Shown one piece after another: positions 1 through 52,664 of a stretch of 52,664 bases of DNA. Position 1 is the first letter of the stretch; each line of letters begins with the position of its first letter. Source of the DNA: Alphaproteobacteria bacterium. Its GTDB lineage: Bacteria > Pseudomonadota > Alphaproteobacteria > M2410. Under the pieces are notes generated by a model, which was not told where the DNA came from, did no database searches, and was given only the letters and a program-made list of their open reading frames with translations. Both the position numbers and the translations under genes were made by a program. The stretch covers positions 1 through 52,664 of the forward strand of contig JAUWTJ010000023.1 in NCBI GenBank assembly GCA_030614785.1, written 5' to 3'.

Positions 1-174
1 ATCGAAGACGGTGCCCACGGCGGCAAGGGCTCCGAAGCCCACAAGGCCTCCGTCACAGGAGACACCGTCGGCGACCCCTACAAGGACACTGCCGGTCCTG
101 CGGTTAACCCGATGATCAAAATCACAATCATCGTGGCGCTGCTGCTGCTGGCTGTTCTGGCTGGCGGTCACTGA
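1..174 (+). CDS. hppA: Membrane-bound proton-translocating pyrophosphatase, C-terminal end (partial)
   Basis: Frame 1 is open from the window edge to TGA at 172-174 and gives the last 57 residues. The stretch [19 protein letters not shown] followed by a hydrophobic helix ending in AGGH is the highly conserved C-terminal end of membrane pyrophosphatases, which couple PPi hydrolysis to cation pumping across the inner membrane. The catalytic core and the residue that separates K+-dependent from K+-independent types lie outside the window, so the subtype and exact ion cannot be judged. A strong intrinsic terminator follows 28 bp after the stop, so the gene probably ends its transcript here. Confidence 0.93.
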
Positions 175-202
175 CCCGCAGTGTAAAAGGCGAGACATGA
201 AG

Positions 203-234
203 AACCCCGTTGGAGTGATCCAGCGGGGTTTTTT
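203..234 (+). terminator. Intrinsic terminator after hppA
   Basis: Arms AACCCCGTTGG and CCAGCGGGGTT pair over 11 bp, with one G-U pair, around a 6-nt loop, and the right arm runs straight into a run of six T. It lies 28 bp past the hppA stop codon on the same strand. Confidence 0.9.
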
Positions 235-250
235 GTGAATGGCACACCTT

Positions 251-388
251 GTCCTTCTCCATCGGGAGAAGGTGGGCGGCGCAGCCGCTCGGATGAGGGG
301 CGATGTTGCGGCAAACTGAAATGTGTTGAAAGCGCGGTCCCTCACCCGTCAGGCTCCGCCTGCCACCCTCTCCCGGCGGGAGAGGGAC
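251..388. repeat. Dispersed palindromic repeat, family 1, copy 1
   Basis: This element of about 138 bp opens with a small hairpin (CCTTCTCC...GGGAGAAGG) and closes with another (CCCTCTCCC...GGGAGAGGG). Its central part contains GGATGAGGGGCGATGTTG and GGTCCCTCACCC. A second copy with the same order of blocks lies at 3926-4064. It has no coding capacity and resembles the REP/BIME-like intergenic elements of alphaproteobacteria. The rest of the 175-512 gap, apart from the hppA terminator, shows nothing recognisable. Confidence 0.8.
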
Positions 389-512
389 TGGTGCGGTTGG
401 TTTGACCTCCCCACCGCCCGCCACCAAATTTCCCGATATTCCCTTTTCTCGCCATGTTTGCCACTATGGTGGTAGCCAGGCGAGGGGCCTGGGCTGACAG
501 GGGGAGGATGTT

Positions 513-1574
513 ATGGCGCGTGATAAGGAGAGCGAGGGCGGTGTCGCTTATGCGGGCGAGGAGGACTTGCGGTTTATTCGCAACTTCCATGATGTGTTCC
601 TCTCAATCGGGCTCATCATACTCCTCTCCGGTCTCTATCTGGTCACCGAGATCATGGTCGCCCTGCCAAATCTGCTGGCCAGCGCCTCGCCGCTGAAGAG
701 CGCGAGCAGTCATTTTCTGTTTCGGGCGGTTGTCTTTGGCGCGCTGGCGGCGTTGAGCTGGGGGCTTGCCGAAATCTTCGCGCGGACCCGGCGACTGACG
801 CTGCCCTCGATGGTGCTTTTTTCGGCATGGAGCTGGTTCATCTTTTTTGCCGCCGCCGTGGCTTATCTGGGCGTCAAGGTGGATGTTCAGGGGCTTGAGG
901 ATATTCAGGCAGCCGTGAAAACCCTGCGCGGCTTTCCGCTTTATCTGTCCACGGTCATGACGGGTGCGTCGCTGGTGTTTTATCTGCGCATGAAATTGCC
1001 TTTGGCCATGGGGGCGGTGGGTGCCGGTCTGGCCAGCTTTGTTTTTTCGGTGTTTATCTATCGCCACGGCTGGACGCTGGGTGAGAGTGCCGGCGGGTTC
1101 AACCCGACCTTTAATGCGCTGTGGATCTTGTCCGGGGGCGTTCTGTTTTTGCTCGGGCTCTACTTCGATGCTCTTGACCCGGAGCGTCGCACGCGCTTTT
1201 CAGACAACGGCTTCTGGCTGCACCTGTTTGCCGCGCCGGTTCTGTTTACCGGCATGATGAGCAGGTTTGGTGGCGGGGGCTCACCTGAACTGGCGCTTGG
1301 CATTGTCGGTGTCTTTGCGCTGGTGTCGCTGCTGATCAATCGGCGCGCGCTGCTGGTTTCGGGCCTGCTGACGGCGGCTTGGTCCATCGGACAGATTTCC
1401 GGCGCGGCCGGGCTTACCGGCCTGTGGAGTACCGCGACGACCCTGGTGGTCCTTGGCGGCGCTATGGTTCTGCTCGGCGGTGCCTGGCATGGTCTGCGGC
1501 GTATTCTCGTCGCGCCGTTCCCGAAAAGCGGGCCCATCGCAAGAATAATTCCCCCGGTCTCGCGTCTGGAATAG
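513..1574 (+). CDS. Polytopic membrane protein of unknown function
   Basis: The 353-residue protein has a short charged N-terminus (about residues 1-25) followed by roughly nine or ten hydrophobic segments covering almost its whole length, so it is an inner-membrane protein. The ATG follows GGGGAGGA at good spacing. The loop with SDNGFWLHLFAAP near residue 230 recalls uncharacterised DUF2157-like bacterial membrane proteins, but I cannot assign a family firmly. No catalytic motif is visible. It stands alone, with the repeat element upstream and a secreted-protein gene 214 bp downstream on the same strand. Confidence 0.8.
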   Translation: MARDKESEGGVAYAGEEDLRFIRNFHDVFLSIGLIILLSGLYLVTEIMVALPNLLASASPLKSASSHFLFRAVVFGALAALSWGLAEIFARTRRLTLPSMVLFSAWSWFIFFAAAVAYLGVKVDVQGLEDIQAAVKTLRGFPLYLSTVMTGASLVFYLRMKLPLAMGAVGAGLASFVFSVFIYRHGWTLGESAGGFNPTFNALWILSGGVLFLLGLYFDALDPERRTRFSDNGFWLHLFAAPVLFTGMMSRFGGGGSPELALGIVGVFALVSLLINRRALLVSGLLTAAWSIGQISGAAGLTGLWSTATTLVVLGGAMVLLGGAWHGLRRILVAPFPKSGPIARIIPPVSRLE

Positions 1575-1788
1575 GCAGCGGACCGGCGGCGCTTCTGCTG
1601 GCTGGCACGGGGGTCCTGATCACGATCTGACTCCTGGGCTGCCTCGCCATGTGTCGACGCAGGAGCGGATCGCCCTGGGCGCGTAGCGCGATTTTCGGCA
1701 CGCAGGCCGAAGGTAGTTTGCAGTTGTATTCTTCCTGCCTCTGATTGTACCCTTTATCCTGCGGGATAGAACTGAGGGGAGTGTGAAG

Positions 1789-2418
1789 ATGAGAAAACTG
1801 ATTGCGGGTCTGGGCATCGTTGTCCTCGCCTCGACGCAGGCGGCGGGATTTGAGACCGAAACACCACGCGCGGCCATATCCATTATCGGATTTTACAATT
1901 CCGAAACCCCCGAGTTTAATCCTGGGCGCATTGGCTACGGCGCCATGGTCAACTTTGCCGAGGCGCATGCAGCCTTGAGCAAAGTGCTAGAGGAAGGCGG
2001 ATATCAGGTTATCGGATATGGCGAATTTGAGGAGGGGTTCGAAGGGCTGAATGAAGAGGAAGGAAAATTGCTGGGCCCGACGGTTCGCGGGCTGTTATCG
2101 AGGACCAACGACTTCCTGAGAGGAGAAGAAAACAGCCCCGGCTGCGATGATCTCCGATTGCCCGACTTCTCAAAGAATGAAGGTTATCCCGGCTGGGACG
2201 AGACATCCAGATTGTACCTGTTTATTGGACTGGAAACGCTGTCGCCCAGCGGACGAGGACTTCGCTCGGGACTGACCGCCGGGCTCTTTGACGGCAACGG
2301 CGCCTGCAGGCGTGTGTCCACCGTCCTTTATGATTTCACCAATTACGACACTGCCGATTTTATCTCCGATGGAAAGCAACTCATCACGGCCGTTCAGATG
2401 AAACAGATCGAGAATTGA
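1789..2418 (+). CDS. Small secreted protein of unknown function
   Basis: A 209-residue protein that begins with a typical signal peptide (MRKLIAGLGIVVLASTQAAG, cleavage likely near residue 20), so it is probably periplasmic. ATG at 1789 is preferred over GTG at 1783 because GAGGGGA lies about 9 bp before the ATG. The mature part is acidic and mixed alpha/beta, with cysteines near residues 118 and 169 that might form a disulfide. I do not recognise the family. It is followed by a convergent VOC gene 29 bp away. Confidence 0.75.
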   Translation: MRKLIAGLGIVVLASTQAAGFETETPRAAISIIGFYNSETPEFNPGRIGYGAMVNFAEAHAALSKVLEEGGYQVIGYGEFEEGFEGLNEEEGKLLGPTVRGLLSRTNDFLRGEENSPGCDDLRLPDFSKNEGYPGWDETSRLYLFIGLETLSPSGRGLRSGLTAGLFDGNGACRRVSTVLYDFTNYDTADFISDGKQLITAVQMKQIEN

Positions 2419-2447
2419 TTGTTGCGCCTTTTGCGGGGAGCAGGTCG

Positions 2448-2888
2448 TCACTCGGCAATCGGCTGCATCAGTTCAATAATATTGCCGAAGGGATCGCGGC
2501 CATAGATCGCCCATGTGTGGCCCAGACTTACCGGGTCGCCGTGCAGCGTTCCGCCCTTTGCCCTGAAGCGGTCACAGGCGGCGGCCACGTCATCGAATTC
2601 AAAGGCGATGTGGCGGATGCCCGGGTCGCAGGGCCGCATGGAAGCGGGGGTGCCAACTTGTTCCGGTGCGGAATATTTGAAGAGCTCAAAATGGAACCCG
2701 TCACCCTTTAGCATGATGACGTCGGCGGTGCTGTCTTTCAGATCAATGACAGATGCCACGATCTCGCTGACAGAAGGGTCCCAGGAGAAGCGGCGGACCT
2801 CCTCGAGGCCCAGCAGATGTTTATAGAAGTCGGCGGCTTTTTCCAGGTCGGGCACAACAAGGCCCGCGTGGTGAAATCTGGCGCTCAT
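2448..2888 (-). CDS. VOC-superfamily (glyoxalase-like) protein
   Basis: A 146-residue protein with the paired beta-alpha-beta-beta-beta pattern of vicinal-oxygen-chelate enzymes: FHHAGLVVPDLEKAADFY at the start, GIRHIAFEFDDV in the middle and DPFGNIIELMQP at the end. The expected metal ligands (His near the start of each module and the final Glu in IIELMQ) are visible. The start at 2888 is chosen because AGGAG lies 7 bp upstream, and a longer reading frame adds only non-conserved residues. Such proteins include glyoxalase I, epimerases and ring-cleavage dioxygenases, and the substrate cannot be told. It is the first of four VOC genes in the window. Confidence 0.85.
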   Translation of the reverse strand: MSARFHHAGLVVPDLEKAADFYKHLLGLEEVRRFSWDPSVSEIVASVIDLKDSTADVIMLKGDGFHFELFKYSAPEQVGTPASMRPCDPGIRHIAFEFDDVAAACDRFRAKGGTLHGDPVSLGHTWAIYGRDPFGNIIELMQPIAE

Positions 2889-3149
2889 AAGGTGGCTCCT
2901 GCGAAATTGAAATCGAGGAGCCAATTATGGCGAAGACCGGGATCAATGCCACAGGGTGCATTGTCGCACGGGGGCGGTGCGAGCCGCCTCAAGAAGATCC
3001 CCCCTCTCAGGTGTGCTTTGCGCACCTTGCCGGGCAAGAGGTCGGCTGCGCCGCCGAGGACGACAAAAAGGGGTGAGGCGTGGGGCTTGATTTCGCGTCC
3101 GGCCCGGGACACTGTGCCTTTCAAAAGAAAAATCATTCCGGAGGCGCCA

Positions 3150-3917
3150 ATGAGTGACCAGGTTTTGCGGGTCGAAAAGAAGGATGGCATCGCTGTCGTG
3201 ACCATGAACCGGCCTGAAGCCATGAATGCGCTCAACACGGCGCTGCGCGAGGCGCTGGCCGCCGCGTTTGATGCGCTGAAGGGGGATGCGGACACCGATG
3301 TGGTCATCCTGACCGGGGCGGGGCGCGGGTTTTGTGCCGGGCTTGATCTGAAGGAGTTGGCCGACCCGGGGTCGCCGCGGACGGATCTGTTTGACCCGCC
3401 GGCGCAGATCCGTGCGCTGCCGCAGCCGGTGATCGGCGCGGTGAACGGTGTTGCCATCACCGGCGGGTTCGAGATTGCCACCTCGTGCGATTTTCTGATC
3501 GCCTCGCCTGAGGCACGCTTCGCCGACACCCACGCGCGGATGGGCATTCTGCCGGGCTGGGGATTGTCCCAGCGCCTGCCGCGACTGATCGGCATTAACC
3601 GCGCCAAGGAGCTGTCGCTGACGGGCAATTATCTTGGTGCGGAGGAGGCCTGCGCGTGGGGTCTGGTCAACCGTGTGGTTCCATCAGATGACTTGCTTGC
3701 CACCTGTCTCGAGCTGGCGCGCAATATTCAGAGCTGCGATCCGGCGACCATGCGCACATACAAGCGCCTGCTCGATGACGGCTTTGATTTGGCCCTGGGT
3801 GAGGCGATGGCGCTGGAACAAACGGTTGGCCGCGCCCACAAGCGCCCGTCCCACGAGGAGCTGGAGCAGCGCCGCCTCAAGGTTATTGAGCGCGGGCGGC
3901 ACCAGACGAAGGGGTAA
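3150..3917 (+). CDS. Enoyl-CoA hydratase/isomerase family protein
   Basis: A 255-residue crotonase-fold protein, the usual length for a stand-alone enoyl-CoA hydratase. Clear marks are the N-terminal VVTMNRPEAMNALN, the oxyanion-hole segment GRGFCAGLDLKEL and the AITGGFEIATSCDF block. The Glu of AKELSLTG matches the second catalytic Glu of crotonase, but the first catalytic Glu (rat Glu144) appears replaced by His in FADTHARMG. This points to a crotonase subfamily whose reaction may not be simple hydration. ATG at 3150 has a GGAG site about 6 bp upstream. The 261 bp before it hold no convincing gene. A family-1 repeat follows directly. Confidence 0.88.
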   Translation: MSDQVLRVEKKDGIAVVTMNRPEAMNALNTALREALAAAFDALKGDADTDVVILTGAGRGFCAGLDLKELADPGSPRTDLFDPPAQIRALPQPVIGAVNGVAITGGFEIATSCDFLIASPEARFADTHARMGILPGWGLSQRLPRLIGINRAKELSLTGNYLGAEEACAWGLVNRVVPSDDLLATCLELARNIQSCDPATMRTYKRLLDDGFDLALGEAMALEQTVGRAHKRPSHEELEQRRLKVIERGRHQTKG

Positions 3918-3925
3918 GAGGTTTA

Positions 3926-4064
3926 GTCCTTCTCCTCCCGGGAGAAGGTGGCTCGGCGCAGCCGAGACGGATGAGGGGCGATGTTGCCGCGAACCGAAAG
4001 TTTCGAGGGGACGGTCCCTCACCCGAGCTGCTTTGCAGCCCACCCTCTCCTGGGAGGAGAGGGA
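3926..4064. repeat. Dispersed palindromic repeat, family 1, copy 2
   Basis: About 139 bp with the same block order as 251-388: terminal hairpin CCTTCTCC/GGGAGAAGG, the central GGATGAGGGGCGATGTTG, GGTCCCTCACCC, then CCACCCTCTCC and GGAGAGGGA. Between the conserved blocks the sequence has drifted. It fills most of the gap between the enoyl-CoA hydratase-like gene and the convergent PEP-CTERM gene, so in RNA it could also act as a bidirectional terminator or stabiliser. Confidence 0.8.
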
Positions 4065-4078
4065 AAGAACAGGGGAGC

Positions 4079-4819
4079 TCAGTGGTGTTGTTTTCGGCGG
4101 CGTGTGGCGCAGAGCCCCATGAGGCCGAGCGCGAGCATGCCGAGCGGTGCCGGTTCGGGGACTTTGTTTCCGGTTTCTCCCCCGGCACCGGTTCCGGGGT
4201 CCACGCTGGCGTAGTGATATTTGATCTCGATATTGCCCTCGATGACGAGGCGACCGGCAATAGTGCCAGGATAGCTGGTCAGGAGAGTCCCCAGGCTGGT
4301 GATGTCCAAATTGATGTCGTGTTTAAACGGGTTTGCGGTCGGGCCGGTGTAGGTTTTGTCTGCATATATGATACGTGGTGCGGCAGGCATTATTGCCCTA
4401 CACGAAAATACTCCGCCGCAACTGGCTGTTCGGCCGGATAGATTATTGCTCCCTGTTGGCAGGCCAGCGAGGGTAAACAAAACATCGTGAGAGGTCAGGG
4501 TCAGAGTAGCATTTTGCGGCGTCCCCGGGCCACCAAAGACGAAAAATGCATTGGCCGAGACGGACACCGTGCCGGTTATAGTGATGTCCACGCTTTGAAG
4601 GTCACCATAGCCTGTGTTGAATTTCACGATGGTGTCATTGGCAGCGGGTGGAAAGATACCCGGATTATTCAAGAGTGCCAGGCCGACACCGCGGAGGGCA
4701 ACAACCTGTTTGAAGGCGGCATTTTGGATGATGACGCCGGCTTCTGATGAGGGGGTTTGCAAGGCTGACAGTGCCAGCCCGACCGCCAGGAGAAATCCTG
4801 CCCGCGATATATTTTTCAT
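4079..4819 (-). CDS. PEP-CTERM sorting-domain secreted protein
   Basis: The 246-residue protein starts with a signal peptide (hydrophobic residues about 8-22, then SSEAG) and ends with VPEPAPLGMLALGLMGL followed by ATRRRK, which is the tripartite PEP-CTERM signal: PEP motif, membrane helix, basic tail. Such proteins are recognised and cleaved by an exosortase (EpsH/XrtA type) and are often exported with exopolysaccharide. The region between is low in charge and rich in Thr, Ser, Gly and Asn, as in surface proteins. Two cysteines lie near residue 133 (SCGGVFSC). No exosortase gene is in the window. AGGGG precedes the ATG. Confidence 0.87.
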   Translation of the reverse strand: MKNISRAGFLLAVGLALSALQTPSSEAGVIIQNAAFKQVVALRGVGLALLNNPGIFPPAANDTIVKFNTGYGDLQSVDITITGTVSVSANAFFVFGGPGTPQNATLTLTSHDVLFTLAGLPTGSNNLSGRTASCGGVFSCRAIMPAAPRIIYADKTYTGPTANPFKHDINLDITSLGTLLTSYPGTIAGRLVIEGNIEIKYHYASVDPGTGAGGETGNKVPEPAPLGMLALGLMGLCATRRRKQHH

Positions 4820-4955
4820 GTGTACGCCCCTTTACCCATCTACCCTGAGGCGATCCTGGCATAACTGCGGGTTTATTGCAAATTACTCGCAATAGTGGCT
4901 GAAAGGTGCGGTTGATGAAATCCGGCTGTCCTGTGCCGTGGATACTATCAAATTC

Positions 4956-5007
4956 ATTGTCATCCTCGGGCGACCACAGGTCGAGCCTTCTGCCCGAGGA
5001 TGACAAT
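4956..5007. repeat. Palindromic repeat, family 2, short form
   Basis: ATTGTCATCCTCGGGC at 4956-4971 and its exact reverse complement at 4992-5007 form a perfect 16-bp stem around 20 nt. The arms match the ends of the larger elements at 32017-32137 and 32966-33071. It sits 24 bp beyond the stop of the truncated haemoglobin gene and could serve as its transcription end. Confidence 0.85.
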
Positions 5008-5030
5008 AATTGAAAGATGAGTCGTCTGCT

Positions 5031-5387
5031 CTAAAGCCCGACGATGTCGTTCTTCATGGAGTAGAGGACAAAGAGGACTTCCTCTTTTTCGCGCTGGCCG
5101 ATGTTGTTTTTGTCGAGGGCCCCCATGGCGTCGTCCAGCACAGCGAGGAATTCTTCGCCGCTGATGTTCATGGCCTTATGGACGCCTCGCATGTCGTCGC
5201 CCTTATAGACCTCCGGGCCCCCTGTGCCCTGAATGAAGAAGGTTGCTGCGCCGTTGGCGATCTCTGCCGGATCGGAGGTATAGCGCGCCTTGACCGCGTC
5301 ATTGGCGAGATGATTGGCGACGAGGTCTTTGGCAATGGCCTCGATACCGGGCGTGCCGCCGAGGCGTTCATAAAGTGAAGTACTCAT
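5031..5387 (-). CDS. Group 1 truncated haemoglobin
   Basis: A 118-residue protein of the 2-on-2 globin fold. The start LYERLGGTPGIEAI and the F-helix region YKGDDMRGVHKAMNIS with the haem-ligating proximal His70 identify it as a TrHb1-type globin, which in bacteria handles O2 or nitric oxide. The B-helix (LVANHLAND) does not show the classical Tyr at B10, so distal-pocket chemistry may differ from the well-studied forms. AAAGGA lies a few bases before the ATG. It is divergent from the HxlR-type regulator gene at 5506, with a palindromic site between them. Confidence 0.9.
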   Translation of the reverse strand: MSTSLYERLGGTPGIEAIAKDLVANHLANDAVKARYTSDPAEIANGAATFFIQGTGGPEVYKGDDMRGVHKAMNISGEEFLAVLDDAMGALDKNNIGQREKEEVLFVLYSMKNDIVGL

Positions 5388-5443
5388 TTTAGTCCTTTCT
5401 ACAGTGTTGCTGCTGTGCTTCTAGCCGAATGTTCGGAATTGTT

Positions 5444-5474
5444 CCAGTTCAGAAAGTGAATCACTCTAAACTGG
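5444..5474. promoter_or_regulatory. Palindromic operator candidate between the globin and HxlR genes
   Basis: CCAGTTCAGA at 5444-5453 and TCTAAACTGG at 5465-5474 are inverted repeats matching at 9 of 10 positions with an 11-bp spacer. It lies in the 118-bp divergent intergenic region, where an HxlR-family dimer would be expected to bind. Binding itself is inference. Confidence 0.55.
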
Positions 5475-5505
5475 GGGAATAACCCTCTGACTTGAAAGGT
5501 ATTTT

Positions 5506-6192
5506 ATGCAAGCCGGATACAAGCAGTTTTGTCCCGTCGCGATGGCGTCTGAAGTCCTGTGTACGCGGTGGACGATTGTTCTGCTGCGCGAGCTGGTCGC
5601 CGGGTCGAACCGCTTCAATGATCTGCGCCGGGGCGTGCCGCGCATGTCACCGGCGCTGCTGTCGCGCCGCCTGAAGGAGCTGGAAGCCGCCGGAGTCCTT
5701 GAGCGCAGGGGGAATGGCAAGGCCCACGCCGAATATCACCTGACAAAGGCCGGCCAGGACTTGCGCGGCGTCGTCGAGGCGATCGGCGTGTGGGGCCAGC
5801 GCTGGGTCGAGGCGGACCTGTCGCTGGACAATCTGGATGCCTCGCTCTTGATGTGGGACATGCGCCGCAGTCTCAATGTCGATCCCTTGCCGGACAGGCG
5901 AAGCGTTATCGAGTTCCACTACGAGGATCAACCGACCTCAAGGCGATCCTGGTGGTTGATCGTCGAGGCCGACGGCCATGTCGATCTGTGTTCGGTTGAT
6001 CCGGGGTTCGAGGTCGACCTTTTTGCCACCACGGACCTGCGAACCATGACTTCGATCTGGATGGGCCTGTCGAAGGTCAAGGCAGAACGGCAGAGCAAGA
6101 CGCTCCACCTTGAAGGCGATACCGGCCTGGCCAAACACATGCAAACCTGGCTCGGCCTCAGCCCGTTTGCGGTGGAAAAGAAGAAAGTGTGA
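5506..6192 (+). CDS. HxlR-family winged-helix transcriptional regulator with C-terminal extension
   Basis: Residues 1-100 form an HxlR/MarR-like winged helix: CPVAMASEVLCTRWTIVLLR, FNDLRRGVPRMSPALLSRRL as the recognition region and the wing HAEYHLTKAG. Cysteines at residues 9 and 19 lie in the N-terminal helix, where HxlR proteins such as YodB and HypR carry redox-sensing cysteines. Residues from about 105 to 228 form an extra domain reminiscent of SCP2/ligand-binding extensions seen in some HxlR regulators, so the ligand might be a small hydrophobic molecule. ATG follows AAAGG. The divergent globin gene is the likely target, along with the regulator's own promoter. It converges with the amidohydrolase gene with only 8 bp between. 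Confidence 0.85.
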   Translation: MQAGYKQFCPVAMASEVLCTRWTIVLLRELVAGSNRFNDLRRGVPRMSPALLSRRLKELEAAGVLERRGNGKAHAEYHLTKAGQDLRGVVEAIGVWGQRWVEADLSLDNLDASLLMWDMRRSLNVDPLPDRRSVIEFHYEDQPTSRRSWWLIVEADGHVDLCSVDPGFEVDLFATTDLRTMTSIWMGLSKVKAERQSKTLHLEGDTGLAKHMQTWLGLSPFAVEKKKV

Positions 6193-6200
6193 GCGGGAGC

Positions 6201-7931
6201 CTACTCCGCCGCTATTGCAACAGGTGCCTCTATATTGGACCGCCGCACCAGCTTGCCGGGCAGGGCGCCGGTGTGTTCGCCGTTTCGGAAGATGACCTCG
6301 CCAGCCTTGATGGTAACCTCATAGCCTTCGGCGCGTTGCACCAGACGGCGCCCGCCGGTCGGCAGATCGAAGATCGCTTCGGGACGGTAGAGGCGCAGCG
6401 CTTCAAAGTCGATGATATTGAAATCAGCGATCAGGCCTTCGCGGATCAGCCCGCGATCAAACATACCGTAGACCTCTGCGGTCTTGGCAGTCAGGGCGTT
6501 GACGATGAATTCAAGTTCCATCTTATCGCCTTTGGTTCTGTCGCGTCCCCAATGGGTCATGATGAACGTCGGCATGCCGGCATCTGCGATGACGCCGCAA
6601 TGGGCGCCGCCGTCGCTGAGACCAAAGAGCACGTTAGGATGCTCAAGCAGTTTCTTTTGACCGTTGAGTGAGTAGTTCTGGTAACCACCGAGCGGTTGAT
6701 AGAACAGTTCCTTGCCGCCATTGGCCGCGAGGAGGTCATACATGACCTCCATCGGGTCCACGCCTCTGGCCTCGGCGATGCCGGCAATGCTGTCTTCAGC
6801 GTCTGGCTCATAGTTGGGGTTTTCCCCAAGCGGGAAGACCTGTCCCATGAGGCGGGCAAGGTCCTGCATCGGGCCGCTTTTGATGACGCTTTCTTCTGAC
6901 AGGATGAGGGCCTTGATTTTCGGGTCGAGCAGCCGCTCCACAAGTGCTTCGTGGTCAAGATCCGCCAGCTCGGCGCGCCAGGTCGGATGGCCGACAAAGG
7001 CGTGGAAGCTCGACTGCAGGCCGTGTAGCACGCCGGTCGGGCGGCCTGCGGCCTGCGGGCGGATCTCGCGGCCTTCCTTGCGGGCCTGTTCGGCCAGATT
7101 ATACATCTTGCCGTTCTCGTAGGCTGGCGCCGTGGTGGCGATCAGCGTCACGGTCAGGCCGGTTTGTTTCTGGAATTCGGTAACCCATTCCCATTCGGCA
7201 TCCTCGCCGAGGTGATCGGAGACCAGCTCGAAGACGGCGTTGTTGAGGTCCTTCATGCCAAGGCCGAGCGCCAGCATTTCCTCATTGCCGGAAAACGTGC
7301 CGGGTGAGTATTTTCCATGAATGTCTTTGTGGAGCAGGGTCTTGGAAGCCGAAAACCCGAGTGCGCCTGCCTCGACGCCCTCGCGCACGAGGGCGGCCAT
7401 TGCATCTACTTCCTCCTTGCTCGGAGCATAATCGGTGCTGCAGCGCTCGCCCATGACATAGGCGCGGATGGCGCCGTGGGGCACTTGTGTCGCCACATCG
7501 ATAGCGCGCGGCATGGCGTCCAGCGCGTCCATATATTCCGGGAAGCTCTCCCACGTCCAGTCGATGCCTTCTGACAGCGCCGCGCCGGGAATATCCTCGA
7601 CGCCTTCCATCAGCTCAATCAGGAAGTCGCGGTCCTCGGGCTTGACCGGTGCGAAGCCGACGCCGCAATTGCCCATGACGACAGTGGTCACACCGTGCCA
7701 GCTCGACGGTGCCAGGATCGGGTCCCAGGTGGCCTGACCGTCATAGTGGGTGTGGATGTCGACCCAGCCGGGGGTGACCAGCTTGCCCGAGGCGTCGATT
7801 TCCTGCGGCGCAGTCTCGGCGATGTCTCCAATTTTGGCGATCTTGCCAGCCTTGACGCCGACATCAGCAACAAAACGCGCGTCGCCGGAGCCGTCAATGA
7901 CGGTGCCGCCGCGAATAATGAGATCATACAT
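6201..7931 (-). CDS. D-aminoacylase-like amidohydrolase (N-acyl-D-amino-acid deacylase family)
   Basis: A 576-residue metal-dependent hydrolase. It begins [16 protein letters not shown], carries the metal-binding motif DIHTHYDGQ (His60, His62) and the family block [13 protein letters not shown], and ends with the usual composite beta domain ([14 protein letters not shown]). These are hallmarks of the D-aminoacylase/dihydroorotase branch of the amidohydrolase superfamily, which removes acyl groups from D-amino acids or opens related amide bonds in the cytoplasm. Substrate is not predictable. The start at 7931 has AGGGGAGA upstream; a longer frame to 8006 has no support. Confidence 0.88.
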
Positions 7932-8047
7932 AGACTTTTCTCCCCTGAGTCTCTTGGACTTTATTATGGTTCCAAAAAGACTAGGCCACTTTTCACAAGT
8001 AGTCAAAAGGGGGGAGTTGAGCGCCAGGCGCGGCGATCCTGCAAGCT

Positions 8048-8093
8048 ACAATCATCCCCGGGCCCGCATTTCTGGTGGCCCGAAGATGACTGT
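8048..8093. repeat. Degenerate palindromic repeat, family 2
   Basis: ACAATCATCCCCGGGCC at 8048-8064 and GGCCCGAAGATGACTGT at 8077-8093 pair with three mismatches. It looks like an eroded copy of the GTCATCCTCGGGC/GCCCGAGGATGAC family. It lies just downstream of the MDR oxidoreductase gene, in the 175-bp gap before the amidohydrolase start. Confidence 0.6.
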
Positions 8094-8106
8094 GAGCGAA
8101 GGCGCT

Positions 8107-9228
8107 TTAATCCTTGTTCGGATTAATAAGGTATTTCTCGCCGGTGGCCTGTTTGCCGTATGTGGTAATGGCTTTGAGGGTGAGCGCTTCCTTGAGGGAG
8201 ACTTCGGCGGTGTAGTTTGACCCAAACGTCGTCTTGATTTCAGCGGCGACGCGGTTTTGCATTTCCATCATTTTTTCCATGCCGACTTTTTGCAGGAAAG
8301 GCGTCAGGAGATAGCCGCCGAGGCTCCAGGCCATGCCGTAGGCGCGGTTGAGAGTGGTCGCGGAGCGCTCGAGACCGCCATAGATATAGACCTGTTTGTG
8401 GGTCGTTGAGCCGTAGCGGCTGTACTCTTTTGCGGTCTTGTTGGAAGCGATTTCCATGGCCGCGAGGATGTCACTGGCCAGCGTGCCGCCGCCCGTGGCG
8501 TCGAAGGCGATGGTTGCGCCAGTTTCGACGAGGGCCTCAACGAGGTCGTCCTTGAAGCTGTCTTTCGACATGTTGACGACATATTTGGCGCCAAGGTTCC
8601 GCAGGATCTTTTCCTGCTCTTCCTTGCGCACGATGTTGACCAGAGGAATACCGTCGTCCTTGCAGATTTTGACCAACATTTGTCCGAGGTTCGACGCCGC
8701 AGCCGTGTGAACCAGCGCCGTGTGGCCTTCCATTTCCATAGTGATTGGAAAGGAAAGGGCGGTGAGTGGATTGACGAAGCAGGAGGCTGCTTCGGCCGGC
8801 GTTGTGCCGTCCGGCATGGCGAGACACATGGCTGCTTTCACCGCGCGGTATTGGGAATACATTTCACCGCCGGCCACACCGACGACCTTGCCCATCAAAG
8901 CCTGTGCTGCATCAGAGCTGCCCGCAGCAACGACGACGCCGGCGCCTTCATTGCCAGCGGGGAGTGACAGATCGGTACGCGCCTTGAGGCTCGGCATAAA
9001 CCGTTCGGGGATTGGAGCGGTGATCACCGGCGCATCGGCAGTGCCGGAGGCCTCGGCCTTTGTTACGTCCGCCAGCGCAAAGAGAAGGCCGAGATCGGAC
9101 GGGTTGATCGGAGAAGCCTCGATTTTGATGACAACCTCGTCGTCTTTGGGCTCCGGCATCGGTACGTCGGCAAGTGATAATTCGATTGTATTGTTGGATT
9201 TTACTTCTGTGCGCAGTTGTAATGGCAT
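8107..9228 (-). CDS. MDR-superfamily zinc-type alcohol dehydrogenase-like oxidoreductase
   Basis: A 373-residue protein with the medium-chain dehydrogenase/reductase layout: an N-terminal catalytic GroES-like domain (IKIEASPINPSDLGLL, LPAGNEGAGVVVAAG) and a central Rossmann domain (HTAAASNLGQMLVKICK, then NIVRKEEQEKILRNLGA). Structural-zinc cysteines are absent, so it is more like quinone reductases and 2-enoyl-reductases than classical alcohol dehydrogenases. NAD(P)H is the likely cofactor. The start at 9228 is set by GGGAAGGA upstream. The same-strand GFA gene lies 83 bp upstream. Confidence 0.87.
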   Translation of the reverse strand: MPLQLRTEVKSNNTIELSLADVPMPEPKDDEVVIKIEASPINPSDLGLLFALADVTKAEASGTADAPVITAPIPERFMPSLKARTDLSLPAGNEGAGVVVAAGSSDAAQALMGKVVGVAGGEMYSQYRAVKAAMCLAMPDGTTPAEAASCFVNPLTALSFPITMEMEGHTALVHTAAASNLGQMLVKICKDDGIPLVNIVRKEEQEKILRNLGAKYVVNMSKDSFKDDLVEALVETGATIAFDATGGGTLASDILAAMEIASNKTAKEYSRYGSTTHKQVYIYGGLERSATTLNRAYGMAWSLGGYLLTPFLQKVGMEKMMEMQNRVAAEIKTTFGSNYTAEVSLKEALTLKAITTYGKQATGEKYLINPNKD

Positions 9229-9311
9229 TGGTGTATCCTTCCCTGGGTCATTGTTTTTCAGACGTTCTATTGGTTCGCTCGGGCAGGCGCAAGTGACAGG
9301 CTGCCATTTGG

Positions 9312-9707
9312 CTACCAACTTGTGCCATCAATCTTGCGGATCGGAATATCTTTCAGGTCGTCAGGGTCCATCAATCGGCAATTGACCGCCATGCGCGGGT
9401 CGTCGCTCGTGTCACCCACTCCGCTCCCCCGAACGCCGCTCCCCCGAACGCCGCTCCCCCGAACGCCGCTCCAATGAGTGGTGCAGCCACAGGTCCGACA
9501 GGTGTGCATAGCCAGACACTTGTCACCCTGGATATAGGTCGAGGTGGCACTCTCATCGAAATGCTGTTCGACCTCGCTTTCCGTATAATAGCCCCAGAGC
9601 GCTCCGAGCCGGCGGCAAATGGAGCAGTTGCAGGAGCCCAGATCAACCGGTGGGCGGGAGAGGGTGAATTTTACCTGGCCACAATGGCAGCTTGCTTTGA
9701 CAGACAT
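9312..9707 (-). CDS. GFA-family (CENP-V/GFA domain) protein with a tandem-repeat insertion
   Basis: A 131-residue zinc-site protein of the glutathione-dependent formaldehyde-activating family: SCHCGQVKFTLSRPP, CNCSICRRLGALW and CRTCGCTTHW carry the expected cysteines, and the end VNCRLMDPDDLKDIP is typical. Between the CGCTTHW block and that end lies a low-complexity stretch made of RGSGV repeats, encoded by a 15-bp tandem repeat, which the family does not normally have. Start 9707 (MSVKASCHCG) is chosen by homology; it slightly overlaps the GST stop region, so the two genes are probably cotranscribed. Confidence 0.87.
   Translation of the reverse strand: MSVKASCHCGQVKFTLSRPPVDLGSCNCSICRRLGALWGYYTESEVEQHFDESATSTYIQGDKCLAMHTCRTCGCTTHWSGVRGSGVRGSGVRGSGVGDTSDDPRMAVNCRLMDPDDLKDIPIRKIDGTSW
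9423..9472. repeat. 15-bp in-frame tandem repeat inside the GFA gene
   Basis: Three perfect copies of GCTCCCCCGAACGCC (plus strand) at 9423-9437, 9438-9452 and 9453-9467, then a partial copy. On the coding (minus) strand each unit encodes RGSGV. Because the unit is a multiple of three, gain or loss of units would keep the reading frame. Confidence 0.95.
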
Positions 9708-9711
9708 TCGT

Positions 9712-10332
9712 TCAAACCTTCTGGGCGGCAAGCGCGCGCTGGATCGCCGGGCGCTCTTTCAGGCGTTCGCGATATTCATGGAGTTTTGGCACGCGGGTGA
9801 GATCGACTTCGTCAGCCTCCATCCATGTTGTGAAATTAAAAAGGTAGCAGTCGGCGATGGTGTAGCTGTCACCAACGGCGAAAGGCCCCGCAAACAGGTT
9901 CTCTTCCACATGGACGAAGCAAGTCTCGACCACCTCAAACGCCTTGCGGCTCATTTCCTTTATGGCCGCCTCGTCGTCGGCCCAGCGATAGCCACGGAAG
10001 CGGTGGGCATGGGCGACGTGGAGCGTTGAGGAAAGGTAAGCGTTCATCTCCTGAACTTTCCCAAGCAAAAAGGGATCATCAAAGGGGGCCAGTCTGGCAT
10101 CGGGGAATTGGGCGGCGATAAAAAGCAGGATGGCCGGGCTTTCGGTGAGGATGCCTTCTTCCGTCACCAGAGCCGGGACGCGGCCGTTCGGATTGATGGC
10201 GTGGTATTCCGGTTTGGTTTGCTCGGCGCTGCGGAAGTCGACCAGCGTCGCCTCGTATTGTGCGCCGGCTTCTTCAAGGGCGATATGGGTGGCAAGGGAG
10301 CAGGTGCCGGGCGTGTAGTAAAGATGGAGCAA
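9712..10332 (-). CDS. Glutathione S-transferase
   Basis: A 206-residue protein with the two-domain GST layout. The N-terminal thioredoxin-fold half starts LHLYYTPGTCSLATHIAL, with Ser/Cys in the position used by beta-class and related enzymes, and holds NPNGRVPAL and LTESPAILLF (cis-Pro and GSH-binding Glu-Ser). The C-terminal helical half contains GDSYTIADCYLF, the N-capping box. No ATG lies near the conserved start; TTG at 10332, preceded by GAAGG, gives the normal family length, so a TTG start is proposed. It is divergent from the VOC gene at 10456. Confidence 0.87.
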   Translation of the reverse strand: MLHLYYTPGTCSLATHIALEEAGAQYEATLVDFRSAEQTKPEYHAINPNGRVPALVTEEGILTESPAILLFIAAQFPDARLAPFDDPFLLGKVQEMNAYLSSTLHVAHAHRFRGYRWADDEAAIKEMSRKAFEVVETCFVHVEENLFAGPFAVGDSYTIADCYLFNFTTWMEADEVDLTRVPKLHEYRERLKERPAIQRALAAQKV

Positions 10333-10455
10333 GGTGCAGGCCTTCGGGTTCGGGTGAATTTCTTTGAGGGTGATACTAGAACGGTTTGAGGGTTTGACAA
10401 GTCCGGGTTTCCGACCCAGGCTGTTCGGGCAGCAGATAATAAAAGGGAGGTGCAG

Positions 10456-10923
10456 ATGATCGCGGGACTTGACCATGTAACGATCAACACCGGCAATATC
10501 GCGGCGACCGAGCGGTTCTATACCGAAGTTGTCGGGCTGGAGCTGGCGCCGCGTCCGGACCTCGGGGTGCCGGGCATCTGGCTCAAGGGCAGGGGGCAGG
10601 ACCAGGCGATTGTCCATGTTCTGGAAGTCACTGGCCGGGAGCCTTCAGGCACCACTGCACGTTCGACCGTGGACCACATCGCCCTTCATGCCACCGACTT
10701 TGAACGCGCGCGAGGTCAGCTTGAAAGTCTTGGCCTGCCGTGGTGCGGCAATGTCATCGCAGACTTCGGGCTCTGGCAATTGATGTTCTACGATCCCAAT
10801 GGCATTCTGATCGAGCTGAACTTCAAGGCGAATGCCGAGACCTGTGAGACGCCGGTCATCCCCGAGGACAGGCGGATGAACCTGGACAACTTCTTCCAGC
10901 CTGACGCCTACCTGGACTTTTAA
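10456..10923 (+). CDS. VOC-superfamily (glyoxalase-like) protein
   Basis: A 155-residue protein with two VOC modules: GLDHVTINTGNIAATERFY and VDHIALHATDFERARGQL, closing with FYDPNGILIELNF. The His of each module start and the final Glu are present, so a metal site is plausible. ATG at 10456 follows GGGAGG at 5 bp; GTG at 10450 is less likely because it overlaps the Shine-Dalgarno site. It heads a two-gene unit with the GFA gene 20 bp downstream. Company with GST and GFA genes suggests aldehyde or electrophile detoxification. Confidence 0.86.
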   Translation: MIAGLDHVTINTGNIAATERFYTEVVGLELAPRPDLGVPGIWLKGRGQDQAIVHVLEVTGREPSGTTARSTVDHIALHATDFERARGQLESLGLPWCGNVIADFGLWQLMFYDPNGILIELNFKANAETCETPVIPEDRRMNLDNFFQPDAYLDF

Positions 10924-10943
10924 ATCAGAACCGGAGAACCCGA

Positions 10944-11342
10944 ATGCTTGAAGGAAGTTGCGTCTGCGGAAAAGTCGCTTATGAGGCCGACACTGATCCG
11001 CAGCCCATGGCCCATTGCCACTGTGAGACTTGCCGCAAAACTCATGGGTCAGCCTTTTCAAGCGTCATGGCGGTGCCGCGCGAGAGCTTCCGGTGGGTAA
11101 AGGGCGAGGATTTCCTCGGCGCCTTTGAATCGTCGCCGGGAAAGTTCAGGCGTTTTTGCTCGTCGTGCGGCTCACATGTCATGGCCGAGCGCACAGGCGA
11201 ACCAGTCGTCCTCTTACGGCTCGGCTGCCTTGATACAAAGATAGACGAGAAGCCAAAGGTTCACATCTGGCGCTCGGATGGTGCGACCTGGTATGATCCA
11301 AAGGATGAGGTGCCGGAGTTTCCGGAAGGGTTTCCAAAATAG
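10944..11342 (+). CDS. GFA-family (CENP-V/GFA domain) protein
   Basis: A 132-residue protein with the GFA zinc layout: GSCVCGKVAYEAD, CHCETCRKTHGSAF and FCSSCGSHVMAE. These proteins resemble glutathione-dependent formaldehyde-activating enzyme, although most have no proven activity. The end has WYDPKDEVPEFPEGFP, common in the family. GGAG lies 8 bp before the ATG. It is a second GFA paralogue, only distantly like the one at 9312 and without its tandem repeat. Confidence 0.9.
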   Translation: MLEGSCVCGKVAYEADTDPQPMAHCHCETCRKTHGSAFSSVMAVPRESFRWVKGEDFLGAFESSPGKFRRFCSSCGSHVMAERTGEPVVLLRLGCLDTKIDEKPKVHIWRSDGATWYDPKDEVPEFPEGFPK

Positions 11343-11965
11343 AGAAGCGCCGCTTCTGTGTTCGCTAGATGTGATCTCTCTCTACGTTGCTCATTCAATC
11401 CTGACCTGAGAAGCTGATGTTTCCAATAACAGAAGCCTGTCTGTCGCAGCAAATGGGGCAAGAGGCTCGTTCTGCGAAGCCATGGATGCCATTCGCGGCC
11501 CCCAAAATGGTTTTCTAAATTCTGCGTGCCTTTTATCGATACTCCGATTGCCCCGGTTTAGTACCACTTCCCCGATATTCAGACCGAAGCGCCAGTCCTT
11601 GCATAGAGAAGAATCACGGGAGGGAAAGGGAGGAATACTTCGCAATCGGATTGCGAAAATTGCAGGCTGAAGAAGCTACCTTTAGGCGATATAGCGCAGG
11701 GTTCTGCGGGGCGGCGGCGGGTTAGCAAAACGTTCATCTTTGACCAATAATTTGACTTTCTGTTGAACCATTCCGGGCGCCATTGGGGCGTAAGTATTCA
11801 TGTGTGCGGGGCAGGATTTCTCACCTGGTTACTGATTTTGATCAATCTGGCGCGTCTGGCAGATGCGCAGCCCGGAAGGCGATTGCGGAATGGCAGTCAT
11901 GGTGATTTCGAATTCAGGTTTTGTTAAGCCTGGGCAATGAACAGTTTTAGAATTGAGGTTATCAA
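11343..11965. other. Gene-free stretch with two small hairpins
   Basis: About 620 bp in which I see no convincing coding region. AGAAGC-GCC-GCTTCT at 11343-11357, starting just after the GFA stop, could be a weak transcription end but lacks a T run. TTCGCAAT-CGG-ATTGCGAA at 11639-11657 is a perfect 8-bp hairpin of unknown role. The last 100 bp probably hold the promoter of the receiver-domain gene, but no clear -35/-10 pair stands out. Confidence 0.5.
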
Positions 11966-12913
11966 GTGGCACGGCGGAATGATCAGACGACATTGAGTAT
12001 CTATATTGCCGATGAGCAACTGGATTTGCGGCGCATGATCCGAACAGCTTTGAATCGGTTAAGCAATGTTGATTACTCCGAGTACAAGGAGTTTGAGTCA
12101 CTCAAGAATGACCTTGAATTTTCGTGGCCCGATCTGGTGCTTGTCGATATCGATTTGCCGGGCGGAGATGTGTGTGAGCTCGTCCGGGCCATTCGTTACA
12201 ATGAATTCGGAATGAATCCCTTTGTTCCTATTGTTGCCCTGACGTGGGCGACCAATCGCAACTCTATTCGACGTATCATTGATGCCGGGGTTGATAGCGT
12301 GTTGATCAAACCGCTGTCAGCCAGCGCTGTAGTTAAATATGTCGACAAGCTGTCGCGCTCGCGAAAATCCTTTGTTGTGACAAGCAGTTATATTGGGCCA
12401 GACAGGCGCGTGGACCCTGGCAAGGGCGGCGATATTCCTCTCATGGAGGTCCCCAATACCTTTCAGTCCAAATGTAGGGGCGAGGCGGTCAATATCGCCG
12501 AGCTCAATACCTGGATTACTGACGAACTACAGGTTTTCAATACCGAGCGTCTGCGGAGCAATGCGGTCGAGATCCGCCGCCTCGTAGGGCTGATTTTGTC
12601 GGATTATGTTGAGGGTGATGTCAAGGATACGACATTTGAAGTGTTGGATCGTATTAAAATGGTCGCCACGGATCTTGCCGAGCGCACGAAGAAGGGTGAC
12701 TTCGAACATATTTCCGGCCTGTGCGACAATCTGATCAAGGTGGCTCGTTCACTTGCAACCAATCGCGTCGATCCGCCAAAGAAGGATTTGCAACTGATCA
12801 AGCCGTTGTGCGATGCCATTCTGGCCGGGATTGACGAAGGTGACTCTTCCGAGATGGCCCAGCAAATTTCATCGTCGGTTTCCGGTGCGCGATCGGCGGC
12901 CAAGAGCGCATAG
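11966..12913 (+). CDS. Response-regulator receiver protein with non-DNA-binding helical C-terminus
   Basis: Residues 1-130 form a receiver domain with all key residues: acidic pair Asp16/Glu17, phospho-acceptor Asp61 (LVLVDIDLPGGD), Thr93 and Lys115 (SVLIKPL). A linker with SYIGPDRRVDP follows, then about 150 residues predicted helical, with no HTH, GGDEF, HD-GYP or kinase signature. It may act through protein contacts. GTG at 11966 is preceded by GAGG at 8 bp. No kinase gene is adjacent; the kinase at 24537 is a distant candidate partner only by its own lack of one. Confidence 0.82.
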   Translation: MARRNDQTTLSIYIADEQLDLRRMIRTALNRLSNVDYSEYKEFESLKNDLEFSWPDLVLVDIDLPGGDVCELVRAIRYNEFGMNPFVPIVALTWATNRNSIRRIIDAGVDSVLIKPLSASAVVKYVDKLSRSRKSFVVTSSYIGPDRRVDPGKGGDIPLMEVPNTFQSKCRGEAVNIAELNTWITDELQVFNTERLRSNAVEIRRLVGLILSDYVEGDVKDTTFEVLDRIKMVATDLAERTKKGDFEHISGLCDNLIKVARSLATNRVDPPKKDLQLIKPLCDAILAGIDEGDSSEMAQQISSSVSGARSAAKSA

Positions 12914-12978
12914 TCTGCCTTGTGTCGCAGGAAGCTTGATGCGGGTATTGCAACACCACGAGGCGAGGCCGAGCTGTC

Positions 12979-15063
12979 CTAACCGGAGCGTATAAAGCGC
13001 ACCGCTTCGTCCTTTTCAAAAAGATAGAGCAGCGTTCTGAGTGCCGGGCCGCGCGGTCCCTCAAGCTCGGGATCGGTCTCGACAATAAGTTCGGCGTCCT
13101 TGTCAGCAATCTTGAGAAGATCCGAGTGTTGACCAAGATCTGCCATGCGGAAAACCGGGAGACCGCTTTGGCGCACGCCCAAAACATCCCCCGGGCCACG
13201 CAGACGTAAATCCTCTTCTGCGATGCGGAAGCCATCGTCGGTTTCGCGCATGATGGCGATCCGGTCATGGGCTGTCTCACCAAGCGGTTGTTGATAGACC
13301 AGCAGGCAGGTCGACGGCTTGTCGCCGCGGCCAACACGGCCTCTGAGTTGATGAAGTTGGGACAGGCCAAAGCGCTCGGCGTGTTCGATCACCATGATGG
13401 TCGCCTCTGCGACATCAACACCGACCTCGATAACTGTTGTTGCAACAAGGATCTGGATTTCGCCGCTCTGGAAGGCCGCCATGGCGGCGTCTTTTTCGGT
13501 CGCCTTCATTCGGCCATGGATGAGACCCACTTTGCCGGGGAAGATGGTGTCCAACGAAGCGAAGCGATCCTCGGCGGCGGCCACGTCAAGCACATCGGAT
13601 TCCTCGACAAGGGGGCATACCCAATAGACCCGGGCGCCGGTTCTGATCGCGCGGCCAACCCCCTCGGTGACTTCTGCAAGACGCTCCAGCGGGAGGGCCC
13701 GTGTTGTGATCGGCTGACGGCCTGGCGGTTTCTCCTTGAGGACCGAAAGGTCCATGTCGCCGTAGTAGGTGAGGGTCAGGGTGCGCGGGATGGGCGTGGC
13801 GGTCATCACCAATATGTCAGCGCGCAAAGGGCCCTTGTCGGAAAGCGCAATCCTTTGATGGACGCCGAAACGATGCTGTTCGTCAACCACTGCAAGACCA
13901 AGGTCATTGAACGCAACATCTTCCTGAAAGAGGGCATGAGTACCGATGACGATCTGGGTTTCGCCAGAGGCGAGTTTGGCTAGTGCCTCCTGCCGCGCCT
14001 TGCCTTTGCCGCGGCCGGTAATGAGGGCGACAGAAATTCCCGCGTCTCTTGCCATAGGCTCGATGGTTTCAAAATGCTGATGAGCGAGAATTTCTGTGGG
14101 CGCCATCATGGCGGCCTGCGTTCCGGCTTCGACGGCGTTGAGCATGGCCAAGAGGGCGACCAGAGTTTTGCCCGAGCCAACGTCGCCCTGCAACATGCGC
14201 AGCATACGATCCTCTGATGCCATATCAGTCAGGATCTCCTCGACGGACCTTACCTGTGAAACGGTCAGCTCAAACGGCAGGGCCTTGATGACCTGAGTGC
14301 GCAGACGCGCGTCGCCCGAGAGTGCGCGACCCTTCTGGCGTTTGAGTTTGCGCCGTGTAAGGCGAAGGGCGAGCTGACTGGCGAGAAGTTCATCATAGGC
14401 GAGCCGTTTGCGCGCCGGATGGTCATCGGCGGCACTGGCCAGGTCCTCGGGCTTGTGGAGGGTGTTGAGGGCTTCGCGCCAGGTTGGCCAGCCGCCTTGT
14501 TGGAGCAGCGGCAGATCTTGCCATTCGGGAAGATCGGGGGCGGCATCGAGCGCGCCGTCGATGGCCTTGTGAAGTGTCTTCGGCGTTATGCCAGCAGTCA
14601 GGCCGTAGATCGGTTCATAGAGCGGCAAGCTGGCGGCCTCTTCGGGGGAAACAATGTAGTCGGGATGGGTCATCTGCGGCACGCCGCCATACATCTCGAT
14701 CCGTCCGCTAATGATCCGGTGTTCGCCTTCTGGCAGGTTCTTCCTGAGGTAATCCTTATGCGCATGAAAGAAGACGAGGGTAATAAACCCCGTTTCATCG
14801 GAACATATGACCCGGTAGGGCTGTTTGCTGCTCGGTGGTTCGCGGTGACTGTCGACCGTGAGTTCGAGGGTGACAATTTCGCCTTCGGTGACGGCTGACA
14901 CCTTGGGTCGCTGGCTTCGGTCAATCAGGCCAACCGGCAGATGCCACAGGACATCAACGACCTTTGGCCCGGTCAATTTGGCAAGCTGAGTCTCAAGCCG
15001 TGGGCCGATGCCGGGCAAGGTGGAAAGGGGCGCAAAAAGCGGAAAAAGAATCTCTGGTCTCAT
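12979..15063 (-). CDS. recG: ATP-dependent DNA helicase RecG
   Basis: A 694-residue superfamily-2 helicase that remodels stalled replication forks and Holliday junctions. The N-terminal wedge/OB region is followed by helicase motifs: Walker A GDVGSGKT (residues about 293-300), DEQH box (about 394-397), TATPIPRTL, ATTVIEVGVDV and QLRGRVGRGDKPS. The C-terminal LRGPGDVLGVRQSG is a RecG-specific block. The start at 15063 (MRPEILFPLFAPL) matches family starts, although its ribosome site is weak. It is divergent from sdhE-mfd, a common alphaproteobacterial order. Confidence 0.96.
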   Translation of the reverse strand: MRPEILFPLFAPLSTLPGIGPRLETQLAKLTGPKVVDVLWHLPVGLIDRSQRPKVSAVTEGEIVTLELTVDSHREPPSSKQPYRVICSDETGFITLVFFHAHKDYLRKNLPEGEHRIISGRIEMYGGVPQMTHPDYIVSPEEAASLPLYEPIYGLTAGITPKTLHKAIDGALDAAPDLPEWQDLPLLQQGGWPTWREALNTLHKPEDLASAADDHPARKRLAYDELLASQLALRLTRRKLKRQKGRALSGDARLRTQVIKALPFELTVSQVRSVEEILTDMASEDRMLRMLQGDVGSGKTLVALLAMLNAVEAGTQAAMMAPTEILAHQHFETIEPMARDAGISVALITGRGKGKARQEALAKLASGETQIVIGTHALFQEDVAFNDLGLAVVDEQHRFGVHQRIALSDKGPLRADILVMTATPIPRTLTLTYYGDMDLSVLKEKPPGRQPITTRALPLERLAEVTEGVGRAIRTGARVYWVCPLVEESDVLDVAAAEDRFASLDTIFPGKVGLIHGRMKATEKDAAMAAFQSGEIQILVATTVIEVGVDVAEATIMVIEHAERFGLSQLHQLRGRVGRGDKPSTCLLVYQQPLGETAHDRIAIMRETDDGFRIAEEDLRLRGPGDVLGVRQSGLPVFRMADLGQHSDLLKIADKDAELIVETDPELEGPRGPALRTLLYLFEKDEAVRFIRSG

Positions 15064-15194
15064 GGTTCTGACTATAGCAAAGGTTGCCCGGGCTTGCGAG
15101 GCGCGAGGATGGCTCAAAAGAGTGACAAAGCGCCGGGAACAGTCTATATCCGGGCCTTTCCCCGGTAGTCCCGAATGCGCGAAGGCACAATCCC

Positions 15195-15509
15195 ATGACA
15201 GACGAGCTCGACATTCGGCGCAAACGCATGAAGTTTCACTGCTGGCACAGGGGAATTCGGGAGATGGACCTGATCCTGGGGAACTTTTCCGACCGGTTTA
15301 TGGATGAATTGAGCCTCACAGAGCTTGATGATCTGGCGGCGCTGCTCGACCAGCCAGATCCCGATGTCTATAAGTGGATTGTCGGTCAGGCCCCGGTTCC
15401 CGAGAGTTTCGATACGCCGGTCTTTGCCCGGATTCAGCGGCTTGACTTTATGGTCGATGAAAATGCTGCCTCGGGGACTGGCCCGGGCACTCAGCGGATA
15501 AAGAGCTAG
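15195..15509 (+). CDS. sdhE: FAD assembly factor SdhE
   Basis: A 104-residue protein of the SdhE/SDHAF2 (YgfY, DUF339) family, which helps attach FAD covalently to the succinate dehydrogenase flavoprotein. The hallmark RGIREMDLILG holds the conserved RGxxE motif that contacts the flavoprotein. The family is normally 85-100 residues, so this is full length. The mfd start codon lies 4 bp after its stop, suggesting translational coupling. Confidence 0.93.
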   Translation: MTDELDIRRKRMKFHCWHRGIREMDLILGNFSDRFMDELSLTELDDLAALLDQPDPDVYKWIVGQAPVPESFDTPVFARIQRLDFMVDENAASGTGPGTQRIKS

Positions 15510-15513
15510 GCCA

Positions 15514-18500
15514 TTGACCGCAGAACTCAAATTCCTGCTCGGGGGGACACCTTCGCTGACGATTGCGGGTGCGCCTGAAGGGCTCGACGCGATGGTCATC
15601 GGCGACCTTGCGCGCATGTCTGCGTCAGGCGAGGGAAGTGGCATGGTCCTGCATGTGGCCCGGGACGACGCGCGGGCGGCGGTGATTGCCGAGGCGCTGA
15701 GGTTTTTTGCACCCGATGTTGAGGTGGTCAATTTCCCGGCATGGGATTGTCTGCCCTATGACCGGGTTTCTCCCAAGCCCGAAATATCGGCCGAGCGCAT
15801 GTCAGCCCTTGCGCGTCTTGCCACCCGGACCGAAGACCACAAACCACTTGTCATTCTGGCAACCGTCAATGCGGCGGTGCAAAAAGTTCCAACCCGGGAG
15901 AGTGTGGCTGAGGCGAGTTTTACGGCCCATGTAGGCAATGTCGTCGTGCTTGATGCACTGATGGCTTTTCTCGCGCGCAACGGTTTTTCAAAGGCCGGGA
16001 CCGTCATGGAGCCGGGCGACTTTGCGGTGCGCGGCGGGATTGTCGATGTCTTTCCTCCGGGTGTTGAAGAGCCTGTGCGGCTGGATTTTTTTGGCGATAC
16101 TCTTGAAACCATTCGCCGCTTTGACCCGGAGACCCAGCGCACCACGGGGCAGCTCACATCCGTCGCTCTGGTGCCGGTCAGCGAGGTACCACTTGATGAG
16201 CAGTCGATCCTGAACTTTCGCCAGGGCTATGTTGAGGGTTTTGGCGCGGTGCGCGGCGACGACCCGCTCTATGAGAGCGTCAGTGCAGGGCGCAAATACC
16301 AGGGCATGGAGCACTGGTTGCCGCTGTTCCATGAAACACTGGAGACCCTGTTCGACTACGTCGCCGGTGCCCTCGTCACCTTCGATCCTCTGGCGAGTGA
16401 ATCGCGCGGCGAGCGCGTCGCCCAGATCGAGGACTATTATCAAGCCCGCAAGGGGGCGCCAGAGCTTTCCTCCGGTTCAGGTTTTGCGGCACCGCTTTAC
16501 AAGGCCCTGGAGCCGGCAACGCTCTACCTGACGGAAGAAGAGTGGAAGAAAATTCTTTCCGGTTTCCGTCAGCGCCGCTTCACGCCGTTTTCCGAACCTG
16601 AAGGGGCCACGATTTTCAGTCTCAAGGGCAAGGCCGGGCGAAGCTTTGCTCCTGAACGGGCGCAAGACGGGGTCAATGTGTTTGACGCGGTGATTAGCCA
16701 CATCCTGAACCTTCAGGAAAAGGGCAAGCGGGTCATCGTCGCCTCGTGGACGCTGGGGTCAAGAGAGCGCATGAGCGGCGTTCTGGCCGAGCACGGTCTG
16801 GAGCGGATCGAGATTGCTGATACTTTCCCCGAGGCTTCGGCCCTCAGGAAAGGCCAGGTGGCGTTCTCGATCCTGAGCCTCGAGACCGGGTTTGAGACCG
16901 GGAGCTTCGCTGTTATCGGCGAGCAGGATATCCTTGGTGATCGCCTGATGCGGCGGCAGAAGTCGCGCAAGGCGCAAAATTTTCTGCGCGAGGTTAACTC
17001 GCTTTCTCCCGATGATCTTGTTGTCCATATCGATCATGGCATCGGTCGCTATCTGGGGCTCAAGACGATCACCGTGACCGGTGAGCCACACGAATGTCTC
17101 GCGCTTGTCTATGCCGGCGGCGACCGGCTGTTTCTGCCGGTGGAAAACATCGAGCTTTTGAGCCGCTACGGATCGGATGATGAAAATGCCCAGCTTGACC
17201 GGCTCGGTGGTTCGGGCTGGCAGGCGCGCAAGGCCAAGCTCAAGGAGCGCATTCGCGATATTGCTGACCAGTTGATCAAGATCGCTGCGGAACGGGAATT
17301 GAAGACCGCCGAAGTGCTGATGCCGGGCGAGGGGCTGTATCAGGAGTTTTGCGCACGGTTTCCGTATGAAGAAACCGAGGATCAACTTGCTGCCATCGAA
17401 GATGTTGTGGAAGACCTTGCCAAAGGTCGCCCGATGGACCGGCTGGTGTGCGGTGATGTCGGGTTCGGCAAGACAGAGGTTGCCCTCAGAGCTGCCTTTA
17501 CCGCAGCCATGAGCGGCGCTCAGGTGGCGCTGGTCTGTCCGACAACACTGCTTGCGCGCCAACATCACAAGACTTTCGTCGAGCGCTTCGCCGGTTGGCC
17601 TCTGAAGATCCGCCAGCTTTCCCGCATGGTTCCGGCCAAGGATGCTACTGCGTATCGGAAAGAGCTGGCCGAAGGTCAGGCGGATATTGTTATTGGCACC
17701 CACGCGCTGCTGGCCAAGACGATCCAGTTCAAGCGGCTTGGGCTCCTGATTGTTGATGAGGAACAGCATTTCGGCGTGGTTCACAAGGAGCGGCTGAAGC
17801 AGCTGAAGAGCGATGTGCATGTGCTCACGCTGACGGCGACGCCGATCCCGCGAACGTTGCAGATGGCGCTCTCAGGCGTGCGCGAGCTCTCGCTCATCGC
17901 ATCGCCGCCGGTTGACCGGCTTGCAATCCGGACCTATGTCACACCGTTTGATCCGGTGGTGGTTCGCGAGGCCTTGCTGCGTGAGCATTATCGCGGCGGG
18001 CAGAGTTTTATGGTGTGCCCGCGCATTACGGATCTCAGGGAGATGGAGGACTACGTCAAGGAATATGTCCCGGAGGTGAAGGCTATTGTGGCGCACGGAC
18101 AGATGGCGTCGAGCCAGTTGGAAGACATCATGAGCGCCTATTATGATGGCAAGTTCGATGTGCTGATTTCAACCACCATTATCGAGTCAGGCCTTGATAT
18201 TCCGCGCGCCAACACGATGATCGTCCACCGGGCGCAGATGTTTGGTCTGAGCCAGCTTTACCAGATCCGCGGGCGGATCGGCCGCTCCAAGACGCGGGCT
18301 TACGCGTATCTTACCTATCCGGCCAAGCGGAAACTGACGGATAACGCCACCCGGCGCCTTGAGGTTCTGCAGTCCCTCGACACGCTCGGGGCCGGCTTCA
18401 ACATCGCCAGTCATGATCTTGATATTCGCGGGGCAGGGAACCTTCTTGGTGAAGAGCAATCCGGCCAGGTTCGTGAAGTGGGGCTTGAGCTCTATCAGGA

Positions 18501-19023
18501 TATGCTGGAAGAGGCGGTGGCCTCGCTGCGCTCGGGGGACAAGTTCGTCGAGACGGACGAAGTGTGGTCACCGCAGATCAACGTCGGGACGGCGGTTCTT
18601 ATTCCGGAAGGTTATGTGCCGGATCTTGATGTGCGGCTGTCGCTTTATCGGCGTCTGTCGGAAGTGGTCGGGCGTGAGGATATTGATGCCTTTGCCTCGG
18701 AACTTATCGACCGGTTTGGCTCGCTACCGCAAGAGGTCGACATGCTGCTCAAAATCGTCGAGATCAAGGGTGCGTGCCGTATGGCCGGGATCGAAAAGCT
18801 TGATGTCGGACCCAAGGGCGCAATTGTGACGTTCCGCAAAAACCAGTTCGCAAACCCCGAGGGGTTGATCAACTATCTGTCGGTCTATCCGGACCGCGTC
18901 CGCCTGCGCCCGGACCACAAGCTGGTTCACACGGGAAGCTGGGATGCCGCCGAGGATCGACTCGCCGGCGCCGCGCAAATTTCAAAGAAACTGGCGGCGA
19001 TTGTTGCGGACAAGGCGGCTTAG
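15514..19023 (+). CDS. mfd: Transcription-repair coupling factor Mfd
   Basis: An 1169-residue translocase that removes RNA polymerase stalled at lesions and recruits UvrA. In order: UvrB-like domains (NFPAWDCLPYDRVSP near 75), the CarD-like RNA polymerase interaction domain (DDLVVHIDHGIGRYLGL near 500), and the RecG-like motor with Walker A GDVGFGKT (647-654), the DEEQ box (748-751), TATPIPRTLQMAL and QIRGRIGRS, then a TRCF C-terminal domain. TTG at 15514 is the only sensible start, since the next in-frame Met lies inside the conserved N-terminus. It sits 4 bp past sdhE, and the rare start may limit expression. Confidence 0.96.
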   Translation: MTAELKFLLGGTPSLTIAGAPEGLDAMVIGDLARMSASGEGSGMVLHVARDDARAAVIAEALRFFAPDVEVVNFPAWDCLPYDRVSPKPEISAERMSALARLATRTEDHKPLVILATVNAAVQKVPTRESVAEASFTAHVGNVVVLDALMAFLARNGFSKAGTVMEPGDFAVRGGIVDVFPPGVEEPVRLDFFGDTLETIRRFDPETQRTTGQLTSVALVPVSEVPLDEQSILNFRQGYVEGFGAVRGDDPLYESVSAGRKYQGMEHWLPLFHETLETLFDYVAGALVTFDPLASESRGERVAQIEDYYQARKGAPELSSGSGFAAPLYKALEPATLYLTEEEWKKILSGFRQRRFTPFSEPEGATIFSLKGKAGRSFAPERAQDGVNVFDAVISHILNLQEKGKRVIVASWTLGSRERMSGVLAEHGLERIEIADTFPEASALRKGQVAFSILSLETGFETGSFAVIGEQDILGDRLMRRQKSRKAQNFLREVNSLSPDDLVVHIDHGIGRYLGLKTITVTGEPHECLALVYAGGDRLFLPVENIELLSRYGSDDENAQLDRLGGSGWQARKAKLKERIRDIADQLIKIAAERELKTAEVLMPGEGLYQEFCARFPYEETEDQLAAIEDVVEDLAKGRPMDRLVCGDVGFGKTEVALRAAFTAAMSGAQVALVCPTTLLARQHHKTFVERFAGWPLKIRQLSRMVPAKDATAYRKELAEGQADIVIGTHALLAKTIQFKRLGLLIVDEEQHFGVVHKERLKQLKSDVHVLTLTATPIPRTLQMALSGVRELSLIASPPVDRLAIRTYVTPFDPVVVREALLREHYRGGQSFMVCPRITDLREMEDYVKEYVPEVKAIVAHGQMASSQLEDIMSAYYDGKFDVLISTTIIESGLDIPRANTMIVHRAQMFGLSQLYQIRGRIGRSKTRAYAYLTYPAKRKLTDNATRRLEVLQSLDTLGAGFNIASHDLDIRGAGNLLGEEQSGQVREVGLELYQDMLEEAVASLRSGDKFVETDEVWSPQINVGTAVLIPEGYVPDLDVRLSLYRRLSEVVGREDIDAFASELIDRFGSLPQEVDMLLKIVEIKGACRMAGIEKLDVGPKGAIVTFRKNQFANPEGLINYLSVYPDRVRLRPDHKLVHTGSWDAAEDRLAGAAQISKKLAAIVADKAA

Positions 19024-19076
19024 GATCTGGTCGCCTTGAGGGTATTACCAGACGGTTCAATGCTATTGGTGGCGTG

Positions 19077-19487
19077 TTATGTTTTCGGTGTTTCCAGCTG
19101 ACCCGACACATAGTCGTACTCATAGGTGGTAATTTCGTACATGTTCCGATCCAGATCATTGAAATACACGGACCATGCGACTTTATGATCAGTACACCTT
19201 AACAGGATCTCCTGTTGCTCTAGATATGACTTCCATGCCAGAAAGTCTTTTCCGTCGGCCCGAAAGGCGATGGCCGTTTGCGGTATAAACGCATCACTGG
19301 TAAAGAGCGCGAGGTGGATTTTGCCCGTCGGGTCTTCGATAGTAAGGGGGCCGCGAACATTCTCTGCCCAGGGGGCGAGCATTTCATTGATCGTGAAGCC
19401 GAGCATCTCTTCGTACCACGCGGCTGCCTTTTCCCTGTTGGCGACATAGAGGTGAATGTGATCGAATCCGTCCAGATCTGGAAACAT
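19077..19487 (-). CDS. VOC-superfamily (glyoxalase-like) protein
   Basis: A 136-residue protein. FDHIHLYVANREKAAAWYEE is a VOC module start and the C-terminal half has WSVYFNDLDRNMYEITTYEYD, the second metal Glu being in MYEITTYE. AGGAG lies upstream of the ATG at 19487. The C-terminal module begins less typically (no clear HIA motif), so the metal site may be incomplete. It converges with mfd, and the LysE-type exporter gene lies 70 bp upstream on the same strand. Confidence 0.83.
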   Translation of the reverse strand: MFPDLDGFDHIHLYVANREKAAAWYEEMLGFTINEMLAPWAENVRGPLTIEDPTGKIHLALFTSDAFIPQTAIAFRADGKDFLAWKSYLEQQEILLRCTDHKVAWSVYFNDLDRNMYEITTYEYDYVSGQLETPKT

Positions 19488-19557
19488 GTTGTTCTCCTGA
19501 ATTGCAATTGCCTCGAGTCGACCCGAGAAAAAGGAGCGCCTTGCTCCGGATATCGTT

Positions 19558-20184
19558 CTAAATCCTCTTGTCCGAAAACATTGCGAACAGTCCGGAGGCA
19601 ATGAGGATTGAGCCGCCCGTCCTGTTGAACAGTTTCCGGATGGGGGGCTTGTAGAAGTGCCTCCTCAGCATGACCGCGGATAAGGCCCACAGTGAGATTA
19701 TGGTGGCAACGAGAAAAAGGAATGTGGCCTCCAACAGGACAAACTGCGGCAAAGACGGCAGGTCAGGATTGACGAATTGGGGCACGAACGAGATGAAGAA
19801 GACAAACCCGCCGGGGTGAAGCGCGGTAACAGAAAAGGCGTTCCGGAACATCTGCCGACCACTGGTAGATGTCGCAGGTTGGTCAGAGCCACTGGATCCC
19901 GGATCGGTTCTGTAGAGTTGCACTCCTAGCCAAATCAGGTAGATGGCGCCCAGAACCTTCAGGATCGAAAACAGCGTTGCTGATGCGGTCAGTATGGCAC
20001 CGGCGCCGAGAAGCGAAAGCGTCATTGCCGTAAAGTCTCCCAGCGTTGCGCCCAGGACAGTCACCCACACGGCTCGCCTTCCGCCACCAAGTGCATAGGA
20101 CACAGCAAGCGTTACCGTGGGGCCCGGTGTCGCCAGGATTGCAGCGCTGGCGATGGCGAAGGTCAGCCACATTTCAAAGGTCAT
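19558..20184 (-). CDS. LysE/RhtB-family amino-acid exporter
   Basis: A 208-residue inner-membrane protein with about six hydrophobic segments. The N-terminal ILATPGPTVTLAVSYALGGG is the hallmark of the LysE/RhtB exporter family, and GAIYLIWLGVQLYR and ALHPGGFVFFISFVPQF are further family blocks. Such proteins export amino acids or small metabolites. GGGGA precedes the ATG. It is divergent from a LysR-type regulator gene at 20363, the common arrangement in which the regulator controls the exporter. Confidence 0.9.
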   Translation of the reverse strand: MTFEMWLTFAIASAAILATPGPTVTLAVSYALGGGRRAVWVTVLGATLGDFTAMTLSLLGAGAILTASATLFSILKVLGAIYLIWLGVQLYRTDPGSSGSDQPATSTSGRQMFRNAFSVTALHPGGFVFFISFVPQFVNPDLPSLPQFVLLEATFLFLVATIISLWALSAVMLRRHFYKPPIRKLFNRTGGSILIASGLFAMFSDKRI

Positions 20185-20335
20185 TTAATCCCCGCCATTC
20201 GTTCGGCAGCCCTTCGGGTGGAGAGATTGCCGGGTGAAATATGCGCCGCGAGCGCGGCCTGTTTGGTCGAGACAATAGGGCGGGGTTTGTATTGTCGGGG
20301 AGCCCCCAAAATGCTATGCCGTCCATGTGTCTATA

Positions 20336-20350
20336 CATAGATGATCTATG
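20336..20350. promoter_or_regulatory. Palindrome in the LysE-LysR divergent region
   Basis: CATAGAT-G-ATCTATG is a perfect 7-bp-arm palindrome ending 12 bp before the LysR start codon and overlapping the Shine-Dalgarno GAGG by one base. An adjacent CTAT-AC-ATAG overlaps its left side. The position fits an autoregulatory operator, but it does not show the plain T-N11-A form typical of LysR boxes. Confidence 0.45.
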
Positions 20351-20362
20351 AGGTATGCGAAT

Positions 20363-21220
20363 ATGAATTGGGGGGACATCCAGCTATTCGAGGCAGCGTC
20401 GTCGTCGGGCAGTCTGACTGCGGGGGCAAAAGCGCTTGGCATCTCCCAACCACAAATGAGCCGCCGGTTACGCGCGCTTGAACAAAGCGTTGGCGCCCGT
20501 CTGTTTGATCGGACACCGCAGGGCTTGCGGCCGACGGCTGCGGGGGCAAAGCTCATTCCCCTGGCAGCAGAAATGCGGGACGCCGCCGATGCCGTATTGA
20601 GGATCAAACCTGATCTCAAAAGCGCGGCGATGACCGTTGTGCGCATTTCTGTCGATGAAATACGCGAGCGCTTTCTGACCCTGCATCTGCCGGAGTTGAT
20701 CAGCGCGCTTCCCGACATTGAGATCGAGATCGTTTCGGAACAGAGACACCCGGATCATGAGTGGCGCATGACCGATATTCAAATTCGGTCCTGCCTGTCT
20801 GATAGTGAAACACTCGTCGCACGAAGGATAGGCACGACCGCCTTTCGTCTGTATACGTCAACGACATTATTCGATTCCAGGATCCGCGGACTGTCGGCGG
20901 AAGCCCTCAGGGAACAGGGCTGGATTGGAGTGCCGCCTGATCACCTTTGGCACCCGTTGTTGAAAAACTGGCTTGATGGGTTTTTCCTTCATCCGTCCAC
21001 CTTGCGTCTTAACACGATGACAGGAATGTTGAATGCCGCAAGGGCAGGCGCAGGTCTGGCAATGCTTCCGGACTTTATGGCACAGGAGTATGACGATCTT
21101 GTCCATGTTCCTTGCGAGGATGCTCTTATCGAAACAGCCGAGTATATCATCGTCCACAGAGACCTGCTGCGCGAACCGGCCATCAGGCGAGCCGTCGATG
21201 CCATTGTCTCTCTCAAGTGA
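20363..21220 (+). CDS. LysR-family transcriptional regulator
   Basis: A 285-residue protein. The N-terminal winged helix-turn-helix reads MNWGDIQLFEAASSSGSL, then AAGAKALGISQPQMSRRLRALE-type recognition helix and LFDRTPQGLRPTAAG. The rest is a periplasmic-binding-like effector domain with MLNAARAGAGLAMLPDFMA near residue 230. ATG at 20363 is chosen because GAGG lies 9 bp upstream; an ATG at 20348 has no site. It is divergent from the LysE-family exporter gene, which is its likely target; the effector is probably the exported amino acid or a relative. Confidence 0.9.
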   Translation: MNWGDIQLFEAASSSGSLTAGAKALGISQPQMSRRLRALEQSVGARLFDRTPQGLRPTAAGAKLIPLAAEMRDAADAVLRIKPDLKSAAMTVVRISVDEIRERFLTLHLPELISALPDIEIEIVSEQRHPDHEWRMTDIQIRSCLSDSETLVARRIGTTAFRLYTSTTLFDSRIRGLSAEALREQGWIGVPPDHLWHPLLKNWLDGFFLHPSTLRLNTMTGMLNAARAGAGLAMLPDFMAQEYDDLVHVPCEDALIETAEYIIVHRDLLREPAIRRAVDAIVSLK

Positions 21221-21246
21221 CGGCGGCATTGATTGGCGAGGACAAC

Positions 21247-21429
21247 ATGAAGTTCATCAAGCTCATCGTCCCGATTGGAAGGCTCTTCGGGTTTATGCCC
21301 CTGGTCAAGGTCTTTACCACCAGGGACCTGGAGCGCAGTCTGACCGATGCCGGCTTTGATATCGAACACCAATGGCAACCGGGAAAGAACAAGGCTGTGT
21401 TTATTGTTGCAAAAAAGCCCGGGAACTAG
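21247..21429 (+). CDS. Small ORF resembling the C-terminus of a SAM-dependent methyltransferase; likely remnant
   Basis: Sixty residues. The end (LERSLTDAGFDIEHQWQPG, then KAVFIVAKK) looks like the last strands of class I methyltransferases, and the SAM-binding half is missing. GAGGA lies 5 bp before the ATG, so the piece may be translated. It could be a degraded gene tail left by deletion, with the LysR gene ending only 26 bp upstream, or a short functional protein. I favour the remnant. Confidence 0.5.
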   Translation: MKFIKLIVPIGRLFGFMPLVKVFTTRDLERSLTDAGFDIEHQWQPGKNKAVFIVAKKPGN

Positions 21430-21539
21430 CCAGCCAATCTTTTCCTTTGCCAATGGTCTTTCAAAATGAGTGGGCACAGCCGCCTTGGTATCTGCCGAGA
21501 CTGTGGTAAGGGTATCGGCAAAAAGGGCGGAAAAGTTCT

Positions 21540-22940
21540 GTGAGTGTATCCAATAAAGACGCAATTGATGCTGTACAGGGCAGCATTGATGTCCCGGTGC
21601 GCGGGACCGGTTCGGCCCTTTTGGTCCTGCTGCTTGGCATGCTGGCGACCGGGTTCCCTTTCACCATATTGACCGTCGCCCTCAAGCTCATCGCAGATGA
21701 TCTGAACGTCAGTGAGGCCTTTGCCACATGGTCCATTTCGGCCCCGATGCTCCTGTCTGCGGTTTGCATGCCATTCCTTGGAAAGCTCGGCGATCTTTAC
21801 GGACATAAACGGGTCTTTGTCTTTGGCATTGCCGGGTCATCCTTCTTTGCGCTCTTGTGCTTTTTTTCATGGGATATCTGGTCGCTGATTTCCTTTCGCA
21901 TTCTGTCGATGGTGATGGCCGGCGCCACCACGCCCTCGGCCATGGCACTCATTTTCCACATGTATGATGCTGAAGAGCGAACAAAAGCGGTCTCCTGGTG
22001 GGCCATGTCGGGGCCGGGTTCGGCGGCGCTGGGTCTTATTGCCGGGGGGCCGCTGGTCGACTTTTTCGGTTGGCGATCTGTCTTCCTCTTTCAGGTGGTC
22101 ACCGGTGTCGTGGTCTTTTTGGCGGCGCGGGTCTTGTTGCCGGAAACCGGCAAGCGTCAGGCAAAATTTGACCACCTTGGTAATGCACTGCTTGTGATCT
22201 CCCTGTGTCTGCTGCTCTTCGTCATTGGAACCTTTGGCGACGAACGCATTGGACCGACGCTGAAAGCTGCAATATTGCTGATGAGCTTTGTGGGGCTCTT
22301 TTTGCTTTACAAGGTGGAAGGCAAGGTGAGTGAACCGATCGTGCCACCGTTCCTCCTCAGACAACGGAATTTTATTGCCCCGGTGTCGGCGTCCTTTATC
22401 TCTCAGGCCTCCTATCTTGGCGGGTTTGTTGTCACGCCGCTCCTCCTGATTGGCACCTTTGGACTGTCGATTTCCCTTGCTTCTCTCTTTATGCTGCTCA
22501 GAACCATGAGCATTACCCTCGGCTCTCCGGTCGGGGGGCGGCTTGCCATGCGGATCGGTGAACGCAATGGCTCTATGATTGGTTCGTCTATCCAGGCTCT
22601 GGGGCTGTTTCTTGTGGCAGGAGGTGCCTTCTATGAAAACCTGTTGCTGGTCGGTATTGGTCTGGTCCTGCAGGGATGCGGCCATGGCCTCGCCCTGCCG
22701 CCGCTGACAACGGTGATTTCCTACTCCGTACCTTCAACGCTTTTCGGGACGGCCGCCGGGGTCTCGAGGCTGGTAACGCAGGTTGGCTCCTCCTTTGGAT
22801 TGAGCTTTTTTGCAGCTCTTATTTCAACAGACAAGGAGATGGTCAATTTGCCGATGATCTTTGTCTTCGGCGGTGTCCTTTCGGCGTTGGCTGTGCTTCC
22901 GGCCATGGCGATTTCCATGAAACATCATCTGTTGAAATGA
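21540..22940 (+). CDS. Major facilitator superfamily transporter (drug/H+ antiporter type)
   Basis: A 466-residue inner-membrane protein with 12-14 hydrophobic segments. Motif A appears as GKLGDLYGHKRVFVFG after the second helix, and the proton-antiport-like region GPGSAALGLIAGGPLVDFFG resembles motif C. FGWRSVFLFQV is typical of the DHA2/EmrB-type branch, which exports drugs or metabolites. GTG at 21540 follows AGGGCGG at about 9 bp. No membrane-fusion partner is nearby, so it may work alone or export across the inner membrane only. Confidence 0.88.
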   Translation: MSVSNKDAIDAVQGSIDVPVRGTGSALLVLLLGMLATGFPFTILTVALKLIADDLNVSEAFATWSISAPMLLSAVCMPFLGKLGDLYGHKRVFVFGIAGSSFFALLCFFSWDIWSLISFRILSMVMAGATTPSAMALIFHMYDAEERTKAVSWWAMSGPGSAALGLIAGGPLVDFFGWRSVFLFQVVTGVVVFLAARVLLPETGKRQAKFDHLGNALLVISLCLLLFVIGTFGDERIGPTLKAAILLMSFVGLFLLYKVEGKVSEPIVPPFLLRQRNFIAPVSASFISQASYLGGFVVTPLLLIGTFGLSISLASLFMLLRTMSITLGSPVGGRLAMRIGERNGSMIGSSIQALGLFLVAGGAFYENLLLVGIGLVLQGCGHGLALPPLTTVISYSVPSTLFGTAAGVSRLVTQVGSSFGLSFFAALISTDKEMVNLPMIFVFGGVLSALAVLPAMAISMKHHLLK

Positions 22941-22968
22941 GGGGCCGGCGATCAGTCCATGTGTCCGG

Positions 22969-23130
22969 ATGTGGCAGAAAGTGAATATCGCCGCCGTCTT
23001 CTGGATCGGCGCTGCCATGGCCCTCATATCCCTCAGCCTCTCGCGCCTCGTCCCCTCGGACCCGCGTGAAGGTCACGAGCTGGTTTGGGGCTCGGCAGTA
23101 AAGAAGAGTGTGATTGGCGCGGCGGACTAG
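22969..23130 (+). pseudogene. Possible C-terminal transporter fragment
   Basis: A 53-codon frame giving one hydrophobic helix (VFWIGAAMALISLSLSRLVP) followed by a charged tail ending in SVIGAAD. It looks like the last helix and tail of a permease such as an MFS protein. There is no good ribosome site and the upstream part is absent; the MFS gene ends 28 bp before it. It may be a remnant or chance. Confidence 0.3.
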
Positions 23131-23562
23131 ACTTTCTGAAACTACTAGAAGTCTGAGCATGTCATGCGCCATGTCCCATGCGGCGATAGCGGACCTCAAA
23201 ATCAGGAATGTCTGTTTTACCCCTCAACAGCGGCCTCAATTCCACAAGACCCGTAACATCCGCGCTTGACCCAAGGCGGACTTCGTCAATCCTCATCCAG
23301 GTCCGAAGACGGTCACCACTGGCAACATGGCCTCACGTATACTTAAGGGGGTTCTCGATGAATTGTTTACCCGCGTGGGGGCATTTACCGAGACTCGAAG
23401 TGCGGTGAGGCGTTAACGAAGTTGCAACAGACAAGTACTAACCTCAGTGATTATTCGTTTAGTAACGAATATATTATTTTGCACTTTTGATCTACTCCCG
23501 AGGGAAATTCAAGTGGTCTCCTATTGATGGAAAATTCGTGTAATTCTCGACAGGAAAGAACC
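23131..23562. other. Gene-free region ahead of the substrate-binding protein gene
   Basis: About 430 bp without a convincing coding region. The last 120 bp are markedly A/T-rich, carry an inverted repeat at 23452-23471 and the A/T-rich ATATATTATTTT just after it, and probably hold the promoter of the lipoprotein-kinase pair. Confidence 0.5.
23452..23471. promoter_or_regulatory. Inverted repeat, operator candidate
   Basis: TATTCGTT-TAGT-AACGAATA: perfect 8-bp arms with a 4-bp spacer, about 90 bp upstream of the lipoprotein start. Symmetry and position suggest a binding site for a dimeric regulator acting on the downstream pair; the regulator is unknown. Confidence 0.5.
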
Positions 23563-24531
23563 ATGTTTCATAAAGCCAGAAGTCTGACGTCTATTGCACT
23601 TTTAATCCTCAGCCTGACGTCTGCTTGTTCTGACAATGAGGTGCCAACTCTGCGCCTGGGCACGAATCTCTGGCCCGGCTATGAGCCCCTCTATCTTGCC
23701 CGAGACATGGGATTTATCGACAGGAATGATATTCGGCTGGTAGAATATGTCTCGGCAAGCGAAGTCATTCGGGGCTTTGTGAACGGGAATATCGATGCCG
23801 CCGGCTTGACACTGGATGAAGCCTTGCTTCTTAAGCAACGAGGCCTGGATATCCGGATTATCCTCGTGACCGACATTTCGCACGGTGGTGACGCAATCAT
23901 TGGCCGAACGAATGATCAAACGCTTGCGGATCTGACAGGCAAACGCATCGGCGTCGAAAGCAGCGCTCTTGGCGCCTATTTCATCACCAGGGCACTTGAA
24001 GAAAATGGCCTGACACTAGATGATATCAAGGTCGAAAATCTGCATGTTAACGAGCATGAAGCCGCGTTCCTTAGTGGCCAGATAGACGCCGTCGTTACCT
24101 TCGAACCGGTTCGCACACATCTGCTGCGCAAAGGTGGCAAGGAGATCTTCACCAGTCGCCAGATCCCCGGGGAAATCGTTGATGTCATAGTGGTCTCTGA
24201 AGACCTTGCCACGCGTCATGCTGACCATATTTCCGGCCTCATCAATGGCTGGTTTCAGGCCCTGGAATATCTGCAATCCGATCCGATGGATGCAGCCAGA
24301 ATAATTGACCTTCGTCAAAAAACAGGTCCGCAGAATGTGATCGAGAGCTACGACGGCTTGAAGTTGCCTGATCGCCAGGAAAATATTGATTTTCTGCTCG
24401 GTGAAACAGCGACCTTGAAAGATGTCGCCGACCGGTTGCAGCGGGTAATGCTGTCGCAAGAACTGCTGCCCGCGCCAGTTAACATTGACGATTTATTTGG
24501 TCACGACATTTCCGGTTTGAAGGAGGGTTGA
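23563..24531 (+). CDS. Solute-binding lipoprotein (NMT1/SsuA-like ABC substrate-binding protein)
   Basis: A 322-residue protein with a lipoprotein signal: hydrophobic residues 9-18 and lipobox LTSAC with acylated Cys22. The mature protein starts LRLGTNLWPGYEPLYLARD, typical of NMT1/THI5, SsuA and NrtA-like binding proteins for sulfonates, nitrate or thiamine precursors. GLTLDEALLLKQRGLDIRI and GKRIGVESSALGAY are further family blocks. Start 23563 has AGGAAAG upstream; a longer frame would spoil the signal peptide. No ABC permease or ATPase gene is present. The kinase gene follows at once, so it is more likely to present a ligand to the sensor than to feed a transporter. Confidence 0.87.
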   Translation: MFHKARSLTSIALLILSLTSACSDNEVPTLRLGTNLWPGYEPLYLARDMGFIDRNDIRLVEYVSASEVIRGFVNGNIDAAGLTLDEALLLKQRGLDIRIILVTDISHGGDAIIGRTNDQTLADLTGKRIGVESSALGAYFITRALEENGLTLDDIKVENLHVNEHEAAFLSGQIDAVVTFEPVRTHLLRKGGKEIFTSRQIPGEIVDVIVVSEDLATRHADHISGLINGWFQALEYLQSDPMDAARIIDLRQKTGPQNVIESYDGLKLPDRQENIDFLLGETATLKDVADRLQRVMLSQELLPAPVNIDDLFGHDISGLKEG

Positions 24532-24536
24532 AGGAC

Positions 24537-26804
24537 ATGCTCAACGTCTCCTTGAAGGCCTTTCTGACTGGGCTGGTTGCCGCATTTGGCCTTGTCATCG
24601 CAGCGTTCTCCTATTTCAGTTCCGTGGGGCCGATGCTTGAGCAAGTCGAAAGTCAACGTCACTCGTACCTGCAGTCTGAGATGACCCGCGCTCAGGGCGT
24701 TCTGGAAGCCGCGATACGCCGAAATGATCTTCCGGCAGTCCGTCGCTATGTTTCTTCATTCGGGGCTGAACCCTCCAGTGATTTGCTTTTGCTGGTCGAT
24801 GCCAATGGCATCGTGATGGCTTCGACGAATCTTCAATTCGTAGAGAGGAATTGGGAGGGTTTGAATGTACCGACCTTCAAAGGAACGTCAGGTCAGACTC
24901 TGCCCAGGGGCGATCTAACTGTTCACATGTCTGAAGACAAAATGTATATGAGCGCAAGAATTAATATTTGCCAGGCAGGAGTGAATTTGCGCCCCCAGTC
25001 CTGCGGGTTCCTGTATCAGTTGTCGACCCTGCGACAGGAAAAAGAGAATGCAGTCGAAGGGCTGCGAAATCAGATGATTCTCTCTGGTATCGGTATTCTC
25101 CTGGGCGCAATAGCGGTGATGCTTCTTCTGGACAGGTTGGTTACCCGGCGTGTGGGCAAATTAATCGAGACCGCAGCAGCGTTCTCTGCAGGGAACAGTG
25201 CTCTGCGCTCGGGACTGGAAGGGCGGGATGAAATTTCCTCACTTGGTCGGACAATCGACAGTATGCTCGACACGATCAACGCCACACAAGCGGATCTGAT
25301 TGAGAGCCAGGAACGATTTACTGTCAGTCAGTTTTTTGGAGATATCGGCTCGTGGGAGTGGGAAATTGCGAGTGACAAGGTGTATTGGTCGGAAACCATG
25401 GCGTCCTTGTTCGGGCATGGTCTGGTAAAGATCGAGCCGACATTTGAACTCTGGGCAAAAGGCCTCCATCCGGAGGATCGGAAACGGGTTCTGGCAACCG
25501 TGAATAGCAGTCTGGATAACAACCAGCCCTATGAAATCGAACACCGTATCATCTGGCCTGACGGCACCGTCCGATGGCTGCTTGAAAAGGGCGACGTCGT
25601 TCGTGACGAGAGTGACAAACCGTTGAAAATGTTGGGAGTTGCACAAGATATCACCAGGCGCAAGGAGCTGGAAGCGGAACTCAGGAGACACCGGGATAAC
25701 CTGCAGGAAATGGTAGAGGAGCAAACTTATGACCTGGCGATCGCGCATGAACAAGCCGAACAGGCCCGCCTGAAGGCGGAAAGCTTCGCCATCATTCCAA
25801 AGAACAATCCGAACCCGGTCGTCAAACTGAACCAGGATGGTGAAATTGTCCTGTTCAACCCGGCAGCTAACCTTCTCTTTGAGGACCTGAAGGAAAAGGG
25901 ACATGATCATCCGCTTCTTTCGGGTGCCCTGTCCATGGTGCAGGATGAGGGCACGTCGCAGCGGGAAGTCACGATTAAAGGTGTTACATATCTTCAGACC
26001 ATCGTGGTGACCGAAGTAAGAGGAGCGAAAACAGTCACGTTCTATTCCAATGATGTGACCCCCATCCGGAAGGCCCGGGAGGAAGCGGAACAGGCTAATC
26101 GGATGAAGTCGGAGTTTCTGGCCAACATGAGCCATGAACTCAGGACACCCATGCACGCCATCATAAGCTTTTCGCGACACGGCAAGGAACGTATCGACCG
26201 CTGGGACAGGGACAGGCAGGTCGAAAACCTGGATCGCATCAATCAGAGTGGCCATCGCCTGTTAGGCATGCTCAACGATCTGCTGGACCTCGCCAAACTT
26301 GAGGCAGGCAGCGCGGAATATGATTTCGGTAATGAGGATGCGGTATCAATTATCAATGCTGCTGCCAGCGAGATTGAGATATTGGCCAACAACAAGAATC
26401 TGACGCTCGATTTGCCAGAGAAGATGAACGGCACGGCGAGACTGGAGTGCGATCGCGGAAAAATTCATCAGGTTATCGTGAACCTGATGTCCAACGCCAT
26501 CAAGTTCAGCCCGGAAAACAAACAGGTGAGTGTCGACTGCTGTGAGGACGTGGATGCAGGAGCACTCCACATCACTGTTAGAGACGAAGGTGTCGGCATA
26601 CCCGAAGACGAGCTTGATGCGGTCTTTGACAAATTCATCCAGAGCACGAAGACCAAGACAGGGGCCGGAGGGACGGGGCTTGGGCTCGCCATTTGCAAGG
26701 AAATCGTTCAAGGCCATGGCGGAAAGATCTGGGCAGAAAATAATACCCGGGATGGCGCGACTTTCCATGTCGCGCTCCCAATTACTCTGGAGAAGTCTGA
26801 GTGA
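24537..26804 (+). CDS. Membrane sensor histidine kinase with HAMP and two PAS domains
   Basis: A 755-residue kinase. TM helix 8-30, a periplasmic region to about 180 with Cys145 and Cys156, second TM about 180-199, HAMP about 199-252, PAS about 260-375 (GSWEWEIASDKVYWSE), a coiled coil, a second PAS-like unit about 420-510, then HisKA with His533 (FLANMSHELRTPMHAI) and HATPase with the N box (NLMSNAIKF), DEGVGIPEDELDAVFDKF and GTGLGLAICKEI. There is no receiver domain, and no response-regulator gene adjoins it. ATG at 24537 has GGAGG 10 bp upstream; TTG at 24528 would overlap the lipoprotein stop. Coupling to the upstream binding protein is likely. Confidence 0.92.
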   Translation: MLNVSLKAFLTGLVAAFGLVIAAFSYFSSVGPMLEQVESQRHSYLQSEMTRAQGVLEAAIRRNDLPAVRRYVSSFGAEPSSDLLLLVDANGIVMASTNLQFVERNWEGLNVPTFKGTSGQTLPRGDLTVHMSEDKMYMSARINICQAGVNLRPQSCGFLYQLSTLRQEKENAVEGLRNQMILSGIGILLGAIAVMLLLDRLVTRRVGKLIETAAAFSAGNSALRSGLEGRDEISSLGRTIDSMLDTINATQADLIESQERFTVSQFFGDIGSWEWEIASDKVYWSETMASLFGHGLVKIEPTFELWAKGLHPEDRKRVLATVNSSLDNNQPYEIEHRIIWPDGTVRWLLEKGDVVRDESDKPLKMLGVAQDITRRKELEAELRRHRDNLQEMVEEQTYDLAIAHEQAEQARLKAESFAIIPKNNPNPVVKLNQDGEIVLFNPAANLLFEDLKEKGHDHPLLSGALSMVQDEGTSQREVTIKGVTYLQTIVVTEVRGAKTVTFYSNDVTPIRKAREEAEQANRMKSEFLANMSHELRTPMHAIISFSRHGKERIDRWDRDRQVENLDRINQSGHRLLGMLNDLLDLAKLEAGSAEYDFGNEDAVSIINAAASEIEILANNKNLTLDLPEKMNGTARLECDRGKIHQVIVNLMSNAIKFSPENKQVSVDCCEDVDAGALHITVRDEGVGIPEDELDAVFDKFIQSTKTKTGAGGTGLGLAICKEIVQGHGGKIWAENNTRDGATFHVALPITLEKSE

Positions 26805-26861
26805 CGGCTGTCGAGCCGGATCAATCCTGGAAGTATCTGGACGAGGGTCGGAGAGGGCGCT

Positions 26862-27551
26862 CTACTTTCTCATTTTCTCCTGGAGGGCAATGCCTTCGGC
26901 GACTCTGGCTTCTTCCTTCTCGATGACTTTGAGGAAAAGGCGGCACAGGGTTTCGGGGTCCTGGGCGCCGCCGATCATGAAGCTGTCATTGATGAGGAAG
27001 GTCGGGACGCCGGAGATGCCCATTTCTCTGGCGAGGGTGTCTTCCTGGGTGACGAGGTCCAGATCCTTGTCGCTAGCAAGGAGATCGGCAACAAGATTGA
27101 CGTCCATGCCGCATGCGCCGGCAATTTCGCTCAGGACCTTTGCATCGCCGATATCGCGGCCGTCGATGAAATAGGCCTTGAAAAGTGCTTCGACGACCTG
27201 TGGCTGACGCTCAGCGGTTTCTGACCAACGGATCAGGCGGTGGCTGTCGATGGTGTTGGGGGTTTTCTCCTGGGCTTCAAAGTTGAAGGCGATGCCTTCC
27301 GCCGTTCCGGCAGCCTTTATGGTTTGGGCGATGGCTTTCATGTGGTCGCCGTCGCCAAATTTGCGTTTCAGGGATGCCTTGCGATCAACACCTTCTTTGC
27401 AGGTCTCGGGGTTCAGCTGAAACGGGCGCCAGCGCACGTCAAACTGCACATCGGGCCGGGTCTCACGGACGAGCTCGACCGCCTTTTCAAACTTCTTTTC
27501 ACCGATGTAGCACCACGGGCAAATGGTGTCGGAGATGATGTCGATCTTCAT
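26862..27551 (-). CDS. FrnE-like DsbA-family oxidoreductase
   Basis: A 229-residue thioredoxin-fold protein without signal peptide, so cytoplasmic. It begins MKIDIISDTICPWCYIGEKK, with the CPWC active site (Cys11, Cys14) typical of the FrnE/2-hydroxychromene-2-carboxylate isomerase branch. GISGVPTFLIND carries the cis-proline. FrnE proteins act in disulfide exchange or isomerisation and sometimes in oxidative-stress tolerance. The start at 27551 is set by the conserved MKID; a longer frame to 27641 is unsupported. It lies 34 bp downstream of the diguanylate cyclase gene on the same strand. Confidence 0.88.
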   Translation of the reverse strand: MKIDIISDTICPWCYIGEKKFEKAVELVRETRPDVQFDVRWRPFQLNPETCKEGVDRKASLKRKFGDGDHMKAIAQTIKAAGTAEGIAFNFEAQEKTPNTIDSHRLIRWSETAERQPQVVEALFKAYFIDGRDIGDAKVLSEIAGACGMDVNLVADLLASDKDLDLVTQEDTLAREMGISGVPTFLINDSFMIGGAQDPETLCRLFLKVIEKEEARVAEGIALQEKMRK

Positions 27552-27585
27552 GGCGCGGCTTCCGGTTATGTGGCCGCGCTGCAGA

Positions 27586-28923
27586 CTAGTGAGGATGAGC
27601 TTGCTGGCGCGCCCTTGCGATAAGGCTTTCTGCTGTATCACTATGCTCGTATTCTGCCTGGCCGAATGTCAAGCAGAAGTTGGCCGGTGGCAGGCCGTGC
27701 CCAAGCTGAAACTGGGTGGTATTGACAGTTGACACCAGTCTGCGCACAGCCGGGGTGGCTTCGGCAATGCGGGTCCGGGGCAGAATGGCAACAAACTCAT
27801 CGCCGCCATGGCGCGCACAAAGGTCCTCGCCGCGAAAAAACCGTGAGATCAAATTTCCGATCTGGCGGATCAGGCTGTCACCGGCAGCATAGCCAAACTC
27901 GTGGTTGATGGCATCAAGATGGAGAATGTCGAAGAAGGCCAGGGTCAGGGAGATATCGCTCTGGTCTGATTGCTCAACCAGTGCCTTGAGGTGATCCATC
28001 ATGAAGCCAAATCGAAACAGGCCGGTTTGCTCGTCGAGGACGCTGTCCTGGCGGGCGCTATAGTAGATCGATGTCAAATGACGGTGATAGCGGTATTCAC
28101 GGATCAGCGCTTTTGAAGCGATTGCCAATGATGCTTCATTGACAGGCTTGAATGAGATTTCGGTCGCTCCGGCCTCGTATATTTCTTCCGGGTCGCCGAT
28201 TTGCGCCTGTGTTCCGAGGATGAGAAGTGGAATGTTGAAGAACCGCGCATCCAGACGCAGAGCAAAAATAAAGTCAAACAGGGCATCGCGATTATCGGTC
28301 GCGTCATACACAATCACATCAAACCGACTGTCTTCCAGATATTCCAGCGCCATATCTTTTGTATAGGCACCAACTACGTGATTGTCAGTTGTGGTGATAG
28401 CTGATTTTATTGCCATGAAGTCAGTAGACGGATCAGCGACCAGCAAGATCCTCGCTTCACCCTTTTCCGAGGCAATGATGTCATAGGGTGTTTCGATGCC
28501 AAATGTGCCCAGCGTTTCGCTGCGCCGCTCGATTTCCTCAGCCATGGTTTCGAGCCGCGTCATCAGGCGAATGCGGGTGAGAAGTTGCTGTTCCTGCGCA
28601 GGCCCCGCCAGAATCTGTACTGATGCATCGTCTTTGGGGGCGAAGTCCGGCAGGGTGCCGGTTTTTTCAGCGAGGTAAATGATCTTGAGGTTTTCTTCGT
28701 GCGCCGCAGACCACAGTGACCTGAATTCCTGTTCGTCAATCGGTTTGCCGCCGCCAAAGTCCAGAACCAGGGCATTGGCACCGGAGTCTTTGAAACTGAC
28801 TCCGTCACAGGCGCCGCTCGCAATGCGGTTTATTGCAACACCCTGTTCGGTGAGGATATTTTCGACATTTGCCGAACGACCCGGGTCGCGAGACCACAGG
28901 AGGACTTTGGAGCGGTGGCTCAT
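27586..28923 (-). CDS. Diguanylate cyclase with two receiver-like domains (PleD-like layout)
   Basis: A 445-residue protein. Residues 1-120 and about 155-275 resemble receiver domains. The first has an atypical acceptor region (ALVLDFGGGKP, Asp55) and only one acidic residue in the usual pair (SRDP). The second keeps Asp207 and Lys259 but also a weak acidic pair. The C-terminal GGDEF domain has an intact active site RHGGDEF (373-377) and an upstream RGED (364-367), five residues before it, the position of the c-di-GMP inhibitory I-site. It should make c-di-GMP under product inhibition. It resembles the PleD plan but the receivers may be degenerate. Confidence 0.88.
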   Translation of the reverse strand: MSHRSKVLLWSRDPGRSANVENILTEQGVAINRIASGACDGVSFKDSGANALVLDFGGGKPIDEQEFRSLWSAAHEENLKIIYLAEKTGTLPDFAPKDDASVQILAGPAQEQQLLTRIRLMTRLETMAEEIERRSETLGTFGIETPYDIIASEKGEARILLVADPSTDFMAIKSAITTTDNHVVGAYTKDMALEYLEDSRFDVIVYDATDNRDALFDFIFALRLDARFFNIPLLILGTQAQIGDPEEIYEAGATEISFKPVNEASLAIASKALIREYRYHRHLTSIYYSARQDSVLDEQTGLFRFGFMMDHLKALVEQSDQSDISLTLAFFDILHLDAINHEFGYAAGDSLIRQIGNLISRFFRGEDLCARHGGDEFVAILPRTRIAEATPAVRRLVSTVNTTQFQLGHGLPPANFCLTFGQAEYEHSDTAESLIARARQQAHPH

Positions 28924-29143
28924 GGTTTTTTCCGATCAGTTCCTGTGCAAATGGTGGAAATCTGCGCCTCGAAGCATAGGTGAAACAGGTTTCCAACATC
29001 TAAACCGACCGTTGCAGCGTTCTCCCTTGAATTCGGGCGCGGGGAGCTGCGATTAAATCGTTGAAAGTGTTGATCTTCTACGCCGCCCAGGACACTCTTT
29101 GGAAAACATTGCCAAAGTGCAGAAAACAAACAGGGAGATGGTT

Positions 29144-30268
29144 ATGGGTCCGCTGGAAGGTATCAAGGTTGTTGAGCTTGCAGGCATTGGTCCGGGGCCT
29201 TTTTGCGGCATGCTGCTGTCCGATATGGGGGCTGAGGTCATCCGGATCGAGCGCAAGGGTGCGCGCGGCGGGTCAAAATTTGATGTCCTGAGCCGTGGCC
29301 GCAAGTCCGTCGCCGTCGACCTGAAAAAGCCTGAAGGCGTTGAGATGGTGCTGAAGCTGGTTGAAGGGGCTGACATCCTTCAGGAAGGGTTCAGACCCGG
29401 TGTGACCGAACGGCTCGGGCTTGGTCCTGATGTGTGTCTGGAGCGCAATCCAAGGCTGGTCTATGGCCGGATGACCGGTTGGGGGCAATATGGTCCGATG
29501 TCTCAGGCGGCGGGCCACGATATCAATTACATTTCTCTGACCGGCGCGCTGCATGCGGTCGGCACCAGCGACAAGCCGGTTGCGCCGCTCAATCTGGTGG
29601 GCGATTTCGGCGGTGGTGCGCTTTACCTCGCCATGGGCATGCTGGCTGCAGTCGTCAATGCGCAGCGCACGGGCAGGGGCCAGGTCGTCGATGTCGCCAT
29701 GACAGACGGGTCGGCGTCTCTCATGTCCATGATGTATGGCTTCAAGGCCTCTGGCATGTGGCAGGACAAGAGAGCGGCCAATATGCTGGATGGCGGCGCT
29801 CACTTCTACGACACCTATGAGACCAAAGACGGCAAGTGGATTTCGATCGGCTCCATTGAGCCGCAGTTCTATGCGCTGCTGCGCGACAAGGCGGGGCTTT
29901 CTGATGCGGGTTTCGATGCGCAGCACGACAGGTCAAAGTGGCCGGAGCTGAAAGAGCAGATTACAGCCGTTTTCAAGACCAAAACCCGCGATGAATGGGA
30001 TGCGCTGATGTCCGGAACCGATGTCTGCTATGGCCCAATCCTGTCGCTCGAAGAAGCGCCATCGCATCCCCACAACATCGAGCGCAACACATTTGTGGAA
30101 ATTGACGGCGTGGTTCAGCCCAATGTGGCTCCGCGGTTCAGCGCGACCAAATCAGAAATCCAGGGCCCGCCGAGCGAAGATCCCGGACGCGACACTGATA
30201 GTGTGCTTGCCGCATTTGGTTTCTCTGCAGATGATATTGCGGCGTTGAAAGCGCAGGAAGCGATTTAA
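29144..30268 (+). CDS. Alpha-methylacyl-CoA racemase (CaiB/BaiF family)
   Basis: A 374-residue family III CoA-transferase-fold enzyme. The start [18 protein letters not shown] and [18 protein letters not shown] identify the AMACR/MCR branch, which epimerises 2-methyl-branched acyl-CoAs so beta-oxidation can proceed. His125 in AAGHDINYI and Asp154 in [10 protein letters not shown] match the two catalytic bases of mycobacterial MCR. ATG at 29144 is chosen because GGGAG lies 7 bp upstream and the usual family start follows; ATG at 29138 is possible. A VOC gene follows 18 bp downstream, probably in one operon. Confidence 0.92.
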
Positions 30269-30286
30269 CCCGAGGGAGGAACAGGC

Positions 30287-30817
30287 ATGGCAACCATGGC
30301 ACCAACACTGCAGTGCATTCACCATATGGCGTTTCGCTGCAAGGATGCAGAGGAAACTAAAAAATTCTATGTTGATGTTATGGGGCTGAAGATGAAAGCC
30401 GCCCTCGCCATTGCGGAATCGCCTGGCAGCGGCGAACCGCGCGAATTTATGCACCTGTTTTTTGAGATGGATGACGGCAACTTTATTGCATTCTTTGATG
30501 ATCCAGCGGGTGTGGAAAAGTTTGATTTCAAGCCAATGGATGGCTTTGACTGCCATCTTGCCTTTGGGGCCGAAAGCAAAGAGGAACTTGGCGATTGGCA
30601 GAAGCGTTTCGATGAGCATAACGTGGCAAACTTCGGTCCCATTGATCATGGATTTGTACACTCGATCTATTTCTGGGACCCCAATGGTGTGGCTCTTGAA
30701 ATTACTTACAAGGATGAGCAATACGACGCCATCCTTGCGGCAGAAGAGGCTCATTCCGAACAGCAGGTCAGGGACTGGACCACAGCCAAGGCGGCTGCTA
30801 CGCAGGCTGCCGAGTAG
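30287..30817 (+). CDS. VOC-superfamily (glyoxalase-like) protein
   Basis: A 176-residue protein: CIHHMAFRCKDAEETKKFY begins the first module, HGFVHSIYFWDPNGVALEIT ends the second with the metal Glu. The C-terminal 30 residues are Ala/Glu/Gln-rich and probably extended or helical. GGGAGGA precedes the ATG. Cotranscription with AMACR suggests an acyl-CoA-related role, for instance epimerase-like, but the substrate is not known. Confidence 0.86.
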   Translation: MATMAPTLQCIHHMAFRCKDAEETKKFYVDVMGLKMKAALAIAESPGSGEPREFMHLFFEMDDGNFIAFFDDPAGVEKFDFKPMDGFDCHLAFGAESKEELGDWQKRFDEHNVANFGPIDHGFVHSIYFWDPNGVALEITYKDEQYDAILAAEEAHSEQQVRDWTTAKAAATQAAE

Positions 30818-30940
30818 CAATTGAGCCTTGTTGGTGCATGCAACCCGGAGATAGGCCGAGGCGCTGCGCAGCCTTGCAATTTATCCGGACAGGTGTCAGG
30901 ACCGGCGTCCACGACCAATTCAAATACGAGAGCCTGGAAA

Positions 30941-31996
30941 ATGAGCAAGACAGCAAAAGACAAGATCCGGATCGGAATCCTCGGGGCCAGTGGCTACACG
31001 GGGGCTGATCTTGTCCGATTGCTTGGGAACCATGATGCTGCCGACATCCGCGTGGTTACGGCCAACGCCCATGCCGGTAAGGCCATGGCGGAGGTTTATC
31101 CGCACCTTGGGGGGATGAACCTGCCGCGTCTGCAGAAGGTCGAAGAGGCAAACTGGGATGATCTTGATTTGATCTTCTGCGGGCTTCCGCACGGCACGAC
31201 CCAGAAGATCATCGCTTCCCTCCCGTCCCATGTGAAGGTCATTGACCTGTCGGCGGACTTTCGGCTGCGCAATGTCGAGACTTATGCCGAGTGGTACGGC
31301 CACGAGCACTTTGCGCCGCAGCTGCAGCCGGGCGCGGTCTATGGTTTGACGGAGTATTACCGTGATCAGATCAAGGACGCACGGCTGGTTGCCTGTCCAG
31401 GCTGTTACCCGACGGCGGTTCTCATGTTGCTGTTGCCGCTTGTCGGCGGCGGACTGATCGAGGCAGATGATATCATTATTGATGCCAAATCAGGCGTGAC
31501 CGGGGCAGGGCGCTCGGTCAAGGAACAGAACCTCTATTCTGAAGTGGCCGATGGCATGCACCCCTATGGCATCGCCTCGCACCGCCATGCACCGGAAATC
31601 GAGCAGGAGCTTTCCGTCGCCGCGGGCCGTGACCTGCTGGTCAACTTCACACCGCACCTGATACCGATGAACCGGGGCGAGTTTATTACCAGTTATGTCA
31701 GGCTGGCGGACGGTCATACTGCTGCGGACCTGAGAAAGGTACTGGAAGAGCGGTATGCGGATGAACCCTTTGTGCGCGTGGTGCCCGAAGGCGCCGTCCC
31801 GGCCACCCGCCACGTGCGCGGCTCAAACTTCTGCCTGCTCGGCGTCTTCGAAGACCGCCTGCCAGGCCGGGCCATCGTCGTCTCGACCCTCGACAATCTC
31901 GTCAAGGGCTCCAGCGGTCAGGCCGTGCAGAACATGAACCTGATGTTCGGGCTTGATGAGCAGATGGCGCTCAGGCAATTGCCAATGTTTCCGTAG
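30941..31996 (+). CDS. argC: N-acetyl-gamma-glutamyl-phosphate reductase
   Basis: A 351-residue NADPH-dependent reductase of arginine synthesis. It has the nucleotide-binding GILGASGYTGADLVRLL, GLPHGTTQ, and the catalytic cysteine Cys155 in LVACPGCYPTAVL; HAPEIEQEL and the PHLIPMNRGE block complete the ArgC signature. The start at 30941 is chosen because the upstream 40 codons have no homology and MSKTAKDKIRIGIL is a normal family start. No other arg genes are near. A family-2 repeat lies 20 bp past the stop. Confidence 0.95.
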   Translation: MSKTAKDKIRIGILGASGYTGADLVRLLGNHDAADIRVVTANAHAGKAMAEVYPHLGGMNLPRLQKVEEANWDDLDLIFCGLPHGTTQKIIASLPSHVKVIDLSADFRLRNVETYAEWYGHEHFAPQLQPGAVYGLTEYYRDQIKDARLVACPGCYPTAVLMLLLPLVGGGLIEADDIIIDAKSGVTGAGRSVKEQNLYSEVADGMHPYGIASHRHAPEIEQELSVAAGRDLLVNFTPHLIPMNRGEFITSYVRLADGHTAADLRKVLEERYADEPFVRVVPEGAVPATRHVRGSNFCLLGVFEDRLPGRAIVVSTLDNLVKGSSGQAVQNMNLMFGLDEQMALRQLPMFP

Positions 31997-32016
31997 AGAC
32001 TGACACCACTCCCCTG

Positions 32017-32137
32017 CCTTGTCATCCTCGAGCCGCCGTCAGGCGGAATCGGGGATCCATGCCTGAACCTTGGAAGATTTGCATTTTCAGGTATGGATCC
32101 CCGACTCCATGCTGCGCATGGCTCGAGGATGACAAGG
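32017..32137. repeat. Palindromic repeat, family 2, long form (left flank)
   Basis: Perfect 18-bp outer arms, CCTTGTCATCCTCGAGCC at 32017-32034 and its reverse complement at 32120-32137. Inside lies a second near-perfect pair, TCGGGGATCCATGCCTGAA and TTCAGGTATGGATCCCCGA, with one mismatch, so the 121-bp element can fold almost entirely. It may end the argC transcript. A related element lies at 32966-33071. Confidence 0.9.
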
Positions 32138-32285
32138 AGGTAGAGGTCCTTACATAAAAGCTCCGAGCGCTGTTTGCGCTCGAGACTCTTGCCCGGTTAG
32201 TCCCTTATCTCGACATACGCGTCAGTCGTGTGTATTCTTGAGGTGTGCAATTTCTTTTCCCCGACATTGATTTTGAGTGAGTGAT

Positions 32286-32930
32286 ATGACCAACAAACGC
32301 AATCAAGGATTTCGCGGAACAAGAACCGGCGCGTGGGCAGAGTCAAAATTCACCAATTTGAACAAGTTTGACCCTGGTGACAGTGAAGTAGCTCGTCTTT
32401 TTGACAAGCATTATAAGGAGATATTCGAGAAGGAAGAAATGGTGGTCATTGTAAAGCCTGTCCACTCGAATTTTATGCTTCCTCTGACCAGGCAGTGCAT
32501 ACGCACGACGATCGACTCGATTCCTTCTGAATTTACAAAAGACTTGAAAGGAATTGTTGCGCTGAGCGGTTCTCGTACACAGGAGCGTGTTTTCAGAAAT
32601 ATTTTCTCGTATGGCAGATACTTTGACGGATCAATATGGCTTCACCCTTACCCTAAAAGCGCTATGGTTATGAGGTATACTTCTCTGCCAAAACCGCACA
32701 TCCTGAACGACTATCGTCGCGTAGGGGCGAAAATAGAAGGTGAAAATAATCGTTGGTCAATCAGTTTTGATAGCGGGTCATTACGAGACTTTTACTTGCG
32801 TGATGTTTTGCTGCATGAGGTAGGGCATCACGTAGACGCTCTTAATAATCTGACAAAGACGCACAGAAAATCCGAAGGTTACGCGGAGTGGTTTGCGTCG
32901 GAATACGGGTTTCGCTTGCGCTCGGGTTGA
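32286..32930 (+). CDS. Putative HExxH metalloprotease-like protein
   Basis: A 214-residue protein with a basic N-terminus and no signal peptide. VLLHEVGHHVDALNN holds the zinc-binding HExxH (His177, Glu178, His181), and a Glu in KSEGYAEWFASEYG (Glu197 or Glu201) could be the third ligand, as in gluzincins. The rest I do not recognise. The base composition is visibly richer in A/T than in neighbouring genes, and the gene lies between two long palindromic repeats, which suggests acquisition. ATG at 32286 or GTG at 32277 may start it; no strong ribosome site separates them. Confidence 0.75.
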   Translation: MTNKRNQGFRGTRTGAWAESKFTNLNKFDPGDSEVARLFDKHYKEIFEKEEMVVIVKPVHSNFMLPLTRQCIRTTIDSIPSEFTKDLKGIVALSGSRTQERVFRNIFSYGRYFDGSIWLHPYPKSAMVMRYTSLPKPHILNDYRRVGAKIEGENNRWSISFDSGSLRDFYLRDVLLHEVGHHVDALNNLTKTHRKSEGYAEWFASEYGFRLRSG

Positions 32931-32965
32931 GCCAGTATGTAAATTCGAACGGCACATTATTCGAT

Positions 32966-33071
32966 TGTCATCCTCGGGCCACACGAAGTGTGGAGCCGGG
33001 GATCTACTCTCACTATTGCACGTGCCGGCAGAAGATCCCCGATTCCACCTGGCGGCGGCTCGAGGATGACA
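32966..33071. repeat. Palindromic repeat, family 2, long form (right flank)
   Basis: TGTCATCCTCGGGCC at 32966-32980 pairs with GGCTCGAGGATGACA at 33057-33071 with one G-T wobble. Inside, GGGGATCTAC and GATCCCCGATT form an interrupted second stem. It is the closest relative of the 32017-32137 element and lies 20 bp before the SDR stop codon, so it may also end that convergent transcript. Confidence 0.88.
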
Positions 33072-33091
33072 CTGGGAGAGTAAAACTCAGC

Positions 33092-33994
33092 CTACTTCGT
33101 AGCCAGACCAAAGATCTTGCCGCTTTGCTCGCCGCCCATGAAGAATGGCTTCGCGTTTGAGAAGTCGGAGATCTTGTCCCAGTTTTCCCAGACCTTTTCG
33201 GCTGAGAGGTCGTCGTCGCGGCCAACAAAGGCGCCTTCGCTTTCCTGAATTTCGGCCAGCGAGAAGACACCGGCGCCAGCGGCGAGGATCTTGCCCGTGG
33301 GGGCGTCGTCCTGCACAAGGCAGATAACGCCCGGCGTTACATATTCAGGCTTGAGGAGCGCCAGCGCTTCGGGCGGCATCAGGTTTTCGGTCATGCGCGA
33401 GGCGGCAACCGGGGCCAGCGCATTGACGTGGATATTGTCCTTCTGGCCCTCAAGCTTCAGCGTGTTCATGAAGCCGACCACGGCGAGCTTGGCGGCGCCG
33501 TAGTTGGTCTGGCCGAAATTGCCGTAGAGGCCGGAGGACGACGTTGTCACAACGATACGACCGTACTGTTGTTGCTTCATGATTGCCCAGACTGCTTTCG
33601 TTGGCTTGACGGAGCCCATGACGTGAACGTCCATGACGACTTCAAAGTCGGCAATTTCCATTTTGGCGAAGCTCTTGTCGCGCAGGATGCCGGCATTGTT
33701 GACCAGGATGTCGATGCGGCCCCATTCGTCCATGGTTTGTTTAACGAGACCGGCGACGCCTGCATCGTCCGTGACGCTGGCACCGTTGGCGATGGCTTCA
33801 CCACCAGCAGCCTTGATCTCGTCGACAACAGCCTGTGCGGCGTCTGATGATCCTGCGGTACCGTCAACGGACCCGCCCAGGTCATTGACAACAACCTTCG
33901 CACCGCGGCGCGCAAGGTCCATGGCGTGAGAGCGACCAAGCCCGCCGCCTGCACCGGTTACAATGGCGACTTTTCCGTCAAAACTGATGGTCAT
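33092..33994 (-). CDS. Short-chain dehydrogenase/reductase, 3-hydroxyacyl-CoA type
   Basis: A 300-residue SDR. TGAGGGLGR (13-21) binds NAD(P), NNAG at 99-102 follows, and the catalytic triad is the Ser in TTSSSGLYG (about 152), Tyr165 and Lys169 in NYGAAK. The distinctive C-terminal tail (VWENWDKISDFSNAKPFF) matches the dehydrogenase domain of eukaryotic peroxisomal multifunctional enzyme 2, which oxidises (3R)-hydroxyacyl-CoAs, and related bacterial SDRs. It is the enzyme expected to work with AMACR-type branched acyl-CoA breakdown. AAGGG lies 8 bp before the ATG. Confidence 0.9.
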   Translation of the reverse strand: MTISFDGKVAIVTGAGGGLGRSHAMDLARRGAKVVVNDLGGSVDGTAGSSDAAQAVVDEIKAAGGEAIANGASVTDDAGVAGLVKQTMDEWGRIDILVNNAGILRDKSFAKMEIADFEVVMDVHVMGSVKPTKAVWAIMKQQQYGRIVVTTSSSGLYGNFGQTNYGAAKLAVVGFMNTLKLEGQKDNIHVNALAPVAASRMTENLMPPEALALLKPEYVTPGVICLVQDDAPTGKILAAGAGVFSLAEIQESEGAFVGRDDDLSAEKVWENWDKISDFSNAKPFFMGGEQSGKIFGLATK

Positions 33995-34155
33995 GATGTT
34001 TTCCCTTATTTGAGTATTATTATTGAAGTGGCGAGGGGCCCCCAGGTAATTCTCGGGGGGAGGCGCGCATGAAATCTCCGGATATATGGGCCACAGGGGC
34101 CGGGTGAGTCAAGATTTTGCGCTGTTTCAGGGCGGGGCAGAGCGTCGCAATGTGG

Positions 34156-35325
34156 CTAGTCGGTGTTCACTCTGACGAGCTTGATTTGCGGTCCACCTTT
34201 GGTGTCTTCGATACTGAGCGCCAGTCTTCCGTGCTTCAGGTCAAGCGCCGCGCTGCCAAAGATTTCCCGCCTCCAGCCGCGAAGCGCTGCGACGTCGGCA
34301 TTGTCATCGGCGGCAATGCGTTCAAGGTCCGAGACATTGGCAATCAGCCGGTGCGCGACGTCATGGATTTCGCTTTCCCGGCGCAGCAGGACTTTCAGCA
34401 TTTCGATAATCGGTCCAAGGCCAGGCGGGACAGGTTCTTCCTTTTTGATTTTGGGCAGATCCCCGTCCGGTTTGGAGAGACCCTTCTGGACCGCTTCCAG
34501 CAAGGTTGCGGCGTGGCGGGACTTCGAAAATCCTTTGGGAACAGCCCTGAAATCATCGAGATCTCCTGTGCTCTTTGGAGCGTGTCGGGCAATCTCGTAG
34601 AGGGCGTCGTCCTTCAGGATGCGGCCGCGTGGTATATCGCGGGTTTGCGCCTGATTTTCACGCCAGGCCGCGACTTCCATGAGAACGCCAAGCGGGCGCT
34701 TGTTAAAGCCCCTGGACTTGAGGCGCTTCCATGCGTTTTCCGGATGGAGTGTGTAGGTGTCCTCGTTCTCAAGAATGGAAATTTCTTCGTCCATCCAGCT
34801 AACCCGGTCGCGCCTTTCAATCTCTTCGCGCATGATCGGCCAGGCCGCCCTGAGATGGGTCACGTCGGCCAGTGCATAATCCAGCTGCGCCTGTTTGAGT
34901 GGACGCCTCGCCCAGTCGGTAAACCGGTGGGACTTGTCGATCTGGATCTTCAGGGTCTTCTTGATGAGGTTTTCATAGCCAACGGAATCGCCATAGCCGC
35001 AAACCATGGCAGCGATCTGGGTGTCGACCATCGGTTTGGGAATGACGCCGCCGAAATGATAAAAGATTTCAACGTCCTGACGCGCCGCATGGAAGACCTT
35101 GGTGACGCCCTCATCGGCCATGAGCTCATAGAAGGGCTTCAGGTCGATACCGTCGGCCAGAGGGTCGATGATCGCTTCATGGTCGCCGCCAGCCACCTGG
35201 ATCAGGCACAGGATCGGCCAAAAGGTCGAATCGCGCATGAATTCGGTATCAACGGTGATGAAGTCTTCGGGGGCAACGTCAGCGCAGAAAGTCGCCAGCG
35301 CCTCGTTCGTGGTAATAATTTTCAT
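34156..35325 (-). CDS. rnd: Ribonuclease D
   Basis: A 389-residue 3'-exoribonuclease of tRNA maturation. The DEDD exonuclease domain starts with FITVDTEFMRD (Asp26, Glu28), has KVFHAARQDVEIF (second Asp) and QLDYALADVTHL (third motif, Tyr and Asp). Residues about 205-290 form an HRDC domain and a second HRDC-like region follows (LLRRESEIHDVAHRLIA). The length is normal. It is divergent from aspS. Confidence 0.95.
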   Translation of the reverse strand: MKIITTNEALATFCADVAPEDFITVDTEFMRDSTFWPILCLIQVAGGDHEAIIDPLADGIDLKPFYELMADEGVTKVFHAARQDVEIFYHFGGVIPKPMVDTQIAAMVCGYGDSVGYENLIKKTLKIQIDKSHRFTDWARRPLKQAQLDYALADVTHLRAAWPIMREEIERRDRVSWMDEEISILENEDTYTLHPENAWKRLKSRGFNKRPLGVLMEVAAWRENQAQTRDIPRGRILKDDALYEIARHAPKSTGDLDDFRAVPKGFSKSRHAATLLEAVQKGLSKPDGDLPKIKKEEPVPPGLGPIIEMLKVLLRRESEIHDVAHRLIANVSDLERIAADDNADVAALRGWRREIFGSAALDLKHGRLALSIEDTKGGPQIKLVRVNTD

Positions 35326-35499
35326 GGAGGCAGGGTTTAGACCCTTTCTTTGGCAAAAGCAAAGAGACCAAATAATTTTGGCCAGTTTCGGGCGGTTTGG
35401 GGCGAAAGCCTTGACAATTCGCCCGTTCCATGTGCTTTTCCAGCCGCAGAAACCGGTCCCAATGAGGGGCCGATATTGTTAGAGACAGGGTTTAGTTCC

Positions 35500-37314
35500 A
35501 TGCATCCTTATCGAACGCATTCTTGCGGCGAATTGTTCTCCTCCCATGTCGATGAGACCGTCAGGCTTTCTGGCTGGGTCCACCGCAAGCGCGACCATGG
35601 CGGGCTTCTCTTCATCGATTTGCGCGATCATTACGGTCTGACCCAGTGTGTGATTGAGCCGGAGAGCCCGCACTTTGCCAAGGCGGAAGCGGTTCGCAAT
35701 GAGTCTGTCATCAAGGTGACCGGCCGCGTCGTGGGGCGCGAAGGCGATACGATAAACCCGAACCTGCCGACCGGCGAGATCGAAATTCGCATTGAGGATC
35801 TTGAGATCATGTCGATGGCTGAAGAGCTGCCGCTGCCGGTTTTTGGTGAGCCGGAGTACCCTGAGGACATTCGCCTGACCAATCGCTTTCTCGATCTGCG
35901 CCGCGAAACCCTGCACGCCAACATCGTGCGCCGCAGCAAGATCATTCGCGAGATGCGCCTTAACATGGAAGATCAGGGCTTTACCGAGTATCAGACGCCA
36001 ATCCTGACGGCTTCATCGCCGGAAGGCGCGCGGGACTTTCTCGTTCCAAGCCGCCTTCACCCCGGGATGTTTTTTGCTCTGCCGCAAGCCCCGCAGCAGT
36101 TCAAGCAATTGGCCATGGTTTCGGGTTTCGACCGCTATTTCCAGATTGCAGCGTGTTTCCGCGACGAGGACGCCCGGGCTGACCGCTCAGCCGGCGAATT
36201 CTATCAGCTCGATGTTGAGATGAGTTTTGTGACGCAGGAAGATGTTCTGGCCTCCATTGGCCGGGTGACCCATGAGATTTTTGACAAGTTCTCCGATGAA
36301 GCGACCCGCGTCTCACCGCTGCCGTTCGTCGAAATTCCCTATGCCGAGGCCAAGCTCAAATACGGCACCGACAAGCCGGACCTTCGCAATCCGATCGAGA
36401 TTGCCGATGTTACCGAGTGTTTCATGGACGATACTGTGACCTTCAAAGCCTTCAGGGGCACAATTGAAGCAGGCGGAGTTGTGCGCGGTATTCCGGCGCC
36501 TGGTGCAGGGGCGCAGCCGCGTTCGTTCTTTGACAAGCTCAACGACTGGGCGCGCAAGGAGATGGATGCGCCGGGCCTTGGCTACGTGATCCTTGAAGGT
36601 GAAGAGGGCGCGCTGACCGGCAAGGGCCCGATTGCCAAATTTATTCCCGATCCGGTTTTGCAGGACATGGCGAAAAAGGCCGGTGTTACGGTTGGTGATG
36701 CCCTGTTCTTTGCTTGTGATCAGATCGCCGGTGCCAACCGTCTTGCGGCAGAAGCGCGGACCAAAATCGGCTGGCAGCTTGATCTGGTTGATGAAGATCA
36801 GTTCAATCTTTGCTGGATTGTTGACTATCCAATCTACGAATTCAATGAGACCGAAGAGAAGATCGACTTTGAACACAATCCGTTCTCAATGCCCGTAGGC
36901 GGCATGGAAGCGCTCAACACCAAGGACCCGCTGGACATTCTGGGGCAACAATATGACCTGGTCTGCAACGGCTACGAGCTTGGGTCCGGTGCCATCCGGA
37001 ACCATGAGCCGGATACGATGATCAAGGCGTTCGAGATTGCCGGTTATGCACCGGAGCAAACCGAGAAAGAATTCAGCGGTATGCTGAACGCTTTTCGTTA
37101 TGGCGCACCGCCCCATGGCGGGTTCGCTGTCGGGGTTGACCGCGTCGTGATGTTGCTTTCGAAAGAGAAATACATCCGCGAGGTCATCATGTTCCCGATG
37201 AACCAGCAGGCTCAGGATCTGATGATGAAGGCGCCGTCACCGGCACGCGACGAGCAGCTCAAGGAGCTTCACATCCGGGTGCAAATGCCGCTGGTTGAAA
37301 AGAAAGAGGGCTAG
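35500..37314 (+). CDS. aspS: Aspartyl-tRNA synthetase
   Basis: A 604-residue class IIb synthetase. The N-terminal OB-fold anticodon domain ([23 protein letters not shown]-like start) is followed by class II motif 1 near [18 protein letters not shown], motif 2 ([11 protein letters not shown]), the bacterial GAD insertion, and motif 3 ([13 protein letters not shown]). Like most alphaproteobacterial enzymes it may also charge tRNA-Asn, but that cannot be told here. Start ATG 35500 has an AGGG site; the frame extends far upstream without homology. A terminator hairpin overlaps its stop codon. Confidence 0.97.
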
Positions 37315-37325
37315 GCCCTCTTTCT
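37301..37325. terminator. Bidirectional terminator spanning the aspS stop codon
   Basis: AGAAAGAGGGC and GCCCTCTTTCT are perfect 11-bp arms and the 3-nt loop is the aspS stop codon TAG itself (37312-37314). T-rich sequence follows on both strands (TTTCTGTCTC on plus, CTTTCTTTTC on minus), so it can end both aspS and, from the other side, grxD. Confidence 0.8.
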
Positions 37326-37351
37326 GTCTCGTTGCGGTGAGCGAAGCACGG

Positions 37352-37681
37352 CTATTGCGCGACGAGCGCGATGCCTTTTTCTTCCAGCAGCGGCTTGAGT
37401 TCGCCCGTTTCGAACATCTCGCGGATGATGTCGCAACCGCCAACGAACTCACCCTTGACGTAAAGCTGGGGAATGGTCGGCCAGGCAGAGAAATCCTTGA
37501 TGCCCTGGCGCAGCTCATCATTTTCCAGCACGTTGATGTCCTTGAACTCCACACCGAGGTAGGTCAGGATTTGAACCACATTGGCGGAAAAACCACACTG
37601 TGGGAACTGGACGTTGCCCTTCATAAAGAGCACGACATCGTTGGTGTCGACTTCGCCTTGAATCATTTCTTTTGCACTCAT
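37352..37681 (-). CDS. grxD: Monothiol glutaredoxin, Grx4 family
   Basis: A 109-residue CGFS-type glutaredoxin (Cys29 in [13 protein letters not shown]) that binds and transfers [2Fe-2S] clusters, usually together with a BolA protein. [19 protein letters not shown] is the GSH-binding block. Start at 37681 is conserved; a longer frame overlaps the bolA gene. It is the last gene of the purine block on this strand and lies 19 bp downstream of bolA. Confidence 0.96.
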
Positions 37682-37700
37682 TTTTCTGTCCCTGGTTGGT

Positions 37701-37940
37701 TTAGTCTGCTTCCGGCGTAGCTGTCTGGAGGGCGAGCGCATGGAGCTCACCGCCCATCCGGCCTTGCAGCGCCGCATAGACCATCTGGTGTTGTTTCACA
37801 CGGCTGATGCCTTCGAAGGCCGAGGAGACCACGAGCGCGGCGTAGTGATCGCCGTCGCCGCGCAGATCCTGAATGGTGACCTGCGCATCGGGCAGGCTTT
37901 CGCGGATCAGTTTTTCGATATCGGCCGCTGCCATTGGCAT
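37701..37940 (-). CDS. bolA: BolA-family protein
   Basis: A 79-residue small BolA protein: [19 protein letters not shown], then [16 protein letters not shown] and [21 protein letters not shown], which holds the conserved His and helix. BolA-Grx4 complexes sense or deliver Fe-S clusters. The start may be MPMAAAD at 37940 (GGAA about 10 bp upstream) or two residues later. It lies 16 bp downstream of purL and directly before grxD, an arrangement kept in many alphaproteobacteria. Confidence 0.92.
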
Positions 37941-37956
37941 AAGTCGGTTATTCCTT

Positions 37957-40179
37957 TTACTCGGCGCCCATAAACGTCGGGAGCCAGTCTTCATTCAATT
38001 CAGTCAGTTCATCAATGGAAATAGGGGCGCAACCATTTATTGTCAATGATGAGCCACAGACTGTGCCTGTTGCCGAGACGGTCAAGCCAGCGGCTTCTGC
38101 GGCTTTGGTGACAGAAGTCACGTCGCCGGGGGCAAGGGTGACGACATAGCGGGCCTGGTCCTCGCCAAAGGCGAGTGCATGAAGCGGTGTGTTCGCGTCG
38201 TCGACGGTGATATCGGCGCCGAGCGCCGTGCCCAGGGCCATTTCGCTGACAGCGACCAGCAGGCCGCCATCGGAGATGTCGTGGACGGCATTGACCCGGG
38301 CCTCAGTGATGAGCCCCCGAACGAAATTGCCAGCCTTGAGTTCCATTTCCAGATCGACGGGAGGCGGGGCGCCTTCCTCGCGACCGTGCATTTCGCGCAG
38401 ATAAATCGACTGCCCCAGATGTCCGGTGACGCCGCCGCCAATGACGAGGATTGCATCGCCCTCGGCTTTGAAGTGCTTTGTGGTCATCTTTGAAGCGTCT
38501 TTGAGGAGACCGACGCCGCCAATCGCCGGCGTCGGCGGGATGGCCTGTCCGTTGGTCTCGTTGTAGAGCGACACGTTGCCGGAGATAACCGGAGTGTCGA
38601 GGATGCGGCAGGCTTCGCCGATCCCTTCCAGACAACCAACAAACTGTCCCATAATTTCCGGGCGCTCCGGATTGCCGAAGTTGAGGCAATCGGTGATCGC
38701 CAGAGGTTTGGCGCCGACGGCAGTGATGTTGCGATAGACCTCGGCGACGGCTTGTCTGCCGCCTTCGAGCGGGCCTGCCTGACAATAGCGCGGCGTCACA
38801 TCGGTGGAAATTGCCAGGGCCTTGTTTGTTCCGTGGACCCGCACAACACCGGCGTCGCCGCCGGGGATCTGAACCGTATCGGCCATGACGGTGTAATCAT
38901 ACTGCTCGTAGATCCAGCGGCGCGAGGCAATGTCAGGCGAAGCGATGATCTTTTTCAGAGCTTCGCCAATGTCGATTGGCGCCGGAACCTGATCAGCGGA
39001 AAGAACTGCGGCATCCGGCGTTGGAACCCACGGGCGTTGATATTTGGGCGCGTCGTCGGCAAGCGGGCGGATAGGAATATCGCAAACTGTTTCGCCGTTG
39101 TGGTCCAGGATCAACCGTCCGGTATCGGTGGTCTCGCCAATGACCGCGAAATCAAGGCCCCACTTGTCAAATATGGCCTTCGCCTCGGCCTCACGGCCAG
39201 GCTTCAGAACCATGAGCATGCGTTCCTGACTTTCAGAAAGCATCATCTCATAGGCTGTCATGTTCTGTTCACGCTGCGGCACGACATCAAGGTTCATTGT
39301 AATGCCGAGGCCGCCCTTGTCCGCCATTTCGATGGAGGAGGAGGTCAGACCCGCCGCGCCCATATCCTGAATGGCATCAATGGCATCTTCCTGCATCAGC
39401 TCAAGACAGGCCTCGAGGAGCAGCTTTTCGGTGAAGGGATCGCCGACCTGAACGGTTGGTCTTTTCTCATCGGAATCATCGTCGAACTCGGCGGAGGCCA
39501 TGGTCGCGCCGTGAATGCCGTCTCGCCCGGTCTTTGAACCCACATAAACCACAGGGTTGCCCACGCCAGAGGGAGCCGAGAGGAAGATCTTGTCAGTCCT
39601 GACGAGGCCAACTGTCATGGCATTGACGAGGATGTTGCCGTTGTAACCGGCATGGAAATTGGTTTCTCCGCCCACGGTGGGCACGCCCATGCAATTACCG
39701 TATCCGCCGATGCCTGCGACCACGCCGCCGACCAGGTGCTGCGTCTTGGGGTGATCCGGCTCGCCAAAGCGCAGCGCGTTCATATTGGCAACAGGCCGCG
39801 CGCCCATAGTGAAGACATCGCGCATGATGCCGCCAACTCCGGTTGCCGCGCCCTGATAGGGTTCGATGTAGCTGGGGTGGTTGTGGCTTTCCATTTTGAA
39901 AACCGCTGCATCGCCATCGCCGATGTCAATAATACCGGCGTTCTCGCCTGGCCCCTGGATGACCTGCGGGCCGGTGGTTGGCAGTTTTGCCAGATGGAAA
40001 CGCGAGCTTTTGTAGGAACAATGCTCGGACCACATGACCGAGAATATTCCAAGCTCGGTATAATTGGGTGCGCGATTGAGGCGCTGGACAATGACGTCGT
40101 ATTCTTCCGGTGACAGTCCGTGTTCTTTGACCATCTCGGGTGTGATTTCGGCGGTATCCATTTGGGTCAGTTTACTCAT
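37957..40179 (-). CDS. purL: Phosphoribosylformylglycinamidine synthase subunit PurL
   Basis: A 740-residue ATP-dependent amidotransferase subunit of the small (PurLSQ) type. The N-terminal [11 protein letters not shown] holds the conserved catalytic His block, [20 protein letters not shown] and [20 protein letters not shown] are signature regions, and [10 protein letters not shown] and [10 protein letters not shown] follow in the C-terminal half. It turns FGAR into FGAM with ammonia from PurQ. GGAGG precedes the ATG, which overlaps the purQ stop by 4 bp. Confidence 0.97.
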
Positions 40180-40838
40180 TGAAGCGCCTCCACAAGCGAG
40201 GCGAAGAGGGCCGATCCGTCGGTGCCGCCAAGTGCTTCGTCAACAACCCGTTCGGGGTGGGGCATCATGCCGAGCACATTGCCTTCGTCGTTGAGAATGC
40301 CGGCAATGTCGCGGGCCGAGCCATTGGGGTTGTCGGTATAGCGGAAAGCGACACGGCCTTCGCCTTCGAGCCGGTCGAGCGTCTCGTCATCGGCAAAATA
40401 GTTGCCGTCGTGATGGGCGACCGGCACATTAATGGTTTGGCCGCTGGCGTAGCCGTTTGTGAAAATCGTCTCATTATTGGTGATCTGAAGACCCACCGTC
40501 TTGCAGACAAAGTGAAGGTCCGCATTGCGCATCAGGACGCCGGGAAGGAGGCCCGCTTCGGTCAGGACTTGAAAGCCGTTGCAAATACCAACGAGAGGCC
40601 GACCTGACTTTGCATGGGCTATGACGCCCTCCATGACAGGAGATCTTGCGGACATTGCTCCGGAGCGCAGGTAGTCGCCGTAGGAAAAACCCCCGGGCAG
40701 GACAACCAGGTCCGCGTCCGGCAGTTCAGCGTTGCCGTGCCAGACCATTTCAGCAGGCTTTCCGGTGGCGCGTTCCAGTGCGACGGCGGCGTCCCGGTCG
40801 CAATTGGAGCCGGGGAACACGATGACGGCCGTTTTCAT
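40176..40838 (-). CDS. purQ: Phosphoribosylformylglycinamidine synthase subunit PurQ
   Basis: A 220-residue class I glutamine amidotransferase subunit. It starts [18 protein letters not shown], and the nucleophile Cys lies in [17 protein letters not shown]; the His-Glu pair is in [11 protein letters not shown]. It supplies ammonia to PurL. Its stop overlaps the purL start by 4 bp and it begins directly after the purS stop. Confidence 0.97.
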
Positions 40839-41081
40839 TTAATCACCAATTTTGATTGTGTAGTTTTCGATGACAGTATTGGCGAGCAGCTTTTGGCACA
40901 TCAGCTCGACAGTTTTTTCTGCCTTGTCCGGATCGGTCTCGGAGAGTTCAATCTCCATATATTTGCCCTGGCGAACATCGCCGACGCCGTCAAAGCCCAG
41001 AGAGCCCAGTGCGTTTTGAACCGCCTTGCCTTGTGGATCAAGAACGCCGTTTTTCAGTGTAATGTGTATTCTGGCTTTCAT
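40839..41081 (-). CDS. purS: Phosphoribosylformylglycinamidine synthase subunit PurS
   Basis: An 80-residue PurS protein: MKARIHITLKNGVLDPQGKA and GVGDVRQGKYMEIEL are family marks. PurS stabilises the PurL-PurQ complex. The start ATG is at 41081, 10 bp after purC, and the stop abuts purQ, so translation is probably coupled through the whole set. Confidence 0.95.
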   Translation of the reverse strand: MKARIHITLKNGVLDPQGKAVQNALGSLGFDGVGDVRQGKYMEIELSETDPDKAEKTVELMCQKLLANTVIENYTIKIGD

Positions 41082-41091
41082 TTTTGGACTT

Positions 41092-41874
41092 TCAATCCTT
41101 GTTGTCGCTGACAAGAACAGGACCCTTGTGGTCCCTGATTTCAGAATTCTCCTCCTGCAGGAGGCCGAGCCGTTTGGCGACTTCCCTGTAGGCTTCCATG
41201 ACGCCGCCCAGATCGCGGCGGAAACGGTCCTTGTCGAGCTTTTCGTTGGTCTCGATATCCCAGAGGCGGCAGTTGTCGGGGCTGATTTCGTCGGCCAGAA
41301 CAATGCGCATGAGACCATCCTCAACGAGGCGGCCAAATTCGAGTTTGAAATCCACCAGTTTGATGCCGATGCCGGCAAAAAGCCCGGTGAGGAAATCGTT
41401 GATGCGGAGCGTCATGGCAATCATGTCGTCAAGCTCCGGCGGTGTTGCCCAGCCGAGCGCCGTAACGTGTTCGTCGGACACCAGCGGATCACCCAGAGCG
41501 TCATCCTTGTAGCTGAATTCGACGATGGAGCGGGGCAGGGCCATGCCTTCTTCCAGTCCCAGGCGTTTTGCCATGGAGCCGGCCACAACATTGCGCACGA
41601 TGACTTCAACTGGAATGATCTCTACTTTCTTGACCAGTTGCTCGCGCATGTTGATCCGCTTGATGAAGTGAGTCGGCACCCCGATGAGGTCGATTCGCTG
41701 CATGAAGTATTCAGAGAAGCGGTTGTTGAGGGCGCCCTTGCCCTCCAGGACATCGTGCTTCTGATTGTTGAAGGCAGTGGCATCATCCTTGAAGAACTGA
41801 ATGATTGTCCCGGCTTCGGGCCCTTCATAGAGGATTTTGGCCTTGCCTTCGTAAATCTTGGTTCGTTTGTTCAT
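41092..41874 (-). CDS. purC: SAICAR synthetase PurC
   Basis: A 260-residue phosphoribosylaminoimidazole-succinocarboxamide synthase. It has [25 protein letters not shown], the [17 protein letters not shown] signature and [10 protein letters not shown]. It joins CAIR to aspartate. It heads purC-purS-purQ-purL. The 250 bp upstream, shared with the divergent zeta gene, hold the promoters. Confidence 0.97.
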
Positions 41875-41958
41875 CTGGGGAAAATCCGTGTTCCAGGGCC
41901 CGTCCCGATCCCGGGCAGGGGCTCGATTGGCAGGGTAAAATGGCCCCTGTCAGCGACC

Positions 41959-41982
41959 GCAAACTATCTCGCAAACTATCTC
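41959..41982. repeat. 12-bp direct repeat upstream of purC
   Basis: GCAAACTATCTC occurs twice in tandem (41959-41970 and 41971-41982) in the divergent intergenic region between purC and the zeta gene. It could be a small duplication or a double binding site. Confidence 0.7.
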
Positions 41983-42124
41983 AGGCGATGCCGTGACACA
42001 ATCCGGATTTCGGGTCAATAAAAGGATTCCGGGGTGCGGTCCACAAGTGTTGATTTGCCTCGCCTGAGCGACTAAATACAGGTAAGAAATAGTCTCGGAA
42101 TGAGCTCAAGGGAGTAGTACTAAG

Positions 42125-42448
42125 ATGACGACGTTCGACAAGCGCGAAGAAGGCCTCGAAAACAGGTTCGCTCACGATGAGGGGTTGAAATTCAAGGCTA
42201 CGGCGCGCCGGGATCGGGCTTTTGGCCTGTTCATTGCCGACCTTCTGGGTAAATCGGGCGACGAGGCGACCGCCTATGCGGACGACGTCATCAAATCCAA
42301 CCTGGCAAAGCCCGGGGACGATGACATGTTTGAGAAAGTTCGCGCCGACCTTGACGCAGCATCCGTTGATTTTTCCGATCATTTGATGCGCAAGAAAGCC
42401 GAAGAGCTGATGGCTGGTGCCGTCGAGTCGATCGACAAGGGCGAATAG
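42125..42448 (+). CDS. F1-ATPase inhibitor zeta subunit (DUF1476)
   Basis: A 107-residue protein of the alphaproteobacterial zeta/DUF1476 family, starting TTFDKREEGLENRFAHDE; the N-terminal segment inhibits F1-ATP hydrolysis in Paracoccus. RRDRAFGLFIADLLG and a four-helix body follow. Its place beside purC and purB is common in the class. GGGAG lies about 12 bp before ATG, a long spacing. It converges with the histidine phosphatase gene. Confidence 0.93.
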   Translation: MTTFDKREEGLENRFAHDEGLKFKATARRDRAFGLFIADLLGKSGDEATAYADDVIKSNLAKPGDDDMFEKVRADLDAASVDFSDHLMRKKAEELMAGAVESIDKGE

Positions 42449-42455
42449 CGGCCTT

Positions 42456-43196
42456 TTAACCTTCGAAATACTTGCGATATTTCTCCGCACCGGCTTCCAG
42501 GGTCGTCAGGTGATCGTCGTGGCGTGCGGTGTTATAGGCCGTGATATTGACGCCGCGAACCAGCTTGCGTACCACATCTCCGGTCTCCGGATGGGTGTCG
42601 ATATCGATGATGTTGAGACAACAGGTGTTTTGCTCAAAGCTTGAGAAGCAGTCCAGCCCTGACCCCAGGGCCCAGCCCAGCAGGATCCGATTGACGCCGC
42701 CGTGAAGCACAAGGGCGAGGCTCTGCCAGTCCGGGGTTGCAAGCACTTTATCAAGGCCGGTCAGAACTCTGGCCTCAAAATCGGCAAAGGTTTCACCGCC
42801 GCGATAGGTTGCGCCCGGCTCATGGGCCTTCGCGAATGCGTAGGCGGCGTCGAGGAGCGTCGCAGGCATCTTTGCCCGATCATTGCTCGACTGGATTTCT
42901 TCCATTTCGGGAACGTACACAGGCTCCAGATCCCGATCTTTCAGAATTCCCGCAGATGTCTGGACCGTTCTGAGGAGGCCGGAACAGGCTGCGTGGTCAA
43001 AATGGACATGGGACATGAAATCGCCCATCTCGCTGGCCTGTTCGTGGCCCCAATCAGTCAGCGGCACAAGCCGAGGATCGGGCACGCGCTCGCCGTCCTC
43101 AGTGACATAGGAAACGTCACCGTGGCGAAACAGGTGGATACGGCGGCGGATCGAGCCGTCCGTGGCGAAGCGGGGTTCATATGGAGTTTCAGGCAT
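42456..43196 (-). CDS. Histidine-phosphatase superfamily protein
   Basis: A 246-residue protein with the phosphoglycerate-mutase-like motif IHLFRHGDVSYV (catalytic His25 in RHG), the second Arg/Glu region around RTVQTSAGIL and the later VLHGGVNRILL with the second His. It likely removes phosphate from a small molecule or protein; the substrate is unknown. The purB stop lies 6 bp upstream of its ATG, so the two are cotranscribed. GGAGAG precedes the ATG. Confidence 0.88.
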   Translation of the reverse strand: MPETPYEPRFATDGSIRRRIHLFRHGDVSYVTEDGERVPDPRLVPLTDWGHEQASEMGDFMSHVHFDHAACSGLLRTVQTSAGILKDRDLEPVYVPEMEEIQSSNDRAKMPATLLDAAYAFAKAHEPGATYRGGETFADFEARVLTGLDKVLATPDWQSLALVLHGGVNRILLGWALGSGLDCFSSFEQNTCCLNIIDIDTHPETGDVVRKLVRGVNITAYNTARHDDHLTTLEAGAEKYRKYFEG

Positions 43197-43202
43197 ATTC
43201 GT

Positions 43203-44498
43203 CTACTCTCCGAAAACGCGCTTGAAGATCGTGTCGACCTGTTTGGTATGATAGTCGAGGTTGAACTTTGAGGCGATCTCATCATTGCTCAGGTATTTGC
43301 CAACTTCCTCATCGGCCTGCAACAGGTCAAGGAAATTGCCTTCGCCGCGCCAGACCGGCATGGCATTGCGCTGCACGAGGCGGTACGCATCCTCGCGCGA
43401 GCAGCCTGCCTGAGTGAGGGCCAAAAGCACGCGCTGGGAATGAACAAGGCCGCCAAGGCGGTCGAGGTTCTTCTGCATGTTTTCAGGGTAAACCAGCAGG
43501 TTCTTGATCACGCCGGTGAGCCGGGCCAGCGCAAAGTCGAGGGTAACCGTGGCATCCGGGCCAATGCCGCGCTCGACAGACGAGTGCGAAATATCCCGCT
43601 CGTGCCACAGGGCCACGTTTTCCATCGCCGGGATTGCTGTCATGCGGACAAGGCGGGCAAGGCCCGTGAGGTTTTCCGTCAGGATCGGGTTGCGCTTGTG
43701 CGGCATGGCAGAAGAGCCTTTTTGACCCTCGGAAAAAAACTCCTCAACTTCAAGGACTTCCGTACGCTGAAGATGACGAATTTCGGTGGCAACCCGCTCG
43801 ATGGAACTGGCGATCACACCGAGCGTGGCAAAGAACATGGCGTGACGGTCGCGCGGAATTACCTGTGTCGAGACCGGCTCGGCCTCCAGCCCAAGGGCTT
43901 TGGCGACATGTTCTTCAACGCGCGGGTCGATATTGGCGAAGGTGCCGACGGCGCCGGAAATTGCGCAGGTCGCAATATCCTTACGGGCGGCGAGGAGCCT
44001 GATCTTGTTGCGTTCGAATTCGGCATAGGCCTGGGCCATTTTGAGGCCAAAGGTCGTGGGTTCGGCGTGGATACCGTGGCTCCGACCGATGCAAACCGTA
44101 TCCTTGTGCGCCATCGCCTGGGTCTTGATGGCGGCAAGCAGCTCATCCAGATCAGCCAGAAGGATGTCGGACGCGCGCACCAATTGGACATTGAAACAGG
44201 TGTCGAGCACATCCGAGGAGGTCATGCCCTGGTGGACGAAGCGGGCTTCATCCCCGACGTGTTCGGCGAGACTGGTCAGGAACGCGATAACGTCGTGTTT
44301 GACCTCGCGTTCGATCTCGTCAATCCGGTCGACCTCAAAGCCGCCACGTTCCCAGACGGCTTTTGCGGCTTCCCTGGGGACAACGCCGAGCTCGGCCTGG
44401 GCGTCCATGGCGTGGGCTTCGATTTCAAACCAGATCTGAAATCGGCTCTCGGGCTCCCAAAGGGCGGCCATTTCCGGCCGTGTATAACGAGGAATCAT
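43203..44498 (-). CDS. purB: Adenylosuccinate lyase
   Basis: A 431-residue fumarase/aspartase-superfamily enzyme acting twice in purine synthesis (SAICAR to AICAR, adenylosuccinate to AMP). The flexible loop signature is GQKGSSAMPHKRNP, with the catalytic Ser; GRSHGIHAEPTTFG holds the catalytic His. Length is normal. The purine operon thus continues across the zeta gene with the same orientation as purC. Confidence 0.97.
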   Translation of the reverse strand: MIPRYTRPEMAALWEPESRFQIWFEIEAHAMDAQAELGVVPREAAKAVWERGGFEVDRIDEIEREVKHDVIAFLTSLAEHVGDEARFVHQGMTSSDVLDTCFNVQLVRASDILLADLDELLAAIKTQAMAHKDTVCIGRSHGIHAEPTTFGLKMAQAYAEFERNKIRLLAARKDIATCAISGAVGTFANIDPRVEEHVAKALGLEAEPVSTQVIPRDRHAMFFATLGVIASSIERVATEIRHLQRTEVLEVEEFFSEGQKGSSAMPHKRNPILTENLTGLARLVRMTAIPAMENVALWHERDISHSSVERGIGPDATVTLDFALARLTGVIKNLLVYPENMQKNLDRLGGLVHSQRVLLALTQAGCSREDAYRLVQRNAMPVWRGEGNFLDLLQADEEVGKYLSNDEIASKFNLDYHTKQVDTIFKRVFGE

Positions 44499-44586
44499 GG
44501 GGCGTCGGTCTCCAACAGTCTTGTTATGGAATTATGGCGCTGGTGTAACGCAAGGGGTGCCCGATGGCAAGGGGATGGGCTTGTCT

Positions 44587-46638
44587 CTACAAACTCACCC
44601 GAACACCCATCGCAAAGAACCGTTCTTCGCCGGGGAAATAGCGATGACTGCCAAAGGCAAAGTCGGCTCTGTCCGCATACGCTGTATCGGCGAGGTTGAG
44701 GATGCGACCGTAGACCGAGAAGTTCTCATTCAACTTGTAGCTGGCTCTCAGATTAAAGAGGTCGTGGCCATCGTATTTGTGGAGGTTGGATTCATCGGTG
44801 AAGTACTCGTCCATGTGAACCCATTCGAGTTCAGTGCGAAGCGCTTCGACAGGTGTCCAGCCAAGTCGGACATTGGCGAGAAATTTCGGCGCGGTGTCGA
44901 TGTCGTTCCCGTCCTGGATACTCAAATGATCAAACGCATAGGTGTGCTTTGCGTAGGACAGAGCACCGCGGATGTCGACGGTTTCATGCAGGTCGGCAAG
45001 GAAGCTGAGCTCAATGCCAGCGTGTTCGGTCTTGCCATCGGATACATTGAGGCCATTCGAATCTCTGAAGAAGTAATTGTCCTTACGCATGACATATCCG
45101 GTCAATTCAAATTGAACGGGTCCCTCAGACCCCCGCAGTCCTGCTTCAATGCTGTCAACAATTTCAGGGTCAGCATCTCCGGCGATCTGTTTGAACTGAA
45201 GACGGTAGAGGTCTGTTGTCTGCGGCGCGCGCTGGCCTCTTGCATAAAGAGCAAAGAGCGTCAGGTCCTCGCTGAGTTGATGCGTGATGCCCAGTTTTGG
45301 TGTGGCTGTGGTGAAATTATCGGAACGGTCGGCAACACGTTGATAGCGTTTCGTTGGATCGAGAAAGGTATCGGCCTTGTTGTCGTAGTCGTAGCTGGTC
45401 AGATCGACGCGCAAGCCTGCCGTTACCCGAGTTTTCTTATTGATTTCCCATTCCGTGTGGACATAGGGAGAGGCTGTGACTGCTTCGACTTCATAGTCGT
45501 AGTGCGTTCCGGTCACGAAGCTGAACAGATCCGGTTCATCCTGAACTTCACTCAGGAAGCCGTCGGTGTACTCAAGATCCAAACCTGCGATGATGATATT
45601 CTCGCCGCTTTCCTTGTAGAGACGTGATTGCACACCGAAGCTCTTGTGGCCGTTCTGCTCAAGTGATTTTGCCGGCAGGAAGTGCATCATGAAGTCCATG
45701 TCGGTCTTGCGGGCATAGGGCGTGATGGTCAGTGTCGTGTCACTGGAGAGCTGACGGTCCCAGCGCAGGTAGGCGCGAATGGCATGCGCATCACGAAAAG
45801 CTTCCGGGTTGGGGTTGGATTTGGCCAGCGCCTCGTCCCTGTAGGCCTCGAAGCCTTCAATAAAACCGGCGGTCTCCTGATTGAGATTGTTAAACGAAAC
45901 GACAAAGGTAAAACTGTCCTGGCCATTGTCCCAATCGGTGCGGAGCGTTGCCTTTTGCTGGTCATAACCGGAAGCGTCGCGCCAGCCGCCATCATGTTTC
46001 AGCGTCACGGCCAGAACACCGTTATGCTCGTCGCCAGGAAAGCGGGTCGTAAGCTTGCCGACAACCTGGTCGTGCGAGCCCCATGACAGGTCGTAAGTCG
46101 AGCTGTCGAGGTCTCCGGGTGCCGACGTCAGGACGTTAACGAGGCCGTGAACCGCGTTGGAGCCATAGAGCGCGCTGCCGGGCCCACGGATAACCTCGAT
46201 GCGCCCCGCCTGCTCGGTATGGGCTTCAAATAGTCCATTGAGATTGGCAAAGCCTGACGAGCGCAGCGGAATGCCGTCTTCGAGATAGAGGAACGATCCG
46301 GCTCCTGCGCCTGCCGTCAAGACAGGCGAGCGGATGGATGTCAAATGCTCCTGGCCATTGCCGTGCTGGATGTTGACACCAGGCAAACGGTTGAGGATGT
46401 CGGAGACATGTTCCGCCGCGATGAAACCAACATCATCAATCGAAGCCGCATTGCCGGCGTGCTCGCTAAGAGGCGCGGCCCTGTGGGTTGCCGTGATTAT
46501 GATCTCTTCAACTGAGTCCGGTGAGTCTGGCGTTTGTGCATTGGCGGACACAGGCATGAGCGACAGGCAAAGGCCCGTCGTTGCCATTGCGAGATATCGG
46601 GTAGTCTTTTTATTTTTGTTGATCGACATTTGACACAT
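44587..46638 (-). CDS. TonB-dependent outer-membrane receptor
   Basis: A 683-residue receptor with signal peptide (about 32 residues, ending SANAQT), a TonB box-like EEIIITATHR, a plug domain (DILNRLPGVNIQHGNGQ, EVIRGPGSALYGSNAVHG) and a beta-barrel ending in a C-terminal hydrophobic strand (FFAMGVRVSL, last residue Leu rather than Phe). The ATG at 46638 shares one base with the stop of the dehydrogenase gene (TGATG), so translation is probably coupled; ATG at 46629 is an alternative. Cargo is not predictable from sequence, but linkage suggests a link to PQQ or sugars. Confidence 0.9.
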   Translation of the reverse strand: MCQMSINKNKKTTRYLAMATTGLCLSLMPVSANAQTPDSPDSVEEIIITATHRAAPLSEHAGNAASIDDVGFIAAEHVSDILNRLPGVNIQHGNGQEHLTSIRSPVLTAGAGAGSFLYLEDGIPLRSSGFANLNGLFEAHTEQAGRIEVIRGPGSALYGSNAVHGLVNVLTSAPGDLDSSTYDLSWGSHDQVVGKLTTRFPGDEHNGVLAVTLKHDGGWRDASGYDQQKATLRTDWDNGQDSFTFVVSFNNLNQETAGFIEGFEAYRDEALAKSNPNPEAFRDAHAIRAYLRWDRQLSSDTTLTITPYARKTDMDFMMHFLPAKSLEQNGHKSFGVQSRLYKESGENIIIAGLDLEYTDGFLSEVQDEPDLFSFVTGTHYDYEVEAVTASPYVHTEWEINKKTRVTAGLRVDLTSYDYDNKADTFLDPTKRYQRVADRSDNFTTATPKLGITHQLSEDLTLFALYARGQRAPQTTDLYRLQFKQIAGDADPEIVDSIEAGLRGSEGPVQFELTGYVMRKDNYFFRDSNGLNVSDGKTEHAGIELSFLADLHETVDIRGALSYAKHTYAFDHLSIQDGNDIDTAPKFLANVRLGWTPVEALRTELEWVHMDEYFTDESNLHKYDGHDLFNLRASYKLNENFSVYGRILNLADTAYADRADFAFGSHRYFPGEERFFAMGVRVSL

Positions 46639-47879
46639 CACTTTTCGGTTTTTGTTATTTTCCAGATCCGACCCTTCATGGAGTCGGACACGTAGAGCGC
46701 GCCGTCCGGTCCTTCGGCGACGCCAACGGGGCGATAGACTGCTTCGCGCGAGTCAGCCAGTTCCTCGTCGCCGCTGAAGCCGGTGGCGATATCGATCGAC
46801 GGGCCGTTGATTTCCCCCACCTTGAACGGGACAAAGACGACGCGGTAACCCTGCTGAGGCTTTGGTGCCCGGTTCCAGGACCCGTGGAAGGCGATAAAGG
46901 CGCCGCCCTTCATGGTCGGGCTGAAGGCGCCTGACTTGTAAAAGATGAGATCGTTCGGCGCCCAGTGGGCCGGGAAGGTACGGATCGGCTTTTTGTATTT
47001 GTTCTTGGGAGCTTTGGTTTTGCCGTCGCCGCCATATTCGGGACCTTGCATGCGTTTTTTCTTTGCCGGATCGAAATAGGTGAAGGGCCAGCCCAGATTG
47101 GCGCCGTCGTGTACGTAATGAAACTCTTCGGCTGGCAATTCCGCATTGTCATCGACAGTAAAGTGATCGGCCCAGAGGGTGCCGAGCTGATCGCGGCCAT
47201 GTTGCACAAGGTGCAGGCCGCCGCCTGGATGCCAGGCAATGGCCATGGCGTTGCGCAAGCCGGTCACATAACGATGCCCGTCTGCTTCCTGGGTCTGTCC
47301 CGTTCGGGCCGCATCAAAGCGCCAGACGCCTGCCTGGCGATCAAGATGAGGGCAAGGGTCTTGCCCCGGCGAGCCGGCAGAGCGTGGCTGCACCTGACAG
47401 GCATTCGAAGGCGCGCCGACATTGACATAGATGTGGCCTTCGTCGTCGAAGGTGAACGTCTTGGCGGCGTGCTGGCGCTGTTTGATGAAGCCGGAAATGA
47501 CGCTTTCAATATCGCCGGTTGGCAGAAGTGCGCCGTCCGAGAGCTTTGCCCGGAAAATTTCGACATTGCTTGAGAAGTAGAGATAACCATCATGGATATC
47601 GACTTCCGTTTCCGCTTCAGACGGAAACTCCTCAACGACATCGGCCTTGCTGTCGCCATCGGTGTCCCGCAGCGCCATGATGCCCTGATCGCCGCGCATG
47701 GCGACATAAACGTCGCCGTTATTCCTGACAACGAGATGGCGGGCGCGTCCAAGATTATCGGCAAAGATCGTTGCGGAGTAGCCTTCGGCCAGCGTGATCC
47801 CGATATCGGTTTCTTCGGCATTGGCTCCGATGGCAACAGAGCAAACTATGGCGCTGGCAAGCGCGAGAACCTTCAACAT
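46638..47879 (-). CDS. PQQ-dependent sugar dehydrogenase-like protein (L-sorbosone/glucose dehydrogenase family)
   Basis: A 413-residue secreted beta-propeller protein. The signal peptide covers about residues 1-21 (cleavage after GANA). Blocks include LAEGYSATIFADNLG, the EVDIHDGYLYFSSNVEIFR region, GLRNAMAIAWHPGG and VGVAEGPDGALYVSD, typical of soluble PQQ sugar/sorbosone dehydrogenases, which act in the periplasm and use calcium and PQQ. No PQQ synthesis genes are in the window. It is followed by the receptor gene, overlapping its start, and lies 25 bp from radC. Confidence 0.87.
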   Translation of the reverse strand: MLKVLALASAIVCSVAIGANAEETDIGITLAEGYSATIFADNLGRARHLVVRNNGDVYVAMRGDQGIMALRDTDGDSKADVVEEFPSEAETEVDIHDGYLYFSSNVEIFRAKLSDGALLPTGDIESVISGFIKQRQHAAKTFTFDDEGHIYVNVGAPSNACQVQPRSAGSPGQDPCPHLDRQAGVWRFDAARTGQTQEADGHRYVTGLRNAMAIAWHPGGGLHLVQHGRDQLGTLWADHFTVDDNAELPAEEFHYVHDGANLGWPFTYFDPAKKKRMQGPEYGGDGKTKAPKNKYKKPIRTFPAHWAPNDLIFYKSGAFSPTMKGGAFIAFHGSWNRAPKPQQGYRVVFVPFKVGEINGPSIDIATGFSGDEELADSREAVYRPVGVAEGPDGALYVSDSMKGRIWKITKTEK

Positions 47880-47904
47880 ATCGATTTTCCCAATTGTTTT
47901 TCTT

Positions 47905-48600
47905 CTAGATCAAACCCAATGACTTGAAACTGACGTGCTCGCCCATTCCGATCACCAGATGATCGTGGACAGAAACACCAACCGGTTGGCCTGCGTCAAG
48001 GATTTTGCGGGTCATTTGAATGTCGGCCTTTGACGGGGTCGGGTCGCCGCTGGGATGGTTGTGCACCAGAATGATGGCCGACGCGCCCAGCTCGAGCGCG
48101 CGTTTGACGACTTCGCGTGGATAGACCGGCGTATGGTCGATGGTGCCTTCCTGCTGAACTTCATCGGCGATGATCTTGTTCTTGCGATCGAGGAAGAGGA
48201 TACGGAAGATCTCTTTTTCATTGTGGGCCATGCTGGCCTGGCAATAATCCAGTAATGCCGTCCAGTTTGAAATTGCCGGGCGGTCCATCATCTTGCCCTG
48301 GGCGAGTTTGACGGATGCGGCCTGAACGACCTTCAATTCAAGCGCGACCTTGTCGCTGACGCCGGGGACCTCCATCAAGCGCTGGTTTGGCGCACTAATG
48401 ACACCGGCGAACGAGCCGAAGCGCTCAATCAGATCCTTTGCCAGAGGTTTGACGTCGCGCCTCGGAATGGCGCGAAACAGCACCAGCTCCAGAAGCTCGT
48501 AATCGTGCAGACCGTCGCTGCCCGATTTGGCAAACCTCTGCCGCAACCGGTCACGGTGGCCGACATGGTGGGGTTCAGGTTTCTTCGCCGATGCGGTCAC
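47905..48600 (-). CDS. radC: RadC-family JAB-domain protein
   Basis: A 231-residue RadC protein with HhH-like start (HRDRLRQRFAKSGSDGLHD), LMEVPGVSDKVALELK, and the JAB/MPN metalloprotease-like motif in LVHNHPSGDPTPSKADIQMT (HxH and Asp). GTG at 48600 is chosen: it gives the usual RadC length and GGGGA lies 8 bp upstream; the frame extends farther without homology. Despite the old name its repair role is doubtful. Confidence 0.93.
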   Translation of the reverse strand: MTASAKKPEPHHVGHRDRLRQRFAKSGSDGLHDYELLELVLFRAIPRRDVKPLAKDLIERFGSFAGVISAPNQRLMEVPGVSDKVALELKVVQAASVKLAQGKMMDRPAISNWTALLDYCQASMAHNEKEIFRILFLDRKNKIIADEVQQEGTIDHTPVYPREVVKRALELGASAIILVHNHPSGDPTPSKADIQMTRKILDAGQPVGVSVHDHLVIGMGEHVSFKSLGLI

Positions 48601-48629
48601 GTGCCAGGTCCCCGTTCTTGTGATGCACT

Positions 48630-49454
48630 CTAGCCTTCGAAGGCAGGCTTGTGGAGACCAGCGGGGGAGGTGGTGAAGATTTCCACACCGTCCTGTGTGA
48701 CGCCGACGGAGTGTTCGAACTGGGCGGTGAGGGAGCGGTCGCGCGTCACGGCTGTCCAGCCGTCGCTCTTCATGCGCACTGCTGATTTGCCAAGATTGAT
48801 CATCGGCTCGACGGTAAAGAACATGCCCTCCTTGAGCAGTGTGCCGTGGCCGCGCTGACCAAAATGCATGATGTTCGGAGTGTCGTGAAACACGCGGCCG
48901 ATGCCGTGGCCACAAAAATCGCGGACAATGGAATAGCGCTGCGCCTCGGCATATTCCTGAATGGCGGCGCCAATGTCGCCGGTGGTCGCGCCTGGCTTGA
49001 TCTCGGCAATGCCCAGCATCATGGCCTCATAGGTCGCATCAACCAGCTTGCGCGCCTTGAGCGGTACATCGCCGACGAGGAACGTGCGACTTGAATCGCC
49101 GTGCCAGCCATCGACGATGTAGGTGACGTCGATGTTGATGATTTCACCTGACTTGAGAGGCTTGTCGTTGGGGATGCCGTGGCAGACCACATGATTGATC
49201 GAGGTGCAAATCGATTTGGTATAGCCGCGATAGTCAATCGTCGCGCTGAACGCGCCGAGGTCCATGCCATGTTGGTAACAAAACCTGTCGAGTTCGCCGG
49301 TGGTGACACCAGGTTTCACAAGCGGTGTCACAGCATCAAGGGTCAGCGCGGCGACACGGCCAGCCTTGCGCATGCCTTCAAAGTCTTCCGGCTCGTGGAT
49401 CTTGATCCGGCCATTGTTCACATCAGGCGAGGCGGCGGCTTCGATATAGGTCAT
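48630..49454 (-). CDS. map: Methionine aminopeptidase, type I
   Basis: A 274-residue metalloenzyme that trims the initiator Met. The pita-bread fold metal ligands are visible: Asp in INIDVTYIVDGWHGDSSRTF, His in FCGHGIGRVFHD, and Glu in FTVEPMINLG and QFEHSVGVTQDG. Length fits type I. It lies 29 bp upstream of radC on the same strand and probably cotranscribes with it. Confidence 0.96.
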   Translation of the reverse strand: MTYIEAAASPDVNNGRIKIHEPEDFEGMRKAGRVAALTLDAVTPLVKPGVTTGELDRFCYQHGMDLGAFSATIDYRGYTKSICTSINHVVCHGIPNDKPLKSGEIINIDVTYIVDGWHGDSSRTFLVGDVPLKARKLVDATYEAMMLGIAEIKPGATTGDIGAAIQEYAEAQRYSIVRDFCGHGIGRVFHDTPNIMHFGQRGHGTLLKEGMFFTVEPMINLGKSAVRMKSDGWTAVTRDRSLTAQFEHSVGVTQDGVEIFTTSPAGLHKPAFEG

Positions 49455-49493
49455 GGGTGCGCGGGCTTTCCTGTCTGCGAAGATAAAACGGCA

Positions 49494-50207
49494 CTATAGT
49501 GCGATTTCCAGAGGCTGGTTTAGAGTTATGTGTTCCAGCGTAATATTGCAATCCCAACATATCACCTCGACGCCCTCTGCCACCACTTTGACGAGGGTTT
49601 CTGCGTAGAGCGGGTCGATATCGGAGGCGAACCCGAGGCGGTTACAGTCGGTTCTCTGGACCAGATAGAACATCACGGCGCGGTGGCCCTGGCTCACCAT
49701 ATTGGCCAGTTCACGCAGATGTTTAGTTCCGCGCGCCGTTACAGAATCGGGAAACTCGGCATATCCTTTTTCCCGCATCAGGTGGACATTCTTGACTTCC
49801 ACATAGCAGGGCGGCTTGCCCTCGCTTTCCAGCAGCAGGTCGATCCGGCTGTTTTCGCCATATTTGACCTCTCTGCGGATGGTCTCATAAGTATCGAGGC
49901 CGGCAATCTCGCCTGCGCGCAGGGCTGCCTCGACGATCCGGTTGGGGTGCGCGGTGTTGATCCCGACGAGGCCGCCGTCCACCTCCAGAATCTCAAGGGA
50001 ATGACTGAGTTTACGTTTTGGATTGTCACTCTTTGACAGGTAAGCGGTAAGCCCGGGCTCCTTCAGGCCGGTCATGGCCCCGGGATTGGCGCAGTGGGCC
50101 GTGATCATCTCGCCATTTTCAAGCTCGATATCGGCCAGAAAGCGCTTGTAGCGCTTGAGCAATGTGCCTTTGATGAGAGGGCGGTCGGGCAGGCCGGGCC
50201 AGTCCAT
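49494..50207 (-). CDS. sfsA: SfsA-family nuclease
   Basis: A 237-residue SfsA protein: LIKGTLLKRYKRFLADIEL, AHCANPGAMTGL, SRIDLLLESEGKPPCYVEVK with the nuclease-like D..ExK motif, and KHLRELANMVSQGHRAVMFY. SfsA was first seen as a sugar-fermentation stimulator in Escherichia coli and is now viewed as a DNA/RNA nuclease. AGGAG precedes the ATG at 50207. Confidence 0.94.
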   Translation of the reverse strand: MDWPGLPDRPLIKGTLLKRYKRFLADIELENGEMITAHCANPGAMTGLKEPGLTAYLSKSDNPKRKLSHSLEILEVDGGLVGINTAHPNRIVEAALRAGEIAGLDTYETIRREVKYGENSRIDLLLESEGKPPCYVEVKNVHLMREKGYAEFPDSVTARGTKHLRELANMVSQGHRAVMFYLVQRTDCNRLGFASDIDPLYAETLVKVVAEGVEVICWDCNITLEHITLNQPLEIAL

Positions 50208-50304
50208 TTGAGACTCCTGTTTCCTTTGAGCGGTCATCAGGTGTTAAATGGCAGCGCAGATCCAAAAGCAACAAGAACAACAGGGCGCAATCCGGGAGAC
50301 AGAC

Positions 50305-51066
50305 GTGTCAGACGAAAAAAAAGAGGTTACCGCAGCGATCCTCATCATCGGCGATGAAATTCTCTCCGGGCGCACGAAGGACACCAACACCTCGACTATT
50401 GCGCTTTTTCTCGGCGAGCGCGGCATCGAGGTGCGCGAGACCCGTACGGTTCCCGACGTCGAAAAGGTGATTGTCGAGGCGGTGAACGATTTTCGCGGTC
50501 GCTTCGACTATGTCTTCACCACGGGAGGCATCGGCCCGACCCACGATGACATTACCGCTGACAGCATGGCGAAGGCCTTTGGCGTTGGTATCGACTACCA
50601 CCCGGACGTCCTCGCGCTGTTCAACAAACATTACGCCGAAGGCCAGCTCAACGAGGCCCGGATGCGCATGGCCCGGATCCCCGACGGGGCCAGCCTGATC
50701 GACAACCCGATCTCCAAGGCACCGGGGTTTAATCTGGAAAACGTGTTTGTTATGGCGGGGATACCGGTGATTGTTGAAGCAATGCTTGATAGCATCGGGC
50801 CGCAATTGACCGGCGGCGCCAGGATGCTGTCGGTCACCATTGCCGGCCATGTCACCGAAGGCCAGATCGCGGGTCCGCTTGCCGCGCTGGAAGAAAAATA
50901 CGCCGGGGTCAAGGCCGGCTCCTATCCCTTTTACCGCGGCAATCGCTACGGCGTCTCCATGGTCCTGCGCTCGACCGAGCGGGCGGAGCTTGAAGCCGCT
51001 GCGGAGGAAGCCGCCGCGTTCGTCAATGGCTTCGACGTCGAGCCGGACGTGATCTGGCAGGAATGA
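50305..51066 (+). CDS. MoaB/CinA N-terminal-domain (molybdopterin-binding-like) protein
   Basis: A 253-residue protein with the MoaB/MogA-like domain of CinA: AILIIGDEILSGRTKDTN and FTTGGIGPTHDDITADS hold the nucleotide/pterin-binding motifs. It lacks the CinA C-terminal amidase domain. GTG at 50305 follows GGGAG at about 6 bp; ATG at 50248 would add 19 residues rich in Gln. Such stand-alone proteins are usually annotated competence/damage-inducible protein A; the real substrate is not settled. Confidence 0.88.
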   Translation: MSDEKKEVTAAILIIGDEILSGRTKDTNTSTIALFLGERGIEVRETRTVPDVEKVIVEAVNDFRGRFDYVFTTGGIGPTHDDITADSMAKAFGVGIDYHPDVLALFNKHYAEGQLNEARMRMARIPDGASLIDNPISKAPGFNLENVFVMAGIPVIVEAMLDSIGPQLTGGARMLSVTIAGHVTEGQIAGPLAALEEKYAGVKAGSYPFYRGNRYGVSMVLRSTERAELEAAAEEAAAFVNGFDVEPDVIWQE

Positions 51067-51067
51067 T

Positions 51068-51118
51068 TACCATGTTTTATCCATATGGTGTCTGACCCCA
51101 TTTGCTTTAAACATGGTA
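51068..51118. repeat. Inverted repeat around a GTGTCTGACCCCAT core
   Basis: TACCATGTTT at 51068-51077 and AAACATGGTA at 51109-51118 are perfect 10-bp arms, 31 bp apart. The inner part contains GGTGTCTGACCCCATTT. It starts one base after the CinA-type gene stop. No T run follows, so it is more likely a small mobile or REP-like element than a plain terminator. Confidence 0.6.
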
Positions 51119-51192
51119 CCTTCAATTCCTCTGGCACCTGCGTGGCAAATCAGGCAAAAGGGGCGGCACTCGTGCGTCTTTTGGTGCCTCAA

Positions 51193-51279
51193 GCGGACAT
51201 GGCGGAATTGGTATACGCAACAGACTTAAAATCTGTCCCTCGTAAGAGGATGGGGGTTCAAGTCCCCCTGTCCGCACCA
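51193..51279 (+). tRNA. tRNA-Leu (UAA)
   Basis: GCGGACA and TGTCCGC close the acceptor stem, and the CCA end is encoded. The anticodon stem ACAGA/TCTGT encloses the loop CTTAAAA, giving anticodon UAA. The long variable arm (CCCTCGTAAGAGGATGG) is the class II type of tRNA-Leu, and GGTTCAA marks the T-loop. The 87-nt length fits. Confidence 0.97.
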
Positions 51280-51297
51280 CCCTGCGCCCTTGCGGGC

Positions 51298-51319
51298 TTC
51301 GGGTGGCTGGCCACCCGAA
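51298..51319 (+). other. Hairpin downstream of tRNA-Leu
   Basis: TTCGGGTGGC-TG-GCCACCCGAA is a perfect 10-bp stem with a 2-nt loop, 18 bp past the tRNA. No T run follows, so it may aid 3'-end processing or weakly terminate transcription. A partial echo (GGGTGGCTGTTGCCAC) lies at about 51360. Confidence 0.5.
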
Positions 51320-51396
51320 ACCGTTAGAGGGCAGGAGTGTCGCCCGAAGCTTTAGCGTAGGGTGGCTGTTGCCACGTAAACAAGCTTGAGAGTCCT

Positions 51397-52527
51397 ATGC
51401 AAATCACCAGCACCTTTGACTCAGGCAACATCATTTGCCGCGATGCGTCCGACCCTTCCAACGTCGAGCTTGAGATCAGGGTCGACAATGACGCGGAATT
51501 TTATCAGTGGTTCTACTTCCGCGTTACCGGGGCGGCGGGAGAAGAGTGCTCGTTTCGCATCGTCAATGCGGGCGGGGCTGCCTATACCGAGGGCTGGGCC
51601 GACTACTGCGCGGTTGCCTCCTATGATCGGCAGAACTGGTTTCGGGTCGATACCGAATTTGACGGCGAGGTGCTGAGCATCCATCACATGCCCGAGGTGG
51701 GCTCGGTCTATTACGCCTATTTTGCGCCCTATACGGTGGAGCGCCACGCCGACCTCATCGCGCACATGCAGCTGTCGCCGATTGTTCAACACGAGATGCT
51801 CGGCAAGACCCTCGACGGCCAGGATCTGGATCTCCTGAAAATCGGGTTCGATGATGAAGACAAGAAGATTTGCTGGATCATTGCGCGGCAACACCCGGGC
51901 GAGACCATGGCCGAATGGTGGATGGAGGGCTTCCTGCACCGGCTGAGCGACCCCGATGATCCTGTGGCGCGCGAGCTGCTTGAGCGGGCGGTGTTCTATG
52001 TGGTGCCCAATATGAACCCGGATGGCTCAAAACGCGGGCACTTGCGTACCAATGCTGTTGGTTCCAATCTCAACCGGGAATGGATGGATGCCTCGCTCGA
52101 AAAGAGCCCGGAGGTGTTTTATGTGCGCGAAATGATGGCGCAGACCGGGGTTGATTTCTGTCTCGATGTCCACGGCGACGAGGCACTGCCCTATAATTTC
52201 ATCGCCGGGGCCGAGGGTGTGCCGGGGTGGACGGATCGTCTCGACGCGCTGCAGGACAGGTTTTGCACCGAGCTCGTCGGTCTCAATCCGGATTTCCAGA
52301 CCGGCGAGGGCTATGACGTGGATGCGCCGGGTGAGGGCAATCTCACAATGTGCACCAACTATGTCGCCCAGACCCATGACTGCCTCGCCATGACCCTTGA
52401 AATGCCGTTCAAGGACACGGTGGAGACGCCGAACGACATCACCGGCTGGTCGCCGGAGCGGGCCCGCAAGCTCGGCGAGGCCTGCCTCGGCGCACTTTTC
52501 CGGGTGGTTGACGATCTGCGGGAATAG
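51397..52527 (+). CDS. M14-family zinc carboxypeptidase, cytosolic carboxypeptidase-like
   Basis: A 376-residue protein with an N-terminal beta-sandwich domain (about 1-115) then an M14 peptidase domain. Zinc ligands are His166 and Glu169 (RQHPGETMAEW) and His259 (LDVHGDEALPYNF); catalytic Glu335 lies in TLEMPFKD, and NPDGSKRGHLRTNAVGSNLN holds the substrate-binding Asn/Arg. The N-domain plus this order recalls the CCP/AGTPBP branch that trims acidic C-terminal residues. There is no signal peptide, so it should act in the cytoplasm. A GAGAG site precedes the ATG. Confidence 0.9.
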   Translation: MQITSTFDSGNIICRDASDPSNVELEIRVDNDAEFYQWFYFRVTGAAGEECSFRIVNAGGAAYTEGWADYCAVASYDRQNWFRVDTEFDGEVLSIHHMPEVGSVYYAYFAPYTVERHADLIAHMQLSPIVQHEMLGKTLDGQDLDLLKIGFDDEDKKICWIIARQHPGETMAEWWMEGFLHRLSDPDDPVARELLERAVFYVVPNMNPDGSKRGHLRTNAVGSNLNREWMDASLEKSPEVFYVREMMAQTGVDFCLDVHGDEALPYNFIAGAEGVPGWTDRLDALQDRFCTELVGLNPDFQTGEGYDVDAPGEGNLTMCTNYVAQTHDCLAMTLEMPFKDTVETPNDITGWSPERARKLGEACLGALFRVVDDLRE

Positions 52528-52637
52528 TGTGGCGGTCCCCGCCATGATCATGCGGAAATGGAGGCTGGTTCCGCATCCCGATACAAGGTTAGTATAAGAA
52601 AAGCAAAAACAGCCGAATCGCTTGAGGGAGAACCATT

Positions 52638-52664
52638 GTGCCGAATCTTTCCAGAATAGTTGTA
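52638..52664 (+). CDS. Possible start of the next gene (partial)
   Basis: GTG at 52638 follows GAGGGAGAA at good spacing and opens the frame VPNLSRIVV (initiator Met for GTG) up to the window edge. Only nine codons are visible, so identity cannot be given. Confidence 0.4.

Follow-up and report, generated by a model that had tools for sequence, protein, structure and literature searches.

PqqU (YncD) is a TonB-dependent PQQ transporter of Escherichia coli in which Tyr99, Arg304, Arg365, and Arg536 interact with PQQ, Tyr99 of the plug by stacking and Arg304 and Arg365 of the barrel by binding carboxylates (PMC12124388). A survey that used Tyr99 (or another aromatic residue), Arg304, and Arg365 as its signature found PqqU in a single alphaproteobacterium, and the class was held to consist mainly of PQQ producers (PMC12124388). 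In the literature open without subscription, our search turned up no further TonB receptor family specific to PQQ. Among PQQ enzymes, the AA12 pyranose dehydrogenase of Coprinopsis cinerea has its PQQ and calcium residues at Arg273, His363, Arg430, Asn431, Asp451, His539, His560, Trp563, Asn564, and Arg621 (PMC6881789). Here, we compare these systems with an alphaproteobacterial locus in which a predicted sugar dehydrogenase gene overlaps the gene of a TonB-dependent receptor.

The locus lies on a 52,664-nucleotide stretch of DNA (the window; G000:C12) that is part of a 3.86-Mb assembly with 99.1% completeness. On the minus strand, the gene order is map, radC (in an open reading frame [ORF] at 47905..48915), the dehydrogenase (46638..47879), the receptor (44587..46638), and, 88 bases further downstream, purB (43203..44498). 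The dehydrogenase has 413 amino acids with an N-terminal signal peptide and is predicted to be periplasmic, and the receptor has 683 amino acids when read from its ATG, with a GTG at 46641 as another possible start. The minus-strand junction reads AAAAGTGATGTG, in which the final A of the TGA stop (46640-46638) is also the first base of the ATG start (46638-46636), so that the TGATG overlap (46636..46640) described in the initial annotation is real. One-base stop/start overlaps are frequent in bacterial operons and unremarkable by themselves; this one suggests translational coupling of the two genes. The dehydrogenase gene showed no composition-based signal of horizontal transfer, its GC3 of 0.68 being similar to that of the neighboring genes.

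The dehydrogenase belongs to the GSDH family (PF07995, with a score over the Pfam cutoff). An AlphaFold model built from four relatives reached a pLDDT of 63 (moderate), and its best structural matches were AA12 enzymes (6jt5, Z of 31.9; 6i1q, Z of 30.6), whereas all non-AA12 structures, including bacterial Asd and sGDH, gave Z values of ≤25.0. In the alignment, all ten AA12 PQQ and calcium residues are kept, as Arg47, His137, Arg209, Asn210, Asp230, His305, His332, Trp335, Asn336, and Arg383. His137 (47469..47471, minus strand) is the counterpart of the catalytic His363 of the Coprinopsis enzyme and of His144 of sGDH (PMC6881789), and the stretch His332-Gly-Ser-Trp335-Asn336 (46872..46886, minus strand) provides the counterparts of the AA12 PQQ ligands His560, Trp563, and Asn564. 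PF07995 membership and these ten residues uphold the earlier assignment to a PQQ-using family, and the prediction from sequence that the enzyme is PQQ dependent is well supported. The closest relatives that we found come from another alphaproteobacterium (52% identity) and from Bacteroidota (47 to 49%). Four relatives (L035, L036, L038, and L122) have a C-terminal c-type cytochrome domain that the window protein lacks, and a relative from Novosphingobium is annotated as a c-type cytochrome. One of these loci, L035 from Lewinellaceae, contains two copies of the relative ∼3 kb apart.

The window's genome contains at least three further PQQ enzymes. These are a type II quinohemoprotein alcohol dehydrogenase, which scores 785 bits against 1kv9 and has vicinal cysteines and a heme motif; a quinoprotein of the glucose/quinate family; and an Asd/YliI-like aldose dehydrogenase. 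The glucose/quinate-family protein (L127:7249-9246, on G000:C71) has no N-terminal membrane domain and is apparently a periplasmic lipoprotein. Assembly-wide searches of this 99.1% complete genome gave no match to PqqC or PqqD, and for PqqE nothing over the cutoff of 381, with only other radical-SAM proteins at ≤78 bits. The absence of pqq synthesis genes, initially noted for the window, thus extends to the whole genome for PqqC, PqqD, and PqqE, and the full biosynthesis operon that had been named beforehand as an argument against PQQ scavenging was not found. Given that PqqC and PqqD have no hits and PqqE only hits far below its cutoff, the quinoproteins of this genome would require external PQQ if they are to work.

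To relate the receptor to PQQ use and synthesis, we took a census of 142 genomes of Alphaproteobacteria, in which most families are represented by a single genome. Users were defined by the presence of a PF01011 quinoprotein and makers by the presence of pqqC, the proxy for the PQQ pathway outside the window's own genome. The pqqC status covers this sample, and a further 15 receptor genomes stand outside the count; several members of the receptor family come from incomplete assemblies. The family is sharply bounded: orthologs with E values of ≤1e-156 and 43 to 60% identity occur in 12 of the 142 genomes, and after a gap there follows one match, at 2e-86 and 31% identity, from a sister clade. 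Score limits were fixed when each search was made, and the 31% match was excluded after the first count; with it included (13/142, P = 1.3e-12), the conclusion is the same. Of the sampled genomes, 26 have pqqC, 45 have PF01011 quinoproteins, and 56 have Asd-like enzymes. All 12 receptor genomes contain PF01011 quinoproteins together with full-length PF07995 Asd-like enzymes, and none of them contains pqqC. Accordingly, the receptor is found in 12 of the 23 users that are not makers but in 0 of the 119 other genomes (P = 1.6e-11). Within the PF01011-positive genomes alone, the split is 12/23 nonmakers versus 0/22 makers (P = 7e-5), and 9/20 versus 0/22 when the window's family is counted once (P = 4e-4). 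This association is correlative and extends over nine families, with shared ancestry and ecology only partly controlled. The remaining 11 nonmaking users (G007, G011, G015, G042, G043, G045, G047, G070, G081, G096, and G102) lack the receptor, indicating that it is not the sole route to PQQ.

We considered G042-type receptors (31 to 34% identity) as possible family members and rejected them, since they fall into the sister clade and have a plug without the family motif. The sister-clade receptors at L063, L110, L111, and L112 (G042, G265, G341, and G169, respectively) have Arg at the position of PqqU Arg365. G042 is itself a PQQ user without pqqC.

The census pattern would be expected if the receptor supplied PQQ, and we consider it to be probably an outer-membrane PQQ importer of a PQQ-using nonmaker, belonging to a family separate from PqqU. 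The initial annotation had offered a second reading, import of the sugar-type substrate, which can be broadened to any sugar-type or aromatic compound oxidized by the periplasmic dehydrogenases. Such a transporter would also be associated with quinoproteins, as the receptor is; it would fit the sugar dehydrogenase next door in the window's genome, and Asd-like enzymes are present in every receptor genome. Substrate import is, however, indifferent to PQQ synthesis and predicts the receptor in makers as well, but it was seen in 0/22 PF01011 makers and in 0 of the 8 makers with both enzyme types. Conditioning on quinoproteins removes the simplest confounder and thereby argues against substrate transport. 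With the adjacency to the dehydrogenase not being conserved either (see below), this second reading is disfavored, and we regard it as unlikely.

Three genomes from the window's family have the gene order radC-receptor-purB, with radC directly abutting the receptor gene and no dehydrogenase between them (in G002, purB lies beyond the stretch that was read). The receptors of these genomes cluster with the window receptor in the tree with moderate support. The receptor neighborhoods of 26 further alphaproteobacterial members contained no adjacent PQQ enzyme; the only one within reach was an Asd-like gene ∼8 kb off in a single genome. In several other families the receptor occupies a fixed genomic place near kdsD (fixed places were read at L052, L058, L060, L061, L062, L101, L103 to L106, and L108). 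Synteny and the receptor tree together suggest that the receptor is the resident gene and that the dehydrogenase was either inserted here or lost in the relatives. Since synteny shows the pairing to be peculiar to the window's genome, we dropped the gene pair as evidence for PQQ import. The original case for PQQ scavenging therefore stands in part: its argument from overlap and pairing fails, while the claim itself is supported by the phyletic distribution. That support comes from the comparison proposed at the outset, across genomes lacking pqq genes: within the 142 genomes, the receptor was confined to PQQ users that have no pqqC.

The receptor contains a plug (PF07715, 49 bits) and a barrel (PF00593, 136 bits), both over the Pfam cutoff; its single-sequence AlphaFold model had a pLDDT of 29. 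Residues 44 to 52 (EEIIITATH; 46483..46509, minus strand) form a segment that we take, from general knowledge of TonB-dependent receptors, to be TonB-box-like. The family is defined by a plug motif at residues 95 to 136, GQEHLTSIRSPVLTAGAGAGSFLYLEDGIPLRSSGFANLNGL (46231..46356, minus strand), which includes Gln96 and Ala111 at the positions of PqqU Gln84 and Tyr99, respectively. Its invariant set includes QEHLT-IRSPVL-GGAGAGS-FLYLEDG from this motif as well as Arg310, His319, Arg470, and Arg525. Gln is present at the position of PqqU Gln84 in 24 of the 28 family members, and all 28 have Arg at the position of Lys274 (Arg282 in the window receptor; 45793..45795, minus strand) and Tyr at the position of Tyr481 (Tyr478; 45205..45207, minus strand). 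The segment Arg310-His319 (45682..45711, minus strand; conserved as R-x-N/D-M-x-F-L-M-H-F) lies beside the Arg304-Gln310 contacts of PqqU. In contrast, the position of Tyr99 is occupied by Ala or Gly in all 28 members rather than by an aromatic residue, that of Arg304 mostly by Asn or Thr (also His, Gln, or Phe), that of Arg365 by Leu except for one Met and one Val, and that of Arg536 by Val or Glu. The window receptor scores 81.4 bits against the NCBIfam PqqU model NF041535, whose cutoff is 1200, and the tree separates the 28 family members from five PqqU sequences, with strong support for each of the two clades. The signature residues, the NF041535 score, and the separate clades rule out that the receptor is a PqqU ortholog. 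Among eight E. coli TonB receptors, the family profile nevertheless ranks PqqU first (223), ahead of BtuB (182), FecA (169), and CirA (162). Judged from these sequence comparisons, the family stands outside PqqU and yet may work like it. A Pseudoalteromonas sp. THAF3 replicon (L121:9983-12040) encodes an ortholog with 40.6% identity whose annotation says no more than TonB-dependent receptor, and this ortholog indicates that the family spans more than one class.

Other ligands of TonB-dependent receptors have to be weighed against PQQ. The best NCBIfam scores of the receptor were to the general TonB-siderophore model (126 bits, cutoff of 223) and to B12, as might be expected if it took up a siderophore or another iron complex and the PQQ pattern were an ecological coincidence. 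Yet every curated NCBIfam cutoff is missed by far, no siderophore genes occur in the receptor neighborhoods that we read, and coincidence sits poorly with the P value of 1.6e-11, though shared ecology could confound it; an iron-complex receptor is thus an improbable explanation. A BtuB-type cobalamin transporter is suggested by BtuB being the second-best E. coli relative of the family. This appears very unlikely, as neither the window receptor gene nor those at 16 other family loci are accompanied by a cobalamin riboswitch, and one receptor genome (G021) has a separate riboswitch-bearing receptor 4 kb away, beside btuFCD-like genes. At that locus (L062:4094-8636), the riboswitch lies 5' of this different TonB receptor, amid btuF-, btuC-, and btuD-like genes. 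Finally, some TonB receptors take up lanthanides, a process linked to PQQ enzymes (PMC11996626), and the receptor could import a lanthanophore for lanthanide-dependent quinoproteins. However, the quinohemoprotein alcohol dehydrogenases from three receptor genomes carry WDYT at the metal site, as in the calcium type, instead of the lanthanide DxD, and lanthanide users normally make PQQ, whereas the receptor is in 0 of the 26 pqqC-positive genomes; we consider this role extremely improbable.

Returning to PQQ as the favored ligand, TonB-driven uptake through the receptor would bring PQQ into the periplasm, where it could load the apo forms of the AA12-like dehydrogenase, the quinohemoprotein alcohol dehydrogenase, the glucose/quinate-family quinoprotein, and the Asd/YliI-like enzyme. 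The receptor family would bind PQQ by a set of residues partly unlike that of PqqU. The dehydrogenase gene would either have arrived in front of an already resident receptor gene in the window lineage or have disappeared from the related genomes, and its translation is probably coupled to that of the receptor. More generally, we lean toward the view that TonB-dependent PQQ import has a second receptor family besides PqqU that is widespread among Alphaproteobacteria, extends to at least one Pseudoalteromonas, and has binding-site residues of its own, and that many presumed alphaproteobacterial producers are scavengers. The published survey would miss this family, because its signature requires Tyr99 or another aromatic residue, Arg304, and Arg365. 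Of the 45 PF01011-bearing alphaproteobacterial genomes, 23 lack pqqC, and about half of these have the receptor family. If its members import PQQ, this would explain active dehydrogenases in nonmaking alphaproteobacteria, extend PQQ cross-feeding to a major bacterial class, provide a sequence marker for scavengers overlooked by the PqqU signature, and allow PqqU to be compared with an independent way of recognizing PQQ.

With regard to known systems, the window dehydrogenase is like the AA12 enzymes of Coprinopsis (6jt5) and Trichoderma (6i1q) in fold, at ∼20% identity, but it is bacterial and free-standing, without a cytochrome or cellulose-binding domain. With the bacterial soluble quinoprotein dehydrogenases Asd/YliI and sGDH it has the six-bladed PQQ propeller in common (Z of 23 to 25); it differs from them in the lower structural score and in its AA12-type His/Trp/Asn loop, where sGDH has Lys377. 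BtuB resembles the receptor family in being a TonB receptor and has the second-best score against its profile, but the window receptor reaches only 106 bits against the curated BtuB model (cutoff of 600) and has no riboswitch. PqqU has the TonB receptor architecture in common with the window family, and both occur in PQQ-using genomes. At about 22% identity between PqqU and the window receptor, the family keeps the PQQ-contact positions Gln84, Lys274 (as Arg), and Tyr481, and it occurs in Alphaproteobacteria, where PqqU itself has been reported from one genome only (PMC12124388).
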